From an uncultured Tropicimonas sp. (lineage in GTDB: Bacteria; Pseudomonadota; Alphaproteobacteria; Rhodobacterales; Rhodobacteraceae), in NCBI GenBank assembly GCA_947497945.1, contig CANMIP010000006.1, forward strand, positions 62,001-126,000: 64,000 bases of DNA. Reading direction: 5' to 3'. Within the stretch, counting starts at the first letter, position 1, and every line of letters starts with the position of its first letter. The position numbers were made by a program, and so were the translations under genes. The notes under the pieces were generated by a model, which was not told where the DNA came from, did not search any database, and saw only the letters and a list, made by a program, of their open reading frames with translations. Below, piece by piece: positions 1 through 64,000 of the stretch.

Positions 1-720
1 TGCGAAACCGATCCCGTTCGAGCCGCCGGAGCGGGTTAGGATCGAGGTGTTCAGCCCCAGCAATTGCCCGGACATGTCGACCAGAGCGCCGCCGGAATTG
101 CCGGGATTGATCGGCGCGTCGGTCTGGATGAAATAGCCCGAGCGTTGCCGCGTGGCCGCGCCGGTGCGGGCCGTGGCGGAGACGATACCGGAAGAGACCG
201 TCTGCCCGACCCCGAACGGGTTGCCGATGGCGAGCACGAGATCGCCGACCTCGGCGGCCTCGGAATCGGCAAAGGCAAGGGCGGGCAGATCTTCGGCCTG
301 GTCAAGACGGATGACGGCGATATCGGCCTCGCGGTCGCTGAGCAGCACCTCGCCGTCGAATTCGCGCCGGTCCGCGAGCACGACGCGGATATCCGTCGCT
401 TCCTGCACGACATGGTAGTTGGAGACGACGATGCCGGCGGGGTCGACGATGACGCCGGAGCCGAGCGAGTTCTCGACCCGGGGCATGGTCTGCCCGAACC
501 CTTCGAAGAATTGCGAGAAGAACGGGTCGTTGGCGAAGGGGCTGGCATGGCGCTCGGTGACCCAGCTTGCGTAGATATTGACGACCGCCGGCGCGCTTTT
601 GCGCACGACCGGGGCGTAGGACAGCTTGATCTCGATGTCGCTGACGGGGACCTGCTCTGCCGCGGCAGGGCTGGCCAGGGCGAGGCTCGCGCAGAGCGAG
701 AGAAGAACGAAAGCGCGCAT
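1..720 (-). CDS. HtrA/Do-type periplasmic serine protease, 5' part (truncated by window edge)
   Basis: The gene starts at 720 and runs off the left edge, giving the first 240 residues. A signal peptide (about 1-22, ending in AAA) is followed by a trypsin-like domain with all three catalytic residues visible: His103 in SNYHVV, Asp133 in EADIAVIRL and Ser209 in NPGNSGGAL. These are hallmarks of DegP/DegQ proteases, which act in the periplasm as protease and chaperone against misfolded envelope proteins. The PDZ domains expected downstream lie outside the window, so DegP and DegQ cannot be told apart. It diverges from pmbA with about 140 nt between the starts. Confidence 0.95.
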   Translation of the reverse strand, partial: MRAFVLLSLCASLALASPAAAEQVPVSDIEIKLSYAPVVRKSAPAVVNIYASWVTERHASPFANDPFFSQFFEGFGQTMPRVENSLGSGVIVDPAGIVVSNYHVVQEATDIRVVLADRREFDGEVLLSDREADIAVIRLDQAEDLPALAFADSEAAEVGDLVLAIGNPFGVGQTVSSGIVSATARTGAATRQRSGYFIQTDAPINPGNSGGALVDMSGQLLGLNTSILTRSGGSNGIGFA

Positions 721-860
721 GAAACGGGCTCCTCTTTCGGGCTTCGGACAATGTGGGCAGATATGCGCGCGGACGGGGGATCTTCAAGAGGTCTCGGTGC
801 TTGCGCCGCCGGACAATCCGCCCTAGCTGCTTTGGGATGAACAAGCAGACGAGGCAAGAG

Positions 861-2207
861 ATGGACCAACCACTCGAAACCCTGACCCAGGCGCTCCTGG
901 ACGCCGCGTCCAAGGCGGGCGCCGAGGCGGCCGATGCGATGGCCGTTGACGGAACCTCGCTCAATATCGAGGTCCGGGGCGGCGCGTTGGAACAGGCGGA
1001 GCGCTCGGAAGGGGTCGATGTCGGGCTGCGGGTGATGCTGGGGCAGCGACAGGCCTGTGTTTCGGCCTCCGATCTTTCGCCTCAAACCTTCGTCGAGATG
1101 GCCGAACGGGCCGTGGCGATGGCGCGCGAGGCACCGGAAGATCCGGGCGTGGCCCAGGCCGGGCCGGGAGAATTCGCGACTGAATGGGACGTGGAGGGGC
1201 TCGAACTGGTCGATGCCTCCGACGAGCCCGCGCCGGCGGAGCTTGAGCAGGCCGCACGGGAGGCCGAGGCCGCCGCGCTTGGCGTCGAGGGGATCAGCCG
1301 GGTCGACACGGTGGGGTCCGGATATGGCCGCCGCCGGGTGCATATCGCGACTTCGGCCGGGTTTGCGGGGGGCTATGCGCGCTCGGAATCGAGCCTCTAC
1401 GCGGTGGCGATCACCGGCGAAGGCACGGATATGGAGCGCGACTATTACGGCGATTCCCGCGTCTTCCGGGCGGATCTCGACAGCGCTGACACAGTTGGAC
1501 GGACAGCCGCCGAGCGCACGATTGCCCGGCGCGGGGCCGTCAAGCCGCCGACCGGTGCCTATCCGGTGCTCTTCGACGAGCGGATCTCGTCCTCGCTGAT
1601 GGCGCATCTGCTGGTGGCGATCAACGGCAACGCCATCGTGCGCGGCGCCTCCTGGCTGCGCGACGCGATGGGGGAGCAGGTGTTGCCCACCGGTCTCTCG
1701 CTGACCGAGCAGCCGCTGCGCGCGCGCTGCCAGGCCTCGCGCCCCTTCGATGCAGAGGGCCTGCCGACCGGCGACCGCGCCATTGTCCGGGACGGCGTGC
1801 TGGAGCGCTGGGTGCTGGACCTCGCCACGGCGCGCAAGCTGGGGCTGGAAAGCACCGCCAATGCCGCGCGCGGCACCTCCGCGCCGCCCTCGCCCTCGGT
1901 CACCAATGTCGCGCTGACGCAGGGGACGGCGAGCCGCGAGGCGTTGCTGGCGCAGATGGGGACCGGGCTGCTCGTCACCTCGATGATCGGCGCCACGATC
2001 AACCCGACCACGGGCGACTACTCGCGCGGGGCCTCCGGCTTCTGGGTCGAGAACGGCGAGATCGTCTATCCGGTCAATGAATGCACGATTGCCGGCAACC
2101 TGCGTGAGATGCTGAAAAGCCTTGTGCCGGCGAATGACGCGCGGACGCATCTGAGCCGGGTCGTGCCCTCGCTGCTGGTCGAAGGGCTGACGCTTGCCGG
2201 GCAGTGA
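861..2207 (+). CDS. pmbA: TldD/PmbA family protein PmbA (TldE)
   Basis: The 448-residue product matches the usual PmbA length of about 450. It carries the family architecture: an N-terminal domain (about 20-230) and a C-terminal barrel with the TSAPPSPSVTN region and a GASGFWVENGEI segment. PmbA pairs with TldD in a peptidase complex that processes small modified peptides and affects gyrase-poison sensitivity. The HExxxH metal site belongs to TldD and is absent here, as expected. I chose ATG 861, preceded by a purine-rich GAGGCAAGAG; an in-frame ATG at 837 is possible. The 3' end overlaps cysQ, suggesting co-translation. No tldD is seen nearby. Confidence 0.93.
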   Translation: MDQPLETLTQALLDAASKAGAEAADAMAVDGTSLNIEVRGGALEQAERSEGVDVGLRVMLGQRQACVSASDLSPQTFVEMAERAVAMAREAPEDPGVAQAGPGEFATEWDVEGLELVDASDEPAPAELEQAAREAEAAALGVEGISRVDTVGSGYGRRRVHIATSAGFAGGYARSESSLYAVAITGEGTDMERDYYGDSRVFRADLDSADTVGRTAAERTIARRGAVKPPTGAYPVLFDERISSSLMAHLLVAINGNAIVRGASWLRDAMGEQVLPTGLSLTEQPLRARCQASRPFDAEGLPTGDRAIVRDGVLERWVLDLATARKLGLESTANAARGTSAPPSPSVTNVALTQGTASREALLAQMGTGLLVTSMIGATINPTTGDYSRGASGFWVENGEIVYPVNECTIAGNLREMLKSLVPANDARTHLSRVVPSLLVEGLTLAGQ

Positions 2208-2970
2208 CCTCTCTCTCCTGATCGAAGCGGCCGAGGCGGCGGGCGAGATCGCCCGACGGCACTTTTCCTCTGGCCACAGGGTCTGGGAGAAGGAGGGCGG
2301 GCAGGGGCCTGTCACCGAGGCTGATCTCGAGGTCGACGCCATGCTGCAGGCGCGCCTGACGAGCGCGCGGCCCGATTATGGCTGGCTCTCGGAGGAGAGC
2401 GAGGACAATGCGGGGCGGCTGTCCTGCGCCCGGGTCTTCGTGGTCGATCCGATCGACGGCACGCGGGCCTTCACCGAGGGCAGCAAGACCTGGGCGCATT
2501 CGCTGGCCGTGGTCGAGAACGGGCGGCCCGTGGCGGCGGTGATCTTCCTGCCCATGCTCGGCAAGCTCTACACCGCGGAAGATGGCAAGGGGGCGCAGTT
2601 CAACGGTCGGGTGATCGCCGCCAGCCCGCGGCAGGGATTCCCCGGCGCCGATATCCTCGCCGCCCACCCGACCTTCCATGCGCGGCACTGGAAGGGCGGG
2701 TCGCCGGACGTGAAGCGGCATTTCCGCTCCTCGCTTGCCTATCGGCTGGCGCTGGTGGGAGAGGGGCGTTTCGATGGCATGCTGACCCTGCGCGACAGCT
2801 GGGAATGGGACATTGCCGCCGGTGCCCTGATCGCGTCGGAATCGGGCGCGCGGGTCACCGATCGCAATGGCGGGCCGTTGTTTTTCAACACGCTTTCGCG
2901 AAAATCGACCGGCGTGATCTGTGCGACACCCGGGGTGCATGCGGAGATCCTGACGCGGCTGAAGGACTGA
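2194..2970 (+). CDS. cysQ: Inositol monophosphatase family, likely 3'(2'),5'-bisphosphate nucleotidase CysQ
   Basis: The 258-residue protein has the metal-binding signatures of the Mg-dependent, Li-sensitive phosphatases: WLSEESED (about 65-72), DPIDGTRAF (about 86-94) and WEWDIAAGA near the C-terminus. CysQ removes the 3' phosphate from PAP(S), a by-product of sulfate assimilation; specificity within the IMPase superfamily is inferred from length and motif pattern. It starts with TTG at 2194, inside the end of pmbA (14-nt overlap), so translation is probably coupled. No better ATG exists near the beginning of the conserved domain. Confidence 0.85.
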   Translation: MPGSDLSLLIEAAEAAGEIARRHFSSGHRVWEKEGGQGPVTEADLEVDAMLQARLTSARPDYGWLSEESEDNAGRLSCARVFVVDPIDGTRAFTEGSKTWAHSLAVVENGRPVAAVIFLPMLGKLYTAEDGKGAQFNGRVIAASPRQGFPGADILAAHPTFHARHWKGGSPDVKRHFRSSLAYRLALVGEGRFDGMLTLRDSWEWDIAAGALIASESGARVTDRNGGPLFFNTLSRKSTGVICATPGVHAEILTRLKD

Positions 2971-3076
2971 AACGCATCCTTGCGGGCGGCTCCCGAGACG
3001 GCAGGTAGCGCCGCTCGCCAGCGCCCGAAACACATGTCGTGCTTGGGAATTGCCGGGAACGGGATCTGCGCTATCC

Positions 3077-3340
3077 CTATTGCGGCGGCTTCATGAAATA
3101 GGCGCCCCCGCGTTTCTCGCCGCGCTTGCCTTCGGTGCAGGACACCATGTTCAGGCCGGATTTCAGGCTTTTCGTGCCGCAGCGGCTCATGGACTGGCCG
3201 AGCGTGACGATCCTGTGCGGTTGTGCCTTCGCTTCCGTCTGCTGGGCCACTTTCCAAGAGCCGGATACCGCCATGGCGCCCAGGATGATGACGGTTGCGA
3301 GGAAGAGATTCGCGCTATGGGAGGCGGTGGAGGAATGCAT
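3077..3340 (-). CDS. Small hypothetical single-pass membrane protein
   Basis: I do not recognise this 87-residue protein. From ATG 3340 it has a short polar N-terminus, one hydrophobic segment (about 10-27) and a basic, serine-rich tail with two cysteines. An in-frame start at 3382 would add 14 residues but would lie within the predicted promoter (TTCAAA, 16 nt, TATATA), so the shorter form is preferred. The ribosome-binding site is weak. Together with its neighbour at 3476-3784 it forms a pair of minus-strand mini-genes between cysQ and pheT in locally AT-richer DNA. Confidence 0.45.
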   Translation of the reverse strand: MHSSTASHSANLFLATVIILGAMAVSGSWKVAQQTEAKAQPHRIVTLGQSMSRCGTKSLKSGLNMVSCTEGKRGEKRGGAYFMKPPQ

Positions 3341-3373
3341 GAGTCGTCTTTCGGGTTTCAGTACCGAAAAATG

Positions 3374-3401
3374 TATATACAAAATACGCCGAAAATTTGA
3401 A
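3374..3401 (-). promoter_or_regulatory. Putative sigma-70 promoter of small membrane protein gene
   Basis: Reading minus, TTCAAA (3401-3396), a 16-nt spacer and TATATA (3379-3374) lie 34 nt upstream of ATG 3340 in a strikingly AT-rich patch. The match is by eye only. Confidence 0.35.
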
Positions 3402-3475
3402 GAGTTGGCGCTAAGCTGTTGTCCTTTAAAGCACTTCCTTACCTAGCGGCAAGGTCTGGCCTGTTCGGAGAGCCG

Positions 3476-3784
3476 TTAACCAGATGTCGAAGCGGCCAGC
3501 TTTTCGGCGGGGAGGGTCTCCTCTGACGCCGTGCCGGAGTTCAGAAAGGGGAAGATTTCGCCGAGCGGCATGTTCCAGATCCTGGCCGGGTGGTAGCGGC
3601 ACATCAGTCGGTTCAGCTCCGCATCGGTGGTGAAACCGTGGCATTCGAACCCGTCGGTCCCCACCGTTCCCTTCCCGGTCTCATCGCCAAGCATGCCGAG
3701 GACCACGAGGATCGCGGCTCCCAGGAAAAGCGGCCGCCCATAGCCGCCAACAATATGTAACAAGGTCCCCATCACACCCACCAT
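3476..3784 (-). CDS. Small hypothetical membrane protein
   Basis: This 102-residue frame has a glycine-rich hydrophobic segment (about 5-32, containing PLFLGAAILVVLGML) followed by a soluble part with two cysteines. I recognise no family. ATG 3784 has no clear ribosome-binding site, but a good promoter ends only about 10 nt upstream, so the message could be leaderless. ATG 3772, behind a GGTGGG, is an alternative. It is divergent from pheT and is probably a real but lineage-restricted gene. Confidence 0.4.
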   Translation of the reverse strand: MVGVMGTLLHIVGGYGRPLFLGAAILVVLGMLGDETGKGTVGTDGFECHGFTTDAELNRLMCRYHPARIWNMPLGEIFPFLNSGTASEETLPAEKLAASTSG

Positions 3785-3792
3785 TCAGACAG

Positions 3793-3820
3793 ATTCGAGA
3801 GCATGGCGAGTCTATGTCAA
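3793..3820 (-). promoter_or_regulatory. Putative promoter of 3476-3784, very close to its start codon
   Basis: On the minus strand a perfect TTGACA (3820-3815) is followed after 16 nt by TCGAAT (3798-3793). Initiation about 7 nt downstream would begin within a few bases of ATG 3784, consistent with a leaderless message. Confidence 0.35.
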
Positions 3821-3927
3821 AATTGCGGCAGAGGCGAGACAGTCAGTTTGCCCCTCTCTCCCCTTCACCCCCGCGCGCGTTTGGGCTAAGGACACGCGAC
3901 TTGATGATGTTGCATGGGGCACCCCCG

Positions 3928-6336
3928 ATGAAATTCACCCTCTCCTGGCTCAAGGATCACCTTGAGACCACCGCCACGCTGGACGAGATCGTCTATGCCC
4001 TGACCGATCTCGGGCTCGAGGTCGAAGGTGTCGAAAACCCGGTGGAGAGGCTGTCGGAGTTTACCATCGGCAAGGTCACCCATGCCGAGAAACATCCCGA
4101 TGCGGACAAGCTGCGGGTCTGCAAGGTCGAAACCGACGAGGGCGAGCTTCAGATCATCTGCGGTGCGCCCAACGCGCGGGAGGGGATCACGGTCGTCGTC
4201 GCCAAGCCTGGCGTCTACGTGCCCGGCATCGACACGACCATCGGCGTCGGCAAGATCCGCGGCATCGAGAGCCACGGCATGATGTGCTCGGAGCGCGAGA
4301 TGGAGATGTCGGACGAGCATGACGGCATCATCGAGCTGCCTTCCGGCGAGATTGGCCAGAGCTTCACCGACTGGCTGGCCGAGAACCAGCCCGAGCGGGT
4401 CGATCCGGTGATCGAGATCGCCATCACGCCCAACCGTCCGGACGCGCTCGGCGTGCGCGGCGTGGCGCTGGACCTGGCCGCGCGCGGTCTCGGCACGATG
4501 AAGCCGCGCGACACCGATCCGGTGCCCGGCAGCTTCCCCTCGCCGATCTCCGTCACCATCGACGCCGACACATTGGAGCAGGCGCCGGTTTTCTACGGCC
4601 GTGTGATCAGGGGCGTGAAGAACGGCCCCTCGCCGAAATGGCTGCAGGACGCGCTGCGGGCCATCGGGCTGCGACCGATCTCGGCGCTGGTCGATATCAC
4701 CAATTTCTTCACCTATGACCGTAACCGCCCGCTGCATGTCTTCGACGCCGACAAGGTGAAGGGGAACCTGCGTGTGCATCTCGCCAAGGGTGGCGAGACG
4801 CTCATCGGGCTGGACGAGAAGGAATACACCTTCGACGCAGGCATGACGCTGATCTCGGATGACGAGGGTGTCGAGAGCATCGCCGGTGTCATGGGCGGGC
4901 TGCCGACAGGTTGCACCGAGGAGACCACGAATGTCTTCCTCGAAGCCGCCTATTTCGACCCGATCCGCACCGCCTATACCGGCCGCGCGCTGAAGATCAA
5001 TTCCGACGCCCGCTACCGGTTCGAACGCGGCATTGACCCCTGCTTTACACCTGACGGCATCGAACATGCGACGCGCATGATCCTCGATCTCTGTGGTGGC
5101 GAGGCCTCCGGGGTGGTCGTGGCCGGCGAGATCCCCGATGTCGCCCGCGCCTACAAGCTGGACACGGATCGCGTGGTGAGCCTTGTCGGCATGGAAATCC
5201 CGGCCGAGACGCAGCGCGCCACGCTGGAGACGCTCGGCTTCCGGCTGGAGGGCGACATGGCGCATGTCCCTGCCTGGCGCCCGGATGTGCAGGGCGAGGC
5301 GGATCTTGTCGAGGAAGTCGCCCGCATCGCCTCGCTGACAAAGCTCGTCGGCAAGCCGATGCGCCGTGCCTCGGCGGGCGTGCCCAAGCCGGTCCTGACG
5401 CCGATGCAGCGCCGCGAATCCGCTGCGCGGCGGACCATCGCCACGTTGGGTTACAACGAATGCGTGACCTATTCCTTCGTCGACGATGCCGCCGCGGCGG
5501 TCTTCGGCGGCGGCACCGAAGGCACCGAACTGGAAAACCCGATCTCTTCCGAGATGAGCCATATGCGGCCGACGCCGCTGCCGGGCCTGCTCCAGGCGGC
5601 CGCCCGCAACCAGGCGCGCGGCTTCGCGGACCTGGCACTGTTCGAGGTCGGTCCGGGGTTCCTTGGCGGCGAACCGGAGGACCAGAAACAGCTCGCCTGC
5701 GGCCTGCTGGTTGGCCATTCGGGTCCGAAAGACGTCCACGGCGCCCGCCGGGCGGTCGACCTTTTCGACGCCAAGTCGGACATCGAAGCGACGCTTGCCG
5801 CGATTGGCGCGCCCGCCAGGGTGCAGATCCGGCGTGACGTGCCGGACTGGCTGCATCCGGGCCGTTCGGGCGCGATCTGCCTCGGTCCGAAGAACGTTCT
5901 GGGCTATTTCGGCGAGCTGCACCCGAAAGTGCTCGACGCGCTGGACGTGAAAGGCCCTGCGGTTGCCTTCTCCATCGACCTTGCCGCGGTTCCCTTCCCG
6001 AAGGCGAAGGGCACGAACCGGGGCGCGCTGGAGCTGGCCGACCTGCAGGCGGTCGAGCGCGACTTTGCCTTTGTCCTGGATGCGCGGGTCGAGGCCTTGA
6101 CGGTGGTCAATGCCGCCGCCGGCGCGGACAAGACCCTGATCGAGGAGGTGCGCGTATTCGACGAATTCCATGGGCAGAAGGCCGAAGAGCAGATGGGCGC
6201 GGGCAAGAAATCGCTCGCGATCACCGTGCGGCTGCAGCCGAAGGACCGGACGCTGAAAGAGGCCGATATCGAGGCCGTCAGCAACAAGGTCATCGAGAAG
6301 GTGGCAAAGGCCACGGGCGGCACGCTGCGCGGCTAG
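3928..6336 (+). CDS. pheT: Phenylalanyl-tRNA synthetase beta subunit
   Basis: The 802-residue protein has the normal length and domain order of bacterial PheT: start MKFTLSWLKDHLE, an EMAP-II-like tRNA-binding domain (about 38-150), B3/B4 editing domain (about 210-370), B5 domain (about 400-470), a catalytic-like core and a C-terminal FDX-ACB anticodon-binding domain (about 705-800). With PheS it forms the alpha2beta2 enzyme charging tRNA-Phe. A frame open from 3814 would add 38 atypical residues, so ATG 3928, where family similarity begins, was chosen. pheS is not adjacent in this window. Confidence 0.97.
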   Translation: MKFTLSWLKDHLETTATLDEIVYALTDLGLEVEGVENPVERLSEFTIGKVTHAEKHPDADKLRVCKVETDEGELQIICGAPNAREGITVVVAKPGVYVPGIDTTIGVGKIRGIESHGMMCSEREMEMSDEHDGIIELPSGEIGQSFTDWLAENQPERVDPVIEIAITPNRPDALGVRGVALDLAARGLGTMKPRDTDPVPGSFPSPISVTIDADTLEQAPVFYGRVIRGVKNGPSPKWLQDALRAIGLRPISALVDITNFFTYDRNRPLHVFDADKVKGNLRVHLAKGGETLIGLDEKEYTFDAGMTLISDDEGVESIAGVMGGLPTGCTEETTNVFLEAAYFDPIRTAYTGRALKINSDARYRFERGIDPCFTPDGIEHATRMILDLCGGEASGVVVAGEIPDVARAYKLDTDRVVSLVGMEIPAETQRATLETLGFRLEGDMAHVPAWRPDVQGEADLVEEVARIASLTKLVGKPMRRASAGVPKPVLTPMQRRESAARRTIATLGYNECVTYSFVDDAAAAVFGGGTEGTELENPISSEMSHMRPTPLPGLLQAAARNQARGFADLALFEVGPGFLGGEPEDQKQLACGLLVGHSGPKDVHGARRAVDLFDAKSDIEATLAAIGAPARVQIRRDVPDWLHPGRSGAICLGPKNVLGYFGELHPKVLDALDVKGPAVAFSIDLAAVPFPKAKGTNRGALELADLQAVERDFAFVLDARVEALTVVNAAAGADKTLIEEVRVFDEFHGQKAEEQMGAGKKSLAITVRLQPKDRTLKEADIEAVSNKVIEKVAKATGGTLRG

Positions 6337-6683
6337 GCCGAGGCGAAGGCTGCCCGGCGGGATCGCTTCCGGCCACTGCGCGAGGCACCCTGCCTCGCGG
6401 CAAAGCCCTGCATGCTCCGCGGAACGGCAGGGTCGCTGTTGTTCTGGCGCGGGTCACGTTCCCGTTACCGATGCTTCGCGACAGGGCGCGCTTGCCCCGG
6501 GGCGGTTCTCCTGATCCGGCAACAGGTTCTGCAGCCTCTCGTGCCGCGCTCCGGGGTCGATGCAACCGCGCCACGCCTGTGCCAATCCGGCAGAATTGAT
6601 GTGCACAGGTTGGTGCCTTTGCTATCCTGCCTGCAAAGAAAGTTTGTGCCTCGCATACGGGGCTGAATACCGAGGATTTTGCA
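6337..6683. other. 347-nt intergenic region after pheT
   Basis: No gene is supported. The region holds a perfect 9-bp hairpin near the pheT end (6379-6399) and must contain the promoter of the following secreted-protein gene, though I find no convincing hexamer pair. Confidence 0.5.
6379..6399 (+). terminator. Hairpin downstream of pheT, terminator-like without U-run
   Basis: CGCGAGGCA pairs perfectly with TGCCTCGCG around a CCC loop, 43 nt after the pheT stop. No T-tract follows, so it may stabilise the 3' end rather than terminate. Confidence 0.35.
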
Positions 6684-8450
6684 GTGAAGACCCTTTTCAT
6701 TCTGTTTGTCTCGATTGTCTTGCTGGGAGCCGCGCCCGCGGCACGGGCACAGGACAGCGCCTGGATCCAGATCGAGGCGGTCCGCACGCTGGCACAGGCG
6801 CAGGACCGCGCCCGGTCCTATGCGGGCGCGTTCCCGAATGTGTCCGGTTTCCGTCTGGGTGGCGGCTGGTACGCAGTGGCGCTCGGACCCTATACGGAGG
6901 TCGCCGCAACGGCGGAATTGCGGGCGCTGAAGTCACGCCGGCTCGTGCCGCAGGACAGTTACCTGGCTTCCAGCCGCGACTATGGCCAGCAATTCTGGCC
7001 GGTGGGGGTCAATTCATTGCTCCAGCCTCCGCAGGGCAGCGCAAATCTTCCCGTCGTTCAGCCCGCGCCCGGGAGCCCGCCCGCGCCGGAGATTCCGGTC
7101 TCGCCGGCCTATGTCCCGGACGAGACGCCGCGCCAGGCCCGCGCCAGCGAACAGGTCCTGACGCGGGAAGAGCGCAAGCTGCTCCAGGAGAGCCTGCAAT
7201 GGGACGGGTTCTATGCCTCCACCATCGATGGTGCGTTCGGGCGCGGCACGCGCGCTGCGATGCGCGCCTGGCAGGAGGCGAAAGGCTATGATGCGACCGG
7301 AATCCTGACCACCAACCAGCGGGCCGAGCTGGTCGAGGATTACCGATCCGCGTTTTCCGATCTCGACCTGCGGATGACCCGCGACGCGGCGGCCGGGCTC
7401 GAGATGATCCTGCCAAGGGGCAAGATCGCCGCCGGCCGGACCGAGGCGCCTTTCGTCCATTACGACAGCGCCGACGAGGACGGGCTGCGCGTGGTTCTCA
7501 TCAGCCAGACCGGCGATGAGGCAACCCTGTTCGGCCTCTACGACATTCTCCAGACGCTCGAGATCGTTCCGACCAACGGCTTCCGCGAACGCAACAGCCG
7601 CAGCTTCGTGCTGACGGGACAGTCGCCGGAGCTGAATTCCTACACCTATGCCGCGCTGGCGGACGGTGCAGTCAAGGGCTTCACGCTGGCCTGGCGCCGG
7701 GGCGACCCACGGGTGATGGAGCGCGTGACGGAGACCATGCGCGAGAGCTTCTCGCCGGTTGCGGGCGTTGTCCTGCCGGATACGGCGTTGAGCGGCGATG
7801 GATCGGAGCAACGGATCGACCTGCTCGCCGGTCTGGAAATCCGCCGGCCGGAGCGGTCGCGCAGCGGATTCTATGTCGATGATGCGGGGCGTGTCCTGAC
7901 GACGACCGATGTGCTGGAACAGTGCAGCCGCGTGACCATTGGCGAGGAAATCGAGGCGGAGGTCTCGGCGCGGGATGATGCGCTCGGGCTGGCCCTGCTG
8001 CAGCCGCGCCAGTCGCTGGCGCCGCTGGCCGTGGCCGAGTTCCGGGCCTCCGTGCCGCGTCTGAATTCCGAGGTGGCACTGGCCGGCTTCTCCTATGAGG
8101 ACATTCTCGACCTGCCGATCATGACCTACGGGACCCTGGCCGATATCCGGGGACTCCAGGGCGAGGAATTTGTCGAGAGGCTGTCGCTGTCGAGCCTGCC
8201 CGGCGATGCGGGCGGGCCGGTTTTTGACAGGACCGGGGCGGTGCTTGGAATGCTCGCGGCGCGGCCGGGCGAAGGCGCACGGCAATTGCCGCCGGATGTG
8301 AATTTCGCGGTGGATGTGACCGCGATTGCCGGTTTCCTCGGGCAGGCGGGACTCTCGCCACGCGCCTCCGAGGGCGCGGCCACCATGGCGCCGGAGGATC
8401 TGACCGCGCTGGCTGGCGATGTCACGGTGCGGATCAGCTGCTGGAACTGA
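6684..8450 (+). CDS. Secreted SPOR / peptidoglycan-binding protein with trypsin-like pseudoprotease domain
   Basis: The 588-residue protein has a signal peptide (1-22, ending ARA), a SPOR-like domain (about 28-95), a proline-rich linker (110-150), a PG_binding_1 domain (about 160-217), a middle domain (230-360) and a trypsin-fold domain (about 380-555). In the last, all three catalytic positions appear replaced: Asp409 where VLTxxH is expected, Gly435 in LGLALL where Asp is expected, and Ala509 in PGDAGGP where Ser is expected. The likely role is periplasmic, binding septal or denuded peptidoglycan rather than cleaving proteins. GTG 6684 follows GAGGAT. It is monocistronic with its own terminator. 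Confidence 0.85.
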   Translation: MKTLFILFVSIVLLGAAPAARAQDSAWIQIEAVRTLAQAQDRARSYAGAFPNVSGFRLGGGWYAVALGPYTEVAATAELRALKSRRLVPQDSYLASSRDYGQQFWPVGVNSLLQPPQGSANLPVVQPAPGSPPAPEIPVSPAYVPDETPRQARASEQVLTREERKLLQESLQWDGFYASTIDGAFGRGTRAAMRAWQEAKGYDATGILTTNQRAELVEDYRSAFSDLDLRMTRDAAAGLEMILPRGKIAAGRTEAPFVHYDSADEDGLRVVLISQTGDEATLFGLYDILQTLEIVPTNGFRERNSRSFVLTGQSPELNSYTYAALADGAVKGFTLAWRRGDPRVMERVTETMRESFSPVAGVVLPDTALSGDGSEQRIDLLAGLEIRRPERSRSGFYVDDAGRVLTTTDVLEQCSRVTIGEEIEAEVSARDDALGLALLQPRQSLAPLAVAEFRASVPRLNSEVALAGFSYEDILDLPIMTYGTLADIRGLQGEEFVERLSLSSLPGDAGGPVFDRTGAVLGMLAARPGEGARQLPPDVNFAVDVTAIAGFLGQAGLSPRASEGAATMAPEDLTALAGDVTVRISCWN

Positions 8451-8535
8451 GTGCGGCTCGTCGGTGACGGGCGTTTTGCGGACAGGGAGGCCCTTCGGCG
8501 CGTTTGCGAGGACGCGAGACGAAGTCCGTGCCAGT

Positions 8536-8577
8536 GCCAGTCTGCCGGGAGGCGCGCGCGCCGGACTGGCGTCTTTT
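8536..8577 (+). terminator. Rho-independent-type terminator after the pseudoprotease gene
   Basis: GCCAGTC (8536-8542) pairs with GACTGGC (8564-8570), the intervening GC-rich sequence folds further (GGCGCGCGCGCC), and TCTTTTCT follows. Confidence 0.6.
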
Positions 8578-8603
8578 CTCCGCGATAGACTGCGGCACCC
8601 GGC

Positions 8604-8813
8604 CTATTCCGACACCCGCCCCCAGCCGATCCGGGCCCAGAAACGTTCGTGAAGGACATAGGTGACGAGCCCCGTTGCCGCGCCGAGAACCGCAATGGCG
8701 CCCCCGGCGGAAACCGATCCGGTCACGAGCCAGCTTATCGCCGTCATCACCAACAATCCCATGGCCTGCCATGTCAGGGCTTTCACGATGCTGCGCCTGG
8801 GGCTGTCGGTCAT
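8604..8813 (-). CDS. DUF2061 family small membrane protein
   Basis: The 69-residue protein matches DUF2061: a basic N-terminus with RSIVKALTWQ, two hydrophobic segments (about 14-32 and 36-52) and the family-typical C-terminal HERFWARIGWG. Function is unknown; homologues are small inner-membrane proteins. ATG 8813 was chosen because GAGGAG precedes it; a GTG two codons upstream is possible. It is divergent from the HTH regulator at 8928, and both promoters share 114 nt. Confidence 0.8.
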   Translation of the reverse strand: MTDSPRRSIVKALTWQAMGLLVMTAISWLVTGSVSAGGAIAVLGAATGLVTYVLHERFWARIGWGRVSE

Positions 8814-8894
8814 CTCCACTCCTCGGATCTCGTTGGCTTTTCCCTCTTCTTATCGCGGTTCCGCGTCTCGTGTGAATTCTGAGAATATCCTTGC

Positions 8895-8917
8895 TTTTCT
8901 CGCCATTGCAGAGAAAA
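8895..8917. promoter_or_regulatory. Operator-like inverted repeat upstream of HTH regulator
   Basis: TTTTCTC (8895-8901) and GAGAAAA (8911-8917) are perfect inverted arms with a 9-nt spacer, ending 10 nt before the regulator's start codon. The position suits autoregulation. Confidence 0.4.
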
Positions 8918-8927
8918 ATCACCAATC

Positions 8928-9791
8928 ATGAAAATTATGGACAAGCGCGACCGCGCGGTGATCTTCCGGGACAGGCTCGCCGCACAGATGATTGTAACCG
9001 GCTTCAACAGGTCGGCCCTTGCCCGGGCGACCGGGGTGGATCGCTCGACCGTGGCGCAGATCCTCTCCGAGGGCGCGGCACGGCTGCCCAATGCGCATCT
9101 GGCGGCGGAATGCGCGCGCGTGCTCGGGGTTTCGTCGGACTGGCTGCTGGGGCTGTCGGACCGGCCGGAACGCCCCGGCGACGTGATCGCGGCGGCGATG
9201 ACCGTGACCGAAGCGGCGCGCTCCTCGGCCGATGCCCAGCTTCACGAGTGGCATCGCGAGGCATCGGGCTCGAAGATCCGGCATGTCCCCGCGACCCTGC
9301 CGGATGTGCTCAAGACCGAGCCGCTGATGACCTGGGAATACAGCAACTTCCTCGGCAAGACGCCGGAACAGGCCATTGGCGCCTCGCAGGACCGGCTCGG
9401 GCTGCTGGACGGGCAGGTGGCGGATTACGAGATCGCCATCTCCATGGGAGAGCTGCGCGCCTTCGCCGCCGGGGCCGGGTATTATCAGGGATTGTCCGCC
9501 GAGATCCGGCGCGATCAGCTCGATTACCTGATCAGCGCCGCCCGCGATCTCTACCCGTCGCTCCGCCTGTTCCTCTTCGACGCGCGGCGCGTCTTCAGCG
9601 CTCCGGTCTCGGTATTCGGCTCCTTTCTCGGCGTGGTCTATATCGGCCGCTTCTATCTCGCCTTCCGCTCCCGCGACCGGGTTCGCTCCCTGACCGAGCA
9701 TTTCGACAACCTGATCCGGGAGGCGGAAGTGGACTCCCGCCAGGTGCCGGGCTGGCTGGAGGCGCTGCGCGCGGAGGTACCGGAGGCTTGA
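8928..9791 (+). CDS. XRE-type HTH transcriptional regulator with uncharacterised C-terminal domain
   Basis: The 287-residue protein begins with a Cro/CI-like helix-turn-helix (about 15-75: SALARATGVDRSTVAQIL) whose end, VLGVSSDWLLGLSDRP, is typical of such repressors. Residues 90-287 form a soluble domain with an aromatic-rich core that I cannot assign; it could bind a ligand. No strong Shine-Dalgarno precedes ATG 8928 or the in-frame ATG 8937. An inverted repeat sits directly upstream. The downstream amidotransferase follows after 52 nt and may be co-transcribed. Confidence 0.85.
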   Translation: MKIMDKRDRAVIFRDRLAAQMIVTGFNRSALARATGVDRSTVAQILSEGAARLPNAHLAAECARVLGVSSDWLLGLSDRPERPGDVIAAAMTVTEAARSSADAQLHEWHREASGSKIRHVPATLPDVLKTEPLMTWEYSNFLGKTPEQAIGASQDRLGLLDGQVADYEIAISMGELRAFAAGAGYYQGLSAEIRRDQLDYLISAARDLYPSLRLFLFDARRVFSAPVSVFGSFLGVVYIGRFYLAFRSRDRVRSLTEHFDNLIREAEVDSRQVPGWLEALRAEVPEA

Positions 9792-9843
9792 CCCCGCGCC
9801 CCGCCTTGCGGCAGATGCGGCCGGAGCGAGGGGAGACCTGCCG

Positions 9844-10584
9844 ATGAAACCATTCCTGATCCTGCAACTGCGCCCGGAGCCCGAGGCGTCCGACAACGAG
9901 TTCGAGGCCTTTCTCGACAAGGGCGGGCTGGCGCCGGAGGAGGTGCGGCGGATCCGGCTGGAGCGGGAAGAGATCCCCGAGGGGCTCGACCCGGCGGATT
10001 TTGCAGGCGTGATCGTCGGCGGCGGGCCGGGCTGCGTGTCGGACCCCGATGAGAGCAAGCCGGCCATCGAGAAGCATATCGAGGAGGAGATCCTCGGGCT
10101 GATGCCCGCGATCACCGGGCAGGACATTCCCTTCATGGGCTGCTGCTACGGGATCGGCATCCTGGCGCATCACCTTGGCGGCGAGGTGTCCAAGGCGCGC
10201 TATGGCGAGCCCGTTGGGCCGGTGCCCTGCGATGTTACCGAAGACGGCCGGGCCGATCCGCTGTTGGCGGCGTTGCCGGACCGGTTCGAGGCGTTGGTCG
10301 GGCACAAGGAGGCGGTGCAGGCGCTGCCTCCGGGCTGCGTGCAGCTTCTGGCCTCCGAGCCCTGTCCGTTCCAGATGATCCGCTACGGCCGCAATGTCTA
10401 TGCCACGCAGTTTCACCCGGAGGCCGATGGCGAGGTCTTCGCGCTGCGGATCGAGATCTACAAGGACAAGGGGTATTTCCCGCCGGAGGAGGCGGCGTCG
10501 CTGACCCGGGCCGTGATGGCGTCGAAGACGGATGTCGCGCCGCGGATCCTGCGGAATTTCGTCACCCGCTATCGCGACATGTGA
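9844..10584 (+). CDS. Class I glutamine amidotransferase-like protein (GuaA-type GATase domain)
   Basis: The 246-residue protein is a stand-alone GATase1 domain. GVIVGGGPG marks the oxyanion region, Cys in MGCCYGIGIL is the expected nucleophile, and TQFHPEAD supplies the catalytic His. Such proteins hydrolyse glutamine or related gamma-glutamyl compounds; the acceptor is unknown because no synthetase partner is adjacent. The start at 9844 follows a GAGGGGAG. It probably belongs to a two-gene unit with the HTH regulator upstream. Confidence 0.82.
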   Translation: MKPFLILQLRPEPEASDNEFEAFLDKGGLAPEEVRRIRLEREEIPEGLDPADFAGVIVGGGPGCVSDPDESKPAIEKHIEEEILGLMPAITGQDIPFMGCCYGIGILAHHLGGEVSKARYGEPVGPVPCDVTEDGRADPLLAALPDRFEALVGHKEAVQALPPGCVQLLASEPCPFQMIRYGRNVYATQFHPEADGEVFALRIEIYKDKGYFPPEEAASLTRAVMASKTDVAPRILRNFVTRYRDM

Positions 10585-10693
10585 TCCGATGCCCCTCTTC
10601 CCACGTAATCTTTGACAAAAGCATGCTGGACAAGGGGCGGCGTGGCGGCGAGGCTTGGTCCTGCCGGATATGTCTGTCCCCGGTGAGGTTACG

Positions 10694-11800
<1,107 letters not shown>

Positions 11801-11981
11801 CGGCGCAGATCATCCGACCTTGTGGGCGGCCTGAGCGACCTCGGAGAGCGGGTCACAAATGGCTGAAAGGAACCGGTAGCCGCTCTTGGGGCAGTGCGAT
11901 GATGGGCACGCACTGGCAGGGCTTGTGTTGCAACCGCAGCGAAGATCCGCCCCGTCCGCAGCAGATGTGGCGTCCAACCGG

Positions 11982-12012
11982 GCGTAGACACCGCCTTTAG
12001 CGGTGCCTACGC
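11982..12012. terminator. Strong hairpin between convergent folE2 and aldehyde dehydrogenase genes
   Basis: GCGTAGACACCGC (11982-11994) pairs with GCGGTGCCTACGC (12000-12012) with one mismatch around a CTTTA loop. No T-run follows on either strand. It lies 7 nt past the minus-strand stop and could end either transcript. Confidence 0.4.
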
Positions 12013-12018
12013 GTGGTG

Positions 12019-13458
12019 TCACTCGGCGGGGAACCCACCGACGGCCTTGATTTCGAGGAAATCCTCCAACCCGAACGCGCCGCCCTCACGGCCCTTGCCG
12101 GATTGCTTGATGCCACCGAAGGGCGAGGTCTTGGCACGGCTCTTGCCGTTGATCTCGACCATGCCGGCCTTGAGTGCGAAAGCCATGCGGCGCTGGCGTT
12201 CGGGATCCTGGGTCTGGGCGTAGTTGGTCAGGCCGTAGACCGTATCATTGGCGATGGCGACCGCCTCTTCCTCGGTCTCGAAGGGAATGATCGACAGCAC
12301 CGGGCCGAAGATCTCCTCGCGGGCGATTGTCATGTCATTGGTGACATCGGCGAAGACGGTCGGGCGGACGAAATACCCGCGATTCAGCCCGTCGGGCCGC
12401 CCCGGGCCGCCGGCGACGAGCCGCGCGCCTTCCGAGATGCCCTTTTCGATCAGGCCCTGAACCTTGTCCCACTGCATCTGGCTGACCAGCGGGCCGATAT
12501 GGCGGCCATCTTCATGCGCCGAGGCGACGGCGGTCTTCTCGGCCGCTTCGCGCGCGGTTTCGACAGCCTGGTCGTAGATTTCGCGCTGCACCAGCATCCG
12601 CGAGGGCGCGTTGCAGGACTGGCCGGTATTCTGCATCATGTGCCGCACGCCGCGCACCACCGCCTTCTCGTCGGCATCGGCGAAGACCACGTTGGCGCCC
12701 TTGCCGCCAAGTTCGAGGCTGACGCGCTTGAGCGTCTCGGCCGCGGCCTTGGAGATCAGGATGCCGGCGCGGGTCGAGCCGGTGAAGGAAACCATGTCGA
12801 TGCCCGGATGGGCCGAAAGCTGCGAGCCGACGCCCACGCCATCGCCATTGACCATGTTGTAGACACCCGCCGGAACGCCCGCCTCGTCGAGGATCTCGGA
12901 CCAGAGCAGCGAGGAGAGCGGCGCGATCTCGGACGGTTTCAGCACCATGGTGCAGCCGGCCAGAAGCGCCGGGATGACCTTCAGCGCCACCTGGTTCATC
13001 GGCCAGTTCCAGGGCGTGATCATCGCCACCGTGCCGATGGGCTCCAGCACGATGCGATCATTGGGGGAGCTGTCATTCAGCGGGCGAACGAACTCGAAAT
13101 CCTTCATCGCCTCGAGGAAACCCTCGATATGCCAGGAGCCGGCGCCGACCTGGCTGCCGCGCGAGAGGGCAATCGGCGCGCCCATCTCCAGCGTCATCGC
13201 CTGCGCCATTTCCTCGGCGCGGCGGTTGTAGACCTCAAGGATCTTCTCGACCACCGCCACGCGCTCCGCCGGGTCCGTCGCGGCCCAGGCGGGGAAGGCG
13301 GCATTGGCTGCGGCGACGGCGGCATCGGTATCGGCCTGGCTGCCCAGCGAGATCACCGCGACCTCTTCTTCGGTCGAGGGGTCGATGACGGGGAAATCAT
13401 TGGCAACGGCCGGATCAACCCAGGCGCCGTCGATATAGAACTGGCGTTTCTCGATCAT
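12019..13458 (-). CDS. NAD(P)-dependent aldehyde dehydrogenase
   Basis: The 479-residue protein has standard ALDH length. ITPWNWP is the cofactor-contact segment, VSLELGGKG carries the catalytic Glu, NTGQSCNAPSRM carries the nucleophilic Cys, and EEIFGPVLSI and SPFGGIKQSG are the usual C-terminal motifs. It oxidises an aldehyde to the acid in the cytoplasm; the substrate cannot be read from sequence. ATG 13458 follows GGTAGGAAG. It stands alone on the minus strand. Confidence 0.92.
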   Translation of the reverse strand: MIEKRQFYIDGAWVDPAVANDFPVIDPSTEEEVAVISLGSQADTDAAVAAANAAFPAWAATDPAERVAVVEKILEVYNRRAEEMAQAMTLEMGAPIALSRGSQVGAGSWHIEGFLEAMKDFEFVRPLNDSSPNDRIVLEPIGTVAMITPWNWPMNQVALKVIPALLAGCTMVLKPSEIAPLSSLLWSEILDEAGVPAGVYNMVNGDGVGVGSQLSAHPGIDMVSFTGSTRAGILISKAAAETLKRVSLELGGKGANVVFADADEKAVVRGVRHMMQNTGQSCNAPSRMLVQREIYDQAVETAREAAEKTAVASAHEDGRHIGPLVSQMQWDKVQGLIEKGISEGARLVAGGPGRPDGLNRGYFVRPTVFADVTNDMTIAREEIFGPVLSIIPFETEEEAVAIANDTVYGLTNYAQTQDPERQRRMAFALKAGMVEINGKSRAKTSPFGGIKQSGKGREGGAFGLEDFLEIKAVGGFPAE

Positions 13459-13948
13459 GTCGATCTTCCTACCCTTGTTTTCATGGCACAACGGCCTTTT
13501 CGCTTCGTTTTCCCAGGGGCTGCGCAAGGCGCCCAGACCCCGTTTGTCCCGGTCGATCCGCCCGGCGACAGCCCAATGCCAGCGACAGGTTGTCGATGGA
13601 TCGGGCACTCCGGGAAGGGGCGTTTTATCGTTCGAGACTCCGGGCTGCGTGCCAATACAGGCCCGGCTTGCACGACCATTCTTGCCCCCGGGCATGGCCA
13701 TGCCGACAAAGACATCCGATTTCCTGGGCGGCATTGCAAGCCTTGTCGCCAGCCCTGGGCGGGATGACGGTACGGGAGCGGGGCGCGCCGTCTGCGGGCG
13801 GCTCTTCCCGAAGGCTCGGCCGGTCGATGTCGCGCCGGGATTTCGGCAGCCGAAAAAATGCTTTGCGCGCGCGAGGTTGGCCAATTGACATGCCCGGAAT
13901 CCAAGGCGAGTCTCTGCGCCGGGTTTTGGGTATCAGGGCGGACCTTTC
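13459..13948. other. 490-nt divergent intergenic region upstream of ALDH and the acylation cassette
   Basis: I find no supported gene. The plus strand carries a TTGACA at 13885-13890 without a good -10, which may still belong to the five-gene cassette promoter. The rest is GC-rich with no clear repeat. Confidence 0.4.
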
Positions 13949-14599
13949 ATGATTCTATTCGGTGTCAGGTCGCCGCTGGTTGTCGATTGCGAGATCGCGG
14001 CGCAGAGATGCGGCACGCCTTTTCGTTTCGGCGTATCGCTGGATGACGAACATCCGCGCACAATGTTCGACATTGAAATTGTTGACTATCCGGAGCTGGA
14101 CAAGATCGAGCGCTTTCCCGCGCTGCCCTGTGCTTTTTCGCCCAGACGGCGGGAAGAGCTTGCCCGGATCGCGGAAGAGGCCGGCTTCGAACTGGCCGAA
14201 ACGCTGGTTGATCCGACGGCCATCCTGCCGCCCCGGCTGCGCCTCGGCCGCGCGGGGTTCATCAATGCCGGCGTGGTCATCGGCGGGGGTTCGATGTTCG
14301 GCGATGGCGTCCTCGTCAACCGTAGCGCCTCGATCGGCCATCACTGCCTGCTCGAGGACTGGGTCAGCGTCGGGCCGGGCGCGATCCTGTCGGGCAATGT
14401 CCGCGTCGGGCGCAATTCCATGATCGGCGCCGGGGCTATCCTGCAATCCGACATCCGGGTCGGCGAGAATGTTCGGATCGCTGCTGGCAGCCTCGTGCGC
14501 AAGAACGTGCCGGACAATTCCCTCGTTTCGGGCAACCCGGCAAAGACCGTTCGGGCGCGCCCCTTTCCGTCTTCCCTCGAAAGGGCGGGCGGCGAATGA
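13949..14599 (+). CDS. Left-handed beta-helix acyltransferase (PglD/NeuD-like), first gene of acylation cassette
   Basis: The 216-residue protein has an N-terminal region loosely like the nucleotide/sugar-binding domain of NeuD/PglD sugar acetyltransferases (1-75) and then hexapeptide repeats forming a left-handed beta-helix (about 90-200: VVIGGGSMFGDGVLVNRSAS, then GAILSGNVRVGRNSMIGAG). The ending NSLVSGNPAKTVRARP is typical of O/N-acetyltransferases. GHHC supplies the likely catalytic His. Its stop overlaps the next start as ATGA. Context suggests it modifies the acyl unit or the sugar acceptor of the cassette. Confidence 0.8.
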   Translation: MILFGVRSPLVVDCEIAAQRCGTPFRFGVSLDDEHPRTMFDIEIVDYPELDKIERFPALPCAFSPRRREELARIAEEAGFELAETLVDPTAILPPRLRLGRAGFINAGVVIGGGSMFGDGVLVNRSASIGHHCLLEDWVSVGPGAILSGNVRVGRNSMIGAGAILQSDIRVGENVRIAAGSLVRKNVPDNSLVSGNPAKTVRARPFPSSLERAGGE

Positions 14600-16365
14600 G
14601 CACTGGCTTCCACGAACGGCTCTTTGCCGGGTTTGCCGCCGCCGAGAAACGGGACTTCCTCGTGTCGCCGTCCCAGCGGTTGAGTTACCAGGATGCAGCG
14701 CGGGGCATTCGCCGCTGGCTTGCGCTGTTCGACCGGTTCGGGCTCGCCTCCGGAGATCGGATCGTCCTGCGAACCGATCGGGACGATGTTGCGTGCATTG
14801 CCTTCATCGCCGCCCTGGTCGATGGCAAGGTGCCGGTGCTTCTCGAAGGGGGCTGCCCGGATGCGAGGTTCCTCTCCACCGTCCAGCTTGTCGAACCGGC
14901 GCTCGCGATTTCTGACGGGCACCTGCCGGACCTTCCCGGCGCAACGCAGGGCTTCGCGCTCGCCGAAGGGGCCTCCGGACAGGGGTTTCGCTTTCTGCAA
15001 CGGCGCAAGGGCGGTGCCGAGTTCGGGTTGGAATGCGATCCGGCGACAAGGGCGCCGGCGCTTTCCGGCGCCACGAGGCTGGCCTATCTGCTCTTCACCT
15101 CGGGATCGACCGCCGAACCGAGCGGTGTCGAGGTCACGCAGGACAATCTTGCGGCGAATCTCGACACCCTGTCGTGCCTGTTCGACTACGATCCCCAGTC
15201 CCGGATCTTCAATGACATGATCCTCGCCCATGCCGACGGAATGATCCAGGGGCCGATGCTGGCGGCGTGGAACAAGGCGGCGGTGCTGCGCGCCGGCGGT
15301 TTCGAGCTTCAGCATATCGAGGACTGGCTGGCCTGCGTGCGGCGGTTCAGGGCGACGCATGTCCTGTCCGTGCCCACGGTCTGGTCGTTGATCGACAGCT
15401 ATGCCGCCCATGACGATTATTTCGACGGGCCGGAATGCCGCGTGCTCATGACGGTTGCCGCCAAGATGCCGGAGCCGCTCTGGGAGCGGATCGAAAGCCG
15501 TTTCTCGCGTCCGCTCGTCAATCATTACGGGCTGACCGAGACGGTTGCGAGCGCGCTTTACGCCGGACATGCGGAAGAGCTCGGGGCCTGGGGAACGATC
15601 GGGCGACCGCTGGATTGCGAGGCCAGAATCGCGAATGGCGGCGATGAGGGCGAGCTGCAACTGCGGGGTGCCAATGTCTTTTCCGGCTATTGGCGAAACC
15701 CGGAACGGACAGCGCGCAGCTTCACCGAAGATGGCTGGTTCCGGACCGGAGACCTCGCGCGCGCCCGTGACGATGGCAGCTACGAGGTCCTCGGGCGGAT
15801 CAAGTCCGTCATCATGTCGGGCGGGGTGTTGATCCGGCCCGACGAGATCGACGAAGCGATGCTTCGCCACCCGGCCGTTGCGGAAAGCGCTACGGTCGGT
15901 GTGTCCGACAGGTTTTTCGGAGAGGTCGGTGTCACCTGTGTCGTGCTGAACGAGGATCTCGACGAGGCCGAGCTGACCGAGCATCAGCGCCTCTATGTCG
16001 AGCCGCGCAAGGTGTCCAAGCGCATCCTGGCGGTGCCGTCAATTCCGCGGGGACCGTCCGGGAAGGTGACGCTGGACGCGCTTCGCGCCGTGATCGCATC
16101 GCGGACCGATGAACCGGCGGCGGGCGGCGACAGGGTCGTGCTGTCCGACGATGTTCTGGACCTGGCGGCGGGCGTCTTTCGGGTCCCGCGCGACCAGGTT
16201 TCGCTTCGGACAACACCCGACACCCTGAAGGCATGGGACAGCTTCACCCAGTTGAATCTCGTTCTCTCGGTCGAATCCCATTTCGGATGCCGGATCCCGG
16301 CTGCCAGTGTGAGCAAGCTGCGCAGCCTCGCGGATGTCGTGACGGCGGTCGAGGAGCTTTCATGA
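14596..16365 (+). CDS. Adenylation domain - acyl carrier fusion (DltA-DltC-like)
   Basis: The 589-residue protein joins an AMP-forming ligase to a carrier domain. The ligase shows LLFTSGSTAEPSGVEV (167-180, P-loop), VNHYGLTET (308-316), GWFRTGDLAR (380-389), GRIKSVIMSGG (400-410) and the C-terminal catalytic Lys490 in PRGPSGKVTLDAL. The P-loop departs from the usual TGxPKG (here TAEPSG). Residues 512-589 resemble an acyl carrier with the phosphopantetheine Ser549 in WDSFTQLNLV. It would adenylate an unidentified acid and load it on its own carrier arm. Overlaps both neighbours by 4 nt. Confidence 0.87.
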   Translation: MSTGFHERLFAGFAAAEKRDFLVSPSQRLSYQDAARGIRRWLALFDRFGLASGDRIVLRTDRDDVACIAFIAALVDGKVPVLLEGGCPDARFLSTVQLVEPALAISDGHLPDLPGATQGFALAEGASGQGFRFLQRRKGGAEFGLECDPATRAPALSGATRLAYLLFTSGSTAEPSGVEVTQDNLAANLDTLSCLFDYDPQSRIFNDMILAHADGMIQGPMLAAWNKAAVLRAGGFELQHIEDWLACVRRFRATHVLSVPTVWSLIDSYAAHDDYFDGPECRVLMTVAAKMPEPLWERIESRFSRPLVNHYGLTETVASALYAGHAEELGAWGTIGRPLDCEARIANGGDEGELQLRGANVFSGYWRNPERTARSFTEDGWFRTGDLARARDDGSYEVLGRIKSVIMSGGVLIRPDEIDEAMLRHPAVAESATVGVSDRFFGEVGVTCVVLNEDLDEAELTEHQRLYVEPRKVSKRILAVPSIPRGPSGKVTLDALRAVIASRTDEPAAGGDRVVLSDDVLDLAAGVFRVPRDQVSLRTTPDTLKAWDSFTQLNLVLSVESHFGCRIPAASVSKLRSLADVVTAVEELS

Positions 16366-17186
16366 CGCCAAGCCTGCGTGCGGTGTGCCTGGCGTGGATA
16401 TCGGCGCTCGGTCTTGCCGGATTGGTCGCGCTGCTGCTTTGGCAGGCCTGCGAGAGGCGCTTCGCTGCGCGGATCGAGACTGTCGGGACATTGGTCGTGG
16501 GCACCTCGCTTGTGCGCTTCGCCGTGCCGTCAGCCCAAGGCGATGACACGCTGGCGACGCTGGGGCCGCGCGAGTTCCTCCGTCTCGGCTTTCCGGGAGG
16601 GCAGGAGCGCCATGTCCTGCAAGCCGCCTCCGCTGCGGCGGAAGCCGGCGCGGCGGCGATCTTCATCGAAGTCAATCCGATCGTGTCGCGCTTTGCCAAC
16701 CAGTCGCCGGGCTGCGGTCTGCGGGCAGGGATGCGGTATGAACGGTCGGTCCTGATGGCAACCGCGGAAGCCCTGTTCCGCCTCGACGAGGATTTCTGGC
16801 TGCGGGGCGGGGCGCTGCCGGCTTCCCGGGCAGGAAAGGGCGAGGTCACGGAGGAAACGCTCTCCCTGCTATACCCGCTCTCCCTTCCCGGATCCTGTTT
16901 TCCGGACGCGTGGCGCAGGCTAGTCGAAGATCACACAGACACGCGCTTCGCGTTCCTTGCCATGCCGCGCGCGCCGGTAGCCCGGGACCGGATCGGCCGG
17001 GATGCAATGCGCGATTTCCTCGAAGCGTCGGAAGCGTTCGCGGCCGCGACAGGCGCGCCGCTCTTCATTGCCGATCCCGATGGAAGCTGGAGTGCGGCGC
17101 ATTTCCTCGACCAGGCACATCTGAACGAGGCCGGGTCCGAACGCTTCCTGCGAAGCTTCGCGCAGTGGTGGGACGAACAGCCGTGA
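16362..17186 (+). CDS. Membrane-anchored SGNH/GDSL-fold protein (DltD/AlgJ-like)
   Basis: The 274-residue protein has one N-terminal membrane segment (about 8-28) and an extracytoplasmic SGNH-like domain. Ser49 in VVGTSLVRF occupies the block I nucleophile position, and DQAHLN near the C-terminus (Asp250, His253) matches the terminal DxxH. In dlt and alginate-acetylation systems such proteins act with an MBOAT on the outer side of the inner membrane. Start ATG 16362 overlaps the ligase stop (ATGA), and its own stop overlaps the MBOAT start (GTGA). Similarity to DltD is by fold and context, not by confident alignment. Confidence 0.72.
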   Translation: MTPSLRAVCLAWISALGLAGLVALLLWQACERRFAARIETVGTLVVGTSLVRFAVPSAQGDDTLATLGPREFLRLGFPGGQERHVLQAASAAAEAGAAAIFIEVNPIVSRFANQSPGCGLRAGMRYERSVLMATAEALFRLDEDFWLRGGALPASRAGKGEVTEETLSLLYPLSLPGSCFPDAWRRLVEDHTDTRFAFLAMPRAPVARDRIGRDAMRDFLEASEAFAAATGAPLFIADPDGSWSAAHFLDQAHLNEAGSERFLRSFAQWWDEQP

Positions 17187-18253
17187 GCGTACTCGACTAC
17201 CATGTCTTCCTCCTGCTCTCACTTGTGTGCGTGCCGATATCCTGGTCGGTGCCGCGCGCCCATGCCTTTGACGCGGTGGCCGGTTGGACCGCGCTCTGCC
17301 TTGTCGTGCTCTCCCCGGCAACGGCCCTGTGGCTGACGGCCATCGTCCTCGGCTTGCCGAAGCTCCTGGCCGGCAGAGATGCAAGGCGCGGGCCACGCGC
17401 CGTGCTGGCCATCCTGTTGCTGACAGTGGGACTGATAGTCTCGCGTGCCCTGCCGGGATGGGCCTGGATCGGCGGCGCGTTCTTCACGTTGCGGGCCATG
17501 CATGTCGTGATCGAATGGTGGATGCGCCGCCTGTCCGCGCCGAGCCTGCGCGAGAGCCTGCATTATTTCCTCTTCCTTCCCGTTCTCGCGGCCGGCCCGA
17601 TCCATCGCCTGCCGCATTTCCAGCACCAGCTCCGCCGCCGCCGATGGGACCCCCAAATGTTCTTCACCGGGGCCGAGCGGATCCTGCTCGGGCTTGTCTG
17701 GTTCTACGTGGTGGCGAGTTTCGTGCTCGTCCAGGTCGACGCAAGGCTGGCCTGGTACCTGTCGGACGTGGCCGATTTCTGGTCCGTCTGGGCCCGGGCC
17801 GCGGTCAGTTGGCTGGAGCTGTTCTTCGCCTTCTCGGGCACCACGCACCTGGCATTGGGCATCTCGCTGATGATGGGATTGAAGCTGGAGGAGAATTTCG
17901 ACCGCCCCTGGGCGGCACGCAACCTGGTGGATTTCTGGACCCGCTGGCACATGACGTTGACGCATTGGGTCCGCGACTATGCATTCCGGCCGCTGACGGC
18001 GCTGACGCGAAGCCCGGTGGTCGGGCTGCTCGGGGCGATGCTTGTCGTCGGGCTGTGGCACGAATTCTCGCTCTACTACGTGTTGTGGGCGATGTGGCAA
18101 TCGCTTGGCATCCTGCTGTCGCAGCTCGTCAATCGCAGGATCGGCGCGCGTTGGCGCCGGTCCTGGATCACTGCACCGTTCGGCTTCCTGGCGATCCTCG
18201 CCTGGCTCTCTGCAGCACGTCCCGTGATCGAACTCATGGGGGTCGGCCATTGA
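17183..18253 (+). CDS. MBOAT family membrane O-acyltransferase (DltB-like)
   Basis: The 356-residue polytopic protein shows MBOAT hallmarks: AAGPIHRLPHF (136-146), NLVDFWTRWHMTLTHWVRDY (247-266) and VVGLWHEFSLYYVLW with the invariant His293. MBOAT enzymes of this class take an acyl group from a cytoplasmic carrier thioester and transfer it through the membrane to an outside acceptor. GTG 17183 is chosen because the upstream stop overlaps as GTGA and the first membrane segment begins at residue 7. The last codon pair overlaps the microprotein start (TTGA). Confidence 0.88.
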   Translation: MSVLDYHVFLLLSLVCVPISWSVPRAHAFDAVAGWTALCLVVLSPATALWLTAIVLGLPKLLAGRDARRGPRAVLAILLLTVGLIVSRALPGWAWIGGAFFTLRAMHVVIEWWMRRLSAPSLRESLHYFLFLPVLAAGPIHRLPHFQHQLRRRRWDPQMFFTGAERILLGLVWFYVVASFVLVQVDARLAWYLSDVADFWSVWARAAVSWLELFFAFSGTTHLALGISLMMGLKLEENFDRPWAARNLVDFWTRWHMTLTHWVRDYAFRPLTALTRSPVVGLLGAMLVVGLWHEFSLYYVLWAMWQSLGILLSQLVNRRIGARWRRSWITAPFGFLAILAWLSAARPVIELMGVGH

Positions 18254-18399
18254 CACCGCTCTGGTCCTTCTATGAGCGGTTGCTGCCCGGCAGGCTCGTG
18301 TGGCCGGCTGTGACGCTGACCTACATGATCGCCATTCTGCTCTTGCTGCTGTTCGCGCGCGTACCGGTCGAGCAGATCATCTATATCGACCTGAACTGA
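18250..18399 (+). CDS. DltX-like membrane microprotein with C-terminal tyrosine motif
   Basis: The 49-residue product starts with TTG at 18250, overlapping the MBOAT stop. It has a basic, aromatic N-terminus (LWSFYERLLPGRLVWP), one hydrophobic helix (about 19-36) and the C-terminus EQIIYIDLN. The ending fits the pattern hydrophobic-hydrophobic-Tyr-x-x-hydrophobic of DltX in Gram-positive dlt operons (FIYNEF type), where the tyrosine is proposed as the acyl acceptor between MBOAT and polymer; here that is Tyr45. Size, topology, position and C-terminus all agree; homology itself is not proven. It would be missed by usual length cut-offs. Confidence 0.72.
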   Translation: MTPLWSFYERLLPGRLVWPAVTLTYMIAILLLLLFARVPVEQIIYIDLN

Positions 18400-18491
18400 C
18401 GCATCGCGCTGGTTTCACCGGCCTCCGCTGACCGGGTTTGCGACACAATGTCAAAGCGCCCGCCTGCCGTCCGGGAAGGGCTTGTAATCGA

Positions 18492-18514
18492 CAGTTTAGA
18501 ATGTATCTAAACTG
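18492..18514. promoter_or_regulatory. Irr-box (ICE)-like palindrome upstream of peroxiredoxin
   Basis: CAGTTTAGA and TCTAAACTG are perfect 9-bp inverted arms with a 5-nt spacer. The core TTTAGAATGTATCTAAA differs by one base from the alphaproteobacterial iron-control element TTTAGAAnnnTTCTAAA bound by Irr. A TAGAAT within it could be a -10, so a bound protein would block transcription. It lies 38 nt before the peroxiredoxin start. Confidence 0.55.
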
Positions 18515-18551
18515 ACAAGTCGCGAACGATACACTCACAGGGAGCCATCTT

Positions 18552-19205
18552 ATGGGCCTTCGCATCAATGACATTGTCCCCAACCTGAAATTCGAGACCA
18601 GCCAGGGCGAGATCCAGTTCCACGACTGGATCGGCGACAGCTGGGCGATCCTCTTCTCGCATCCGAAGGATTTTACCCCGGTCTGCACGACCGAGTTCGG
18701 CGCCGTCGCCCAGCTCGCCGAGGAATGGGAGAAGCGCAACACCAAGGTGATCGGCCTCTCCGTCGACGGGATCGCGGAGCACAAGGAATGGATCGCCGAT
18801 ATCGAGAAATACGCCGAAGCGCCGGTGCCCTTCCCGATCATCGCCGACGAGGGCCTGGAAGCCTCCAAGGCCTTCGACATGCTTCCCGCCGATGCCTACC
18901 TGCCCGATGGCCGCACCGCCGCCAACAGCGCCTCGGTCCGCTCGGTCTTCATCATCAGCCCGGACAAGAAGCTGCAGCTTTCCATGACCTACCCGATGTC
19001 GGTTGGCCGCAATTTCGCCGAGGTGATGCGGGCGCTCGACGCGCTGCAGGCAACCTTCGGGACGCCGATCGCCACGCCGGCCAACTGGACGATGGGCCAG
19101 GACGTGATCATTGCGCTCTCGCTGGATGACGACGCGGCCCGGGAGAAATTCGGCGAATTCGACGCGGTCCTGCCCTATCTGCGCAAGACCAGGTCGCCGG
19201 TCTGA
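18552..19205 (+). CDS. 1-Cys peroxiredoxin (Prx6 family)
   Basis: The 217-residue protein matches Prx6-type peroxiredoxins in length and motifs: FSHPKDFTPVCTTEFG carries the peroxidatic cysteine, and the C-terminal extension (TPANWTMGQDVIIALSLDDD) is characteristic of this subgroup. It reduces hydrogen peroxide and organic hydroperoxides in the cytoplasm using a small thiol or a redoxin partner. ATG 18552 follows GGGAGCC. The Irr-like palindrome upstream suggests iron- or haem-linked control. A GNRA-loop terminator follows. Confidence 0.93.
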   Translation: MGLRINDIVPNLKFETSQGEIQFHDWIGDSWAILFSHPKDFTPVCTTEFGAVAQLAEEWEKRNTKVIGLSVDGIAEHKEWIADIEKYAEAPVPFPIIADEGLEASKAFDMLPADAYLPDGRTAANSASVRSVFIISPDKKLQLSMTYPMSVGRNFAEVMRALDALQATFGTPIATPANWTMGQDVIIALSLDDDAAREKFGEFDAVLPYLRKTRSPV

Positions 19206-19226
19206 TCCGATCCTGAGACGTTTCTG

Positions 19227-19255
19227 CGAGCCTCGACGAAAGTCGGGGCTCGTTT
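19227..19255. terminator. Terminator between convergent peroxiredoxin and histidine kinase genes
   Basis: CGAGCCTCGAC (19227-19237) pairs over 11 bp (one G-T) with GTCGGGGCTCG (19242-19252) around a GAAA tetraloop, followed by TTT. Confidence 0.65.
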
Positions 19256-19270
19256 GCCTTGGGGGCCTGC

Positions 19271-21832
19271 CTAACGCCGCACGGATCTGGCGATGGCGTC
19301 CAGCAGGTCGGTGCGGGACACGGGCTTCATGAGGTGAATGTCGTCCTGCCGCCCGGAGGGGCCGGCCGCGCTGCCGTCCGTCGCATAGCCGGACAGGAAG
19401 ATGATCGGCAGGTCCGGCCGAACCCCGCGCAGACGCTCACCGAGGTCGGGCCCCTGCAGGCTGCCGGGCATCACGATATCCGTCAGCAAGAGGTCGAAGG
19501 CAGTCGGATCTTCGCGGAAAAGCTCGAGAGCGGAATCGCCCGAGCTGGCCGACATCACGCGGAAGCCGATCTTCTGGAGCTGTGCCCGGATCGTCTCCAG
19601 CACCTCCCTCTCATCCTCCACCAGAAGGATCCGCAGTCCCGGTTGCGTCAGTGGTTCGCTGCTTTGCTCCGGCAAGGGGGTCTTGGCGTCCGTGTCCGCG
19701 GCAACCGGGAAGAACAGCTTGAAGGCTGTCCCTTCGCCGGGGTCCGAGCGCACGTGCACGGCGCCGCCGGTCTGTTGCATGAAGCCCTGCACCATCGACA
19801 GGCCAAGCCCCGAGCCGCTCCCGGGCGGCTTGGTCGTGTAGAAAGGCTCGAAGATCCGGCGCAGTTTTTCCGGCGGGATGCCGTCTCCCGTATCGGTTAC
19901 CGACAGCACAACGTAGCGGCCCGGCGGGAGGGGCGCGAAGGCTTCGCCCGGTTTCGGCGCGTGATCCGGCAGGCCGGTCTCAAGGGTCATGTTGGAGGTC
20001 TGGATCCTGAGCAGCCCGCCCTCCGGCATCGCGTCCCGGGCATTCACGATCAGGTTGAGAAGCGCGCTCTGGGTCGAGGCCGGGTCGGCCCGGGTCGGCC
20101 AGAGATCCGGAGCCAGCGCGGCCTCGATCTTGATCCGCTCCGGCAAGGTCCGGCCGGCCCAGCCATGGGTCTCCGAAACGATCGTGTTGAGATCGATCTG
20201 TTGCGGTTCAAGGTGCGACTGGAGGGCAAAGGCCAGCAAGGAGCGGGTGAGATCGGCGCCGCGCTCGATGGCGCCGAGGCTGGACTGGATCAACCGCAGC
20301 TGTTCGGGGTCTGAAATATCGTCCTTCAGCAGCTCGAGATTGCCCATGACTACGGCCAGCAGGTTGTTGAAATCATGCGCCACGCCGCCCGTCAGCTGGC
20401 CGATGCTCTCGTTGCGTTGCGCCCGCTGGGCCAGCGATTTCTGCTCCTCCAGCGCCTGCTGGGACTCGACCTCCCGGGTCACGTCGAGGACGATCCCATC
20501 GCCGCAAACGGAGCCATCGGGCAGTTCGGCAACGCCCATGCGGGCGTCGAGCCAGAGTGTCTCTCCGGTCCGTGAGACTATCCGCAGACGCCTGGATATC
20601 GAGCTCCTGTCTTCTCGTGCTTTGCGCAATGCGGCCCGGTAGTCGATACGGTCCTGTGGGTCGAATGATTTTCCCATGAGCTCGGGTTCGGCCATCAGTT
20701 CTTCGGCCGTATAGCCCCAGATTTCCTCCACGTAGGGGCTGATATAGGTGATCGGACTTCTCTCGGGATCTGTCAGGTTCAGGCTGATGACGGCGCCGGG
20801 GAGATTGTCCAGAATCCGCTCAAGTCGGGCTTCGGCTACGGATTTGAGATGTTCGATCTCCCGTTGGCCGGTGATATCCTCCTGGATGCCGACAATGCGT
20901 TTCGGTCTGCCTGCCGTGTCGCGTTCCACCTGGCGGTGCAGTCGCAGATGCCGGATCGCGCCATCCGTGCGCCGGGCGCGAAACTCGATCCCGTCATTCT
21001 GCGATGTTCCCCGCCAGATATCCCTCAGATTGTCCCGGACGATGTCGCGATCCTCGGGAAGGATCATCTCCAGCCATCTGTCGATCTCGATCTGCCGATC
21101 CGATTCCGTCAGGCCATACATCCTGGCGATCCCGATATCGTGATGCGCCCGGGCGTCGCCCGAGGTGTATTCGAACATGCCGAACTTCCCGGTCTTCAAC
21201 AGCAGCTTCAGCCGGTCGTCGAGGTCGACCACACGCATCTCGTCGCGCGCGACCTTTGCGGCCAGTCGCAGGATCAGCGCCAGGACGGTTATCGACACCA
21301 GCCCGGTGGCGGACAGGCCCGCCCCCTTGGTCAGGAGCACGGGGAGCGGTTCCCGAAACAGGAGCCAGGCCAGGGGCGGCAGAAGGCAGAGACTGACGAC
21401 AAGAAACCCGCCAAGCATGGCTGCGATCGCGGAGCGGGGAATGCCGGGCCAGATCGGGCTGGGCGCGACATGCCGGGCGAGCAGGCCCACGGCCATGATC
21501 AGGGAAAAGAACAGGATCGAGGCCGGACCCGGGACGGTCTCGGCGGCGAGCTCTGCAAAGCTCGCGAAAAGCACAGTGATGGCGCCTGCGAGCGGTCCGC
21601 CGAGATAGGCGGACAGCACCAGCGGGCCGGCCATTCCATTGACCGACATGGAGATCGATTGAAGCTTGAGTAGCATCGAGACGACGGAGAACGACACCAG
21701 TCCCAACAGAAGGCCAATAAGGATCTGCTGCAATTGCCGCTGTTCCCGGAGACTGGTGGTGGCGAATATCGCGTAGCAGCCGCCCCCCGCGAGCAGGAAA
21801 AGAGCAGTGTTCTCGAGTATCGCGAAATACAT
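19271..21832 (-). CDS. Membrane hybrid histidine kinase (LytS-like 5TM, two PAS, HisKA, HATPase, REC)
   Basis: The 853-residue protein has an N-terminal block of five or more membrane helices (about 1-190) resembling the 5TM receptor of LytS-type kinases, PAS domains at about 230-345 and 355-480, a HisKA domain with His486 in GGVAHDFNNLLAVV, an ATPase domain (NLIVNARDAMPEGG, DTGDGIPPEKL, GSGLGLSMV) and a receiver with Asp785 in DLLLTDIVMP. It senses an unknown membrane-proximal signal and passes phosphate internally. No partner regulator lies next to it. Start ATG 21832 (GAGG upstream) was chosen over a longer frame lacking membrane character. Confidence 0.88.
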   Translation of the reverse strand: MYFAILENTALFLLAGGGCYAIFATTSLREQRQLQQILIGLLLGLVSFSVVSMLLKLQSISMSVNGMAGPLVLSAYLGGPLAGAITVLFASFAELAAETVPGPASILFFSLIMAVGLLARHVAPSPIWPGIPRSAIAAMLGGFLVVSLCLLPPLAWLLFREPLPVLLTKGAGLSATGLVSITVLALILRLAAKVARDEMRVVDLDDRLKLLLKTGKFGMFEYTSGDARAHHDIGIARMYGLTESDRQIEIDRWLEMILPEDRDIVRDNLRDIWRGTSQNDGIEFRARRTDGAIRHLRLHRQVERDTAGRPKRIVGIQEDITGQREIEHLKSVAEARLERILDNLPGAVISLNLTDPERSPITYISPYVEEIWGYTAEELMAEPELMGKSFDPQDRIDYRAALRKAREDRSSISRRLRIVSRTGETLWLDARMGVAELPDGSVCGDGIVLDVTREVESQQALEEQKSLAQRAQRNESIGQLTGGVAHDFNNLLAVVMGNLELLKDDISDPEQLRLIQSSLGAIERGADLTRSLLAFALQSHLEPQQIDLNTIVSETHGWAGRTLPERIKIEAALAPDLWPTRADPASTQSALLNLIVNARDAMPEGGLLRIQTSNMTLETGLPDHAPKPGEAFAPLPPGRYVVLSVTDTGDGIPPEKLRRIFEPFYTTKPPGSGSGLGLSMVQGFMQQTGGAVHVRSDPGEGTAFKLFFPVAADTDAKTPLPEQSSEPLTQPGLRILLVEDEREVLETIRAQLQKIGFRVMSASSGDSALELFREDPTAFDLLLTDIVMPGSLQGPDLGERLRGVRPDLPIIFLSGYATDGSAAGPSGRQDDIHLMKPVSRTDLLDAIARSVRR

Positions 21833-22300
21833 AAGGTGCCTCAGTGCCGACCCTTTGCAGGAAGGTTTGGGCAAGGAAGGCGGAAATGTCGAGGCCGGAG
21901 GCGGGCGCTGGCCGAAACGGTGCCGGCCCCTCATGCGGTCCAGCGGGCAGGTGCCGGTGGCAATCGACCCGGTCTCGCAACCTGTCCTGTCTGCTGGTCA
22001 CGGCGTCTCTTCCGGCCCGCCGTCATGCGCATCGTTTTCGTATATGCGGGAGGCCTGGTCGGCTCCGCGGCCTTGAAGCGGTCGGGCGGCAGGGGGATGA
22101 GGTCTTGGGTAATATCGATTTTTCGGGCAATGAAGTATTTGAATCGAAAAAAAGTTCGGAGAAACTGAGCGTCTTTTGTCGATGAAAGCCAGAAAAATTA
22201 ATAAAATTCATGAAGGTGAGCGCAAGTCTCCCGGGGAGATCTCAAACGGTTCCAAGAATTCCGGGTTGCGCTCTGTTGAAAAAAACGACATTATTTGGAA
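21833..22300. other. 468-nt divergent intergenic region between histidine kinase and gntR
   Basis: No gene is supported. The half nearest gntR (about 22100-22300) is clearly AT-richer than its surroundings, with A-tracts and several TAAAAT/TTAATA-like hexamers; it probably contains the gntR promoter and operator, but no single site stands out. Confidence 0.4.
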
Positions 22301-22996
22301 ATGGCAAAAGATGTAGCGAGACCGTCAACGGAAGTGGTGGGCCAGGAGGCCTCGGCGACCCAAAAGGCATATCTTGCCCTGCGACGCATGATTGTCGTGG
22401 GCGAGTTGCAGCCCGGAGAGAAGCTCAAGATCGACCGCTTGCGCTCTGAATTGAACACAGGCGCGTCGCCCATTCGCGAGGCCCTGAGCCTGCTTACCTC
22501 CGATCTCCTGGTTGAACGGTTGGACCAGCGTGGCTTCCGCGCGGCCCCGACGAGCCATGAGAATTTCGTTGAGATCCTGACCCTGCGCTGCGAACTCGAG
22601 GAAATGGCGCTGCGCCAGAGCATCCTCAATGCCGACGAGGCCTGGGAGGACGCGCTGGTTCTTGCGCATCACAAGATGGCCCGCGAAGGCCGGGACGATC
22701 CCGAGCAGTTCGAAGAGCGCCACAAGACCTTTCACATGGCGCTGCTGTCGAACTGTGCTTCGCCGATCCTGATGAAGTTCTGCAGCCAGCTCTACGACCT
22801 GAACATCCGCTATCGCTACCTGGCGGGCAATGCGCTGAACTACCAGCAGCGCGATGTCAGCACCGAACATGCGGCCATTCTCGAGGCCGCCGTGGACCGC
22901 AATGCCGACCTGGCGGCCGAACGCCTGCTGAGCCATTACCACCAGACCGGCGCCTTCCTGAACGGGCTGTTCACCATGAAGGATCCCGAGGGCTGA
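22301..22996 (+). CDS. GntR family transcriptional regulator (FCD subfamily)
   Basis: The 231-residue protein has an N-terminal winged helix (about 20-85: AYLALRRMIVVGELQPGEKL, then GASPIREALSLLTSDLLVE) and an all-helical FCD effector domain (about 95-220) with the metal-binding His pattern in ERHKTFHMALL and STEHAAILEA. FCD regulators commonly respond to small carboxylates or sugar acids and control catabolic genes; the target is not evident because neighbours are housekeeping genes. ATG 22301 is preceded by GGAA; a TTG two codons earlier is possible. Confidence 0.9.
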   Translation: MAKDVARPSTEVVGQEASATQKAYLALRRMIVVGELQPGEKLKIDRLRSELNTGASPIREALSLLTSDLLVERLDQRGFRAAPTSHENFVEILTLRCELEEMALRQSILNADEAWEDALVLAHHKMAREGRDDPEQFEERHKTFHMALLSNCASPILMKFCSQLYDLNIRYRYLAGNALNYQQRDVSTEHAAILEAAVDRNADLAAERLLSHYHQTGAFLNGLFTMKDPEG

Positions 22997-23037
22997 GACC
23001 CGAGGCAGGCGGATGCAGGGCGGCATGGCCGTGAACG

Positions 23038-23066
23038 AAAAACGGCGGCGCAAGGGCGCCGCCGTT
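23038..23066 (-). terminator. Rho-independent terminator of pnp
   Basis: Reading minus, AACGGCGGCGC and GCGCCGCCGTT form a perfect 11-bp stem around CCTT, immediately followed by a run of T. It also lies 44 nt after the convergent gntR stop. Confidence 0.75.
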
Positions 23067-23089
23067 CCTGTCTTGAAAGGTTGAAACGC

Positions 23090-25222
<2,133 letters not shown>

Positions 25223-25238
25223 CTGGCGTATCCTGTCT

Positions 25239-25297
25239 GGGAGCGCTCCCGGGCGTATCCCGGGTCTCCCGTTTTGAATGGCGGCCCCATTGCCGCC
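25239..25297 (-). promoter_or_regulatory. Structured 5' leader of pnp
   Basis: The leader holds a perfect 12-bp palindrome GGGAGCGCTCCC (25239-25250), 17 nt from the start codon, and a GGCGGC/GCCGCC hairpin (25280-25297). In other bacteria pnp is autoregulated through leader hairpins cut by RNase III; that role here is inference. Confidence 0.35.
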
Positions 25298-25476
25298 GAC
25301 CCCTTATCCTGAAGCATGCGCCCGGGGTCAGAGGCGTCACGTTACAGATGGGCGGGCCTTACAGGAGTGCAAGGCGTTTGGGAAGCAGAGTTTGTCCGCC
25401 CGCTGCATGCGAAAGCCTTAATCCGGCCGGCTTCCGCCGGTCGCGCAGATGGCAGCGGCGCTTCTCCCCGACTGGA

Positions 25477-26292
25477 TCAGCGCGCGGAGACCGTGGCCAA
25501 TAAGCGCCGGTTGACCTCCGCGTCCGACCCGCTCCAGAAGCCCTCCGGTTGCGTCATAAGCTCGGTCAGCAGGGGGATTTCGTTTTCGCTTCGCAATGTC
25601 GGGTCGAGCATGCTTTCATACCAGCTCCACCAGAAGGACCAGTTTACCGCGCTCTCGGCCACTCTTTTCGGCAGGGTTGGCCAAACCCGGCTGGGCCGCG
25701 GATCTGTCCCGGAGAGAAGCGGATAGGCACAGGGATCCTCGCCTGCTGCGATCAGGTTCCGGTCCTTGTCGAGGCTGCGCCAGAACAGGTCGCGATCTTC
25801 GCCCCAGAAGGCGTTTTCCGCTTGGAAGCAAGCTGAGTGTGCCGTTCCGATATAGAGCAGGGACGCGGCGCGGTTGTGTGGCTGGGCTTTGTTGAAATCC
25901 GTGCAATAAAGAGCCCAGAGCGGCGCGGAAGCGACCTGACCGTCTACCTGCGTTCCGCGGAAGTCGTAGTCATATGCCGCTTGAATCGCCGCCAATTCCG
26001 GCTTGAGTGCCATGGCGGTAGCATTGAAGGAGGGAAACAGATCGCGGGAAACCGTTGTTGTGGAGAGGCGCGAGGCCGCGGCGGCCCGGAGAAAGGGCGA
26101 CATGACCCTGCCCTTATCCGCTGCTGCCAGGGTGTCGTGCCAGAGACGCGGCAGAGCGCGCATCACTGCGCGCAAGGTGAGGCGGCGCACGGCCAGGCGC
26201 CGTGTGTCGTCATCGACAGAGAGGCTTTCGAACCAGTCCTGGAAGAACAGGACCCGTTTTCTGCCGGTGAGTGCCTCCAGGGATGGCTGCAT
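25477..26292 (-). CDS. Hypothetical protein with C-terminal W-rich WxWYE-type motif
   Basis: I cannot name this 271-residue soluble protein. Its central part (about 100-170) is alanine-rich and helical (AAIQAAYDYDF, NRAASLLYIG). The C-terminal 50 residues contain WSFWWSWYESML followed by a FWSGSDAEVN segment, a pattern I associate with the tails of uncharacterised alphaproteobacterial proteins having long Ala-rich helical regions. There is no signal peptide or membrane segment. ATG 26292 follows GGAG. It lies upstream of pnp in the same direction, 254 nt away. Confidence 0.7.
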   Translation of the reverse strand: MQPSLEALTGRKRVLFFQDWFESLSVDDDTRRLAVRRLTLRAVMRALPRLWHDTLAAADKGRVMSPFLRAAAASRLSTTTVSRDLFPSFNATAMALKPELAAIQAAYDYDFRGTQVDGQVASAPLWALYCTDFNKAQPHNRAASLLYIGTAHSACFQAENAFWGEDRDLFWRSLDKDRNLIAAGEDPCAYPLLSGTDPRPSRVWPTLPKRVAESAVNWSFWWSWYESMLDPTLRSENEIPLLTELMTQPEGFWSGSDAEVNRRLLATVSAR

Positions 26293-26483
26293 CTGTTTGC
26301 TCCGTGCATGGGCGCGCGCAATTGCGATCTGCTGAGGCGCGGGACCGGAGCCATGCTCGCCGAAAGCGATCCTGCCCAGTTTCGCGGCATTGGCAAAGGT
26401 GGCAGTTGCGGGGGACCGGCAGAGGCGCGCGCAAGTTGCACCGCGCGCCGCTTCGGCCTACCTCTGGCGCGAGGGGGGCGGCG

Positions 26484-27374
26484 ATGCGCTACGAGTCACA
26501 CAAGTTCTACTTCGCCCCGGCGCGCGGGACGGCCGAGCTCTGGCGGACAGCCGCCGGCATGGTGTTGATCTTCGTCGCCGGCATGGCGCTCTACCAGCTC
26601 ACCTTCGCGCTTCTGTCCAACCTGATCGGACCGGACGCGACACAGGCGCTGGTCGACAACACAACCCGCGCCAAGGACAGTCCGTTCGCCACGCTGTACA
26701 TCCTCTCCACTTTCGGCTTCTTCGCCATCGGGCTGGCGATGGTGACCAACTCCCTGCACCACCGCAGCCCGTGGACCCTGTTCGGTCCGGGCGCCGCGGT
26801 GGTGTCGGATGCGCTGCGGGTGACCCTTGCGGTGGGGGCGCTCTTCATCCTGCTCGCGCTGATCCTGCCGCGCGATGTCGAGATGATCCGCAACGCGGAG
26901 CTGACCCGGCGCGGCTGGATCGCCCTGTTGCCGATCTCGCTGGCGGTGATCCTACTGCAGGCGGGCACCGAGGAGCTGATCTTTCGCGGCTACCTGCAGC
27001 AGCAGCTCGCCGCCCGGTTCCCGCATCTGCCGCTCTGGTTGATCCTGCCGTCAGTGCTTTTCGGCCTCGCGCATCTGTCGCCGGCGGCGGCCGGGGCGAA
27101 CGCTCCCTTCTTCGCGCTCTGGGCCACCGCTTTCGCCGTTGCCGCGGCCGACCTGACAGCGCGCACCGCTTCGATCGGGGCCGCGCTCGGGTTTCACGTG
27201 GCAAACAACATCGCCGCCATCCTCTTCACCTCGCTGGCCGGGCCGGGCTCGGGGCTTGCGCTCTATCACCTGCCGCTCGGGATGGACGACCCGCGCATTG
27301 CCGGGATGATGTTGCCGGAATTCGCCACGCTCTTCGTCGGCTGGCTGGCCGCGCGGCTGGCGCTGAAGGTTTGA
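26484..27374 (+). CDS. CPBP family intramembrane metalloprotease (copy 1)
   Basis: The 296-residue polytopic membrane protein carries the CPBP/Abi (Rce1-like) motifs: TEELIFRGYLQQQ (EExxxR), FGLAH, and a later GFHVANN supplying the second metal-binding His/Asn set. Such proteases cleave within membranes or process prenylated proteins and bacteriocin-like peptides in other organisms; the substrate here is unknown. ATG 26484 is preceded by GAGGGGGGCGGCG. A related gene follows after 63 nt, so the two are probably co-transcribed and arose by duplication. Confidence 0.88.
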   Translation: MRYESHKFYFAPARGTAELWRTAAGMVLIFVAGMALYQLTFALLSNLIGPDATQALVDNTTRAKDSPFATLYILSTFGFFAIGLAMVTNSLHHRSPWTLFGPGAAVVSDALRVTLAVGALFILLALILPRDVEMIRNAELTRRGWIALLPISLAVILLQAGTEELIFRGYLQQQLAARFPHLPLWLILPSVLFGLAHLSPAAAGANAPFFALWATAFAVAAADLTARTASIGAALGFHVANNIAAILFTSLAGPGSGLALYHLPLGMDDPRIAGMMLPEFATLFVGWLAARLALKV

Positions 27375-27437
27375 GCCGCATGATTGCACCCGCGCCCGGC
27401 GCGGTCTACCAATCGGGCATTGCAGAGAGGGAATTCC

Positions 27438-28358
27438 ATGCGCACTGGTGAATTCGAAGCGTCGCTCGAGGAAGCGAAACTCTACCCACAGCTCTGGCGC
27501 CTCGTCCTGGGGATCGCGCTCATCGTCTTCATCCTCGTCTCCGGCGCGGCGATGCTGATTGGCGCGTTCGTCGCGGTTGCGCACCTGATCGACCCGATGA
27601 ATGCCGTCCATACCGGCGCAGCGCTTGCCCGGCTCCAGGCCACCGCGCAGGGCTATGGCGGCATCGACACGCCCTTCGCCGTGTTCCTGCTCCTGGTGAC
27701 GTTCGTCGCCCTCTTCATCGGCCCGATGCTCGCCGCCGCCGCGTTCCATTTCCGTGGCCCAGGCTCCCTGTTCGGCGAATGGCCGGACTGGCTGACCGGT
27801 TTCGGGGTATCGCTTGCGGTGCTGGTTCCGATCTATCTCCTGCTTGTTGCGGCCAGCTTTGTCTTTGACACGCCCGAGCCCAATCTCGCGCCATCGCGCT
27901 GGCTGATGCTGCTGCCTCTCGCCCTGCCGCTGATCTTCATCCAGACATCCTCGGAAGAGCTGTTCTTTCGCGGCTATATCCAGCAGCAGCTTGCCGCCCG
28001 CTTTCGGGCGCGCTGGATCTGGATGGTCCTGCCCTCCGTCGTCTTTGCCGCCCTGCATTACACGCCGAGCGCGGGCGCCATGCTGCCCTGGATGTTGATC
28101 TCGGCGCTGGTCTTCGGCCTGATCGCGGCTGACATTACCGAGCAAACGGGCAATCTCGGGGCCGCGATGGGCATCCATTTCGGCAACAATGTCTTCGGTA
28201 TGCTCGGTCTTGCCGTCGATGACACGATCACCGGGCTGGCGCTCTATGTCACCCCCGCGCCGGACGCCGCCACCAGCGTGCAATCGGTCGGCATGGGGCT
28301 GTCCGTCTGCGTGGTGATTCTGGTCTGGTGGGTGACCCGGAGATTGCTGACCCGCTGA
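27438..28358 (+). CDS. CPBP family intramembrane metalloprotease (copy 2)
   Basis: The 306-residue protein is a diverged relative of the preceding gene, with SSEELFFRGYIQQQLAARF, a following AALHYTPSAGA and GIHFGNNVFG as the active-site segments and about eight hydrophobic helices. The shared string RGYxQQQLAARF shows the paralogy. ATG 27438 has a good GAGAGGGAA ribosome site. It ends 72 nt before accD and may be transcribed into it. Confidence 0.88.
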   Translation: MRTGEFEASLEEAKLYPQLWRLVLGIALIVFILVSGAAMLIGAFVAVAHLIDPMNAVHTGAALARLQATAQGYGGIDTPFAVFLLLVTFVALFIGPMLAAAAFHFRGPGSLFGEWPDWLTGFGVSLAVLVPIYLLLVAASFVFDTPEPNLAPSRWLMLLPLALPLIFIQTSSEELFFRGYIQQQLAARFRARWIWMVLPSVVFAALHYTPSAGAMLPWMLISALVFGLIAADITEQTGNLGAAMGIHFGNNVFGMLGLAVDDTITGLALYVTPAPDAATSVQSVGMGLSVCVVILVWWVTRRLLTR

Positions 28359-28430
28359 GCCGCCTTCAGCATTTGCATTTGCCCAGCGAGAGGCATATCT
28401 GGAAGGCGCAACAGGCGCTGAAGGACCCCG

Positions 28431-29441
28431 ATGAACTGGATTTCCAACTACGTCCGCCCGAAAATCAACTCACTGTTCTCGCGCCGTGAGGTGCCGGAGA
28501 ACCTGTGGACCAAATGTCCCGAATGCGGGACGATGCTGTTTCACCGCGAGTTGAAAGACAATCTCAACGTCTGCTCCAGTTGCGATCACCATATGGCGAT
28601 CACCCCGCGGGATCGCTTTGCCGACCTGTTTGACGGCGGCATCTTCACCGAGGTCGCGGTCCCCGAGCCGGTCGCCGACCCGCTGCATTTCCGCGACCAG
28701 AAGAAATATCCCGACCGCATGAAAGCGGCGCAAAAGAAGACCGGCGAGGCCGAGGCCATGCTGGTCGCCGAGGGCGAAATGGGGCGCACACCCATCGTTG
28801 CCGCCTGCCAGGATTTCACCTTCATGGGCGGCTCCATGGGCATGTATGTCGGCAATGCGATCATCGCCGCCGCCGCGCGCGCCGTGGAGCTGCGCCGGCC
28901 GCTGATCCTCTTCTCCGCCGCCGGCGGCGCGCGGATGCAGGAAGGTATCCTGTCGCTGATGCAGATGCCGCGCACCACGGTCGCGGTCGAGATGCTGCGC
29001 GAGGCGGGGCTGCCCTATATCGTCGTGCTGACGCACCCGACGACAGGCGGCGTGACCGCCTCCTATGCCATGCTGGGCGATATCCATATCGCCGAGCCCA
29101 ATGCGCTGATCTGTTTCGCCGGTCCGCGGGTGATCGAACAGACAATCCGCGAGAAGCTCCCCGAGGGGTTTCAGCGCGCCGAATACCTGCTGGACCATGG
29201 CATGCTGGACCGCGTGACCCATCGAAAGGCGCTGCGCGAAGAGCTGATCACCATCACCCGCCTGATGCTGAGCCTGCCCCCGGCGGTCAAGGGCGACCTG
29301 CCGGCGCCGAGCGACGTGCCGGAAGAGGCGGCGCCGGAAGCGCCCGTCGAAGCCGCGCCTGCGCCGGAAGCTGAGGCCGATGGCGAAGCCCCCACGGAAG
29401 CGGGCAGCGAGGCTGAACCGGAAACGGACAAGCCCTCGTGA
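28431..29441 (+). CDS. accD: Acetyl-CoA carboxylase carboxyltransferase subunit beta
   Basis: The 336-residue protein has the N-terminal zinc ribbon (CPECG at about 29-33, CSSCD at about 48-52) and the crotonase-fold core with [12 protein letters not shown] and [12 protein letters not shown]. With AccA it moves the carboxyl group from carboxybiotin to acetyl-CoA, making malonyl-CoA for fatty acid synthesis. The last 50 residues are an acidic Pro/Ala/Glu tail beyond the core. Its stop overlaps the folC start (GTGA), the classical accD-folC arrangement. Confidence 0.97.
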
Positions 29442-30712
29442 CCGAGCCGGCCAGCGCCGACCTGCTGGCGCGGATGATGGAGCTGCACCCGAGCGAGATC
29501 GATCTCTCGCTCGACCGCACCTATCGCCTTCTCGATGCGCTCGGCAGGCCGCAGGACAGGCTGCCGCCGGTCATCCACATCGCGGGCACCAATGGCAAGG
29601 GCTCCACCCTCGCCATGATCCGCGCCGGCCTGGAAGCCGCCGGACAGCGCGTCCACGCCTATACCTCGCCGCATCTCGTCCGGTTCCACGAGCGGATCCT
29701 GCTCGCCGGGGCAGACATCTCCGAGACTGCGCTCTGCGCCCTACTGGAGCGTGTTCTGGAGGCGAATGCCGGCCAGCCGGTGACCTTCTTCGAGGCCACG
29801 ACCTGCGCGGCTCTTGCCGCCTTCGCGGAGACCCCGGCCGATGCGCTCCTGCTGGAGGTCGGCATGGGCGGGCGGATGGACACGACCAATGTGGTCGAGG
29901 CCCCGCGCCTGACCGTGATCACCCCCGTCGCGCTCGACCACCAGGCGTTCCTCGGCGATACGCTCCCCGAGATTGCAGGCGAGAAAGCCGGGATTCTCAA
30001 GCGCCGCGTGCCCTGCGTTGTTGCGCGCCAGCAGGACGAGGCGCTGGACGTGATCGAGGCACGGGCGGCGCGTCTCGGTGTGCCGCTCCTCGCCCATGGC
30101 CAGCACTGGCATGCCTGGGAGGAACGCGGCCGCCTCGTCTTCCAGGACGAAACCGGCCTGCTGGACCTGCCCTTGCCGGCGCTGCCCGGCCCGCACCAGA
30201 TCGACAATGCCGGCACCGCTCTCGCTGCCCTGCGCCAGCTTGGCCTGCCCGAGGCTGCCTGCGAGGCCGCCCTGACGCAGGCGCGCTGGCCTGCCCGCAT
30301 GCAGCGCCTGACCCGTGGCCCGCTCCGGGAAGCCGCGCCGCAGGCCGATCTCTGGCTCGACGGCGGCCATAATGCCCACGCGGCCGAGGCTATCGCGGCG
30401 ACGCTGCGCGGGCTGCCGGAGCGCCCGACGCATATTGTTTTTGCGCTGCTGAACAATCGCGACCCGAGGGCTTTTCTCCAGCCTCTGAAAGGGCTGGTCG
30501 AGAGCGTCGTCACGGTCCCGATTGCCGGCGAGCCCAATGCCGCCGACCCGTCCGACCTCGCCGAAGCTGCCCTGGCGCTTGGACTGCCCGCGACGGAAGC
30601 GCCAGACATTGCCGCGGCTGTGGTGAAGATCGCGGATGCCCAGCCAGGGGCCCGTATTCTGCTTTGCGGTTCGCTCTATCAGGCAGGGGACGTCCTGCGG
30701 GAGAACGGCTAG
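29438..30712 (+). CDS. folC: Bifunctional dihydrofolate synthase / folylpolyglutamate synthase
   Basis: The 424-residue protein shows the Mur-ligase-like FolC motifs: [15 protein letters not shown] (ATP loop), [13 protein letters not shown] (folate loop), [13 protein letters not shown] and a C-terminal [13 protein letters not shown]. It adds glutamate to dihydropteroate and to reduced folates. It begins with GTG 29438, translationally coupled to accD by a 4-nt overlap. folE2, which starts the same pathway, is elsewhere in the window. Confidence 0.96.
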
Positions 30713-30936
30713 GGGACGGGCGTCTGCTGGCCTTGCCTGTGCAGTCGCGCCGGTAGCGGACGGTGGATCTGAGCCCTGGTCGGCAAGGAATCAAGGCGAA
30801 GCCGCCGAGCCGGCCGCGAGCAATCTCGTCATCCGCAAACCGGACATCTGACCGGAAGGTTTCTCCGAACGCCCGGACCGCGGCCCGTCCCCTTTCCACG
30901 GGTGACACTTCGCGGACTGCATGCTACGCCGCGAGC

Positions 30937-33213
30937 ATGGCAGATCTCCCCACCAAGGCCCAGCTTCTCGACTGGATCGCCGATAACCCGACGCAGAATT
31001 CCAAGCGCGACATCGCCAAGGCCTTTGGGGTCAAGGGCGCCGCGCGGATCGACCTCAAACGGCTTCTCAAGGAGCTCGAGGCCGAGGGGCACCTCCAGAA
31101 AGCCCGACGCCACTATCGCGACCCGGACAAGCTGCCGCCGGTCAGCGTGCTGACGATCCTGCCGCCTGACCGCAACGGGGACCTCTACGCCAAGCCGCTG
31201 GAATGGCACGGAGACGGCCCTGAGCCGCGTGTCCTCTACATTCCGCGCGACAGCGATCCCGCGCTCGGTGAGGGCGACCGCATCCTCGGGCGGCTGTCCG
31301 AGGTCCGGACCGACGATTACCAATATGAAGCCCGCATCATCCGCCGCATCGGGCATAACCCGAAGAAGATCCTCGGCATCTATCGCAAGCGCACCGAGGG
31401 CGGTCGTATCACGCCGATCGACAAGGGCATGGATCGCGAATGGCAGGTCCCTCCCGGCGGCACGCATGGTGCCAAGGACGGCGAACTTGTCGAAGCCGAG
31501 CAGGCGAGCCCCCGCGGCAAGCTCGGACTGCCAACCGCGCGCATCACCGAGCGGCTCGGCGACCCGTCCGCGCCGAAGGCGGTCTCGCTCATCGCCATCC
31601 ACCAGCACGGCATCCCCGACGATTTCCCCGACCGCGTGATCGAGGAGGCCGACCACATGAAGCCTGCCGGGCTTTCGGGGCGCGAGGATCTGCGCGACCT
31701 GCCGCTGATCACCATCGACCCCTCGGATGCGCGCGACCATGACGATGCCGTCTACGCCCATGCGGACGAGGATCCGAAGAACGAGGGCGGGTTTGTCGTC
31801 TGGGTCGCCATCGCCGATGTGTCCCATTACGTCCAACCCGGCACCGCGCTCGATGCCGAGGCGCGGATGCGCGGCAATTCCACCTATTTCCCCGACCGCG
31901 TCGTGCCGATGCTGCCGGACCGGCTTTCCGGCGATCTCTGTTCGCTGCATGAGGGCGTGCCGCGCGCCTGCCTTGCCGTGCGCATGCGCCTCAACGCGCA
32001 AGGCCAGAAGATCGGCCACAGCTTCCATCGCGGGTTGATGCGCTCCGTTGCCTCGCTGAATTACGAAGAGGTGCAGACGGCGCTGGACGGCGCGCCGAAT
32101 GACAAATGTGGCCCGCTGCTCGACGAGATCCTCAAGCCGCTCCAGGCCGCCTATCTCGCCGCCGCCCATGCCCGCGACCAGCGCCAGCCGCTCGATCTCG
32201 ACCTGCCCGAGCGCCGCATCGAGCTGACCGATGAGGGCGAGGTCAAATCGGTGAATTTCAAGGAGCGGCTGGAGACACACCGACTGATCGAGGAGTTCAT
32301 GGTGCTGGCCAATGTCTGCGCCGGCGAGACGCTGACCGCGAAGCGCACGCCGCTGCTGTTCCGCGTTCACGAGGAGCCGACGCCGGAGAAGATGGAAGCG
32401 CTGCGCGAGACTGCGCAGGCCTCGGGCTTCACGCTGGCCAAGGGGCAGGTGCTGCACACTCGCCATCTCAACAAGCTGCTGCATGACAGCGCCGGATCGG
32501 AGCTTTCGGAACTGATCAACATGGCAACCCTGCGCTCGATGACGCAGGCCTATTACAGCCCGGCGAATTACGGCCATTTCGGCCTCGCGCTGAAGACCTA
32601 TGCCCATTTCACCTCGCCGATCCGCCGCTACTCGGACCTGATCGTCCATCGCGGCCTGATCAAATCGCATGGATGGGGCAAGGACGGGCTCTCTCCGGAC
32701 GACATCGAGAGCCTTGCCCAGACCGCCGAGCACATCTCGGAGACCGAGCGCCGCTCGATGACCGCCGAGCGCGACACCACGGATCGCTACCTCGCCGCCT
32801 ATCTCTCCGAACGTGTGGGCAACGAGTTCACCGGGACCATCGCGGGCATCGCCCGGTTCGGTCTCTTCGTGAAGCTCGACGAGACCGGGGCGGACGGGCT
32901 GGTGCCGATCCGCTCGCTCGGCAACGAGTTCTTCCACCATGACCGCGACGCACAGACCCTTATGGGGGCCGATTCCGGCCGCGTCATCGGGCTTGGCCAG
33001 CGCGTCACCGTGCGCCTGACCGAGGCCGTTCCGGTGACTGGCGGGCTGATGCTGGAACTGCTCGAGATCGAGGGCGAACAGGTCAAGCCGTCCGGGCACG
33101 GGGGCAAGGGTGGCCGTGGAAAACCGGTGCGCCGCAATCCCGGCAAGGCGCGGGCGAAAACGGCGCGGGACAAGACGCGCGACAAGCGGAAGGTGACACG
33201 CAAGCGTCGCTGA
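30937..33213 (+). CDS. rnr: Ribonuclease R
   Basis: The 758-residue protein has an N-terminal winged helix (about 1-60), cold-shock/OB region, the RNB catalytic domain with the metal-binding DPSDARDHDDAVYAH (about 263-277), an S1 domain (about 625-705) and a lysine/arginine-rich tail typical of RNase R. It is a 3' to 5' exonuclease able to degrade structured RNA. ATG 30937, where similarity begins, is preferred over a longer frame; its ribosome site is weak (GCGAG). The next gene begins 22 nt after the stop. Confidence 0.95.
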   Translation: MADLPTKAQLLDWIADNPTQNSKRDIAKAFGVKGAARIDLKRLLKELEAEGHLQKARRHYRDPDKLPPVSVLTILPPDRNGDLYAKPLEWHGDGPEPRVLYIPRDSDPALGEGDRILGRLSEVRTDDYQYEARIIRRIGHNPKKILGIYRKRTEGGRITPIDKGMDREWQVPPGGTHGAKDGELVEAEQASPRGKLGLPTARITERLGDPSAPKAVSLIAIHQHGIPDDFPDRVIEEADHMKPAGLSGREDLRDLPLITIDPSDARDHDDAVYAHADEDPKNEGGFVVWVAIADVSHYVQPGTALDAEARMRGNSTYFPDRVVPMLPDRLSGDLCSLHEGVPRACLAVRMRLNAQGQKIGHSFHRGLMRSVASLNYEEVQTALDGAPNDKCGPLLDEILKPLQAAYLAAAHARDQRQPLDLDLPERRIELTDEGEVKSVNFKERLETHRLIEEFMVLANVCAGETLTAKRTPLLFRVHEEPTPEKMEALRETAQASGFTLAKGQVLHTRHLNKLLHDSAGSELSELINMATLRSMTQAYYSPANYGHFGLALKTYAHFTSPIRRYSDLIVHRGLIKSHGWGKDGLSPDDIESLAQTAEHISETERRSMTAERDTTDRYLAAYLSERVGNEFTGTIAGIARFGLFVKLDETGADGLVPIRSLGNEFFHHDRDAQTLMGADSGRVIGLGQRVTVRLTEAVPVTGGLMLELLEIEGEQVKPSGHGGKGGRGKPVRRNPGKARAKTARDKTRDKRKVTRKRR

Positions 33214-33235
33214 CGCCGTGGGGGACAGGGACGGC

Positions 33236-34345
33236 ATGCGGGACGACTTCAAGGACTGGCTTGCCGGGTTCCGGCGCGATGCGGCGGCCGAGGCGCTGGA
33301 CACGGACCCGCTTGACGGGCTCGAACCGCTGCCCGAAGTGGTCGGCTCCGATCGCGCGCAGGCTGAGTTCACCCGAACGATCCGCGATTATCTCGACAGG
33401 GCCGTCAGCCCGGAGCGGCTGCGCGAAGGGCGCCGGCAAGGGCAGGCGAAGGAGGCCCTCCTGGCGGATATCTCTGCGCGTTACGGGGTGCCGGCAGAGA
33501 TCCTGCTGGCGATCTGGGGGCTGGAGAGCAATTTCGGCGCCATGCGCGGCGAGCTGCCCGTGCTGTCCGCGCTGGCAACGCTGGCCTGCGACGGGCGGCG
33601 TCGGGCCCTGTTCGAGGCCGAACTTCGCGCGGCCCTCAGGATCCTTGCTGCCGGTGATGTTGCGGTGGAGGAGATGCTGGGAAGCTGGGCCGGGGCGATG
33701 GGGCACATGCAGTTCATGCCATCGACCTACCTCGCCCATGCGGTGGATTACGACGCCGATGGCCGGCGCGATATCTGGTCCGACGATCCGGCCGACGCGC
33801 TGGCCTCGGCGGCGGCCTACCTGACCGCGGAAGGCTGGCAGACGGACCAGGGCTGGGCGGTGGAAACCTGCCTGCCACCCGGTTTCGATGTCGGCCTGAC
33901 CGGGCGCGAGACGGTGCTGCCGCTGTCCGACTGGTCCGAGCTGGGCCTGCGCGGAATGGTCGGCGCTGCCCATGCAGGGACCGGGTTGGCCTCGGTCCTG
34001 CTTCCGGCCGGACATCGCGGTCCGGCCTTTCTGACCTTCGAGAATTTCGCGGTCCTGCGGCGCTACAATGCCGCCGATTCCTATGTGCTGGCGGTCGGGT
34101 TGCTTGCCGACGGCATCGCTGGCCGGCCGGGGCTGCAGGCCCGCTGGCCGGCGGGATTGACCGCGTTGAGCCACGAAGAGATGCGCCAGCTCCAGGCGGC
34201 CCTGACCAAGGCGGGCTTCGACACACTCGGCGCGGACGGCATCGCCGGGACGAACACGGTGCGGGCTGTTCGCGCCTTCCAGCGCAGCCGGGGCCTGCCG
34301 CCGGACGGGCACCCTTCGGCGACGCTTCTGGCCTTGCTCCGCTGA
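33236..34345 (+). CDS. MltB-type lytic murein transglycosylase with C-terminal peptidoglycan-binding domain
   Basis: The 369-residue protein has an SLT_2-type catalytic domain with Glu in LAIWGLESNFGA, MGHMQFMPSTYL and the YDADGRRDIW segment, followed by a PG_binding_1 domain (about 300-365: LQAALTKAGFDTLGADGIAG). The family cleaves the MurNAc-GlcNAc bond with anhydro-ring formation in the periplasm. Oddly, neither ATG 33236 nor GTG 33218 gives a signal peptide, and an in-frame stop at 33194 blocks extension. It follows rnr closely and may be co-transcribed. Confidence 0.88.
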   Translation: MRDDFKDWLAGFRRDAAAEALDTDPLDGLEPLPEVVGSDRAQAEFTRTIRDYLDRAVSPERLREGRRQGQAKEALLADISARYGVPAEILLAIWGLESNFGAMRGELPVLSALATLACDGRRRALFEAELRAALRILAAGDVAVEEMLGSWAGAMGHMQFMPSTYLAHAVDYDADGRRDIWSDDPADALASAAAYLTAEGWQTDQGWAVETCLPPGFDVGLTGRETVLPLSDWSELGLRGMVGAAHAGTGLASVLLPAGHRGPAFLTFENFAVLRRYNAADSYVLAVGLLADGIAGRPGLQARWPAGLTALSHEEMRQLQAALTKAGFDTLGADGIAGTNTVRAVRAFQRSRGLPPDGHPSATLLALLR

Positions 34346-34349
34346 GCGT

Positions 34350-35234
34350 TCAGCCCGGCAATCGGGACAGGACGTGATCGGCGAGGCGAGCCGAGATATC
34401 GACGCCGCAACACTCCGTGAGTGCGCGGAAACTGTCGAAGGGTGAGACGTCGAGAACCAGCGTCTCACCGGCCAGTTGCGCAATTTCCACGGTGGCAAAT
34501 GTCAGCCCGAAGGGGGCCTGCGCGCGCCGGGCCAGCTCGACCTGATCGGGGGACGGCTCGTGAGGCTCGAAAATCCCCTGCGAGGGCAGTTCCGCGTCGC
34601 TGGAAACGACCGACGCATCGCAGGAGTAGCAACCCAGGAAGTCACCATCGAGAAAGGAGAGGTTCAACTTGCGCTCCGGGAGCGCCAGCTTCTTCTGCAC
34701 GAACATGATCGGATGGTTCGCCGCGGTTCCGGCGATCCGTGTGACGGCGCGCAGCGAGGCGCCATTGATCTCCTCGCGCTGACGATTGTGGCTCGAGACG
34801 AGCGGCTTGATCAGTGCAGTGCCGAATTCCTCCGCCGTGTCGAGCGCCACTTCCGGATCCTCGGTGACGCGGGTCGGCGGCAGCGGGATGCCGGCCCCGG
34901 CCAGGGTCACGGTGCTGGCGAGCCGGTCGATCAGGCGAACAAGCGCCTCCGGATCGGACCAGACCTTTACGCCGCGCGCGGTGGCGAAGCGCAGAATCTG
35001 GAGCCGGTCGAGCACGGCGGAGGAGTTGGTCTCCGACACGGTCTTGACGATCAGCCCGTCGAGCCCGGCCAGATCCATCCCCCGGTACAGAATCGCGCCG
35101 CGTTGGAGGTCGAGCGTGACCAGGCCCATCTCGACTACAAGGCGAAAGCCGGTGCGCGCCGCGACCGCGTCTGCAAGCGCTTCCGTCGACCATCGGCCGG
35201 GAATGCCGACGACCCCAATTTTCAAATACGACAC
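34350..35234 (-). CDS. ATP-grasp (RimK-like) enzyme, GAK-system type
   Basis: The 294-residue protein reads as an ATP-grasp ligase: an N-terminal pre-ATP-grasp region (IGVVGIPGRWSTEAL), the ATP-binding Lys in GTALIKPLVSSHNR and a C-terminal VEIAQLAGETLVLDVSPFDS resembling the metal-binding end of RimK-like ligases. They join a carboxylate to an amine using ATP. Its divergent neighbour is a CofD-like protein, matching two members of the TIGRFAM-defined GAK neighbourhood. GTG 35234 has an ideal AAGGAG at 7 nt; a longer GTG start at 35252 is less likely. Confidence 0.78.
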   Translation of the reverse strand: MSYLKIGVVGIPGRWSTEALADAVAARTGFRLVVEMGLVTLDLQRGAILYRGMDLAGLDGLIVKTVSETNSSAVLDRLQILRFATARGVKVWSDPEALVRLIDRLASTVTLAGAGIPLPPTRVTEDPEVALDTAEEFGTALIKPLVSSHNRQREEINGASLRAVTRIAGTAANHPIMFVQKKLALPERKLNLSFLDGDFLGCYSCDASVVSSDAELPSQGIFEPHEPSPDQVELARRAQAPFGLTFATVEIAQLAGETLVLDVSPFDSFRALTECCGVDISARLADHVLSRLPG

Positions 35235-35415
35235 AGCACAACTCCTTGTCACAACATGTCTTCTTCAACCTGCACGGGATCGGATTCGCAAGATCCGATC
35301 TTGACCGGCCCCTGTCGATGGGCGCGCCAAGAATGGCGGTCGAGTTTGACGACATCCTTTCATATAAGCTGTCCGGAACAGCTTCGCGACAAGGCGGGGC
35401 GGAGGGAGACAGCGC

Positions 35416-36603
35416 ATGTCCGAGTTCAAAGTCACGCGATGTGTGGAAATTCCGGACAACTTGCGGATCGCGCGGGCGAAAGCCTCGCCCAATCTCGGTC
35501 CGCGCCTGCTGTTCTTTTCCGGCGGCAGCGCGCTCAACGAGACGGCCCGCGCGCTCAAGCGGTACACGCATAACTCGGTCCACCTGATCACCCCTTTCGA
35601 CAGCGGCGGCTCCAGCCAGGTCCTGCGCCAGGCGTTCGACATGCCGGCGGTGGGCGACTTGCGCTCGCGGCTGATCGCGCTGGCCGACGAGACCGATCTC
35701 GGCCAGCCGGATATCTTCGCGCTCTTTTCGCACCGGTTCCCGGCCGAAAGCGGGCGCGGGACGGCAAAGGCGGCGTTCGAAGAAATCCTGTCCGGCAATC
35801 ATCCCCTGATGAAAGCGGTGACACAGCCGATGCGGACGCTGATCGTGCAGCAATTGCGCAGTTTCGCCGCCAAGGCGCCTGCCGATTTCGACTATCGCCG
35901 CGCCAGCGTTGGCAACCTGATCATCGCGGGGGGGTATTTCAGCTCCGATCACGCGCTGGAGCCGACCCTTTTCCTGATGTCGCGCATGGTGGCGGTGCTG
36001 GGCAAGGTCCATGCCGTGGCTGATGTGAACCTGCATATCGGCGCCGAACTGGCCGATGGCAGCCAGGTTCATGGCCAGCGGCAGCTGACCGGAAAGGAGG
36101 CGCCGCCGCTCGACCAGCCGATCTGCCGGCTGTTTCTGTCCGACGGCGCTGACGAGCTGCCGGCGCGCGAGGTCATCCTGCCGAAGCGCAACCGTCAGTT
36201 GATCGAGCGGGCGGACCTGATCTGTTTCCCCCCGGGCAGCCTCTTTACCAGCATCATCGCGAATCTCTTGCCGGAGGGGGTCGGGCGGACCGTGGCGAGG
36301 CGGGCGGTGCCCAAGGTCTATGTGCCCAGCCTCGGCGCGGATCCCGAATGCCATGGCCGGAGCCTGCCCGGTCAGGTGGAGGCGCTGCTGGAGACGTTGC
36401 GCGCCGATGCCGGGGCGGCCTGTCCGGCGGAGGACCTGGTCAATCTCGTCCTCTGCGATCGCGCGCATCTGCCGGATGGGGCAGCGGAGGACCTTGCGGC
36501 GCGGTTCGGGATCTGCTGTGTCACGGCCGATCTGACCCGGCCGGAACGTCCCGAGCGCTACGACCCCGCGGCGCTCAGCGAGGCGCTGATCTCCCTGTCC
36601 TGA
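35416..36603 (+). CDS. CofD-like (2-phospho-L-lactate transferase-related) protein, GAK-system type
   Basis: The 395-residue protein resembles the CofD/YvcK fold: LLFFSGGSALNETARALKRY (nucleotide-binding glycine segment), HLITPFDSGGSSQVLRQAF and AVGDLRSRLIALAD near the N-terminus, and FPPGSLFTSIIANLLPEG late. CofD joins a phospholactyl group to a deazaflavin; the GAK-type relatives have no proven reaction. It diverges from the ATP-grasp gene, with 181 nt between starts for shared control. Downstream on the same strand is the PTS operon. Confidence 0.82.
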   Translation: MSEFKVTRCVEIPDNLRIARAKASPNLGPRLLFFSGGSALNETARALKRYTHNSVHLITPFDSGGSSQVLRQAFDMPAVGDLRSRLIALADETDLGQPDIFALFSHRFPAESGRGTAKAAFEEILSGNHPLMKAVTQPMRTLIVQQLRSFAAKAPADFDYRRASVGNLIIAGGYFSSDHALEPTLFLMSRMVAVLGKVHAVADVNLHIGAELADGSQVHGQRQLTGKEAPPLDQPICRLFLSDGADELPAREVILPKRNRQLIERADLICFPPGSLFTSIIANLLPEGVGRTVARRAVPKVYVPSLGADPECHGRSLPGQVEALLETLRADAGAACPAEDLVNLVLCDRAHLPDGAAEDLAARFGICCVTADLTRPERPERYDPAALSEALISLS

Positions 36604-36756
36604 GGCGCGGGAGGGAATCGATTCTTCCCTGGGTTGTGACCGGTGGACGCGCAGATTTGCGCATGCGGCATAACCTCTTGGGAAGCTGCAGAATCTTGGA
36701 GACGCTTTCGGCTTTCGTGTTACCCTCTGGGCGAGTCGCTTCGCGGAGGGGATGAT

Positions 36757-39282
36757 TTGACGAAACTGGATTTCGTAGCACCGCTGGATGGCGTGATGCT
36801 GCCGCTCGAACAGGTTCCGGACCCGGTCTTTGCACAGAAAATGGTTGGAGATGGCGTTTCCATCGACCCGCTTGGGGACATGCTGCGCGCACCCTGCGCG
36901 GGGCGCGTGGCGCAGCTTCACCGGGCGGGTCATGCCGTGACGCTGGCCACGCCCGAGGGGCTGGAGGTGATGCTCCATATCGGGCTCGATACGGTGATGC
37001 TGAAGGGCGAGGGCTTCACGCCGCAGGTGGAAGAAGGGCAGGAGGTCAAGCAGGGCGATCCGCTGATCGGTTTCGATCCGGACTTCCTGGCGACCCATGC
37101 CAAGAGCCTGCTGACCCAGGTCGTGATCACGAATTCGGATCGGCTGGCTTCGCTGGAACCGGCGCGCGGCATGGTGCGTGGCGGGACGGACCTGTTGATG
37201 TCGGTCGAGCTGAATGTGGCTGCGGCGGAATCGGAGAGCGGCGGCGAACAGGTTGTCTCGGAGGCCATCGTCATTCCGAACCCGACCGGGCTGCACGCCC
37301 GTCCGGCGGCCGTGCTGTCCAACATGGCACGGAAATACGGGGCGAAGGTGCTGCTGCGGCGGGGCGAGGACGAGGCGAATGCCAAGAGCGTCGTCTCGAT
37401 CATGAAGCTCAATATCGAACAGGGCGCCAAGGTGCAGCTCGTGGCCGAGGGGCCGGACGCGGCCGAGGCGATTGCCACGCTGGCGCCGGAACTGGCGGCC
37501 GGGCTTGGCGATGAGGGAACGGCTCCCGCGCCCGCGCCTGCGACGACCGAGATCCGGCCTGAGGCCGCCCCGGTGCCGCGCCGGCGCTCCGACGATCCGA
37601 ACCTCCTGATGGGGGTCTCGGCCTCGCCGGGGCTGGCGGTGGGAAATGTCTTCCAGCTCAAGCGCGAAGAGATCGAGGTGCCCGAAACCGGGGCCGATCC
37701 GCGCACGGAGGCGCGCAAGCTCGACGAGGCGGTGAATGCCGCCCGGATCCAGCTCGAAGCGCTGCAGGCGCAGTTGCACGCACAGGCGGACCCGGCCAAG
37801 GCGGCGATTTTCGCAGCGCATCAGGAACTGCTCGAGGATCCGGATCTCTTTGACGTTGCCCAGAGCGCGATTGCCAAGGGAAAGAGCGCCGAGTTCGGCT
37901 GGCAGCAAGCCTATTCCGGGCAGGCCTTGCAGTTGGAGGCGCTGCCCAATGAGCTGCTGGCAGCAAGGGCGGCGGATCTGCGCGATGTCGGGCGCCGGGT
38001 TTTGGCGATCCTGACCGGACAGCCTATCGAAGGGCCGGAAATGCCCGAAGGCACGATCCTGATCGCCGAGGAACTGACCCCCTCGGATACGGCGACGCTG
38101 GACCGCGACCGCGTGCTCGGCTTTGCCACGGTGGGCGGCGGGGCGACGAGCCATGTCGCCATTCTCGCCCGCGCGCTGGACTTGCCGGCGGTGGCGGGGA
38201 TCGAACCGCAGGCGCTGGACGTGCCCAACGGCACCGCGGTGGTGATCGACGGAGCGCGGGGCTCGTTGAGGCTGAACCCGGACGAAGCGGAAGTCACCCG
38301 CATCCGCGAGGCGCGGGCGCGGGCCGAGACACGGCGCGCCGAAGAAATCGCCACGGCCCATGAGCCGGCGGTGACGACGGACGGCACCCGCGTCGAGGTG
38401 GTCGCCAATGTCGGCGGCATGAGCGAAGCGGCGGAGGGAATGCGGCTCGGCGGCGAAGGCGTCGGGCTGTTGCGCTCCGAGTTCCTCTTTCTCGAACGCG
38501 CGACGGCGCCGGGGGAAGAAGAGCAGGTCGATATCTACCAGGGTGTGGCCCGCGCACTTGGCGGCAAGCCGCTGGTGATCCGAACCCTCGATGTCGGCGG
38601 CGACAAGCCCTTGCCCTACCTGCCGCTGCCACGCGAGGACAACCCGTTCCTCGGCGTGCGCGGGGTGCGGCTGGCCATCGATCGGCCGGAGATCCTGCGC
38701 ACCCAGATCCGTGCCATCCTTCAGGTGACCGGCTGCGAGCGACTGGGGATGATGTTCCCGATGATCTCCACGCTGGAGGAGTTCCGTTCGCTCAAGGCGG
38801 TTGTCGACGAGGAGCGGGAGCGGCTCGGCCATACCGAGCCGGTGCAGGTCGGCATCATGGTCGAGGTTCCCTCGGCGGCGGTCATGGCCGAGCAATTCGC
38901 CCGCGAGGCGGATTTCTTCTCCATCGGCACCAATGACCTGACGCAATACACGCTGGCCATGGATCGCGGACACCCCAAGCTGGCGCCGCTCGCGGATGCG
39001 ATGAACCCGGCGGTGCTGAACATGATCGCTCATACCTGTCGCGGCGCGCATACGCATGGCAAATGGGTCGGGGTTTGCGGCGGGATCGCCTCGGATCTCC
39101 AGGCTGTGCCGATCCTGCTTGGGCTCGGCGTGGACGAGCTGTCGGTCTCGGTGCCGGCGCTGCCCTCGATCAAGGCCGCCGTGCGGCGCTATTCGATGGA
39201 TGAGTGCAGGGCGCTCGCCGAACAGGCATTGGCGGCTGACTCTGCGGCGGATGTCCGTGCGCTCGTTCCGCTGGATTACTGA
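36757..39282 (+). CDS. PTS multiphosphoryl transfer protein, EIIA(Glc-type)-HPr-EI fusion
   Basis: The 841-residue protein fuses three PTS parts in order: EIIA (about 1-150, His74 in [10 protein letters not shown]), HPr (about 165-250, His180 in [11 protein letters not shown]) and enzyme I (about 280-841, His466 in [10 protein letters not shown], with a PEP-binding domain ending in GVCGGIAS). It passes phosphate from PEP to the EIICB encoded next. The HPr domain keeps Ser211 (NAKSVVSIM), the position used by HPr kinases. TTG 36757, behind GGAGGGGATGA, is the start; a longer frame lacks similarity. Likely specificity is N-acetylglucosamine or glucose. Confidence 0.93.
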
Positions 39283-39299
39283 TTTTACGGAGAAATATC

Positions 39300-41354
39300 A
39301 TGGCGAGTGCATTTCTCGACAGAAGTTTCGCGACGCTCCAGAAGGTCGGCAAGGCGCTCATGCTGCCGGTCTCGGTGCTGCCGGTGGCCGGCATCCTGCT
39401 TGGGGTTGGCTCCTCCATCGCCGGCGCCGATAGCCTAGCGCCCTGGCTGATCACGGTGGGCGAGATCATGGCGGCGGCGGGCGGGGCGGTCTTCACCATC
39501 CTGCCGCTGATCTTCGCCATCGGCGTCGTCGTCGGCTTCACCAATAATGACGGCGTGGCGGCGATGTCGGCAACGGTTGGCTATTTTGTCCTCGTTGCGG
39601 CGCTGGGCGTCATGGGGCTGTTGTCGATCCAGATCCTGTCGCCGGTCGAACCGTTGAGCTTCCAGGGCCAGACAGCCTATGTCGAATATGATGCGAGGCG
39701 CGAGAGGTTTGTCTGTCTCGACGAGGATGGGCGGACGCTGGAGAAGATCCGTCTCGACGACATGGAGGCCGAGAGTGTCACCTGTGGCGACATCGCGATC
39801 CCCTTCACGATGCAGGACGGTGTCGCGCATTATGACAGCGGCGACGGCAGTCTTCAGCCCTTCCCGGCCGCGCAGAGCCGGGCCGAGATCAAGCAGATCT
39901 TCGGTTTCGAGAGCATCGATACCGGCGTCTTCGGCGGCATCCTGATAGGGCTCGTGGCGGCGTCGATGTTCAACCGCTTCTTCCGGATGAAGCTGCCGCC
40001 CTATCTGGGCTTCTTCGCCGGCAAGCGCTTCGTACCGATTGCAACCTCCTTCGCGGCGATCGGGTTGGCGGCGGTGCTGGCCATTGTCTGGCCCCCGATT
40101 GGTGCCGCGATCCGCGATTTCGGTGACTGGGCGGCCTATGGCAACCCGGCCATGGCGGCAAGCGTCTACGGTGTTGTCGAGCGCTCGCTCCTGCCCTTCG
40201 GCCTGCACCACATCTGGAACGTGCCCTTCTTCTTCGAGGTCGGCTCCTATACCAACCCGGAGACGGGCGAGGTGGTCCACGGCATCATCCCGCGCTATTT
40301 CGCCGGCGATTACGCGGCGGCCATCCTGGGCGGCGGCTTCATCTTCAAGATGTTCGGCCTGCCGGCGGCGGCCTTTGCCATCATCCACACGGCGCGGCCG
40401 GAGAACCGGGCGCGGGTGTCGGGGATCATGATCTCGGCGGCACTGACGGCCTTTCTGACCGGCATCACCGAGCCGCTGGAATTCGCCTTCCTCTTCGTGG
40501 CGCCGCTGCTCTACGTGACCCATGCCTTCCTCGCCGGTCTGGCCTTCTTCCTGACCTACATCTTCGGGGCGCGGCTGGGCTATTCCTTCTCCCATGGCTT
40601 CATCGATTTCGCGCTGTTTTACGTGACGAATATCCGGCCCTGGGTGGTGTTCATACTCGGACCGATCTTCGCGGCGATCTATTACATCACTTTCCGGACG
40701 CTGATCCTGAAGTTCGACTTGAAAACGCCCGGCCGCGAGGCGGCGGATGTCGAGACGGCCGGCGCGGGCGTGGCCTCGGCGGACCAGATGTCGAAGGAGC
40801 TGGTGCTTGCCTTCGGTGGACGCTCCAACATCAAGGGGCTCGATGCCTGTATCACCCGGCTCCGGATCGAGGTCGAGGATGTCACCAAGGCCAACCAGGA
40901 CAAGCTCAAGGCGCTTGGCGCGGCGGGCGTGGTCCAAGTCGGCAACAACCTTCAGGCGATCTTCGGACCGCGCGCCGAAGGGCTGATGATCGACATGCAG
41001 GATTACCTCAAGACGGCGGGGGACGAGGCGGAACTGCCCGTGGGCGCTGCCGCGCCGCAGGTCGTCTTCAAACCGGACGCAGCCAAGCCGCGCGTCGCCG
41101 ATCCGCACGCGGCGGAGAAGGCGCGCGCGATGCTGTCGGCCCTGGGCGGGGCGGGCAATGTCCGGCTCGCGGAGCCGGCAGCGGAGACACGGCTGCGCGT
41201 GACTCTGGAAGATACCGGAAAGCTGGATCGTGCAGCCTTGGAAGCCTCCGGCGTTCGCGGCGTCCAGCAGCTTGGCGATGGTCTGGTTCACTTGATCGTC
41301 GGTCTCAACGCCGATCAATATGCGACCGAAATGCGGGCTGCGATGGCGGTCTGA
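39300..41354 (+). CDS. PTS sugar transporter EIICB (GlcNAc/glucose family) with duplicated IIB
   Basis: The 684-residue protein begins with a IIC membrane domain (about 1-480; [28 protein letters not shown]) into which an extra hydrophilic stretch (about 112-205) is inserted before [14 protein letters not shown] domain follows with the phosphorylated Cys517 in [10 protein letters not shown] second IIB-like domain (about 603-684) repeats the fold but reads [10 protein letters not shown], lacking the Cys. It imports and phosphorylates a hexose, most likely N-acetylglucosamine. It starts 17 nt after the fusion gene, forming an operon. Confidence 0.92.
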
Positions 41355-41654
41355 CCCGTCTTTCGGCCTGATCGACGGAAGCGGCGGAAGGGGCGACCCC
41401 TCCGGCATTGGCGCTGACGCGCCGCAGCCGATTGGGGCCGGGCGCGCGCTGCGCGCGCGTGAGACATCGGGGCCTTCCGGGCTTTGCGTCCCAGTCGGTG
41501 CGCCAGGCGGGGAAGCGGGGATGGCATCGCCCTGCTGGACTTTGGGCGCACTCGCCTCGCCAAACGCCCAGTTTGGCTGCGGCAGATGGCAACCTGTCGC
41601 GCGGAGCCAAAGCAGTGTCATTGTCCGGCAGAGGGTGATTTCGGGGAGCAGGAC
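41355..41654. other. 300-nt intergenic region containing a dispersed repeat
   Basis: No gene is supported. The first third holds copy A of an imperfect intergenic repeat also found at 48578-48667; the remainder must contain the promoter of the ThDP enzyme gene, though no clear hexamers are seen. Confidence 0.45.
41389..41474 (-). repeat. Dispersed GC-rich intergenic repeat, copy A
   Basis: Read on the minus strand, this segment aligns over about 85 nt with 48578-48667 at roughly 80% identity by eye. Shared blocks include ACGCGCGCGC, TGCGGCGCG and CAGCGCCAAT followed by CCGGAGGGG. The CGCGCGC blocks and the GCGCC blocks can form hairpins. Confidence 0.6.
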
Positions 41655-43355
41655 ATGACACCGAAACGGCATGGCGGCCAGATCCTGATAGACCAGCTCG
41701 GTCTGCGCGGTCTCAGACGTGTTTTCTCTGTTCCCGGAGAGAGTTTTCTGGCTGCGCTCGACGGTCTGCACGGGAGCGGGATCGAGAATGTCGTCTGCCG
41801 CCATGAGGGCGGGGCGTCGATGATGGCTGAGGCGCATGGCAAGCTGACCGGGCAACCCGGCGTGGTCTTCGCGACCCGTGGTCCGGGCGCGGCGAACGCT
41901 GCTGCCGGCCTGCATGTCGCGCAGCAGGATTCGACCCCGATGATCGCCTTTATCGGCCAGATTGCCCGGGGCCATCGGGACCGAGACGCCTTCCAGGAAG
42001 TCGACATCCCCGCTTTTTTCGGCCCTCTTGTGAAATGGGCCGCCGAGATCCGCGAGACGGAGCGCATCCCGGAATATGTCGCCCGTGCCTGGGATCTCGC
42101 CCTGTCCGGCCGCCCCGGCCCCGTCGTGCTGAGCCTGCCCGAGGACATGCTCTGCGCGCAGGCCGACGCGGTTGACATCCCGCCCGCGCGCCCGGCCCCG
42201 CGCCCGGATCACAGCGCCTTCGCCGAAACGGTGATCCGCCGGTTGCGCCTCGCCGCCCGCCCGCTTGTCGTGGCCGGTGGGTCAGGCTGGACGGCGCAGG
42301 CGGCGGCCGATCTGCAGGTCTTCGCCGAGACGATGGATGTCCCCGTGGCGGTGACCTTCCGACGTCAGGATCACATGGACAATCGGCATGACAATTATGT
42401 CGGTGATCTCGGGGTTGGCATGAACCCAGCCCTTGGCCAACGCCTCGCCTGCGCCGACCTGGTCCTGGCCCTGGGGACCCGGTTGAGTGAAACGGCCACC
42501 GCTGGTTACAGCCTGCTTGGCCCGGAAGCGCCAAACCGGCGCCAGGGCCTGATCCATGTCCACCCCGATCCGGACGAGATTGGTCGGCTCCACCGTCCCG
42601 ACATGGCGCTCGCCGCGCCGGCCGCCGAGTTCGTCGCCGATGTCGCCGCCCACGCCACACCGCTTGCCAACAGCCGGATCTGGACCGCCGAAGCCCGCGC
42701 CGATTATGAGGTCTGGCAGCAGGCCCAGCCGAGCCCGGGCGCGCTCCAGCAGGAGGCCGTCATCTCCTGGCTGTCCGATAACCTGCCTGCGGATGCGGTC
42801 CTTACCAATGGTGCCGGAAACTACGCCGCCTGGCTCCACCGTTACTTCCGCTTCAAGCGCCATGGAACGCAGCTTGCCCCGACCTCCGGCTCGATGGGCT
42901 ATGGCCTGCCCGCTGCCATCGCCGCCAAGCTCGAGCATCCCGGGCGTTGCGTGGTCTGCCTGGCTGGGGATGGCTGCCTGCAGATGAGTGTGGCCGAGCT
43001 CTCAACGGCCGCCCAATACGGCGTCGCCATCATCGTCCTTGTGGTGAATAACGGTCGCTATGGCACGATCCGCGCCCATCAGGAGCGCAATTACCCCGGG
43101 CGGGTCAGCGGTACCGAACTCTTCACGCCGGACCTGCCCGCGCTTGCCCGCGCCTATGGCGGCTGGGGGACGACGGTCACGCGAAACGAAGACTTCCCCG
43201 CCGCCTTTGCCGAGGCAGAAGCCGCCGGAACACTGGCCGTGCTGGACCTGCGGGTCGACCCACAGGCCCTCTCACCCGTCATGACGCTGGACGAAGCCCG
43301 TGCCGCCGGAATGGCCCGCGTCGACAGGACCTCCGATCAGCCGCAGGAGAGCTGA
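41655..43355 (+). CDS. Thiamine diphosphate-dependent enzyme (IlvB/acetolactate synthase-like)
   Basis: The 566-residue protein has the three-domain ThDP fold: N-terminal pyrimidine-binding domain with catalytic Glu in FSVPGESFLAAL, central domain (about 190-320) and C-terminal pyrophosphate domain with AGDGCLQMSVAELSTAAQYG and VVNNGRYGTI. It probably decarboxylates a 2-oxo acid; true acetolactate synthase is uncertain because no IlvN small subunit accompanies it. ATG 41655 (GGGGAGCAGG upstream) is chosen over a longer low-complexity frame. Confidence 0.88.
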   Translation: MTPKRHGGQILIDQLGLRGLRRVFSVPGESFLAALDGLHGSGIENVVCRHEGGASMMAEAHGKLTGQPGVVFATRGPGAANAAAGLHVAQQDSTPMIAFIGQIARGHRDRDAFQEVDIPAFFGPLVKWAAEIRETERIPEYVARAWDLALSGRPGPVVLSLPEDMLCAQADAVDIPPARPAPRPDHSAFAETVIRRLRLAARPLVVAGGSGWTAQAAADLQVFAETMDVPVAVTFRRQDHMDNRHDNYVGDLGVGMNPALGQRLACADLVLALGTRLSETATAGYSLLGPEAPNRRQGLIHVHPDPDEIGRLHRPDMALAAPAAEFVADVAAHATPLANSRIWTAEARADYEVWQQAQPSPGALQQEAVISWLSDNLPADAVLTNGAGNYAAWLHRYFRFKRHGTQLAPTSGSMGYGLPAAIAAKLEHPGRCVVCLAGDGCLQMSVAELSTAAQYGVAIIVLVVNNGRYGTIRAHQERNYPGRVSGTELFTPDLPALARAYGGWGTTVTRNEDFPAAFAEAEAAGTLAVLDLRVDPQALSPVMTLDEARAAGMARVDRTSDQPQES

Positions 43356-43628
43356 CAGATCCGGCCCGCCGCATCGGACCGGAAATGCAAACGTTGCGGG
43401 ATGTGGTCGGACGCGGGGGCGGTCGGCGCAAGGAGTCGCCGCTCGACCTCAATTCCAGCCTCCTCCACATTCTCCGGCGGCTTGCCGACGAAATGCTGGT
43501 ATTGGCCTGGATGGAAGGCGCCTTCCGTCCCTGGACGGCAGTGGCCGGCCGGTTGCTTCCATGCATCCGGCCAGGTCGGGAATTCCAGCAAGGTGGGTCG
43601 CCCGCAGGATTACCGCAGGCTGCCCAGC

Positions 43629-44081
43629 TTACCCGCAGGCGATCTGATAGATCTTCCCGCTGCCGTCGAGATAGAAATTGACCCGCAGCGGCTGGTATTC
43701 CTGCGTGACGATGGATCCCTTCGGGACAACCCGGTAACTCACGCCCAGCCCGGCCGCATCCAGCTCTGCCTGGGTCTGGCCCCTGTAGCCCTGGTAGAGC
43801 TCGAGCTTGCAGGTGTCGGGCAACCGTTCGGTCAGCCCGTCAGCGCCGCCCTCGATGGTCTGCGAGAAGGGATCCTCCTCGACCAATGCCAGCGCGGGGT
43901 CGATCGCCTGGCCGTCCGGACCGATCACCGTCTCGGTGGTCGCGGCCGGCGGAAGGGTCGAGGCGACGGTCGGTGTCGGCTCGGAGATAAACATCCCTTC
44001 GGAGACCGGATCGCTTGTCGTGTCCGTACATGCGGCCAGGGCCGGCAGCAGCGCCGAGATCAGCAGAATTCTCGCCTTCAT
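43629..44081 (-). CDS. Lipoprotein with I78-type peptidase inhibitor domain
   Basis: The 150-residue protein starts with a lipoprotein signal (MKARILLISALLPALAAC; lipobox LAAC), followed by a Ser/Thr/Pro linker. The C-terminal 60 residues match the I78 inhibitor family: a Cys near the start (DTCKLELYQGYRG), VVPKGSIVTQEYQPLRVNFY and a final IYQIACG, with the two cysteines expected to bridge. It is probably an envelope-anchored inhibitor of serine proteases. ATG 44081 follows GAGGAT; an adjacent ATG at 44084 is possible. The 274-nt gap to the upstream ThDP gene holds nothing recognised. Confidence 0.8.
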   Translation of the reverse strand: MKARILLISALLPALAACTDTTSDPVSEGMFISEPTPTVASTLPPAATTETVIGPDGQAIDPALALVEEDPFSQTIEGGADGLTERLPDTCKLELYQGYRGQTQAELDAAGLGVSYRVVPKGSIVTQEYQPLRVNFYLDGSGKIYQIACG

Positions 44082-44154
44082 CATATCCTCACAGTTGCAA
44101 ATCGCAGACGCATCGCCCACGGTTTTTCCGATAGTCTAACGGGAGATTACGGCA

Positions 44155-45267
44155 ATGAAAACGCGCGCCGCTGTAGCACTTGAAGCGGGCAAGCCGCTGG
44201 AAGTGATGGAGGTGAACCTCGACGGGCCGAAAGCCGGAGAGGTACTGGTCGAAATCAAGGCCACCGGCATCTGCCACACGGACGAATTCACCCTCTCAGG
44301 CGCCGATCCGGAAGGGCTTTTCCCGGCGATTCTCGGCCATGAAGGCGCGGGGGTGGTACTCGAGTGCGGCCCCGGCGTGACCTCGCTCAAGCCGGGCGAT
44401 CACGTGATCCCGCTCTACACGCCCGAATGCCGGGAATGCGAATACTGCCTCAACCCGAAAACGAATCTCTGCCAGTCGATTCGCGCCACGCAAGGGCAGG
44501 GCCTCATGCCGGACGGCACATCCCGCTTCTCCATGCTCGATGGCTCGCCGATCCTGCATTACATGGGCTGCTCGACCTTCGCCAATCACACGGTCCTGCC
44601 CGAGATTGCGCTGGCCAAGGTCAACCCGGACGCCCCCTTCGACAAGATCTGCTATATCGGCTGTGGCGTGACCACCGGCATCGGCGCGGTCGTGAACACG
44701 GCGAAGGCCGAGCTGGGCTGTCGCGCCATCGTCTTCGGTCTCGGCGGCATCGGGCTCAACGTGATCCAGGGTCTGCGCATGATCGGGGCCGACCAGATCG
44801 TCGGTGTCGATCTCAATCCGGGCCGGATCGACATGGCCACGCGTTTCGGCATGACCCACTTCGTCAACCCGACGCAGGTCGAGGGCGATCTCGTTGGTCA
44901 TCTCGTCGAGCTCACCGGCGGAGGGGCCGACTACACCTTCGACGCCACCGGCAACGTCAATGTCATGCGCGCCGCGCTCGAATCGGCCCACAAGGGCTGG
45001 GGCGAATCGATCATTATCGGCGTGGCTCCGGCCGGCGCCGAAATCTCCACCCGTCCGTTCCAGCTCGTTACCGGACGCGTCTGGCGCGGCACGGCCTTCG
45101 GCGGCGCCCGTGGCCGTACGGACGTGCCGAGAATCGTCGACTGGTACATGCAGGGAAAGATCGAGATCGACCCGATGATCACCCACACCCTCAGCCTCGA
45201 TGACATCAACAAGGGGTTCGACCTCATGCATGCCGGCGAGAGCATCCGCTCCGTCGTCGTCTACTGA
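44155..45267 (+). CDS. frmA: S-(hydroxymethyl)glutathione dehydrogenase / class III alcohol dehydrogenase
   Basis: The 370-residue protein is a zinc ADH of class III: catalytic zinc ligands in [10 protein letters not shown] and LGHEGAGVV, structural zinc cysteines in [19 protein letters not shown] site [12 protein letters not shown]. It oxidises the spontaneous formaldehyde-glutathione adduct to S-formylglutathione with NAD, and can also reduce S-nitrosoglutathione. The hydrolase for the next step, fghA, is at 50689-51522 on the other strand. It diverges from the I78 lipoprotein. Confidence 0.96.
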
Positions 45268-45282
45268 CGTCGAGACATCCTC

Positions 45283-45325
45283 TTTCGAAAATATCCCCGG
45301 GGGTCCGGGGGCAGGCAGCCCCCGG
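45283..45325. repeat. TTTCGAAAATATCCCCG-type intergenic element with hairpin
   Basis: TTTCGAAAATATCCCCG (45283-45299) is followed by a perfect 8-bp hairpin CCGGGGGC/GCCCCCGG (45305-45325) between frmA and the NYN gene. The first part resembles the arms of the inverted repeat at 62954-63036. It may act as a terminator. Confidence 0.5.
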
Positions 45326-45350
45326 TCCTCCGCTCTCAACCGGAGCCATC

Positions 45351-46070
45351 ATGCCCGAACAACGCCCCCTCCTCGCCATCCTCATCGACGCCGACAACAC
45401 CTCGCCGCAAAACGCGAAAGCGATCTTCGACGAGATCGCCGGCTATGGCGAAGCCTCCGTCCGCCGCGTCTATGGCGATTTCTCGTCTCCGCAGATGAAA
45501 GGCTGGTCCAAGGTCCAGGCCGAATATGGCCTCGTGCCCTTCCACCAACCCGCCAACACGGTCGGCAAGAACGCTTCTGACATCGCGTTGGTCATTGACG
45601 CGATGGACCTGCTGCACACGGGTCGTTTCGACGGCTTCGTCCTCATCTCCTCGGACAGCGATTTCACCCGCCTTGCCAGTCGCATCCGCGAGCAGGGCCT
45701 GGACGTGTACGGCATCGGACGCCAGAAGACCCCGCAAGCCTTCCGGAAAGCCTGCAAGCGCTTCATCTTTATCGAAAATATTTCCGGTGCCGAACCCGAC
45801 CCCGAAGCAAAATCCGCGCCTGCCAGGGCTCCGAAATCCCTTCCGCTCACCGAGGCCCGCGACCTTATCCTCAAGGCAATGGACGGGATCGACCAGGATG
45901 ACGACTGGTACACGCTGGGCCAGCTTGGCCAGTTCATGACCGCTGCCAATCCCGATTTCGACACAAGGACCTATGGCAAGAAGAAGCTCTCGGAGCTGAT
46001 CGAGGCGATCAAGATCTTCGAGACCCGCCGCAGCCCGTCCAACCAGTTGCAGGTCCGGCGACTGGACTAG
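45351..46070 (+). CDS. NYN domain protein with C-terminal OST-HTH/LOTUS-like domain
   Basis: The 239-residue protein has a PIN-like NYN (LabA/DUF88) nuclease domain with the acidic residues expected for metal binding: LIDADNTSP, DIALVIDAMDLL and ISSDSDFTRLASRIRE. After a proline/alanine linker (about 145-165), residues 165-235 resemble a LOTUS/OST-HTH domain (KSLPLTEARDLI, then YTLGQLGQFM), thought to bind RNA. The combination suggests RNA turnover or processing. It follows frmA by 83 nt, across a hairpin. Confidence 0.87.
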   Translation: MPEQRPLLAILIDADNTSPQNAKAIFDEIAGYGEASVRRVYGDFSSPQMKGWSKVQAEYGLVPFHQPANTVGKNASDIALVIDAMDLLHTGRFDGFVLISSDSDFTRLASRIREQGLDVYGIGRQKTPQAFRKACKRFIFIENISGAEPDPEAKSAPARAPKSLPLTEARDLILKAMDGIDQDDDWYTLGQLGQFMTAANPDFDTRTYGKKKLSELIEAIKIFETRRSPSNQLQVRRLD

Positions 46071-46229
46071 GTTTTTCGCGCCGAATGTTGCGAGCGGGAT
46101 GGCGATGCGAGAGTCCGGGGCCAAAGACCGGAGCCTGCAAACTGGCTTCATATTTGGCTGGCATCACGGAGACGAGCTCTGAGGCACCGGGCAACCGGCC
46201 TCAGGAATCTATCCGACGGAGGTGATCGC

Positions 46230-46445
46230 GTGAGCAACACGGCCCTGGGATCGATCCTGCTAGCGGTGATGGCAGCCCTTCTGTCGGCACTGCTGGCGTT
46301 GTTTTTCGGCCTCGGATGGTGGCCGGCTTTTCTGATCTACACCTGCATCGGAAATGTCGGTTTCTGGGTGTTTCTCGCCGCCGTTGCGCTTCGGTCGGTA
46401 TGGTTGAATGAGCCCGACCAAAGCGCCAAGCCCAGCCTGCAATGA
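46230..46445 (+). CDS. Small two-helix membrane protein
   Basis: The 71-residue protein has two hydrophobic segments (about 6-29 and 32-55, GLGWWPAFLIYTCIG between) and a polar tail. I recognise no family. GTG 46230 is very well supported: GGAGGTGATC at 46218-46227 is a complete anti-Shine-Dalgarno complement at ideal spacing. It stands alone between the NYN gene and the convergent tetR. Confidence 0.68.
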   Translation: MSNTALGSILLAVMAALLSALLALFFGLGWWPAFLIYTCIGNVGFWVFLAAVALRSVWLNEPDQSAKPSLQ

Positions 46446-46482
46446 CGCCATCGCCACGCACGGCGGAGTCTTGTTGGCGGCG

Positions 46483-47100
46483 TCACCTGCCGTAGCGCGC
46501 CAGGAACATGTCCACCGCGCCGCTCGCCACGCGATTCCGATCGGCCTCCGAGACGTCCCGGCACAGTCCCATCAGCAGGCGCGGATGGAGATCGACCTTG
46601 CACAACTCGGTAAACTGGTCCGCTGCCAGTTCCGCATCCGCAACCCGCAGCTTGCCTCGCGCATTGGCCTCGCGGAAATACTCGATCAGAACGTCACGCG
46701 ACTTTGCCGGCCCAGCTTCCCAGAACTCGCGCCCAAGCCCGGGAAAACGTTCCGTCTCCGCCACGACGATGCGAAACACCGCCCGCCCGAATTCGGACAG
46801 ATAGAACCTCATCATCCGTTCCGCCGAGCCGCGCAGCACTTCCTCGGGCGGCAGGTCGGGGTCGATCGCCTGGATGCATTCCTCCGCCTGGCGCTGGCAT
46901 TGTCCGGTCGCAACTTCCATGAACAGTAGCCGCTTGTCGGGAAAATAGCTGTAGAGCGTCGCCTTGGACACGCCCGCCGCCCGCGCAATGTCGTCCACGC
47001 TCGCGCCCTCGAACCCGTCGCGCATGAAGACCTCCTGCGCCCCTTCGAGCACCTGGTCGAATTTCCGCCCACGTTTGATCTGTCCGGCTGCCGCGCCCAT
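46483..47100 (-). CDS. TetR/AcrR family transcriptional regulator
   Basis: The 205-residue protein has a TetR helix-turn-helix at about 15-60 (GASVDDIARAAGVSKATLYSYFPDKRLLF) and a helical ligand domain. It most likely represses itself and the divergent MFS exporter gene at 47326. ATG 47100 follows GAGAGG. A palindrome overlaps its predicted promoter. Repressors of this type respond to toxic or amphipathic compounds. Confidence 0.92.
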   Translation of the reverse strand: MGAAAGQIKRGRKFDQVLEGAQEVFMRDGFEGASVDDIARAAGVSKATLYSYFPDKRLLFMEVATGQCQRQAEECIQAIDPDLPPEEVLRGSAERMMRFYLSEFGRAVFRIVVAETERFPGLGREFWEAGPAKSRDVLIEYFREANARGKLRVADAELAADQFTELCKVDLHPRLLMGLCRDVSEADRNRVASGAVDMFLARYGR

Positions 47101-47123
47101 GGGACCTCTCTTTCATTTCGATG

Positions 47124-47153
47124 AATATAAACTAATCGGTTTACTTTCGGCAA
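47124..47153 (-). promoter_or_regulatory. Putative tetR promoter
   Basis: On the minus strand TTGCCG (47153-47148), an 18-nt spacer and TATATT (47129-47124) lie about 24 nt before the tetR start. The operator-like palindrome occupies the spacer. Confidence 0.4.
47128..47143. promoter_or_regulatory. TetR operator-like palindrome
   Basis: TAAAC and GTTTA are inverted arms around TAATCG in the tetR/MFS intergenic region, overlapping the spacer and edge of the -10 of the predicted tetR promoter. Size and base pattern (AAACnnnnnnGTTT) suit a TetR-family site. Confidence 0.45.
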
Positions 47154-47325
47154 GTGGTGAAGATCACCCGCCCCTCCAGTCCCGCAAACGCGCCCGTCGC
47201 GAAGGGACCAACGCGCAGGACGGCAGGCAGGCTTGGTCAGGCAAGGACGGGTCTTTCCGTTCCGTTCCGGTCCGGACCAAGATCTGGAATTGACCAGCTC
47301 GTCGCCTTCCGACAGGAGTGCGTCC

Positions 47326-48564
47326 ATGAAACGAAGCGCGCCTCTTGTTACGCCGGTCCTGGTGGCCGGCTGTTTTATCATTCTTGTCAGCTTCGCCATC
47401 CGGGCTTCGTTTGGGGTATTCCAGATTCCGATCGCGGAGGAATTCGGCTGGCTGCGGACGGATTTTTCCCTGGCCATTGCCATCCAGAACCTCGCATGGG
47501 GCATCGGCCAGCCGATCTTCGGCGCCTTCGCGGAGAAATTCGGCGACCGACGGGCCATCGTGCTGGGTGCCCTCGTTTACGCTGCCGGACTGTTGCTCTC
47601 CTCCCTGGCGGTCACGCCGGCGCAACACCAGATGCTGGAAGTGATGGTCGGATTCGGCATCGCCGGCACCGGGTTCGGCGTCATCCTCGCCGTGGTCGGG
47701 CGCGCGGCCAGCGACGAGAACAGGTCCATGGCGCTGGCCATCGCCACCGCCGCCGGCTCGGCAGGACAGGTCTTCGGCGCGCCGATGGCCGAATGGTTGC
47801 TCTCCTTCCTGCCCTGGCAGAGCGTCTTCGTCCTCTTCGCCGCCGCGATCCTGGCAACGCTACTTGTTCTTCCGATGATGCGCTCGCCTGCGCGGGTCAG
47901 CCGTACCGAGCTGGAGGAGAGCATGGGCGAGATCCTCGTGAAAGCCTTCCGCGATCCCTCCTACACGCTGATCTTCCTCGGCTTTTTCTCCTGTGGCTAC
48001 CAGCTTGGCTTTATCACCGCCCATTTTCCTGCCTTCGTCACCGAGATGTGCGGCCCGATCCAGACCGGCGGCTTGCTTGATGGGCTTGGGATTTCGTCAA
48101 CCAGCACACTCGGCGCCATCGCCATGAGCCTGATCGGCATGGCCAATATCGGCGGCACGCTGCTCGCCGGCTGGCTCGGGAACCGCTATTCGAAGAAATA
48201 CCTGCTGGCAGGGATCTATGCCGCGCGGACCTTTGTCGCCACCGCCTTCATCCTGGTGCCGATCACGCCGGTAACGGTCGTGCTCTTCTCCATCGCCATG
48301 GGATCGCTCTGGCTCGCCACCGTGCCGCTCACAAGCGGCCTGGTCGCCTATATCTACGGGCTGCGCTACATGGGCACGCTCTACGGCATCGTCTTCTTCT
48401 CACACCAGCTCGGCTCCTTCCTCGGTGTCTGGCTGGGCGGGCGCATGTATGATCTGACCGGGGATTATACGGCCGTCTGGTGGGTTGGCGTCGGTGTCGG
48501 CGCTCTCTCCGCGCTGGTCCATCTCCCGGTCAATGAGCGCCCCCTCGGCGCGCGGCTTGCCTGA
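47326..48564 (+). CDS. Major facilitator superfamily transporter
   Basis: The 412-residue protein has 12 predicted membrane helices, the loop motif GAFAEKFGDRRA between helices 2 and 3 and RYSKKYL between 8 and 9. Overall pattern resembles the oxalate/formate-monocarboxylate branch of MFS. The substrate is unknown; the divergent TetR gene suggests inducible export or uptake of a small organic compound. ATG 47326 follows AGGAG. Confidence 0.9.
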   Translation: MKRSAPLVTPVLVAGCFIILVSFAIRASFGVFQIPIAEEFGWLRTDFSLAIAIQNLAWGIGQPIFGAFAEKFGDRRAIVLGALVYAAGLLLSSLAVTPAQHQMLEVMVGFGIAGTGFGVILAVVGRAASDENRSMALAIATAAGSAGQVFGAPMAEWLLSFLPWQSVFVLFAAAILATLLVLPMMRSPARVSRTELEESMGEILVKAFRDPSYTLIFLGFFSCGYQLGFITAHFPAFVTEMCGPIQTGGLLDGLGISSTSTLGAIAMSLIGMANIGGTLLAGWLGNRYSKKYLLAGIYAARTFVATAFILVPITPVTVVLFSIAMGSLWLATVPLTSGLVAYIYGLRYMGTLYGIVFFSHQLGSFLGVWLGGRMYDLTGDYTAVWWVGVGVGALSALVHLPVNERPLGARLA

Positions 48565-48577
48565 GCAGGCGCGCAGG

Positions 48578-48667
48578 GGCCAGACATCCTCTCCACGCGC
48601 GCGCAAGCGCGCGCCACCCCCCAAACGGTTGCGGCGCGGCAGCGCCAATACCGGAGGGGACGCCTCC
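48578..48667 (+). repeat. Dispersed GC-rich intergenic repeat, copy B
   Basis: This is the counterpart of 41389-41474, in opposite orientation, filling the gap between the convergent MFS and ornithine cyclodeaminase genes. ACGCGCGCGCAAGCGCGCG forms a strong hairpin here. Confidence 0.6.
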
Positions 48668-49573
48668 CTAGCCGTGTTCCCAGGCCTCGAGAATGTATCG
48701 GCTCGTCATCAGGTCCAGATGCGCGCCGCCGCCATTCTTGAAGAGCGTTATGTCCTCGGGCGCGCGCCGGAAGGCGTCCAGCTCGTAATAGTCGGCCAGC
48801 ACATCCGCCCGGCCGATCGCGCCCGTCTTCAACGGTTCAATCAGCTCGCCGATATGCTCCAGCGTCGTGTCATAGCTGTCCACGAAGATCTTCGCGCGGG
48901 CCATCGCCGCGTCGTCGGCCTCGCGCATATCCGGCCGGTAGGCGCCGATCAGGTCGATATGCTGGCCCGGCCGCAGCCATTCGCCCTGCAGGACGGGGGC
49001 CTTCGACATGGTGGCGGCGGCGACGATATCGGCCCGTCCCACGGCCTCGGGCAGGTCCTCGACCGCCCGCGCCCCCGTCTTCGCGGCCAGCGCGGCGGCC
49101 TTCTCCGGTGAACGGTTCCAGATCGAGAATCGTGCCTCCGGAAATCCCGCGCCATAGGCTTCGATCAGCGAGGCCGCGACAGTTCCGGCGCCGAGGATCA
49201 GGATCTCGCGGCTTTCCGCCCGCGCCAGTTTTCGGGCCGCCAGCAGGCTGTCCCCGGCCGTCTTCCACTTGGTCAGCAGGTGGAAGTCGAGCAGCGCCTC
49301 GGGCAAGCCCGTTGCGTCCGAAAAGAGCACGGCGGCCCCGTTCAGCGCCGGAATCCCGTGCGCCGCATTGCCCGGAAAGATCGTCGCCGTCTTCACCAGG
49401 CATCCCAGCCCGTCAATCCAGGCCGCGCGGCTGAGCACCGTGTCCTCGCCCCGGTAGAGAAAGGAATCCTCGACGCTTGCCCGGGCGCGTCCGTGGCCGG
49501 CGGCGAGCGCATCCGTCAGGGCAAGCCAGTCGAGCTTCTCCTCCGCTGCCAACGGAATGAACGGCAGGCTCAT
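48668..49573 (-). CDS. Ornithine cyclodeaminase / mu-crystallin family protein
   Basis: The 301-residue protein has the family core: Lys in GCLVKTATIFPGN, LTKWKTAGDSLLAARKL, a Rossmann loop ILILGAGTVAASLIEAYG and DLIGAYRPDMREAD. Members deaminate ornithine to proline or act on other imino or amino acids with NAD(P). Which substrate applies here cannot be read from sequence. Its start overlaps the stop of the upstream HAD gene by 4 nt (ATGA), so both are translated together. Confidence 0.88.
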   Translation of the reverse strand: MSLPFIPLAAEEKLDWLALTDALAAGHGRARASVEDSFLYRGEDTVLSRAAWIDGLGCLVKTATIFPGNAAHGIPALNGAAVLFSDATGLPEALLDFHLLTKWKTAGDSLLAARKLARAESREILILGAGTVAASLIEAYGAGFPEARFSIWNRSPEKAAALAAKTGARAVEDLPEAVGRADIVAAATMSKAPVLQGEWLRPGQHIDLIGAYRPDMREADDAAMARAKIFVDSYDTTLEHIGELIEPLKTGAIGRADVLADYYELDAFRRAPEDITLFKNGGGAHLDLMTSRYILEAWEHG

Positions 49574-50190
49574 GCGGCCTCGCCGGCGCTCAGAAGCCCC
49601 TCGGCGACGAGCCGGTCCGCCCAGCCCTGCGGGCCGTCAAAGAGATGCCCCTGCCAGCCGCGCGCCTCGGCCGCCGCGATATTGTCCACCCGGTCATCGA
49701 CGAAGAGAATCCCCTCCGGCGCGAAGCCGCAGCTCTCCTCGACCATTTCATAGATGCGTGGATCGGGCTTGATGACCTGCATATGGCCGGAGATATGGCG
49801 CTTGTCGAACTCCTTGAGGAAGGGGTAATGCGTCTCGCCAACCTCGAAGCTGCCGATGCCGAAATTCGTCAGCGCCTGGACCGGAACGCCCTTCGCCCGC
49901 AATGCCCGCAGCAGCCGCACCGAATGGTCGATGGCCGGCTGGGCCAGTTCGATCCAGTTGTCATGCCACATCCGGATCTCGTCGCGCCACCGGGGATAGG
50001 TCTCGGCGCAGTCATAGACCGTTGCGCGGAAATCGGCGCCACGGTCGACGAGATCGTTCATCCCGTGCAGGTCGACCTCGTCGAACATCGCCTCGCGGCG
50101 TTCCCGCCCGATCGCGGTGTCGTAGTAGCGTTCCGGATTCCACTCGATCAGCACATTGCCGATGTCATAGATGACGAGTTCCACAGCCAT
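49570..50190 (-). CDS. HAD family hydrolase
   Basis: The 206-residue protein has HAD motif I in IYDIGNVLIEW (the first Asp is the nucleophile; the second acidic position is Asn, DIGN, as in many YihX-like phosphatases), motif II in ALTNFG, a Lys in QVIKPDPRIYEM and motif IV in ILFVDDRVDNI. It probably dephosphorylates a small metabolite. ATG 50190 follows GGAGTG. It is co-directional with and overlaps the ornithine cyclodeaminase homologue. Confidence 0.88.
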   Translation of the reverse strand: MAVELVIYDIGNVLIEWNPERYYDTAIGRERREAMFDEVDLHGMNDLVDRGADFRATVYDCAETYPRWRDEIRMWHDNWIELAQPAIDHSVRLLRALRAKGVPVQALTNFGIGSFEVGETHYPFLKEFDKRHISGHMQVIKPDPRIYEMVEESCGFAPEGILFVDDRVDNIAAAEARGWQGHLFDGPQGWADRLVAEGLLSAGEAA

Positions 50191-50245
50191 TGAGGCACAC
50201 TCCAGATTTGCGATTGCGCACAGCCTCGCCAATTGGCTGCCGCTG

Positions 50246-50692
50246 TCAATGTCCGCGCACGAGAACCCTGTCCAGCGCCTGCGAAAACCGCGCCCGGTCG
50301 GCCTTCGAGAACGCCTTTCCGCCGCCCCCGCCGCCCAGCGGGTCGGCGCTGCGCAGCTCGGTTGCGAGGTTCCGGGCGGCCAGAACATTGGCGATATTGC
50401 GCTCGGTCAGGATCTCGCCGTCATGCTTGAGCACCAGCGCGCCGGCGGCAATGCAATCGGCGGCCAGCGGGATATCGGCGGTGATGACCACGTCGCCGGG
50501 CCCGCATTCGGTGGCGATCCAGCGATCCGCCACGTCCAGCCCCTCGGAGACGTAGACAACCCGCACCAACGGGTTCGCCGGCGCCCGGATCCCGCCGTTG
50601 CAGACCAGCACCATCGGCACCTTGTGTCGGCTCGCCACCCGTTCGGCTTCCGCCTTCACCGGGCAGGCATCGGCATCGATATAGATCGTCAC
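50246..50692 (-). CDS. UPF0178 (DUF188, YaiI/YqxD) family protein
   Basis: The 148-residue protein matches UPF0178 closely: [18 protein letters not shown] at the start, [19 protein letters not shown] in the middle and [20 protein letters not shown] near the end. The fold is PIN-like, but the function is unproven. Its start overlaps the stop of fghA by 4 nt, so expression is tied to formaldehyde detoxification. Confidence 0.93.
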
Positions 50693-51522
50693 GAGAGCCC
50701 CAATGCCTCCGCGTGAAATTCGACATGATCTCCCATGAAGCTGGAGACGAAGAAATAGGAGTGGTCGTAGCCTTCCTGCATCCGAAACGCGCCCTCCTGG
50801 CGGCGGGCGGCCATCGCCTCGGCCAGCGCTTCCGGCTTCAGCAGGTCGAGGAACTGATCCTCGCTGCCCTGGTCGATCAGGACCGGACCGTCAAAGCCGG
50901 TGGCGCGCATCTGCAGCGTCGCGTCATGCGCCGCCCAGGCCATCTCGTCCGCACCCAGATAGGCGCCGAGCTGCTTGCGGCCCCAGTCGGAGGCGGAGGG
51001 ATGGGCGATCGGCGCGAAGGCGGAGACAGCGGCAAAGCGCCCGGGCAGCCCCATGGCCAGCGTCAGCGCGCCATGCCCGCCCATCGAATGTCCGGTGATC
51101 GCCTGTCGCGCCATGTCCACCGGGAAATGCGCCTCCAGCAGCAGCGGCAACTCGCTGGCGAGGTAATCCCACATGGTGAAATTCGGCGCCCAGGGCTCCT
51201 GCGTCGCGTTCACGTAGAAGCCCGCGCCCTGGCCGAGATCATAGGCCTCGTCATCGGTGACCCCGTCGCCGCGCGGCGAGGTATCGGGGAAGACGACCGC
51301 CAGCCCGTGCTCCGCCGCATGGGCCTGCATCCCGGCTTTCACCATTGCGTTCTCATGCGTGCAGGTCAGCCCGGAGAGATACCACAGCACCGGCACCGGG
51401 CCGGTCGCGGCCTGTGGCGGCAGGTAGAGACCGAAGGTCATGTCGCAGCCACAGGATTTCGAACGATGCTTGTAGACCCCCTGCATCCCGCCGAAGCACC
51501 GGTTCTCGGAAAGCGTTTCCAT
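50689..51522 (-). CDS. fghA: S-formylglutathione hydrolase
   Basis: The 277-residue alpha/beta-hydrolase has the esterase D family features: [20 protein letters not shown], the nucleophilic Ser in [12 protein letters not shown], Asp in [10 protein letters not shown] and His in GYDHSYFF. It hydrolyses S-formylglutathione to formate and glutathione, completing the pathway begun by FrmA encoded at 44155. The start at 51522 is preceded by GGAGGAGATCACC. Confidence 0.95.
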
Positions 51523-51582
51523 GGTGATCTCCTCCTGCCTTTTCCCAAGGCCTAGCCTGCGCGCGCGGCTCCGGCAAGCCTG

Positions 51583-52506
51583 TCAGCCGAGCCAGGCGAT
51601 GATCAGCGAGACGGTCACGACGGAGGCCGCTGTCGTCAGCAGGATCGTGGTGGAAACCCTGTGCGGCGCGACGTCGTAATGGCGCGCGAGGATATAGACA
51701 TTCCCGGCCACCGGAAGGGCTGCGCAGGCGATCATGACCGAGGCCGCAAAGGGCTCGACGGGGAAGATCACAAGCGCCATGAGCGCGACGACAGCCGGGT
51801 GCAGGATCAGCTTGACGCCCGAGAGCCAGAGCGCGACCGAGAGCCGCTCCGCGCTCTTGGAGGCCAGCGACGCCCCGATGGCGAAAAGGGCGCAGGGGGT
51901 GGCGGCAGCCCCGAGCAGGTCGAGGAACTCGTTCATCGGCACCGGGATCGGCCATTCCAGCGCCGACCAGGCAAAGCCGGCGCCAATGGAGACGATCATC
52001 GGGTTGCGCGCCAGCCCGCGCCCGACCGAGAGCAGCACCCCGGGCGCGATCCGCCCGTCCCGCGTGCCGGTGATGACGATCACGATCACCGAGCCGAAGA
52101 CCAGCAGGTCCACCGCCAGCACCATCATGACGGGCCCGATCGCCTCGGCGCCAAGCAACAGGGTCAGCATCGGCACGCCGAGGAAGCCGACATTGCCGAT
52201 CACGGCGCATTGCGCCTCCACCGCGCATTCCTCCCAGGAGATCCCGCGCATGCGGGAGAAAACCGTTGTCAGCGCGTAGACCAGCGTGCTGGCGCAGAGA
52301 TAGGCCCAGATGAAGGTCCAGTTCAGCACTTCCGCCAGCGACAGATTGGCCGCGAAGCGGAACAGCATGGCCGAGAGGGCGAAGTAGAAGACGAATTTCG
52401 TCAGGTAGGCCGTGGCCTCATCGGTGAAAAACCGCGTGCGCCCGGCGAAGTAGCCGGTGGCGATCAGGCCGAAGAAGGGCAGGGTTTTCAAAAAGATCGC
52501 CAGCAT
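51583..52506 (-). CDS. AEC (auxin efflux carrier) family transporter
   Basis: The 307-residue protein has about ten hydrophobic segments and the AEC pattern: LPFFGLIATGYFAGR at the start, VIGNVGFLGVPML in the middle and VAGNVYILARHYD near the end. Such carriers export small carboxylates (malate, malonate or others) in bacteria. The substrate is not deducible. It lies 60 nt upstream of fghA in the same direction and may be co-transcribed with it. Confidence 0.9.
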   Translation of the reverse strand: MLAIFLKTLPFFGLIATGYFAGRTRFFTDEATAYLTKFVFYFALSAMLFRFAANLSLAEVLNWTFIWAYLCASTLVYALTTVFSRMRGISWEECAVEAQCAVIGNVGFLGVPMLTLLLGAEAIGPVMMVLAVDLLVFGSVIVIVITGTRDGRIAPGVLLSVGRGLARNPMIVSIGAGFAWSALEWPIPVPMNEFLDLLGAAATPCALFAIGASLASKSAERLSVALWLSGVKLILHPAVVALMALVIFPVEPFAASVMIACAALPVAGNVYILARHYDVAPHRVSTTILLTTAASVVTVSLIIAWLG

Positions 52507-52570
52507 GGTCGCGCCCTAACATGCCCGCCGGCCCGGGTCACTTCCTTTCCCCGTTCCGGTCTCGTCGATG

Positions 52571-52598
52571 CGGCCCGGCCGGCCGTCCAGCCGGGCCG
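52571..52598 (-). terminator. GC hairpin downstream of BY-kinase gene
   Basis: CGGCCCGGC (52571-52579) pairs perfectly with GCCGGGCCG (52590-52598), 8 nt after the minus-strand stop. There is no T-run, so termination is uncertain. Confidence 0.35.
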
Positions 52599-52605
52599 AA
52601 ACGGG

Positions 52606-54723
52606 CTATTTGTTGTAGTAGCTCTTGCCGTAATAAGAGTAGTGGCCATAGCCGTAGCGCTTCATGCCGCGCGGATCGACCTGCGAGAAGACAACCCCGG
52701 TCACGTTCTGGCCGAAGGAGGTGAACTCGCGCAGCCCGTGCTGGACCTGCCATTTCTGCGTCTTGTCCCAGAGGACACAATACAGGGTCGCATCGGCCAG
52801 CGGGCTGATCAGGCGGGCATCGGGAACCAGCGTCACCGGCGGGGTGTCGATGATGATGTAGTCGTATTCCGCCCTGAGGGTCTCGATGAAGTTGCGGAAC
52901 TTCTCGGAGGAGATCAGGTCGGCGGCGTTCATATTCGTCTCGGTGCCGACAAGGACGTCGATCCCCAGCTCTTCCTGATGGTGGACCGCGTCTGCAAGCT
53001 CCATTTCGCCGGCGACAACGGCAAGCAGCCCTCCGCCCGCCTTCGCGTCGCGGAAGTACTGATTCAAGGTCTGGCGCCGGATGTCGCCCTCGATCAGAAG
53101 GACCTTCTTGTCGAGCGCGGCGAGGTTGTTGGCCAGCGAGATCGAGATCGTTGTCTTGCCTTCCGCGGGCACCGAGGAGGTGAACATGACGACCTGCGGC
53201 GGCTTGTCGACATTCGTCATCAGGATCGATGTCCGCATGTTGCGGATGGCTTCGACGAAGACCGATGACGGGTTTTCGCGCAGGAAGCCCAGCAGCTTCT
53301 CGCGCTTGTTGGTGTGAATGCGCGGGATCTGTCCCATGACCGTGCAGCCGGTGCTCTGTTCGAGATCTTCCACCGTGCGGAACCCGTTGCGCCGGGCCTC
53401 TTTCAGCAGCACGAGGCCGGCGCCGATGACCGTTCCCAACGCCAGGCCGAGCGCGACGAGAAGGGATTCGCGCGGGGCGACCTTCCGGCCGGGAATCGCC
53501 TCTGTCAGGATCCGGCTGTCAGGCGTCTGCAATCCGAGCTGCACGGTAGTTTCCTTCAGCCGTGCCAGGAAGGTCTCGTAGAGAATGCGCGTGGCTTCCG
53601 CTTCGCGTTGCATCTGCTCAAGCTTGATGAGCTCGGCGTTCTGCTTCTTCAGCGTCGCTTCCGCTTCCGCCAGCGAACCTTCCAGCAACCCTTGCTGGCT
53701 CGCCAGGCGTTTCAGGCCGATTTCGGTCTGGGTGATCACGGTCTCGACCTGCGTTTCGAAGGCGTCGAGGGCGCCTTCGTTTCCAGCGAGGGCGTTTCGG
53801 GACAAGCGGTTCAGGATCGGGTCGTTTGTCAGCGCCACGATCTGCTCGATGTCTTTCTCCGCCGCGGCCGTGTTCAGGGCCGCGAGCTCCATCTGGACCG
53901 CCGCGATCTCGCGCGACGATTCCTCGAGCCTCTCACGGGTCGTCTTGGCCCGGATATTGATCGCTTCCAGCGTCTCGGCGTTGATCAGGTCGCTCTCGTT
54001 CTGGAGCGTCCGGACATCGGCTTCCTTCTGCTTGAGCTCGGCCTCAAGCTCCGTGACCTTGTCGCTCAGCCACTCGACGGCATAGCCGGTGACCTCGAAT
54101 TTCGTCGCAAGCTGGTCCGCGATATAGAGCTCGGAGAGATGGTTGACGATCCTGGCGGATTTCTCCCGGTCAGATGTCGTCGCCCTGATATTCAGGATAT
54201 AGGTGTCCTTGGTCGACGATGCCGCGATTGCTTCTCCGACCGCAGCCGTGACTTCCCACCGGATGCCCTGTTCCGTCGGTTCGGAGTCTGGCGGAAGGCC
54301 GATCAGATCGAGGACCTTGCTCTTGATATTCGACGGGGAGAGTGCGGATTTCTCGGTCAGGCGCAGGTTGAACTCGGGATCGTTGACGAGGTCGAGATCC
54401 TGGACCAGTTGCTCCAGGATCTTGCGGGAGGTCACGATCTTCAGTTCGGTGTTGATGGCTTCGTCTTCGGTCGAAACACCGGAGACAACGCTTTCCAGGT
54501 CGACAACGGCGTTTGACCGCACATCGAGCACCATCTCCATCGACGCGGTGTATTTCTTCTCGGCAATGAACAGGGCGTAATAGCCGAAGATCGCGCCGAA
54601 CAGGATGGCCGAAAGGAGGATGAAAACGCTTCCACGCCAAAGCGTGTTCAGAATCGCTCCCAGGTTGATCTCTTCTTCGGACAGACTCTGGGGATGAGTG
54701 AGTTCACGAACTCGGCCATTCAT
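52606..54723 (-). CDS. Polysaccharide biosynthesis tyrosine autokinase (Wzz + BY-kinase)
   Basis: The 705-residue protein has a Wzz domain with membrane helices at about 30-52 and 425-445, a long periplasmic coiled-coil region between (about 200-400), and a C-terminal BY-kinase: Walker A SSVPAEGKTTISIS, Walker A' LLIEGDIRR and Walker B YIIIDTPPVTL. It ends in a tyrosine cluster (RYGYGHYSYYGKSYYNK, seven Tyr), the autophosphorylation tail. It controls chain length and export of exopolysaccharide. No other polysaccharide genes lie beside it in the window. Confidence 0.93.
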   Translation of the reverse strand: MNGRVRELTHPQSLSEEEINLGAILNTLWRGSVFILLSAILFGAIFGYYALFIAEKKYTASMEMVLDVRSNAVVDLESVVSGVSTEDEAINTELKIVTSRKILEQLVQDLDLVNDPEFNLRLTEKSALSPSNIKSKVLDLIGLPPDSEPTEQGIRWEVTAAVGEAIAASSTKDTYILNIRATTSDREKSARIVNHLSELYIADQLATKFEVTGYAVEWLSDKVTELEAELKQKEADVRTLQNESDLINAETLEAINIRAKTTRERLEESSREIAAVQMELAALNTAAAEKDIEQIVALTNDPILNRLSRNALAGNEGALDAFETQVETVITQTEIGLKRLASQQGLLEGSLAEAEATLKKQNAELIKLEQMQREAEATRILYETFLARLKETTVQLGLQTPDSRILTEAIPGRKVAPRESLLVALGLALGTVIGAGLVLLKEARRNGFRTVEDLEQSTGCTVMGQIPRIHTNKREKLLGFLRENPSSVFVEAIRNMRTSILMTNVDKPPQVVMFTSSVPAEGKTTISISLANNLAALDKKVLLIEGDIRRQTLNQYFRDAKAGGGLLAVVAGEMELADAVHHQEELGIDVLVGTETNMNAADLISSEKFRNFIETLRAEYDYIIIDTPPVTLVPDARLISPLADATLYCVLWDKTQKWQVQHGLREFTSFGQNVTGVVFSQVDPRGMKRYGYGHYSYYGKSYYNK

Positions 54724-55064
54724 AGGGAGGGTCTCCGATTTGGTCTGGATGGCCTGGCAAAAGGTGAAATAGGGGCACTGGTTGATAACATGGGCGACCC
54801 TTTATTCCAGCGGAGTTCGAGACGTGTCGTGTGCGAACACTGAATGGCTAGGGATGGGATACAAAAAAGGTTACAAAACAACGTTTTCGTAAGTGCGAAA
54901 TTCTCGATCCGCAGCGAATTCGGCCTAGCAAACTCCAATGTCGCCTGTCAATCGGTTCCAGATCGGCAACCGGCTTGCCCGGGGGAGGCGCAGCAGCGTC
55001 CTGCCGGGTCCGGGCGCGCGGATAGAGGCACGCGCCCGGAGTGCCGACACTGTCCGTTTCCGGG
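54724..55064. other. 341-nt intergenic region, AT-rich upstream of BY-kinase gene
   Basis: The sequence between serA and the BY-kinase gene is AT-richer than the surroundings, with homopolymer runs at about 54864-54900. A minus-strand TTGACA lies at 54951-54946. If used, it would give a leader of about 190 nt. I see no supported gene. Confidence 0.45.
54922..54951 (-). promoter_or_regulatory. Possible promoter of BY-kinase gene
   Basis: TTGACA (54951-54946), 18-nt spacer, TAGGCC (54927-54922), with a TG upstream of the -10. The -35 is perfect but the -10 is poor. Confidence 0.3.
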
Positions 55065-56660
55065 TCAGCCGACGTTGAACTGAAGCACGCTGACCGTCCG
55101 GAACAGCCCGGTTGCCTTGAGCTTGGCGATCACCGCCGGATCGACCGGCGCGTCAACATAGAGCAGGGCGATGGCGTCCTTGCCCGGCTCGGAGCGGCCG
55201 AGGGTGAAGTTGGCGATGTTGACACCGTTCTCGCCCATGGTCTGGCCGAGCGTACCGATGATGCCCGGCACGTCCTCATTGGTCGTGTAGAGCATATGGG
55301 CGCCGATCTCGGCATCGATGGTGATGCCCTTGATCTGGATGAAGCGCGGCTTGCCATCGGAGAAGACGGTGCCGGCGATGGAGCGCTCGCGGGTGTCGGT
55401 GACGACGGTCAGCTTGATGAAGCTGTCGAAGACGCCGGACTTGCCCTGCGTGGTGCGCGAGATGTTGATCCCGCGCTCGGCGGCCTGGATCGGCGCGGAG
55501 ACGAGGTTCACATCCGGGTTGGACGCCGCCATCACGCCGGCAATGGCCGAACAGCCAAGCGCGTCGAGATTCATCTCCGAGACCTTGCCGTCATAGAGGA
55601 TGTTGATCGCCTTGATCGGCTCGTCCGTCATCTGGCCGATAAAGGCGCCCAGATGCTCGGCCAGCTTCAGCCACGGGCCCATGACCTTGGCTTCCTCGGC
55701 GGTGACCGAGGGCATGTTGAGCGCGTTTTCGACCGCACCGGTGTTGAGATAGGCGGACATCTGTTCGGCCACCTGCAACGCGACGTTTTCCTGTGCCTCG
55801 GTGGTCGAGGCGCCCAGATGCGGGGTGCAGACCACGTTGGGCAGGTTGAAGAGCGGGTTCTCGTTTGCCGGTTCCTTGGCGAAGACGTCGAAGGCGGCGC
55901 CCGCGACATGGCCCGATTTCAGGGCGTCGGCCAGCGCTTCTTCGTCGACGAGGCCGCCGCGGGCGCAGTTGATGATGCGCACGCCCTTCTTGGTCTTGGC
56001 GAGGTTCTCGCGGCTCAGGATATTGGCCGTCTTCTCGGTGAAGGGCACGTGCAGGGTGATGAAATCGGCGCGCTCCAGCAGCTCGTCCAGCTCGACCTTG
56101 GTGACGCCCAGCTTGTCAGCGCGCTCGTCGGAAAGGAACGGGTCATAGGCGATGACCTTCATCCGCAGGCCCACGGCGCGCTCGCAGACGATGCCGCCGA
56201 TATTGCCGGCACCGATCACGCCCAGCGTCTTGCCGGTCAGCTCGACGCCCATGAACTTGGACTTCTCCCATTTGCCGGCATGGGTCGAGGTGGAGGCCTC
56301 GGGGATCTGGCGGGCCACGGCGAACATCATCGCGATTGCGTGCTCGGCGGTGGTGATCATGTTGCCATAGGGCGTGTTCATCACGATCACGCCCTTCTTG
56401 GAGGCGGCCTTGATGTCGACATTGTCGACGCCAATGCCGGCGCGGCCGATCACCTTGAGGTTGTCGGCCTTCTCCAGCAGCTTTTCGGTGGCCTTGGTGG
56501 CCGAGCGGATGGCGAGACCGTCATATTTGTGGATGACTTCGGCGAGCTTTTCCTTGTCCTTGCCGAGGGCGGGTTCGAAATCCACCTCGATGCCGTTGTC
56601 GCGGAAGATCTGGACGGCGGTTTCGGAAAGCTTGTCGGAAACGAGAACTTTGGGGGCCAT
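55065..56660 (-). CDS. serA: D-3-phosphoglycerate dehydrogenase
   Basis: The 531-residue protein is the long form of SerA: substrate domain (1-100), NAD-binding domain (about 100-285, GVIGAGNIGGIVCERAVG), an intervening ASB domain (about 315-450) and a C-terminal ACT domain (about 455-531, MLYTTNEDVPGIIGTLGQ) that normally binds serine for feedback. It oxidises 3-phosphoglycerate to 3-phosphohydroxypyruvate. It follows serC by 65 nt in a serC-serA operon. Confidence 0.97.
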   Translation of the reverse strand: MAPKVLVSDKLSETAVQIFRDNGIEVDFEPALGKDKEKLAEVIHKYDGLAIRSATKATEKLLEKADNLKVIGRAGIGVDNVDIKAASKKGVIVMNTPYGNMITTAEHAIAMMFAVARQIPEASTSTHAGKWEKSKFMGVELTGKTLGVIGAGNIGGIVCERAVGLRMKVIAYDPFLSDERADKLGVTKVELDELLERADFITLHVPFTEKTANILSRENLAKTKKGVRIINCARGGLVDEEALADALKSGHVAGAAFDVFAKEPANENPLFNLPNVVCTPHLGASTTEAQENVALQVAEQMSAYLNTGAVENALNMPSVTAEEAKVMGPWLKLAEHLGAFIGQMTDEPIKAINILYDGKVSEMNLDALGCSAIAGVMAASNPDVNLVSAPIQAAERGINISRTTQGKSGVFDSFIKLTVVTDTRERSIAGTVFSDGKPRFIQIKGITIDAEIGAHMLYTTNEDVPGIIGTLGQTMGENGVNIANFTLGRSEPGKDAIALLYVDAPVDPAVIAKLKATGLFRTVSVLQFNVG

Positions 56661-56725
56661 TGGAAGCTCCTTTGGCTGGTATGCCTATGTCGGGAAGGTG
56701 CCGGGCGCTGTGGCCCGGCAGGAAA

Positions 56726-57868
56726 TCACTGCGCTTCGATCTCGGCCTCGAAGGCCCAGACGAGCCAGGGCACAAGCGCTTCGAGATCGGAGGTCTCGAC
56801 CGTGGCACCGCACCAGATCCGCAGGCCGGCCGGCGCGTCACGATAGGCGCCGATATCGAAGGCAACGCCCTCATCGGCCAGACGTTTGGCGACCGCCTTG
56901 GCGAAGCTCGCACCGTCCTTGATCCGCGCGTCGGTGAACTTGAGACAGACAGACGTGTTGGAGCGGATTGCCGGGTCGGCGGCGAGGAAATCGATCCAGT
57001 CATGCTCGGCCACAAGCTTCTCGATCACCGAGGTGTTGGCATCGGCGCGTGCGATCATGCCGGTCAGGCCACCGACCGATTTCGCCCAGGTCAGCGCGTA
57101 GAGATAGTCCTCGACGGCCAGCATGGAGGGCGTGTTGATCGTCTCGCCGCGGAAGATGCCCTCAATCAGCTTGCCGCCCTTGGTCAGGCGGATGATCTTC
57201 GGCAGCGGCCAGGCCGGGGTATAGTTTTCCAGACGTTCGACGGCGCGCGGGCTCAGGATCAGCATCCCGTGGGCCGCTTCGCCGCCGAGGACCTTCTGCC
57301 AGGAGAAGGTGGTGACATCCAGCTTGTCCCAGGCCAGGTCCACCGCGAAGGCGGCCGAGGTGGCGTCGCAGATGGTCAGGCCGGCGCGGTCGGCCGGGAT
57401 AGCGTTGCCATTCGGCAGGCGGACACCCGACGTGGTGCCGTTCCAGGTGAAGACGACATCACGGTCGAAATCCACCGTCGCGAAATCGACGATCTCGCCA
57501 TAGCCGGCGGTCTTCACTTCCGCATCCAGCTTGAGCTGCTTGACCACGTCGGTGACCCAGCCGGAGCCGAAGCTTTCCCAGGCCAGCATTTCAACCGGGC
57601 GCTCGCCCAGGAGCGACCACATGGCCATCTCCATGGCGCCGGTATCAGACGCGGGCACGATGCCGATGCGGTAATCGGCGGGGATGCCGAGAATTTCGCG
57701 GGTCGTCTCGATGGCGTCCTTGAGCTTGGACTTGCCGATGGCGGCGCGGTGCGACCGACCGAGCGCGGCATCTTTCAGCACATCGAGCGAGAATGTGGGG
57801 GGTTTGGCACAGGGGCCAGAGGAAAAACGCGGGTTCACCGGCCGCGTGGTCGGAGCTTGAATAGCCAT
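56726..57868 (-). CDS. serC: Phosphoserine aminotransferase
   Basis: The 380-residue protein is the alphaproteobacterial SerC type: [15 protein letters not shown] at the start, [28 protein letters not shown] with the PLP-binding Lys, and [13 protein letters not shown]. It transaminates 3-phosphohydroxypyruvate with glutamate. ATG 57868 was chosen because AAGGATACCAGGA precedes it and similarity starts there. The 5' leader folds into stems that reach its ribosome-binding site. Confidence 0.96.
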
Positions 57869-57870
57869 TC

Positions 57871-57949
57871 CTGGTATCCTTCCAGATATCTGCCTCTCGT
57901 TGGGGAGAGGTGTCCCGCCGCCGCTGATATGGGGCGGGCGGGCATCTGG
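57871..57949 (-). ncRNA. serC leader (putative cis-regulatory RNA)
   Basis: Directly upstream of serC the minus strand can form three stems: CCAGAT with ATCTGG closing the element, a GC stem CCCGCCCGCC with GGCGGCGGG (one bulge) and CCTCTC with GAGAGG around a 6-nt loop. The CTGG of the closing stem can instead pair with CCAG at 57874-57871, trapping the AAGGA ribosome site. Position and final-stem overlap agree with the serC leader described for alphaproteobacteria. Fold drawn by eye. Confidence 0.6.
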
Positions 57950-58031
57950 CAACAGGGAAAATGGACTGGCCCCGACCCTTGGGCGCGAAAAGCGACCCGG
58001 CCTGTCCACTATCGGAAACCTCTCCCTGCGA

Positions 58032-58253
58032 TCATTTCGCCCTTTGGATTCGCAGCCAGCGCTTGCGTCCGCAATGCGAACAATGGGCATAGCTCGCCTT
58101 TGTGCCCTTCGCCTTGTAGCGCACGCCACCGGCTTCCCAGAGGTTCCAGCTGTTCCCGCAGGTCCTGCAGGTGATCCACCATTGACGGCTCTCGGCTTCG
58201 ATTTCGGCGGAGCTCGGTGCGAGTCGTTTCACCAGTTTCTGCCAGATCCCCAT
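58032..58253 (-). CDS. Small zinc-ribbon-like protein
   Basis: The 73-residue protein has two CxxC pairs, CRTCG (about 33-37) and CSHCG (about 60-64), the usual spacing for a zinc ribbon, within a basic, tryptophan-containing sequence ([15 protein letters not shown]). It resembles small transcription- or ribosome-associated zinc proteins, but I know no named family. ATG 58253 follows GTAGGAG. It lies between serC and the divergent serB, 163 nt upstream of serC. Confidence 0.72.
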
Positions 58254-58407
58254 CACATCTCCTACGCCTTGACGGTGAGCATATGCACGATCTTCGCGGC
58301 GAGACCCGGGGCGGTCAATCTCCCTGGCGGCCAATCGTGTCGAGCGGGGTGGCGAAGCGGCGGAGATCCTGATTTATGCAGGCTCGGACCAAAGCCGGGA
58401 CAGACCC

Positions 58408-59286
58408 ATGTATATCACCACGCTCCTGACCAACCCCGAAACCCCGTGCCTCGATGCCGCCGCCGTCGAGGCGCTGCGCAATGCCTGGGGCGGCGGGGAC
58501 GCGCAATGGCTGGCTCCGGATGTGGCCGCCGAGTTCCCGATGGCGACGGTGCCGGAGAATCGCTGGCAGGTCTGGGAGGACATGCAGGCGCTGGGGGTGG
58601 ATCTCGTGGTGCAGCCCGCCGAGGGGCGCAAGAAGAAGATGCTGCTGGCCGACATGGATTCGACCATGATCGGGCAGGAATGCATCGACGAGCTTGCCGA
58701 CGTTGCCGGCGTCGGCGCGCGGGTGAAGGAGATCACCGCAAGGGCGATGAATGGCGAGCTCGGCTTTGACGGCGCGCTTCGCGAACGGGTCGGGCTGCTC
58801 AAGGGGCTCGATGCGGGTGTGATCGATCGGGTCTTCGAGGAGCGGATCAGTTTCACGCCGGGCGGCAAAGTGCTGCTGGCGACGATGAAGGCGAATGGCG
58901 GCTACGCGGCGCTTGTCTCGGGCGGCTTCACCGCCTTCACTGAGAAAGTCGCCGCCGCCCTCGGCTTCGACGAGCACCGCGCCAACACGCTCGTCGTCGA
59001 GGATGGCAAGCTGACCGGCGTTCCGGGCGAGCCGATCCTCGGGCGCGAGGCCAAGATCGCCGCCCTGCGCGAAATCTCCGCCCGGCTCGGGATCACCCCG
59101 GCCGAGGTGATGGCTGTCGGTGACGGCGCCAACGATCTGGGCATGCTGGAGCTGGCCGGGGCCGGTGTCGCACTGCATGCCAAGCCGAGTGTCGCCGCGC
59201 AATGCGACCTGCGGATCAACCATGGCGACCTGACGGCACTGCTCTTCCTGCAGGGCTATGCCTGCGACGAGTTCGTCGGTGTTTGA
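58408..59286 (+). CDS. serB: Phosphoserine phosphatase
   Basis: The 292-residue protein has an N-terminal regulatory region (1-75) and a HAD phosphatase domain with LLADMDSTMIGQECIDELA (catalytic Asp pair), VSGGFTAFTEKVA and VGDGANDLGMLELAG. It performs the last step of serine synthesis. With serC and serA on the other strand, all three dedicated enzymes lie within 4.3 kb. GTG- and ATG-start alternatives are absent near 58408. Confidence 0.96.
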   Translation: MYITTLLTNPETPCLDAAAVEALRNAWGGGDAQWLAPDVAAEFPMATVPENRWQVWEDMQALGVDLVVQPAEGRKKKMLLADMDSTMIGQECIDELADVAGVGARVKEITARAMNGELGFDGALRERVGLLKGLDAGVIDRVFEERISFTPGGKVLLATMKANGGYAALVSGGFTAFTEKVAAALGFDEHRANTLVVEDGKLTGVPGEPILGREAKIAALREISARLGITPAEVMAVGDGANDLGMLELAGAGVALHAKPSVAAQCDLRINHGDLTALLFLQGYACDEFVGV

Positions 59287-60034
59287 GGTCGCGCCGGAGC
59301 TTGTCGCGCTCCTCGTAATGGCGGCCTTCGCCGCCGGCTTCGTCGATTCCATCGCCGGCGGTGGTGGGTTGATCGCCCTGCCGGTCATGCTGATGACCGG
59401 GGCGAGCCCGGTCGAGGCGCTCTCGACCAACAAGCTGCAGGGCTGCTTTGGCGCTGCGACCGCTGCGATCAGCTATGGCCGTGCAGGCCATGTCGACCTC
59501 TGGAGCCAGCGCTGGCCGGCTGTCATCGCTTTCCTGGCCTCGATCTGCGGTGCGGCACTGATCACGATCCTGCCGACGGATGGCGTGCGCGCCTTCCTGC
59601 CCTGGCTGCTGATCGCCATCGCGGCCTTCTTCGCCCTGCGTCCGGGCCTCAGCGACCTCGACGGTGCGCCGCGGCTCGGCGCCACCACCTTCGCGCTAAC
59701 CGCCGTTCCGGCCGTCGCCTTCTATGACGGGCTGCTCGGCCCCGGCACTGGCAGCTTCTTCATGCTCGCCTTCGTACTGCTCGCCGGGCAGGGCATTCTC
59801 AAGGCCACCGCCCATACCAAGCTGCTCAACCTCGCCTCCAATCTCGGCGCGCTGCTGCTTTTTGCCTTCGTGGGGCAGATCTGGTGGGCGACGGGGCTTG
59901 TCATGGCGGTGGCGCAGATCGGCGGCGCCCGGCTCGGCGCGCATCTGGCCATGCGAAAGGGCGCGCGCCTGATCAAACCGCTCCTGGTCATCGTCTCGCT
60001 CATCCTGGCGTTGCGATTGCTGACACTTAGTTAA
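59279..60034 (+). CDS. TauE/SafE (TSUP) family sulfite exporter-like permease
   Basis: The 251-residue membrane protein has about eight hydrophobic segments and the TSUP repeats: AGFVDSIAGGGGLIALPVM and VAFYDGLLGPGTGSFFML. Members export sulfite or small sulfonate/carboxylate anions. GTG 59279, overlapping serB by 8 nt, fits the usual length and N-terminus; ATG 59258 would add seven residues. It is translationally linked to serB, an arrangement whose logic is unclear. Confidence 0.85.
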   Translation: MFEVAPELVALLVMAAFAAGFVDSIAGGGGLIALPVMLMTGASPVEALSTNKLQGCFGAATAAISYGRAGHVDLWSQRWPAVIAFLASICGAALITILPTDGVRAFLPWLLIAIAAFFALRPGLSDLDGAPRLGATTFALTAVPAVAFYDGLLGPGTGSFFMLAFVLLAGQGILKATAHTKLLNLASNLGALLLFAFVGQIWWATGLVMAVAQIGGARLGAHLAMRKGARLIKPLLVIVSLILALRLLTLS

Positions 60035-60068
60035 TTCGCTGATTGGTTAATTAACGGTTGCGTTAATT
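60030..60068. promoter_or_regulatory. Three GTTAATT repeats at exact 16-bp spacing upstream of arsR
   Basis: GTTAATT occurs at 60030, 60046 and 60062. The middle copy is part of a perfect palindrome GTTAATTAAC (60046-60055). They span the short gap between the TauE-like gene and the ArsR regulator and are likely its operator array. Confidence 0.5.
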
Positions 60069-60093
60069 CAAGAATCGCCGCAGGGTGAGTCCC

Positions 60094-60414
60094 ATGACAG
60101 ACCTGCCTGACACATTCGCCGCCCTCGCTGATGAGACGCGCCTCGCAATCCTGGAACGGCTCCTCGCTCGGGGCGCCTGTACGGCTGGCGAGCTTGGCGA
60201 GGTGGCGCCGATCTCGGCGCCGGCGATTTCGCGGCACCTGAAAGTGCTGCGCCAGGCAGGTGTGATCACGCAGCGCGTGGACGGGCCGAAGCGAATCTAC
60301 TCGGCCAATCCGGCGGCGCTTCAGGCCATTTCGGACTGGACCCTGTCGCATCGCGCATTCTGGGAGAGCAGCCTGGACCGTCTGGAACGGGCGCTCAACG
60401 CAGCGGAGGACTAA
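60094..60414 (+). CDS. ArsR family transcriptional regulator
   Basis: The 106-residue winged-helix protein (FAALADETRLAILERLL, then ISAPAISRHLKVLRQAGVI) lacks obvious metal-binding cysteines (one Cys, ACTAGEL), as in the ArsR group paired with SRPBCC proteins. It starts at ATG 60094 behind GGGTGAG and is followed after 2 nt by its typical AHSA1 partner. It probably represses the small operon that follows through the repeats upstream. Confidence 0.92.
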   Translation: MTDLPDTFAALADETRLAILERLLARGACTAGELGEVAPISAPAISRHLKVLRQAGVITQRVDGPKRIYSANPAALQAISDWTLSHRAFWESSLDRLERALNAAED

Positions 60415-60416
60415 GG

Positions 60417-60854
60417 ATGGAAACGCTTGAAGACGTCCGGCTGGAACGGGAATTCCCGGTTAGCCCGGAGAGACTGTTCGACTTCGTCAGCACGCCGGAA
60501 GGGCTGTTGCAGTGGTGGGGGCCGGAAGGGATGAGCGTGCCGGAGCACGATCTCGACTTCAGCCGCAAGGGGCCGTGGTTTTCGGTCATGGTCAATCCGG
60601 AGGGCAAGCGCTTCAAGGTTTCGGGCCATGTCACTCATATCGACCGGCCGAAATCCCTCGGGATAACCTGGGCCTGGCATGATGAGGGTGACAGGCGGGG
60701 ATTTGAAAGCCATGTTACCATGACGGTCACCGCGACCGATCGCGGCGCGCATCTGGTCATCGACCATCGCGGGCTGCCAGACGCGGAGGCCGCGCAAAAT
60801 CATACCGAAGGCTGGACGTCGTCCCTGCGCAAGCTGGAACGGCTGGCAGCCTGA
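60417..60854 (+). CDS. SRPBCC / AHSA1 family protein
   Basis: The 145-residue protein begins VRLEREFPVSPERLFDFVSTPEGLLQWWGPEG, the AHSA1/START-like signature of a hydrophobic-pocket fold, and ends HTEGWTSSLRKLERL. Its biochemical role is unknown; genes of this type commonly follow ArsR regulators. ATG 60417 has GGAGGACTAAGG upstream, overlapping the arsR end. Confidence 0.9.
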   Translation: METLEDVRLEREFPVSPERLFDFVSTPEGLLQWWGPEGMSVPEHDLDFSRKGPWFSVMVNPEGKRFKVSGHVTHIDRPKSLGITWAWHDEGDRRGFESHVTMTVTATDRGAHLVIDHRGLPDAEAAQNHTEGWTSSLRKLERLAA

Positions 60855-60893
60855 CAAACGCATTCAGACGGGTCTCAAGAGGGAGGAAACCAG

Positions 60894-61208
60894 ATGCCCA
60901 AATTCGTATTTGCCTATCACGGCGGAAAGAAGCCCGAGAGCGAGGAAGAAGGCGCACAGGTCATGGCGGCCTGGCAGGCCTGGTACGCCGAGATGGGCGA
61001 CGCGGTCGTCGATGGCGGTAACCCGGTCGGACAGTCCTGGACGGTCAAGCAGGGTTCGGTCGAGCAGACCGGCGGCGCCAACCCGATCTCCGGTTACACG
61101 CTGATCCAGGCGCCGGACATGGTCACGGCCGTCAATTACGCCAAGAACTGCCCGATGGTGCAGGACGGCTCCGGCAATGTGGAGGTCGCCGAGGCCTTCG
61201 ACATGTAA
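60894..61208 (+). CDS. YCII-related domain protein
   Basis: The 104-residue protein has the ferredoxin-like YCII/DGPF pattern: FVFAYHGGKKPESEEEGAQVMAAW at the start and GYTLIQAPDMVTAVNYAKNCP later. YCII-related proteins are often co-encoded with SRPBCC proteins and ECF sigma factors; function is unproven. GGGAGGAAACCAG gives a strong start at 60894. It completes a probable arsR-AHSA1-YCII operon. Confidence 0.85.
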   Translation: MPKFVFAYHGGKKPESEEEGAQVMAAWQAWYAEMGDAVVDGGNPVGQSWTVKQGSVEQTGGANPISGYTLIQAPDMVTAVNYAKNCPMVQDGSGNVEVAEAFDM

Positions 61209-61212
61209 GGCT

Positions 61213-62205
61213 CTAGAAAACCCCGGGCACCGGCCGCAGCTGGCCGGTGTCCACCCCGCGCCGATTGAGAATGCGCGGCGTCATGTGGCGGAAGACCTGC
61301 GGGTGGTCCGCTTCCAGCACGCCAAGCTTCACCAGAATGGCCGCGATGGCGCTGTCCGAGGCGCGCATGTTGCCGTCCTCGATCTTCAACGCGATGCCCA
61401 GCCCAAGCTCCGGCAAAATCCCGGTGAAATAGGCTTCCGCACCGGTCTTGACGACCCCCCTGCCGTCCATGGCTTGCATCAGGTTGGTGCAGGCCCGCCC
61501 CTTGCCGGCCACCAACTCCGGATATTGCATCATCGCCTGGACCAGGCGTGCCTGCGCCGTCTTGCGCCCCCCCATGCTCTCGCGCGCGGCGGCGAAGGAC
61601 GCCATCGCCCGGGCTATGCCCTTCAGCGACGAGGCGAAATTCGGCGCCGAACAGCCGTCGATCGCATAGCCCGCCACGGGTTCCTCGGTGAGCTCTTCCC
61701 AGGCCGACCGAATGGCCTGCTGTACCGGATGGGCCGGGTCGATATATTCCGAGCCGCCGCCGAGATGTTTCGACAGGGTCAGGAAGCCCGAATGCTTGCC
61801 GGAACAGTTGTTGTGCACCTGGCAGGGCGGATGTCCCTCGCGGATCATCGCCTCCCGCGCCTCTCGGTCATTGGGCACCTGCGGACCGCAGCGCAGGGCA
61901 TCATTGCCCAGGCCCAGATCGGTCAGCCAGCGCGACACGCGCTCGGTGTGGATCGCTGCCCCGTTATGGCTGGCACAGGCGAGCGCAAGCTGGTCGGTGC
62001 GCAACCCGAAGGCCTCGGCCGCCCCGCTTTCGATCAGCGGCAGCGCCTGGATCATCTTGGCGGAGGAGCGCGGCAGAATGACCTTTTCGGGTTCGCCCCA
62101 GGCCGCCACGATCTCCCCGGACGCGTCGCACACGACCGCATGACCCCGATGTACCGACTCACGGAACTCCCCGCGCCAGATCTCGACCATCTCGACTGAG
62201 GCCAT
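61213..62205 (-). CDS. Asparaginase, Rhizobium etli ReAV-type (asparaginase_II family)
   Basis: The 330-residue protein matches PF06089-type enzymes. Candidate catalytic residues are Ser47 and Lys50 in PRSSAKMIQ, Ser in CASHNG, and the metal-binding set Cys134/Lys137 in NNCSGKH and Cys185 in DGCSAPN, paralleling the ReAV structure as I recall it. It hydrolyses L-asparagine to aspartate and ammonia in the cytoplasm. ATG 62205 follows GGAAGGATT. It converges with the arsR operon, 4 nt apart. Confidence 0.9.
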   Translation of the reverse strand: MASVEMVEIWRGEFRESVHRGHAVVCDASGEIVAAWGEPEKVILPRSSAKMIQALPLIESGAAEAFGLRTDQLALACASHNGAAIHTERVSRWLTDLGLGNDALRCGPQVPNDREAREAMIREGHPPCQVHNNCSGKHSGFLTLSKHLGGGSEYIDPAHPVQQAIRSAWEELTEEPVAGYAIDGCSAPNFASSLKGIARAMASFAAARESMGGRKTAQARLVQAMMQYPELVAGKGRACTNLMQAMDGRGVVKTGAEAYFTGILPELGLGIALKIEDGNMRASDSAIAAILVKLGVLEADHPQVFRHMTPRILNRRGVDTGQLRPVPGVF

Positions 62206-62374
62206 GTTGCAATCCTTCCCGGCAAATATCCGCCGGGAGGGCTTCACCCGGCCGGCACATCTGCGTTACCATGCGAACCAGCGGGTTGAAATCCCAGCCG
62301 CAAAGCGGAGAGTCCGGGCAAACCGGCCCAAGCGGCAAATTGTGAGGCAGAGACAGCTGGAGGCTGTGAAAGAT

Positions 62375-62902
62375 ATGTTTTCCCGGATCATGACCGGCAT
62401 GGCGGCGGCCACCTTCCTACTGGCGGGCAGTCCGTCCATCGCCCAGGAATCGACCAATCGCGTTGCCGCAAAGACAGACTGGAGCGTCTTCGTAGAAGAT
62501 GATCCGACCGAATGTTGGGGCGTCTCGTCGCCGAAAACGACCGTGAACACCCGCGACGGCCGCGAAGTGTCGGTCAATCGCGGGGACATCCTGCTGTTCG
62601 TGACCTTCCGCCCCGGAAGTGGCGCGAAGGGCGAGGTGTCCTTTACCGGCGGATATCCGTTTGCCAGCGGTTCGACCGTGACAGTCGATGTCTCCAACAG
62701 TTCCTTCGAGCTCTTTACCGAAGGTGAATGGGCCTGGCCCGCCTCGCCCGAGGATGACGCCAAGCTGGTCACGGCGTTGAAACGCGGCGCCGAGGCGAGC
62801 TTCTCCGCCCAGTCTTTGCGCGGGACCAGGACGAAAGACACTTTCTCGCTGATGGGCTTCACCGCCGCGATGGACGAAGCCGAGACCCGCTGCAAGCGGT
62901 AA
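62375..62902 (+). CDS. Invasion-associated locus B (IalB)-like periplasmic protein
   Basis: The 175-residue protein has a signal peptide (about 1-25, ending SIAQ) and the IalB-like domain: [49 protein letters not shown] and [18 protein letters not shown] with two conserved cysteines. In Bartonella IalB is linked to erythrocyte invasion, but free-living alphaproteobacteria carry it widely with unknown envelope roles. ATG 62375 lies behind GGAGGCTG. Confidence 0.85.
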
Positions 62903-62953
62903 TCTAATCTCACGCCTTTGTTCGAACATGGCTCTGGCCGTCAGGTTCGGCCT

Positions 62954-63036
62954 GCCTCCGGCGGGGATATTTCCGGAAAGCGGAAGCGGCCTTGGCGAGT
63001 TGATTTCCTTTTTCCGAAAACATCCCCGCCGGAGGC
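62954..63036. repeat. Long imperfect inverted repeat in ialB-rlmN intergenic region
   Basis: Arms of 26 nt (62954-62979 and 63011-63036) pair with three mismatches: GCCTCCGGCGGGGATATTT against its complement AACATCCCCGCCGGAGGC. The 31-nt loop ends in a T-rich stretch. The arm motif resembles an element common between Rhodobacteraceae genes and the TTTCGAAAATATCCCCG stretch at 45283. It may terminate the IalB-like gene's transcript. Confidence 0.65.
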
Positions 63037-63140
63037 AAGAAAGCCTCTGGAATCCCGCAAGGGATCGCCGCGATGCTGGAGGGCTTGGAAAAACGGCCTC
63101 CACTCTGTATATCGGGACCTCAACCCCGAAGGATCAGCCC

Positions 63141-64000
63141 ATGTCCGCCAGCGCCCCCATCACGCAGGATGTCGTGACCATTGCCCGCAAGCTGCCCGAA
63201 ACCGACCGGATCAACCTGGTCGGACTGACGCGTGCGCAATTGCGCGAGACGCTGATTGCCAAGGGTACGCCGGAAAAGAAGGCCAAGATGAGGGTCGACC
63301 AGGTCTGGCAGTGGATCTACCAGAAGGGCGTGCGAAGCTTCGAAGACATGACCAACCTGTCGAAAGCCTACCGGGCCGAGCTGGCTGAGGCTTTTGTGAT
63401 CGAGGTGCCGGAGATCGTTTCGAAACAGGTCTCCGAGGACGGTACACGCAAATACCTGCTGCGGATTGCGGGCGGGCACGAGGTCGAGACGGTCTACATT
63501 CCGGAAGAGAGCAGGGGGACGCTCTGCATCTCAAGTCAGGTCGGCTGCACGCTGACCTGTTCTTTCTGCCACACCGGGACACAGAAGCTGGTTCGGAACC
63601 TGACGGCGGGCGAGATTGTCGGACAGGTGATGCTGGCGCGGGACGATCTGGGGGAGTGGCCCGAGCCCGGGCGCGCGCCGAAGGACGAGACACGCCTTGT
63701 GTCCAACGTCGTGCTGATGGGGATGGGCGAACCGCTCTACAATTTCGACGCCGTGCGTGATGCGATGTTGATCGTCAAGGATGACGAGGGCATCAGCCTG
63801 AGCCGCAGGCGGATTACGCTGTCGACCTCCGGGGTTGTACCGGAAATCGCCAAGACCGCCGAAGAGATAGGTTGCCTGCTGGCCATCAGCTTCCACGCGA
63901 CCACCGACGAGGTGCGCGACACCCTGGTCCCGATCAACAAGAAATGGAATATCGAAACGCTTCTGAACACGCTGCGCGACTATCCGCGGCTGAGCAACTC
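63141..64000 (+). CDS. rlmN: 23S rRNA (adenine2503-C2)/tRNA (adenine37-C2)-methyltransferase, 5' part
   Basis: The first 286 residues are present; the gene runs off the right edge. An N-terminal helical domain (1-100, [14 protein letters not shown], then [19 protein letters not shown]) precedes a radical SAM core with the CxxxCxxC cluster motif in [11 protein letters not shown], followed by [14 protein letters not shown] and [14 protein letters not shown]. RlmN methylates C2 of A2503 in 23S rRNA and of A37 in some tRNAs. ATG 63141 follows GAAGGATCAG. Confidence 0.96.

What the first reader, a model, noticed from the sequence alone, without database searches (positions are those of the whole stretch)
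13949..18399. dlt-like acyl-transfer cassette in an alphaproteobacterium
Five consecutive genes encode a beta-helix acyltransferase, an adenylation-carrier fusion, an SGNH protein, an MBOAT and a tyrosine-ended microprotein. This reproduces the functional set DltA, DltC, DltD, DltB and DltX that esterifies teichoic acids in Gram-positives, but in a Gram-negative that has no teichoic acid. The system probably activates an unknown acid and transfers it to an envelope polysaccharide or other outer-surface polymer. The ligase-carrier fusion, the appended PglD-like enzyme and the gene order differ from known dlt operons.
Basis: partly seen in the sequence, partly recalled or inferred. Interest (0 to 1): 0.9.

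Follow-up and report, generated by a model that had tools for sequence, protein, structure and literature searches.

The report
Mobile Dlt-like envelope acylation cassette
A compact five-gene cassette in a Gram-negative bacterium has the parts of the machine that Gram-positive bacteria use to attach D-alanine to their cell walls, including a tiny membrane protein that seems to hand the acyl group on through a tyrosine, although a recent paper says that other systems of this sort lack that part and the carrier protein.

Summary
Confirmed: five overlapping ORFs (13949-18399) encode a PglD/NeuD-like hexapeptide acyltransferase, an AMP-ligase fused to a carrier domain, an SGNH-like protein, a tail-less MBOAT and a 49-residue membrane microprotein ending IIYIDLN. 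MBOAT His293, carrier Ser549 and the microprotein Tyr are invariant in 8 of 8. In 8 of 8 same-genus genomes the flanking genes adjoin directly, so the cassette is an insertion. No part passes a Dlt family cut-off; the ligase is nearest to malonyl-CoA synthetase. In a 72-row tree the MBOATs found beside a separate microprotein, DltB included, lie on one side of a well supported branch (with one fused-tail row), away from AlgI-type MBOATs. A 2025 paper says non-Dlt MBOAT/SGNH systems lack carrier and microprotein; these loci contradict that. Best reading: Dlt-like, carrier-dependent, Tyr-shuttled acylation of an unknown envelope acceptor, probably with an amino acid. Chemistry, substrate and acceptor are inferred; no structure could be predicted.

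The parts
13949..14599 (+). PglD/NeuD-like left-handed beta-helix acyltransferase (216 aa); role in the cassette unknown
   Evidence: Pfam Hexapep 57.1 bits; NCBIfam TIGR03570 126.4 bits, under its cut-off of 160.8; PDB best 4m98 pilin glycosylation protein, then VioB and perosamine N-acetyltransferase; found in 6 of 6 close loci, not detected by tblastn in L077 and L078; H131 (catalytic role recalled from PglD) invariant in 5 of 5 aligned
14596..16365 (+). AMP-forming ligase fused to a C-terminal carrier domain (589 aa); carrier Ser549 in WDSF; D214, K490
   Evidence: Pfam AMP-binding 141.5 bits, PP-binding 16.2 bits under cut-off; PDB best malonyl-CoA synthetase 4fuq; D214, K490 and Ser549 invariant in 8 of 8 family members
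16362..17186 (+). SGNH-like protein (274 aa) with a hydrophobic N-terminus: GTS (Ser49), DQAHL (His253)
   Evidence: Ser49 and His253 invariant in 8 of 8 aligned, Asp of DxxH in 6 of 8; no Pfam hit for the window protein; profile match to the L077 gene at 96.4% probability; fold not confirmed
17183..18253 (+). MBOAT without C-terminal Tyr tail (356 aa, GTG start); His256 and His293
   Evidence: PF03062 70.5 bits; PDB best DltB 6bug E 8.7e-28; His256 and His293 invariant in 8 of 8; ends ELMGVGH, no FxYxxF
18250..18399 (+). DltX-like membrane microprotein (49 aa, TTG start) ending VEQIIYIDLN
   Evidence: Tyr in 8 of 8 family loci, Tyr and Asp in 6 of 6 close loci; hydrophobic stretch at residues 16-34; this kind of ORF found only next to MBOAT genes in a control of 336 ORFs
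12019..13458 (-). Left flank, not part of the cassette: aldehyde dehydrogenase gene (start at MIEKRQFY inferred from where relatives begin to match)
   Evidence: tblastn beside the peroxiredoxin gene in 8 of 8 same-genus genomes; start position
18552..19205 (+). Right flank, not part of the cassette: 1-Cys peroxiredoxin gene
   Evidence: Pfam AhpC-TSA and 1-cysPrx_C; directly beside the aldehyde dehydrogenase gene in 8 of 8 same-genus genomes

Best explanation
A horizontally acquired operon for Dlt-like acylation of an envelope component. Proposed steps: the ligase domain adenylates a small acid, probably an amino acid, and loads it on the phosphopantetheine of its own carrier domain (Ser549). 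The tail-less MBOAT takes the acyl group from the carrier at the cytoplasmic face and, using His293, moves it to Tyr45 of the microprotein at the periplasmic face. The microprotein hands it to Ser49 of the membrane-anchored SGNH-like protein, which esterifies an acceptor outside the cytoplasmic membrane. The PglD-like enzyme may tailor the acyl group or prepare the acceptor. Shown here by sequence: gene set, order, conserved residues, hydrophobic microprotein with a C-terminal Tyr, missing MBOAT tail, insertion. Inferred: every chemical step, topology, the amino-acid substrate (about 55%), the acceptor, the role of the PglD-like enzyme.
For: Five genes in the same order in 6 loci. MBOAT His293 and His256, carrier Ser549 and ligase D214 and microprotein Tyr invariant in 8 of 8 family members. 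In the 72-row tree the 20 MBOATs of the window, upstream-microprotein, FkbH, L023 and DltB groups, plus L050 and L052, lie on one side of a branch with support 100/99, or 97.6/100 on 344 core columns. Microproteins of this type were found only beside MBOAT genes: 12 rows, 11 distinct, of 336 ORFs of 300 aa or more; the two annotated DltX proteins tested satisfy the same criteria. A carrier was found in 14 of 15 split loci and 3 of 11 fused-tail loci; with six further loci 16 of 19 and 4 of 12, L042 (no tail, no microprotein, no carrier found) left apart. D214 is invariant where malonyl-CoA synthetase has His in the alignment. The acyl-Tyr shuttle of Dlt and the fused FxYxxF tail of other MBOATs are described in PMC12148441 (passages read). 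The cassette sits between genes that adjoin in 8 of 8 same-genus genomes.
Against: No part passes a Dlt family cut-off. The SGNH protein shows no detectable similarity to DltD, and the DxxH Asp is missing in L036 and L074. The microprotein motif is IIYIDL, not FxYxxF, and NPYLDL or IRYIDP in two relatives. The PglD-like gene has no counterpart in Dlt. The frame that puts D214 on the amino-binding Asp of DltA is my reading: MAFFT places DltA's Asp one column off. A ketopantoate-reductase-like gene follows the cassette in 3 of 6 close loci, which could point to another kind of acid. Carrier and separate microprotein do not always go together: L081 and the short L080 show a microprotein but no carrier; L047, L049 and L052 show a carrier beside a fused-tail MBOAT. 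No acceptor gene travels with the cassette. No structure could be predicted.
Confidence: 0.74

Rival explanations
1. An acyl-CoA-dependent MBOAT/SGNH O-acetylation system of the AlgI/PatA type; the ligase-carrier gene is a bystander.
For: The MBOAT belongs to PF03062 and matches AlgI-type proteins of relatives at about 24-43% identity.
Against: It lacks the fused FxYxxF tail that 48 of the 50 rows on the AlgI side of the tree match by pattern. A ligase-carrier gene accompanies it in 8 of 8 family loci. A separate microprotein supplies the Tyr motif.
Confidence: 0.08
2. The cassette makes or decorates a secreted small molecule or a lipid (siderophore, lipopeptide, aminolipid); the SGNH-like protein acylates that molecule, not a polymer.
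For: In L036 the genes upstream look like a TonB receptor with binding protein, permease and ATPase (my reading of ORFs, no domain search). The carrier of the distant locus L038 is nearest to an ornithine-lipid carrier model, under its cut-off (38.8 bits, cut-off 130). No polymer genes travel with the cassette.
Against: I saw no condensation, ketosynthase or export gene shared by the close loci, though their neighbours were read by eye only. The transporter-like genes are beside one of six loci. By PMC12148441 (passages) MBOAT/SGNH pairs are typical of envelope polymer acylation.
Confidence: 0.13
3. A true dlt operon taken over from a Gram-positive donor that D-alanylates a phosphate polymer.
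For: Same functional set of parts; the MBOAT's best solved relative is DltB.
Against: DltB forms its own clade apart from the window family. The ligase is 25% identical to DltA and nearer to malonyl-CoA synthetase. TIGR04091 and PF12459 are not met. GC is about 0.65, like the surroundings.
Confidence: 0.05

Closest known systems
Dlt pathway (DltA, B, C, D, X) for D-alanylation of teichoic acids, Gram-positive
   Same: Ligase and carrier, MBOAT without fused tail, separate membrane microprotein with a Tyr near its C-terminus, SGNH-type protein; one operon
   Different: Ligase and carrier are fused and the ligase is nearer to malonyl-CoA synthetase; an extra PglD-like gene; order LbH, ligase-carrier, SGNH, MBOAT, microprotein; motif IIYIDL instead of FxYxxF (FIYNEF in the two DltX proteins); SGNH protein not recognisably DltD; Gram-negative host
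PatA/PatB, AlgI/AlgJ/AlgX and cellulose-type MBOAT/SGNH O-acetylation
   Same: MBOAT + SGNH pair with an acyl-Tyr shuttle
   Different: There the Tyr motif is fused to the MBOAT and the donor is acyl-CoA without a carrier (PMC12148441, passages read); here the motif is on a separate protein and a carrier is encoded
PglD/NeuD/VioB/perosamine N-acetyltransferases
   Same: The first gene shares the left-handed beta-helix and the His aligned (by recall) with the catalytic one
   Different: 126.4 bits against a cut-off of 160.8 for TIGR03570; the N-terminus (MILFGVRSPLVVDYEE type) lacks the Gly-rich nucleotide-sugar motif (motif recalled)
dlt-like loci reported in some Gram-negatives such as Bordetella (recalled; my searches listed no such paper among the rows shown)
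   Same: Dlt-type genes in a Gram-negative
   Different: Not compared; whether they carry a DltX-type microprotein is not known to me

Membership tests
Dlt pathway | DltA: D-Ala-carrier ligase | tested here: not met
   25% identity to one lactobacillar DltA; NCBIfam best hit malonyl-CoA synthase, DltA not among the 25 shown of 115; PDB best malonyl-CoA synthetase
Dlt pathway | DltC: free carrier protein | tested here: not met
   carrier is fused to the ligase in 8 of 8 family members; PP-binding 16.2 bits, cut-off 20.8
Dlt pathway | DltB by TIGR04091 (375 bits) | tested here: not met
   131.5 bits in the genome search, 133.1 for the protein; the host's AlgI-like paralogue 160.7
Dlt pathway | DltX by PF12459 (25 bits) | tested here: not met
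   no hit for the window microprotein; the genome search gives only two 13-bit matches on another contig; of seven microproteins scanned only L055 gives a match, 14.2 bits over nearly the whole model
Dlt pathway | DltD | tested here: not met
   profile comparison with one DltD: probability 0.4, only 18 columns around the GxS motif
Dlt pathway | Acceptor is teichoic acid, acyl group is D-Ala | not testable with these tools
   needs biochemistry
Carrier-dependent, split-shuttle MBOAT/SGNH acylation (mechanistic class) | MBOAT with catalytic His and no fused Tyr tail | tested here: met
Carrier-dependent, split-shuttle MBOAT/SGNH acylation (mechanistic class) | Separate membrane microprotein with a C-terminal Tyr motif | tested here: met
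   8 of 8 family loci; control; annotated DltX satisfy the same criteria
Carrier-dependent, split-shuttle MBOAT/SGNH acylation (mechanistic class) | Carrier with phosphopantetheine Ser in the operon | tested here: met
   Ser549 in 8 of 8
Carrier-dependent, split-shuttle MBOAT/SGNH acylation (mechanistic class) | SGNH protein with Ser-His(-Asp) | tested here: inconclusive
   Ser and His 8 of 8, Asp 6 of 8; no family hit for the window protein and the fold could not be predicted
AlgI/PatA-type MBOAT | FxYxxF fused at the MBOAT C-terminus | tested here: not met
   window MBOAT ends ELMGVGH
NeuD/PglD/VioB acetyltransferase | TIGR03570 cut-off | tested here: not met
   126.4 bits, cut-off 160.8

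The most novel reading that the evidence does not exclude
Carrier-dependent MBOAT acylation with a separate Tyr-shuttle microprotein is not a Gram-positive speciality but a broad bacterial branch in which Dlt is one twig. In this branch the loading module is exchangeable: a ligase-carrier fusion (window family), an FkbH-like protein plus free carrier that would deliver D-glyceryl (Nitrospinota, Desulfobacteraceae), or ligase, carrier and PLP decarboxylase (Verrucomicrobia). Gram-negatives would thus decorate envelope polymers with several acyl groups other than acetate.
Probability: 0.5. Interest if true: 0.86.

Novelty: new variant of a known kind. Interest (0 to 1): 0.75.

Why it matters
A 2025 paper on PatAB (PMC12148441; abstract and passages read) says that MBOAT/SGNH pathways other than Dlt lack both a carrier protein and a DltX-like microprotein. 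The window and its relatives encode both, in several phyla, so the statement looks too narrow. If the cassette works as proposed, Gram-negative bacteria can carry acyl groups other than acetate, perhaps amino acids that change surface charge, across the inner membrane onto an envelope component with a five-gene kit that moves between species. The kit is small enough to be tested in one laboratory strain.

Tried and rejected
Structure prediction of the ligase-carrier and SGNH-like proteins was not possible, so there is no fold evidence for the SGNH-like protein and no model of the substrate pocket. Dlt parts from a Latilactobacillus operon were compared directly: DltD not detectable, DltX 7.5% probability, DltA 25% identity, DltB clearly related (99.3%).

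A Gram-positive origin was considered and rejected on the tree and on GC. 'DltB-like by HMM' was rejected as an argument because the host's AlgI-like paralogue scores higher against the DltB model and because DltB is the only bacterial MBOAT among the four PDB hits.

The ketopantoate-reductase-like sixth gene (L035, L036, L074) was followed as a substrate clue: ApbA 26 bits for L035 and 11.7 bits (under cut-off) for L036, weak, and no copy detected in the window's genome (where the tool warns that an empty answer shows nothing). A short inverted repeat spanning the cassette (13626-13639 / 18518-18531) is no better than others in the same list. The promoter and terminator scans gave one match each, both inside the ligase gene and no more than chance for the terminator. 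Of 72,556 plasmid records one holds close relatives. A weak SGNH match in G311 (E 6.9e-4, 84 residues) was not pursued.

The idea that a carrier goes strictly with a separate microprotein was tested and fails as a strict rule (see full report).

Literature: the searches showed no report of a DltX-type microprotein in a Gram-negative, but several of these lists were capped and I saw listings and abstracts' first lines only. Of the four papers opened I read the outline and passages of PMC12148441 and passages of PMC11279074 and PMC12423673; the 2023 Nature Microbiology Dlt paper is not held.

Rows left out of the tree: repeats of a locus already in (L001, L032, L033, L057, L059, L060, L071, L075, L076) and L015, whose MBOAT runs into a stretch of N and whose apparent microprotein is probably its own broken-off tail.


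Full report
WHAT IS THERE. Five plus-strand ORFs, each overlapping the next by four bases, lie at 13949-18399: a PglD/NeuD-like left-handed beta-helix acyltransferase, an AMP-forming ligase with a C-terminal carrier domain, a 274-aa protein with a hydrophobic N-terminus and SGNH-type motifs, a 356-aa MBOAT (GTG start), and a 49-aa microprotein (TTG start). Family hits are clear for the ligase and MBOAT, good but under the NeuD cut-off for the beta-helix, sub-threshold for the carrier (16.2 bits, cut-off 20.8) and absent for the SGNH and microprotein genes.

IT IS CONSERVED. The MBOAT, SGNH and ligase proteins find a Sulfitobacter pontiacus plasmid (MBOAT 55%). The MBOAT also finds Alteraurantiacibacter buctensis (L036) and an alphaproteobacterial MAG (L037). 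Genome searches add G148 (class, 385 genomes, SGNH query; a second weak match in G311 was not pursued), G474 (family, 394, E limit 1e-40), G799 (phylum, 398, E limit 1e-45) and G1251 (order, 292, E limit 1e-45). In some searches only 5 or 6 candidate places per genome were scored, so misses are possible, and the samples overlap. In six loci (window, L035, L036, L037, L056 = G148, L074 = G474) all five genes stand in the same order. In L077 (G799) no PglD-like gene was detected and the other four keep their order. In L078 (G1251) the SGNH-like gene lies upstream of the ligase and a sulfotransferase gene sits between ligase and MBOAT. Each sampled group gave one strong orthologue besides the window, or none (146 relatives), so the cassette is rare and patchy.

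KEY RESIDUES. MBOAT His256 and His293 8 of 8; SGNH Ser and His 8 of 8, Asp of DxxH 6 of 8 (missing in L036 and L074). Carrier Ser549 and ligase D214 8 of 8. Microprotein Tyr 8 of 8: IIYIDL (window, L035), IIYVDV (L036), MIYLDM (L037), NPYLDL (L056), IRYIDP (L074), FIYWDN (L077), FRYGRL (L078). All eight have a hydrophobic 19-residue stretch, mean Kyte-Doolittle 1.91 to 3.08. H131 of the first gene is invariant in 5 of 5 aligned.

THE TAIL RULE. Of 49 MBOAT rows with the tail pattern, 43 are 440-525 aa long (range 386-639 by first start codon), and most end with F[IL]YFxF. MBOATs of the window family (350-382 aa) lack that tail and have the Tyr motif on a separate microprotein. PMC12148441 (passages) describes this difference between Dlt and other MBOAT/SGNH systems, and says that the others lack both microprotein and carrier. 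The fetched loci contradict that. Besides the window family, microproteins stand downstream of the MBOAT in Nitrospinota and Desulfobacteraceae MAGs (ending FIYAGF, an exact FxYxxF; L053-L055), and upstream of it in L061/L080, L062/L079 and the Verrucomicrobial L038 (FKYQGF, FRYQNF, FRYQGF). Looser candidates are L050 (39 aa, VAYQQF; an SGNH-sized gene lies between it and the MBOAT) and L023/L081 (AYAEF). Control: of 336 ORFs of 300 aa or more on both strands of 27 sources, 12 rows (11 distinct microproteins) had a 40-60 aa hydrophobic ORF with the motif near the stop, and all 11 adjoin an MBOAT gene. Limits: the sources were chosen for their MBOATs, many of the 336 ORFs are surely not genes, and the scan missed L074, L081 and L050 as well as the dltX of L087, which does not follow a long ORF. 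The annotated DltX of L087 and L089 (both ending FIYNEF) satisfy the same length, hydropathy and motif criteria.

TREE. With 72 MBOAT rows one branch (100/99) separates 22 rows from 50. The 22 are the window family (8), the upstream-microprotein group (3), the FkbH group (3), L023, L050, L052 and five DltB. Of these, 16 non-DltB rows have a microprotein (two of them the looser candidates L023 and L050); among the five DltB loci dltX is annotated in L087 and L089, not in the stretches of L058 and L088, and L086 carries no annotation; L052 has its own tail (VVYRAF). The 50 comprise 48 rows with the tail pattern, L049 (FIYAQY) and L042 (no tail, no microprotein found). On 344 core columns, tail excluded, the 22-row set has support 97.6/100; the 20 rows without L050 and L052 only 10.1/58. 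The window family (8), the upstream group (3) and DltB (5) are each one side of a branch in both trees; the window family joined with the upstream group is supported (98/93) but not recovered. The programme warns of several long branches (L042, L023, L049, L052, L050, L078 among others) and of joins between long branches, so fine placement inside the branch is unsure.

CARRIER. With a small profile trained on eight carriers, 14 of 15 split loci (L081 is the miss) and 3 of 11 fused-tail loci have a carrier. Six of the 15 gave training sequences; without them 8 of 9 against 3 of 11, L054 being close kin of L053. Adding six loci left out: L055 and the DltB locus L086 have one, the 4.2-kb contig L080 and the small-plasmid DltB locus L088 do not; among fused-tail loci L047 has one, directly before its MBOAT and after a ligase gene; L042, which has neither tail nor microprotein, has none. 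In all 16 of 19 split against 4 of 12 fused-tail. In L047, L049 and L052 the carrier is right beside a fused-tail MBOAT. So carriers are commoner in split loci but not exclusive to them, and the published statement that non-Dlt pathways lack carriers is contradicted on both sides of the tree. The fused-tail loci of the genome searches, held with 1.5 kb of flank only, were not scanned.

WHAT IS LOADED. The ligase is nearest to malonyl- and oxalyl-CoA synthetases; the amino-acid adenylation model TIGR01733 is ninth (154.5 bits, cut-off 317.4). The family has an invariant Asp (D214) where malonyl-CoA synthetase has His in the alignment. I read it as the amino-binding Asp of DltA and PheA (PheA recalled): in L087 DltA a Gly follows 13 residues after the Asp, as in 7 of 8 family members; the window itself has Lys there, and L058 DltA has Ala. 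MAFFT places DltA's Asp one column off, with a gap later. The same Asp-containing stretch is seen in the ligases of L038 and L080. This favours an amino acid and does not prove it. Against it, a ketopantoate-reductase-like gene follows the cassette in three of six close loci.

IT MOVES. In 8 of 8 same-genus genomes the aldehyde dehydrogenase and peroxiredoxin genes that flank the cassette lie side by side, with no match to cassette proteins between them; in the same genus one search finds only MBOATs of about 30% identity (3 of 8) or none. GC is like the neighbourhood. The Sulfitobacter copy is on a plasmid with glycosyltransferase and sulfotransferase genes and transposases nearby; around the other loci I saw, by eye, no shared neighbours beyond the reductase-like gene. 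A kit that moves alone suggests an acceptor common to many hosts; this is inference.

VERDICT. On sequence evidence it works like Dlt; it is not a member of the Dlt families. I file it as a new variant of a known kind: a carrier-dependent, split-shuttle MBOAT/SGNH acylation cassette in Gram-negatives with its own loading enzyme. The broader claim, that Dlt is one twig of a large branch with exchangeable loading modules, is the most novel reading, at about even odds.

Noticed in passing
L053 6332-10986, L054 6209-10992, L055 74-3200: Nitrospinota and Desulfobacteraceae MAGs: FkbH-like protein (PF21211, 31.1 bits, tested in L053 only), free carrier, tail-less MBOAT, 50-51 aa microprotein ending FIYAGF, and an SGNH-like gene read by eye. 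A possible D-glyceryl version of the Dlt scheme; in L055 only the end of the FkbH-like gene is held.
   Followed up: partly
L038 7263-14359: Verrucomicrobial MAG: SGNH-like gene (by eye), microprotein ending FRYQGF, MBOAT, PLP decarboxylase of the Orn/DAP/Arg type (124 bits), sulfotransferase-like gene (by eye), carrier nearest to the ornithine-lipid carrier model (under cut-off), AMP ligase on the other strand.
   Followed up: partly
L079 (G663) and L080 (G544): Two genomes of the window's own family have MBOAT loci with the microprotein upstream (FRYQNF, FKYQGF). L080 also has an AMP ligase and SGNH-like gene before it (by eye), L079 a carrier and a sulfotransferase-like gene (by eye).
   Followed up: partly
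L035 17223-18320, L036 10250-11320, L074 8616-9659 (-): Ketopantoate-reductase-like gene (41-45% identity in the pairs compared) directly after the microprotein in three of six cassettes; not detected in the window's genome.
   Followed up: partly
L047 208-2727, L049 8552-10284, L052 8417-10083: Fused-tail MBOATs with a carrier gene right beside them: carrier use and a fused Tyr tail can coexist. L052 lies inside the split branch of the tree, L047 and L049 outside it.
   Followed up: partly
window 57869-57920 (-): serC leader RNA (RF00517), 71 bits; unrelated to the finding.
   Followed up: no
window 13626-13639 and 18518-18531: 14-nt imperfect inverted repeat on the two sides of the inserted cassette; probably chance.
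   Followed up: no
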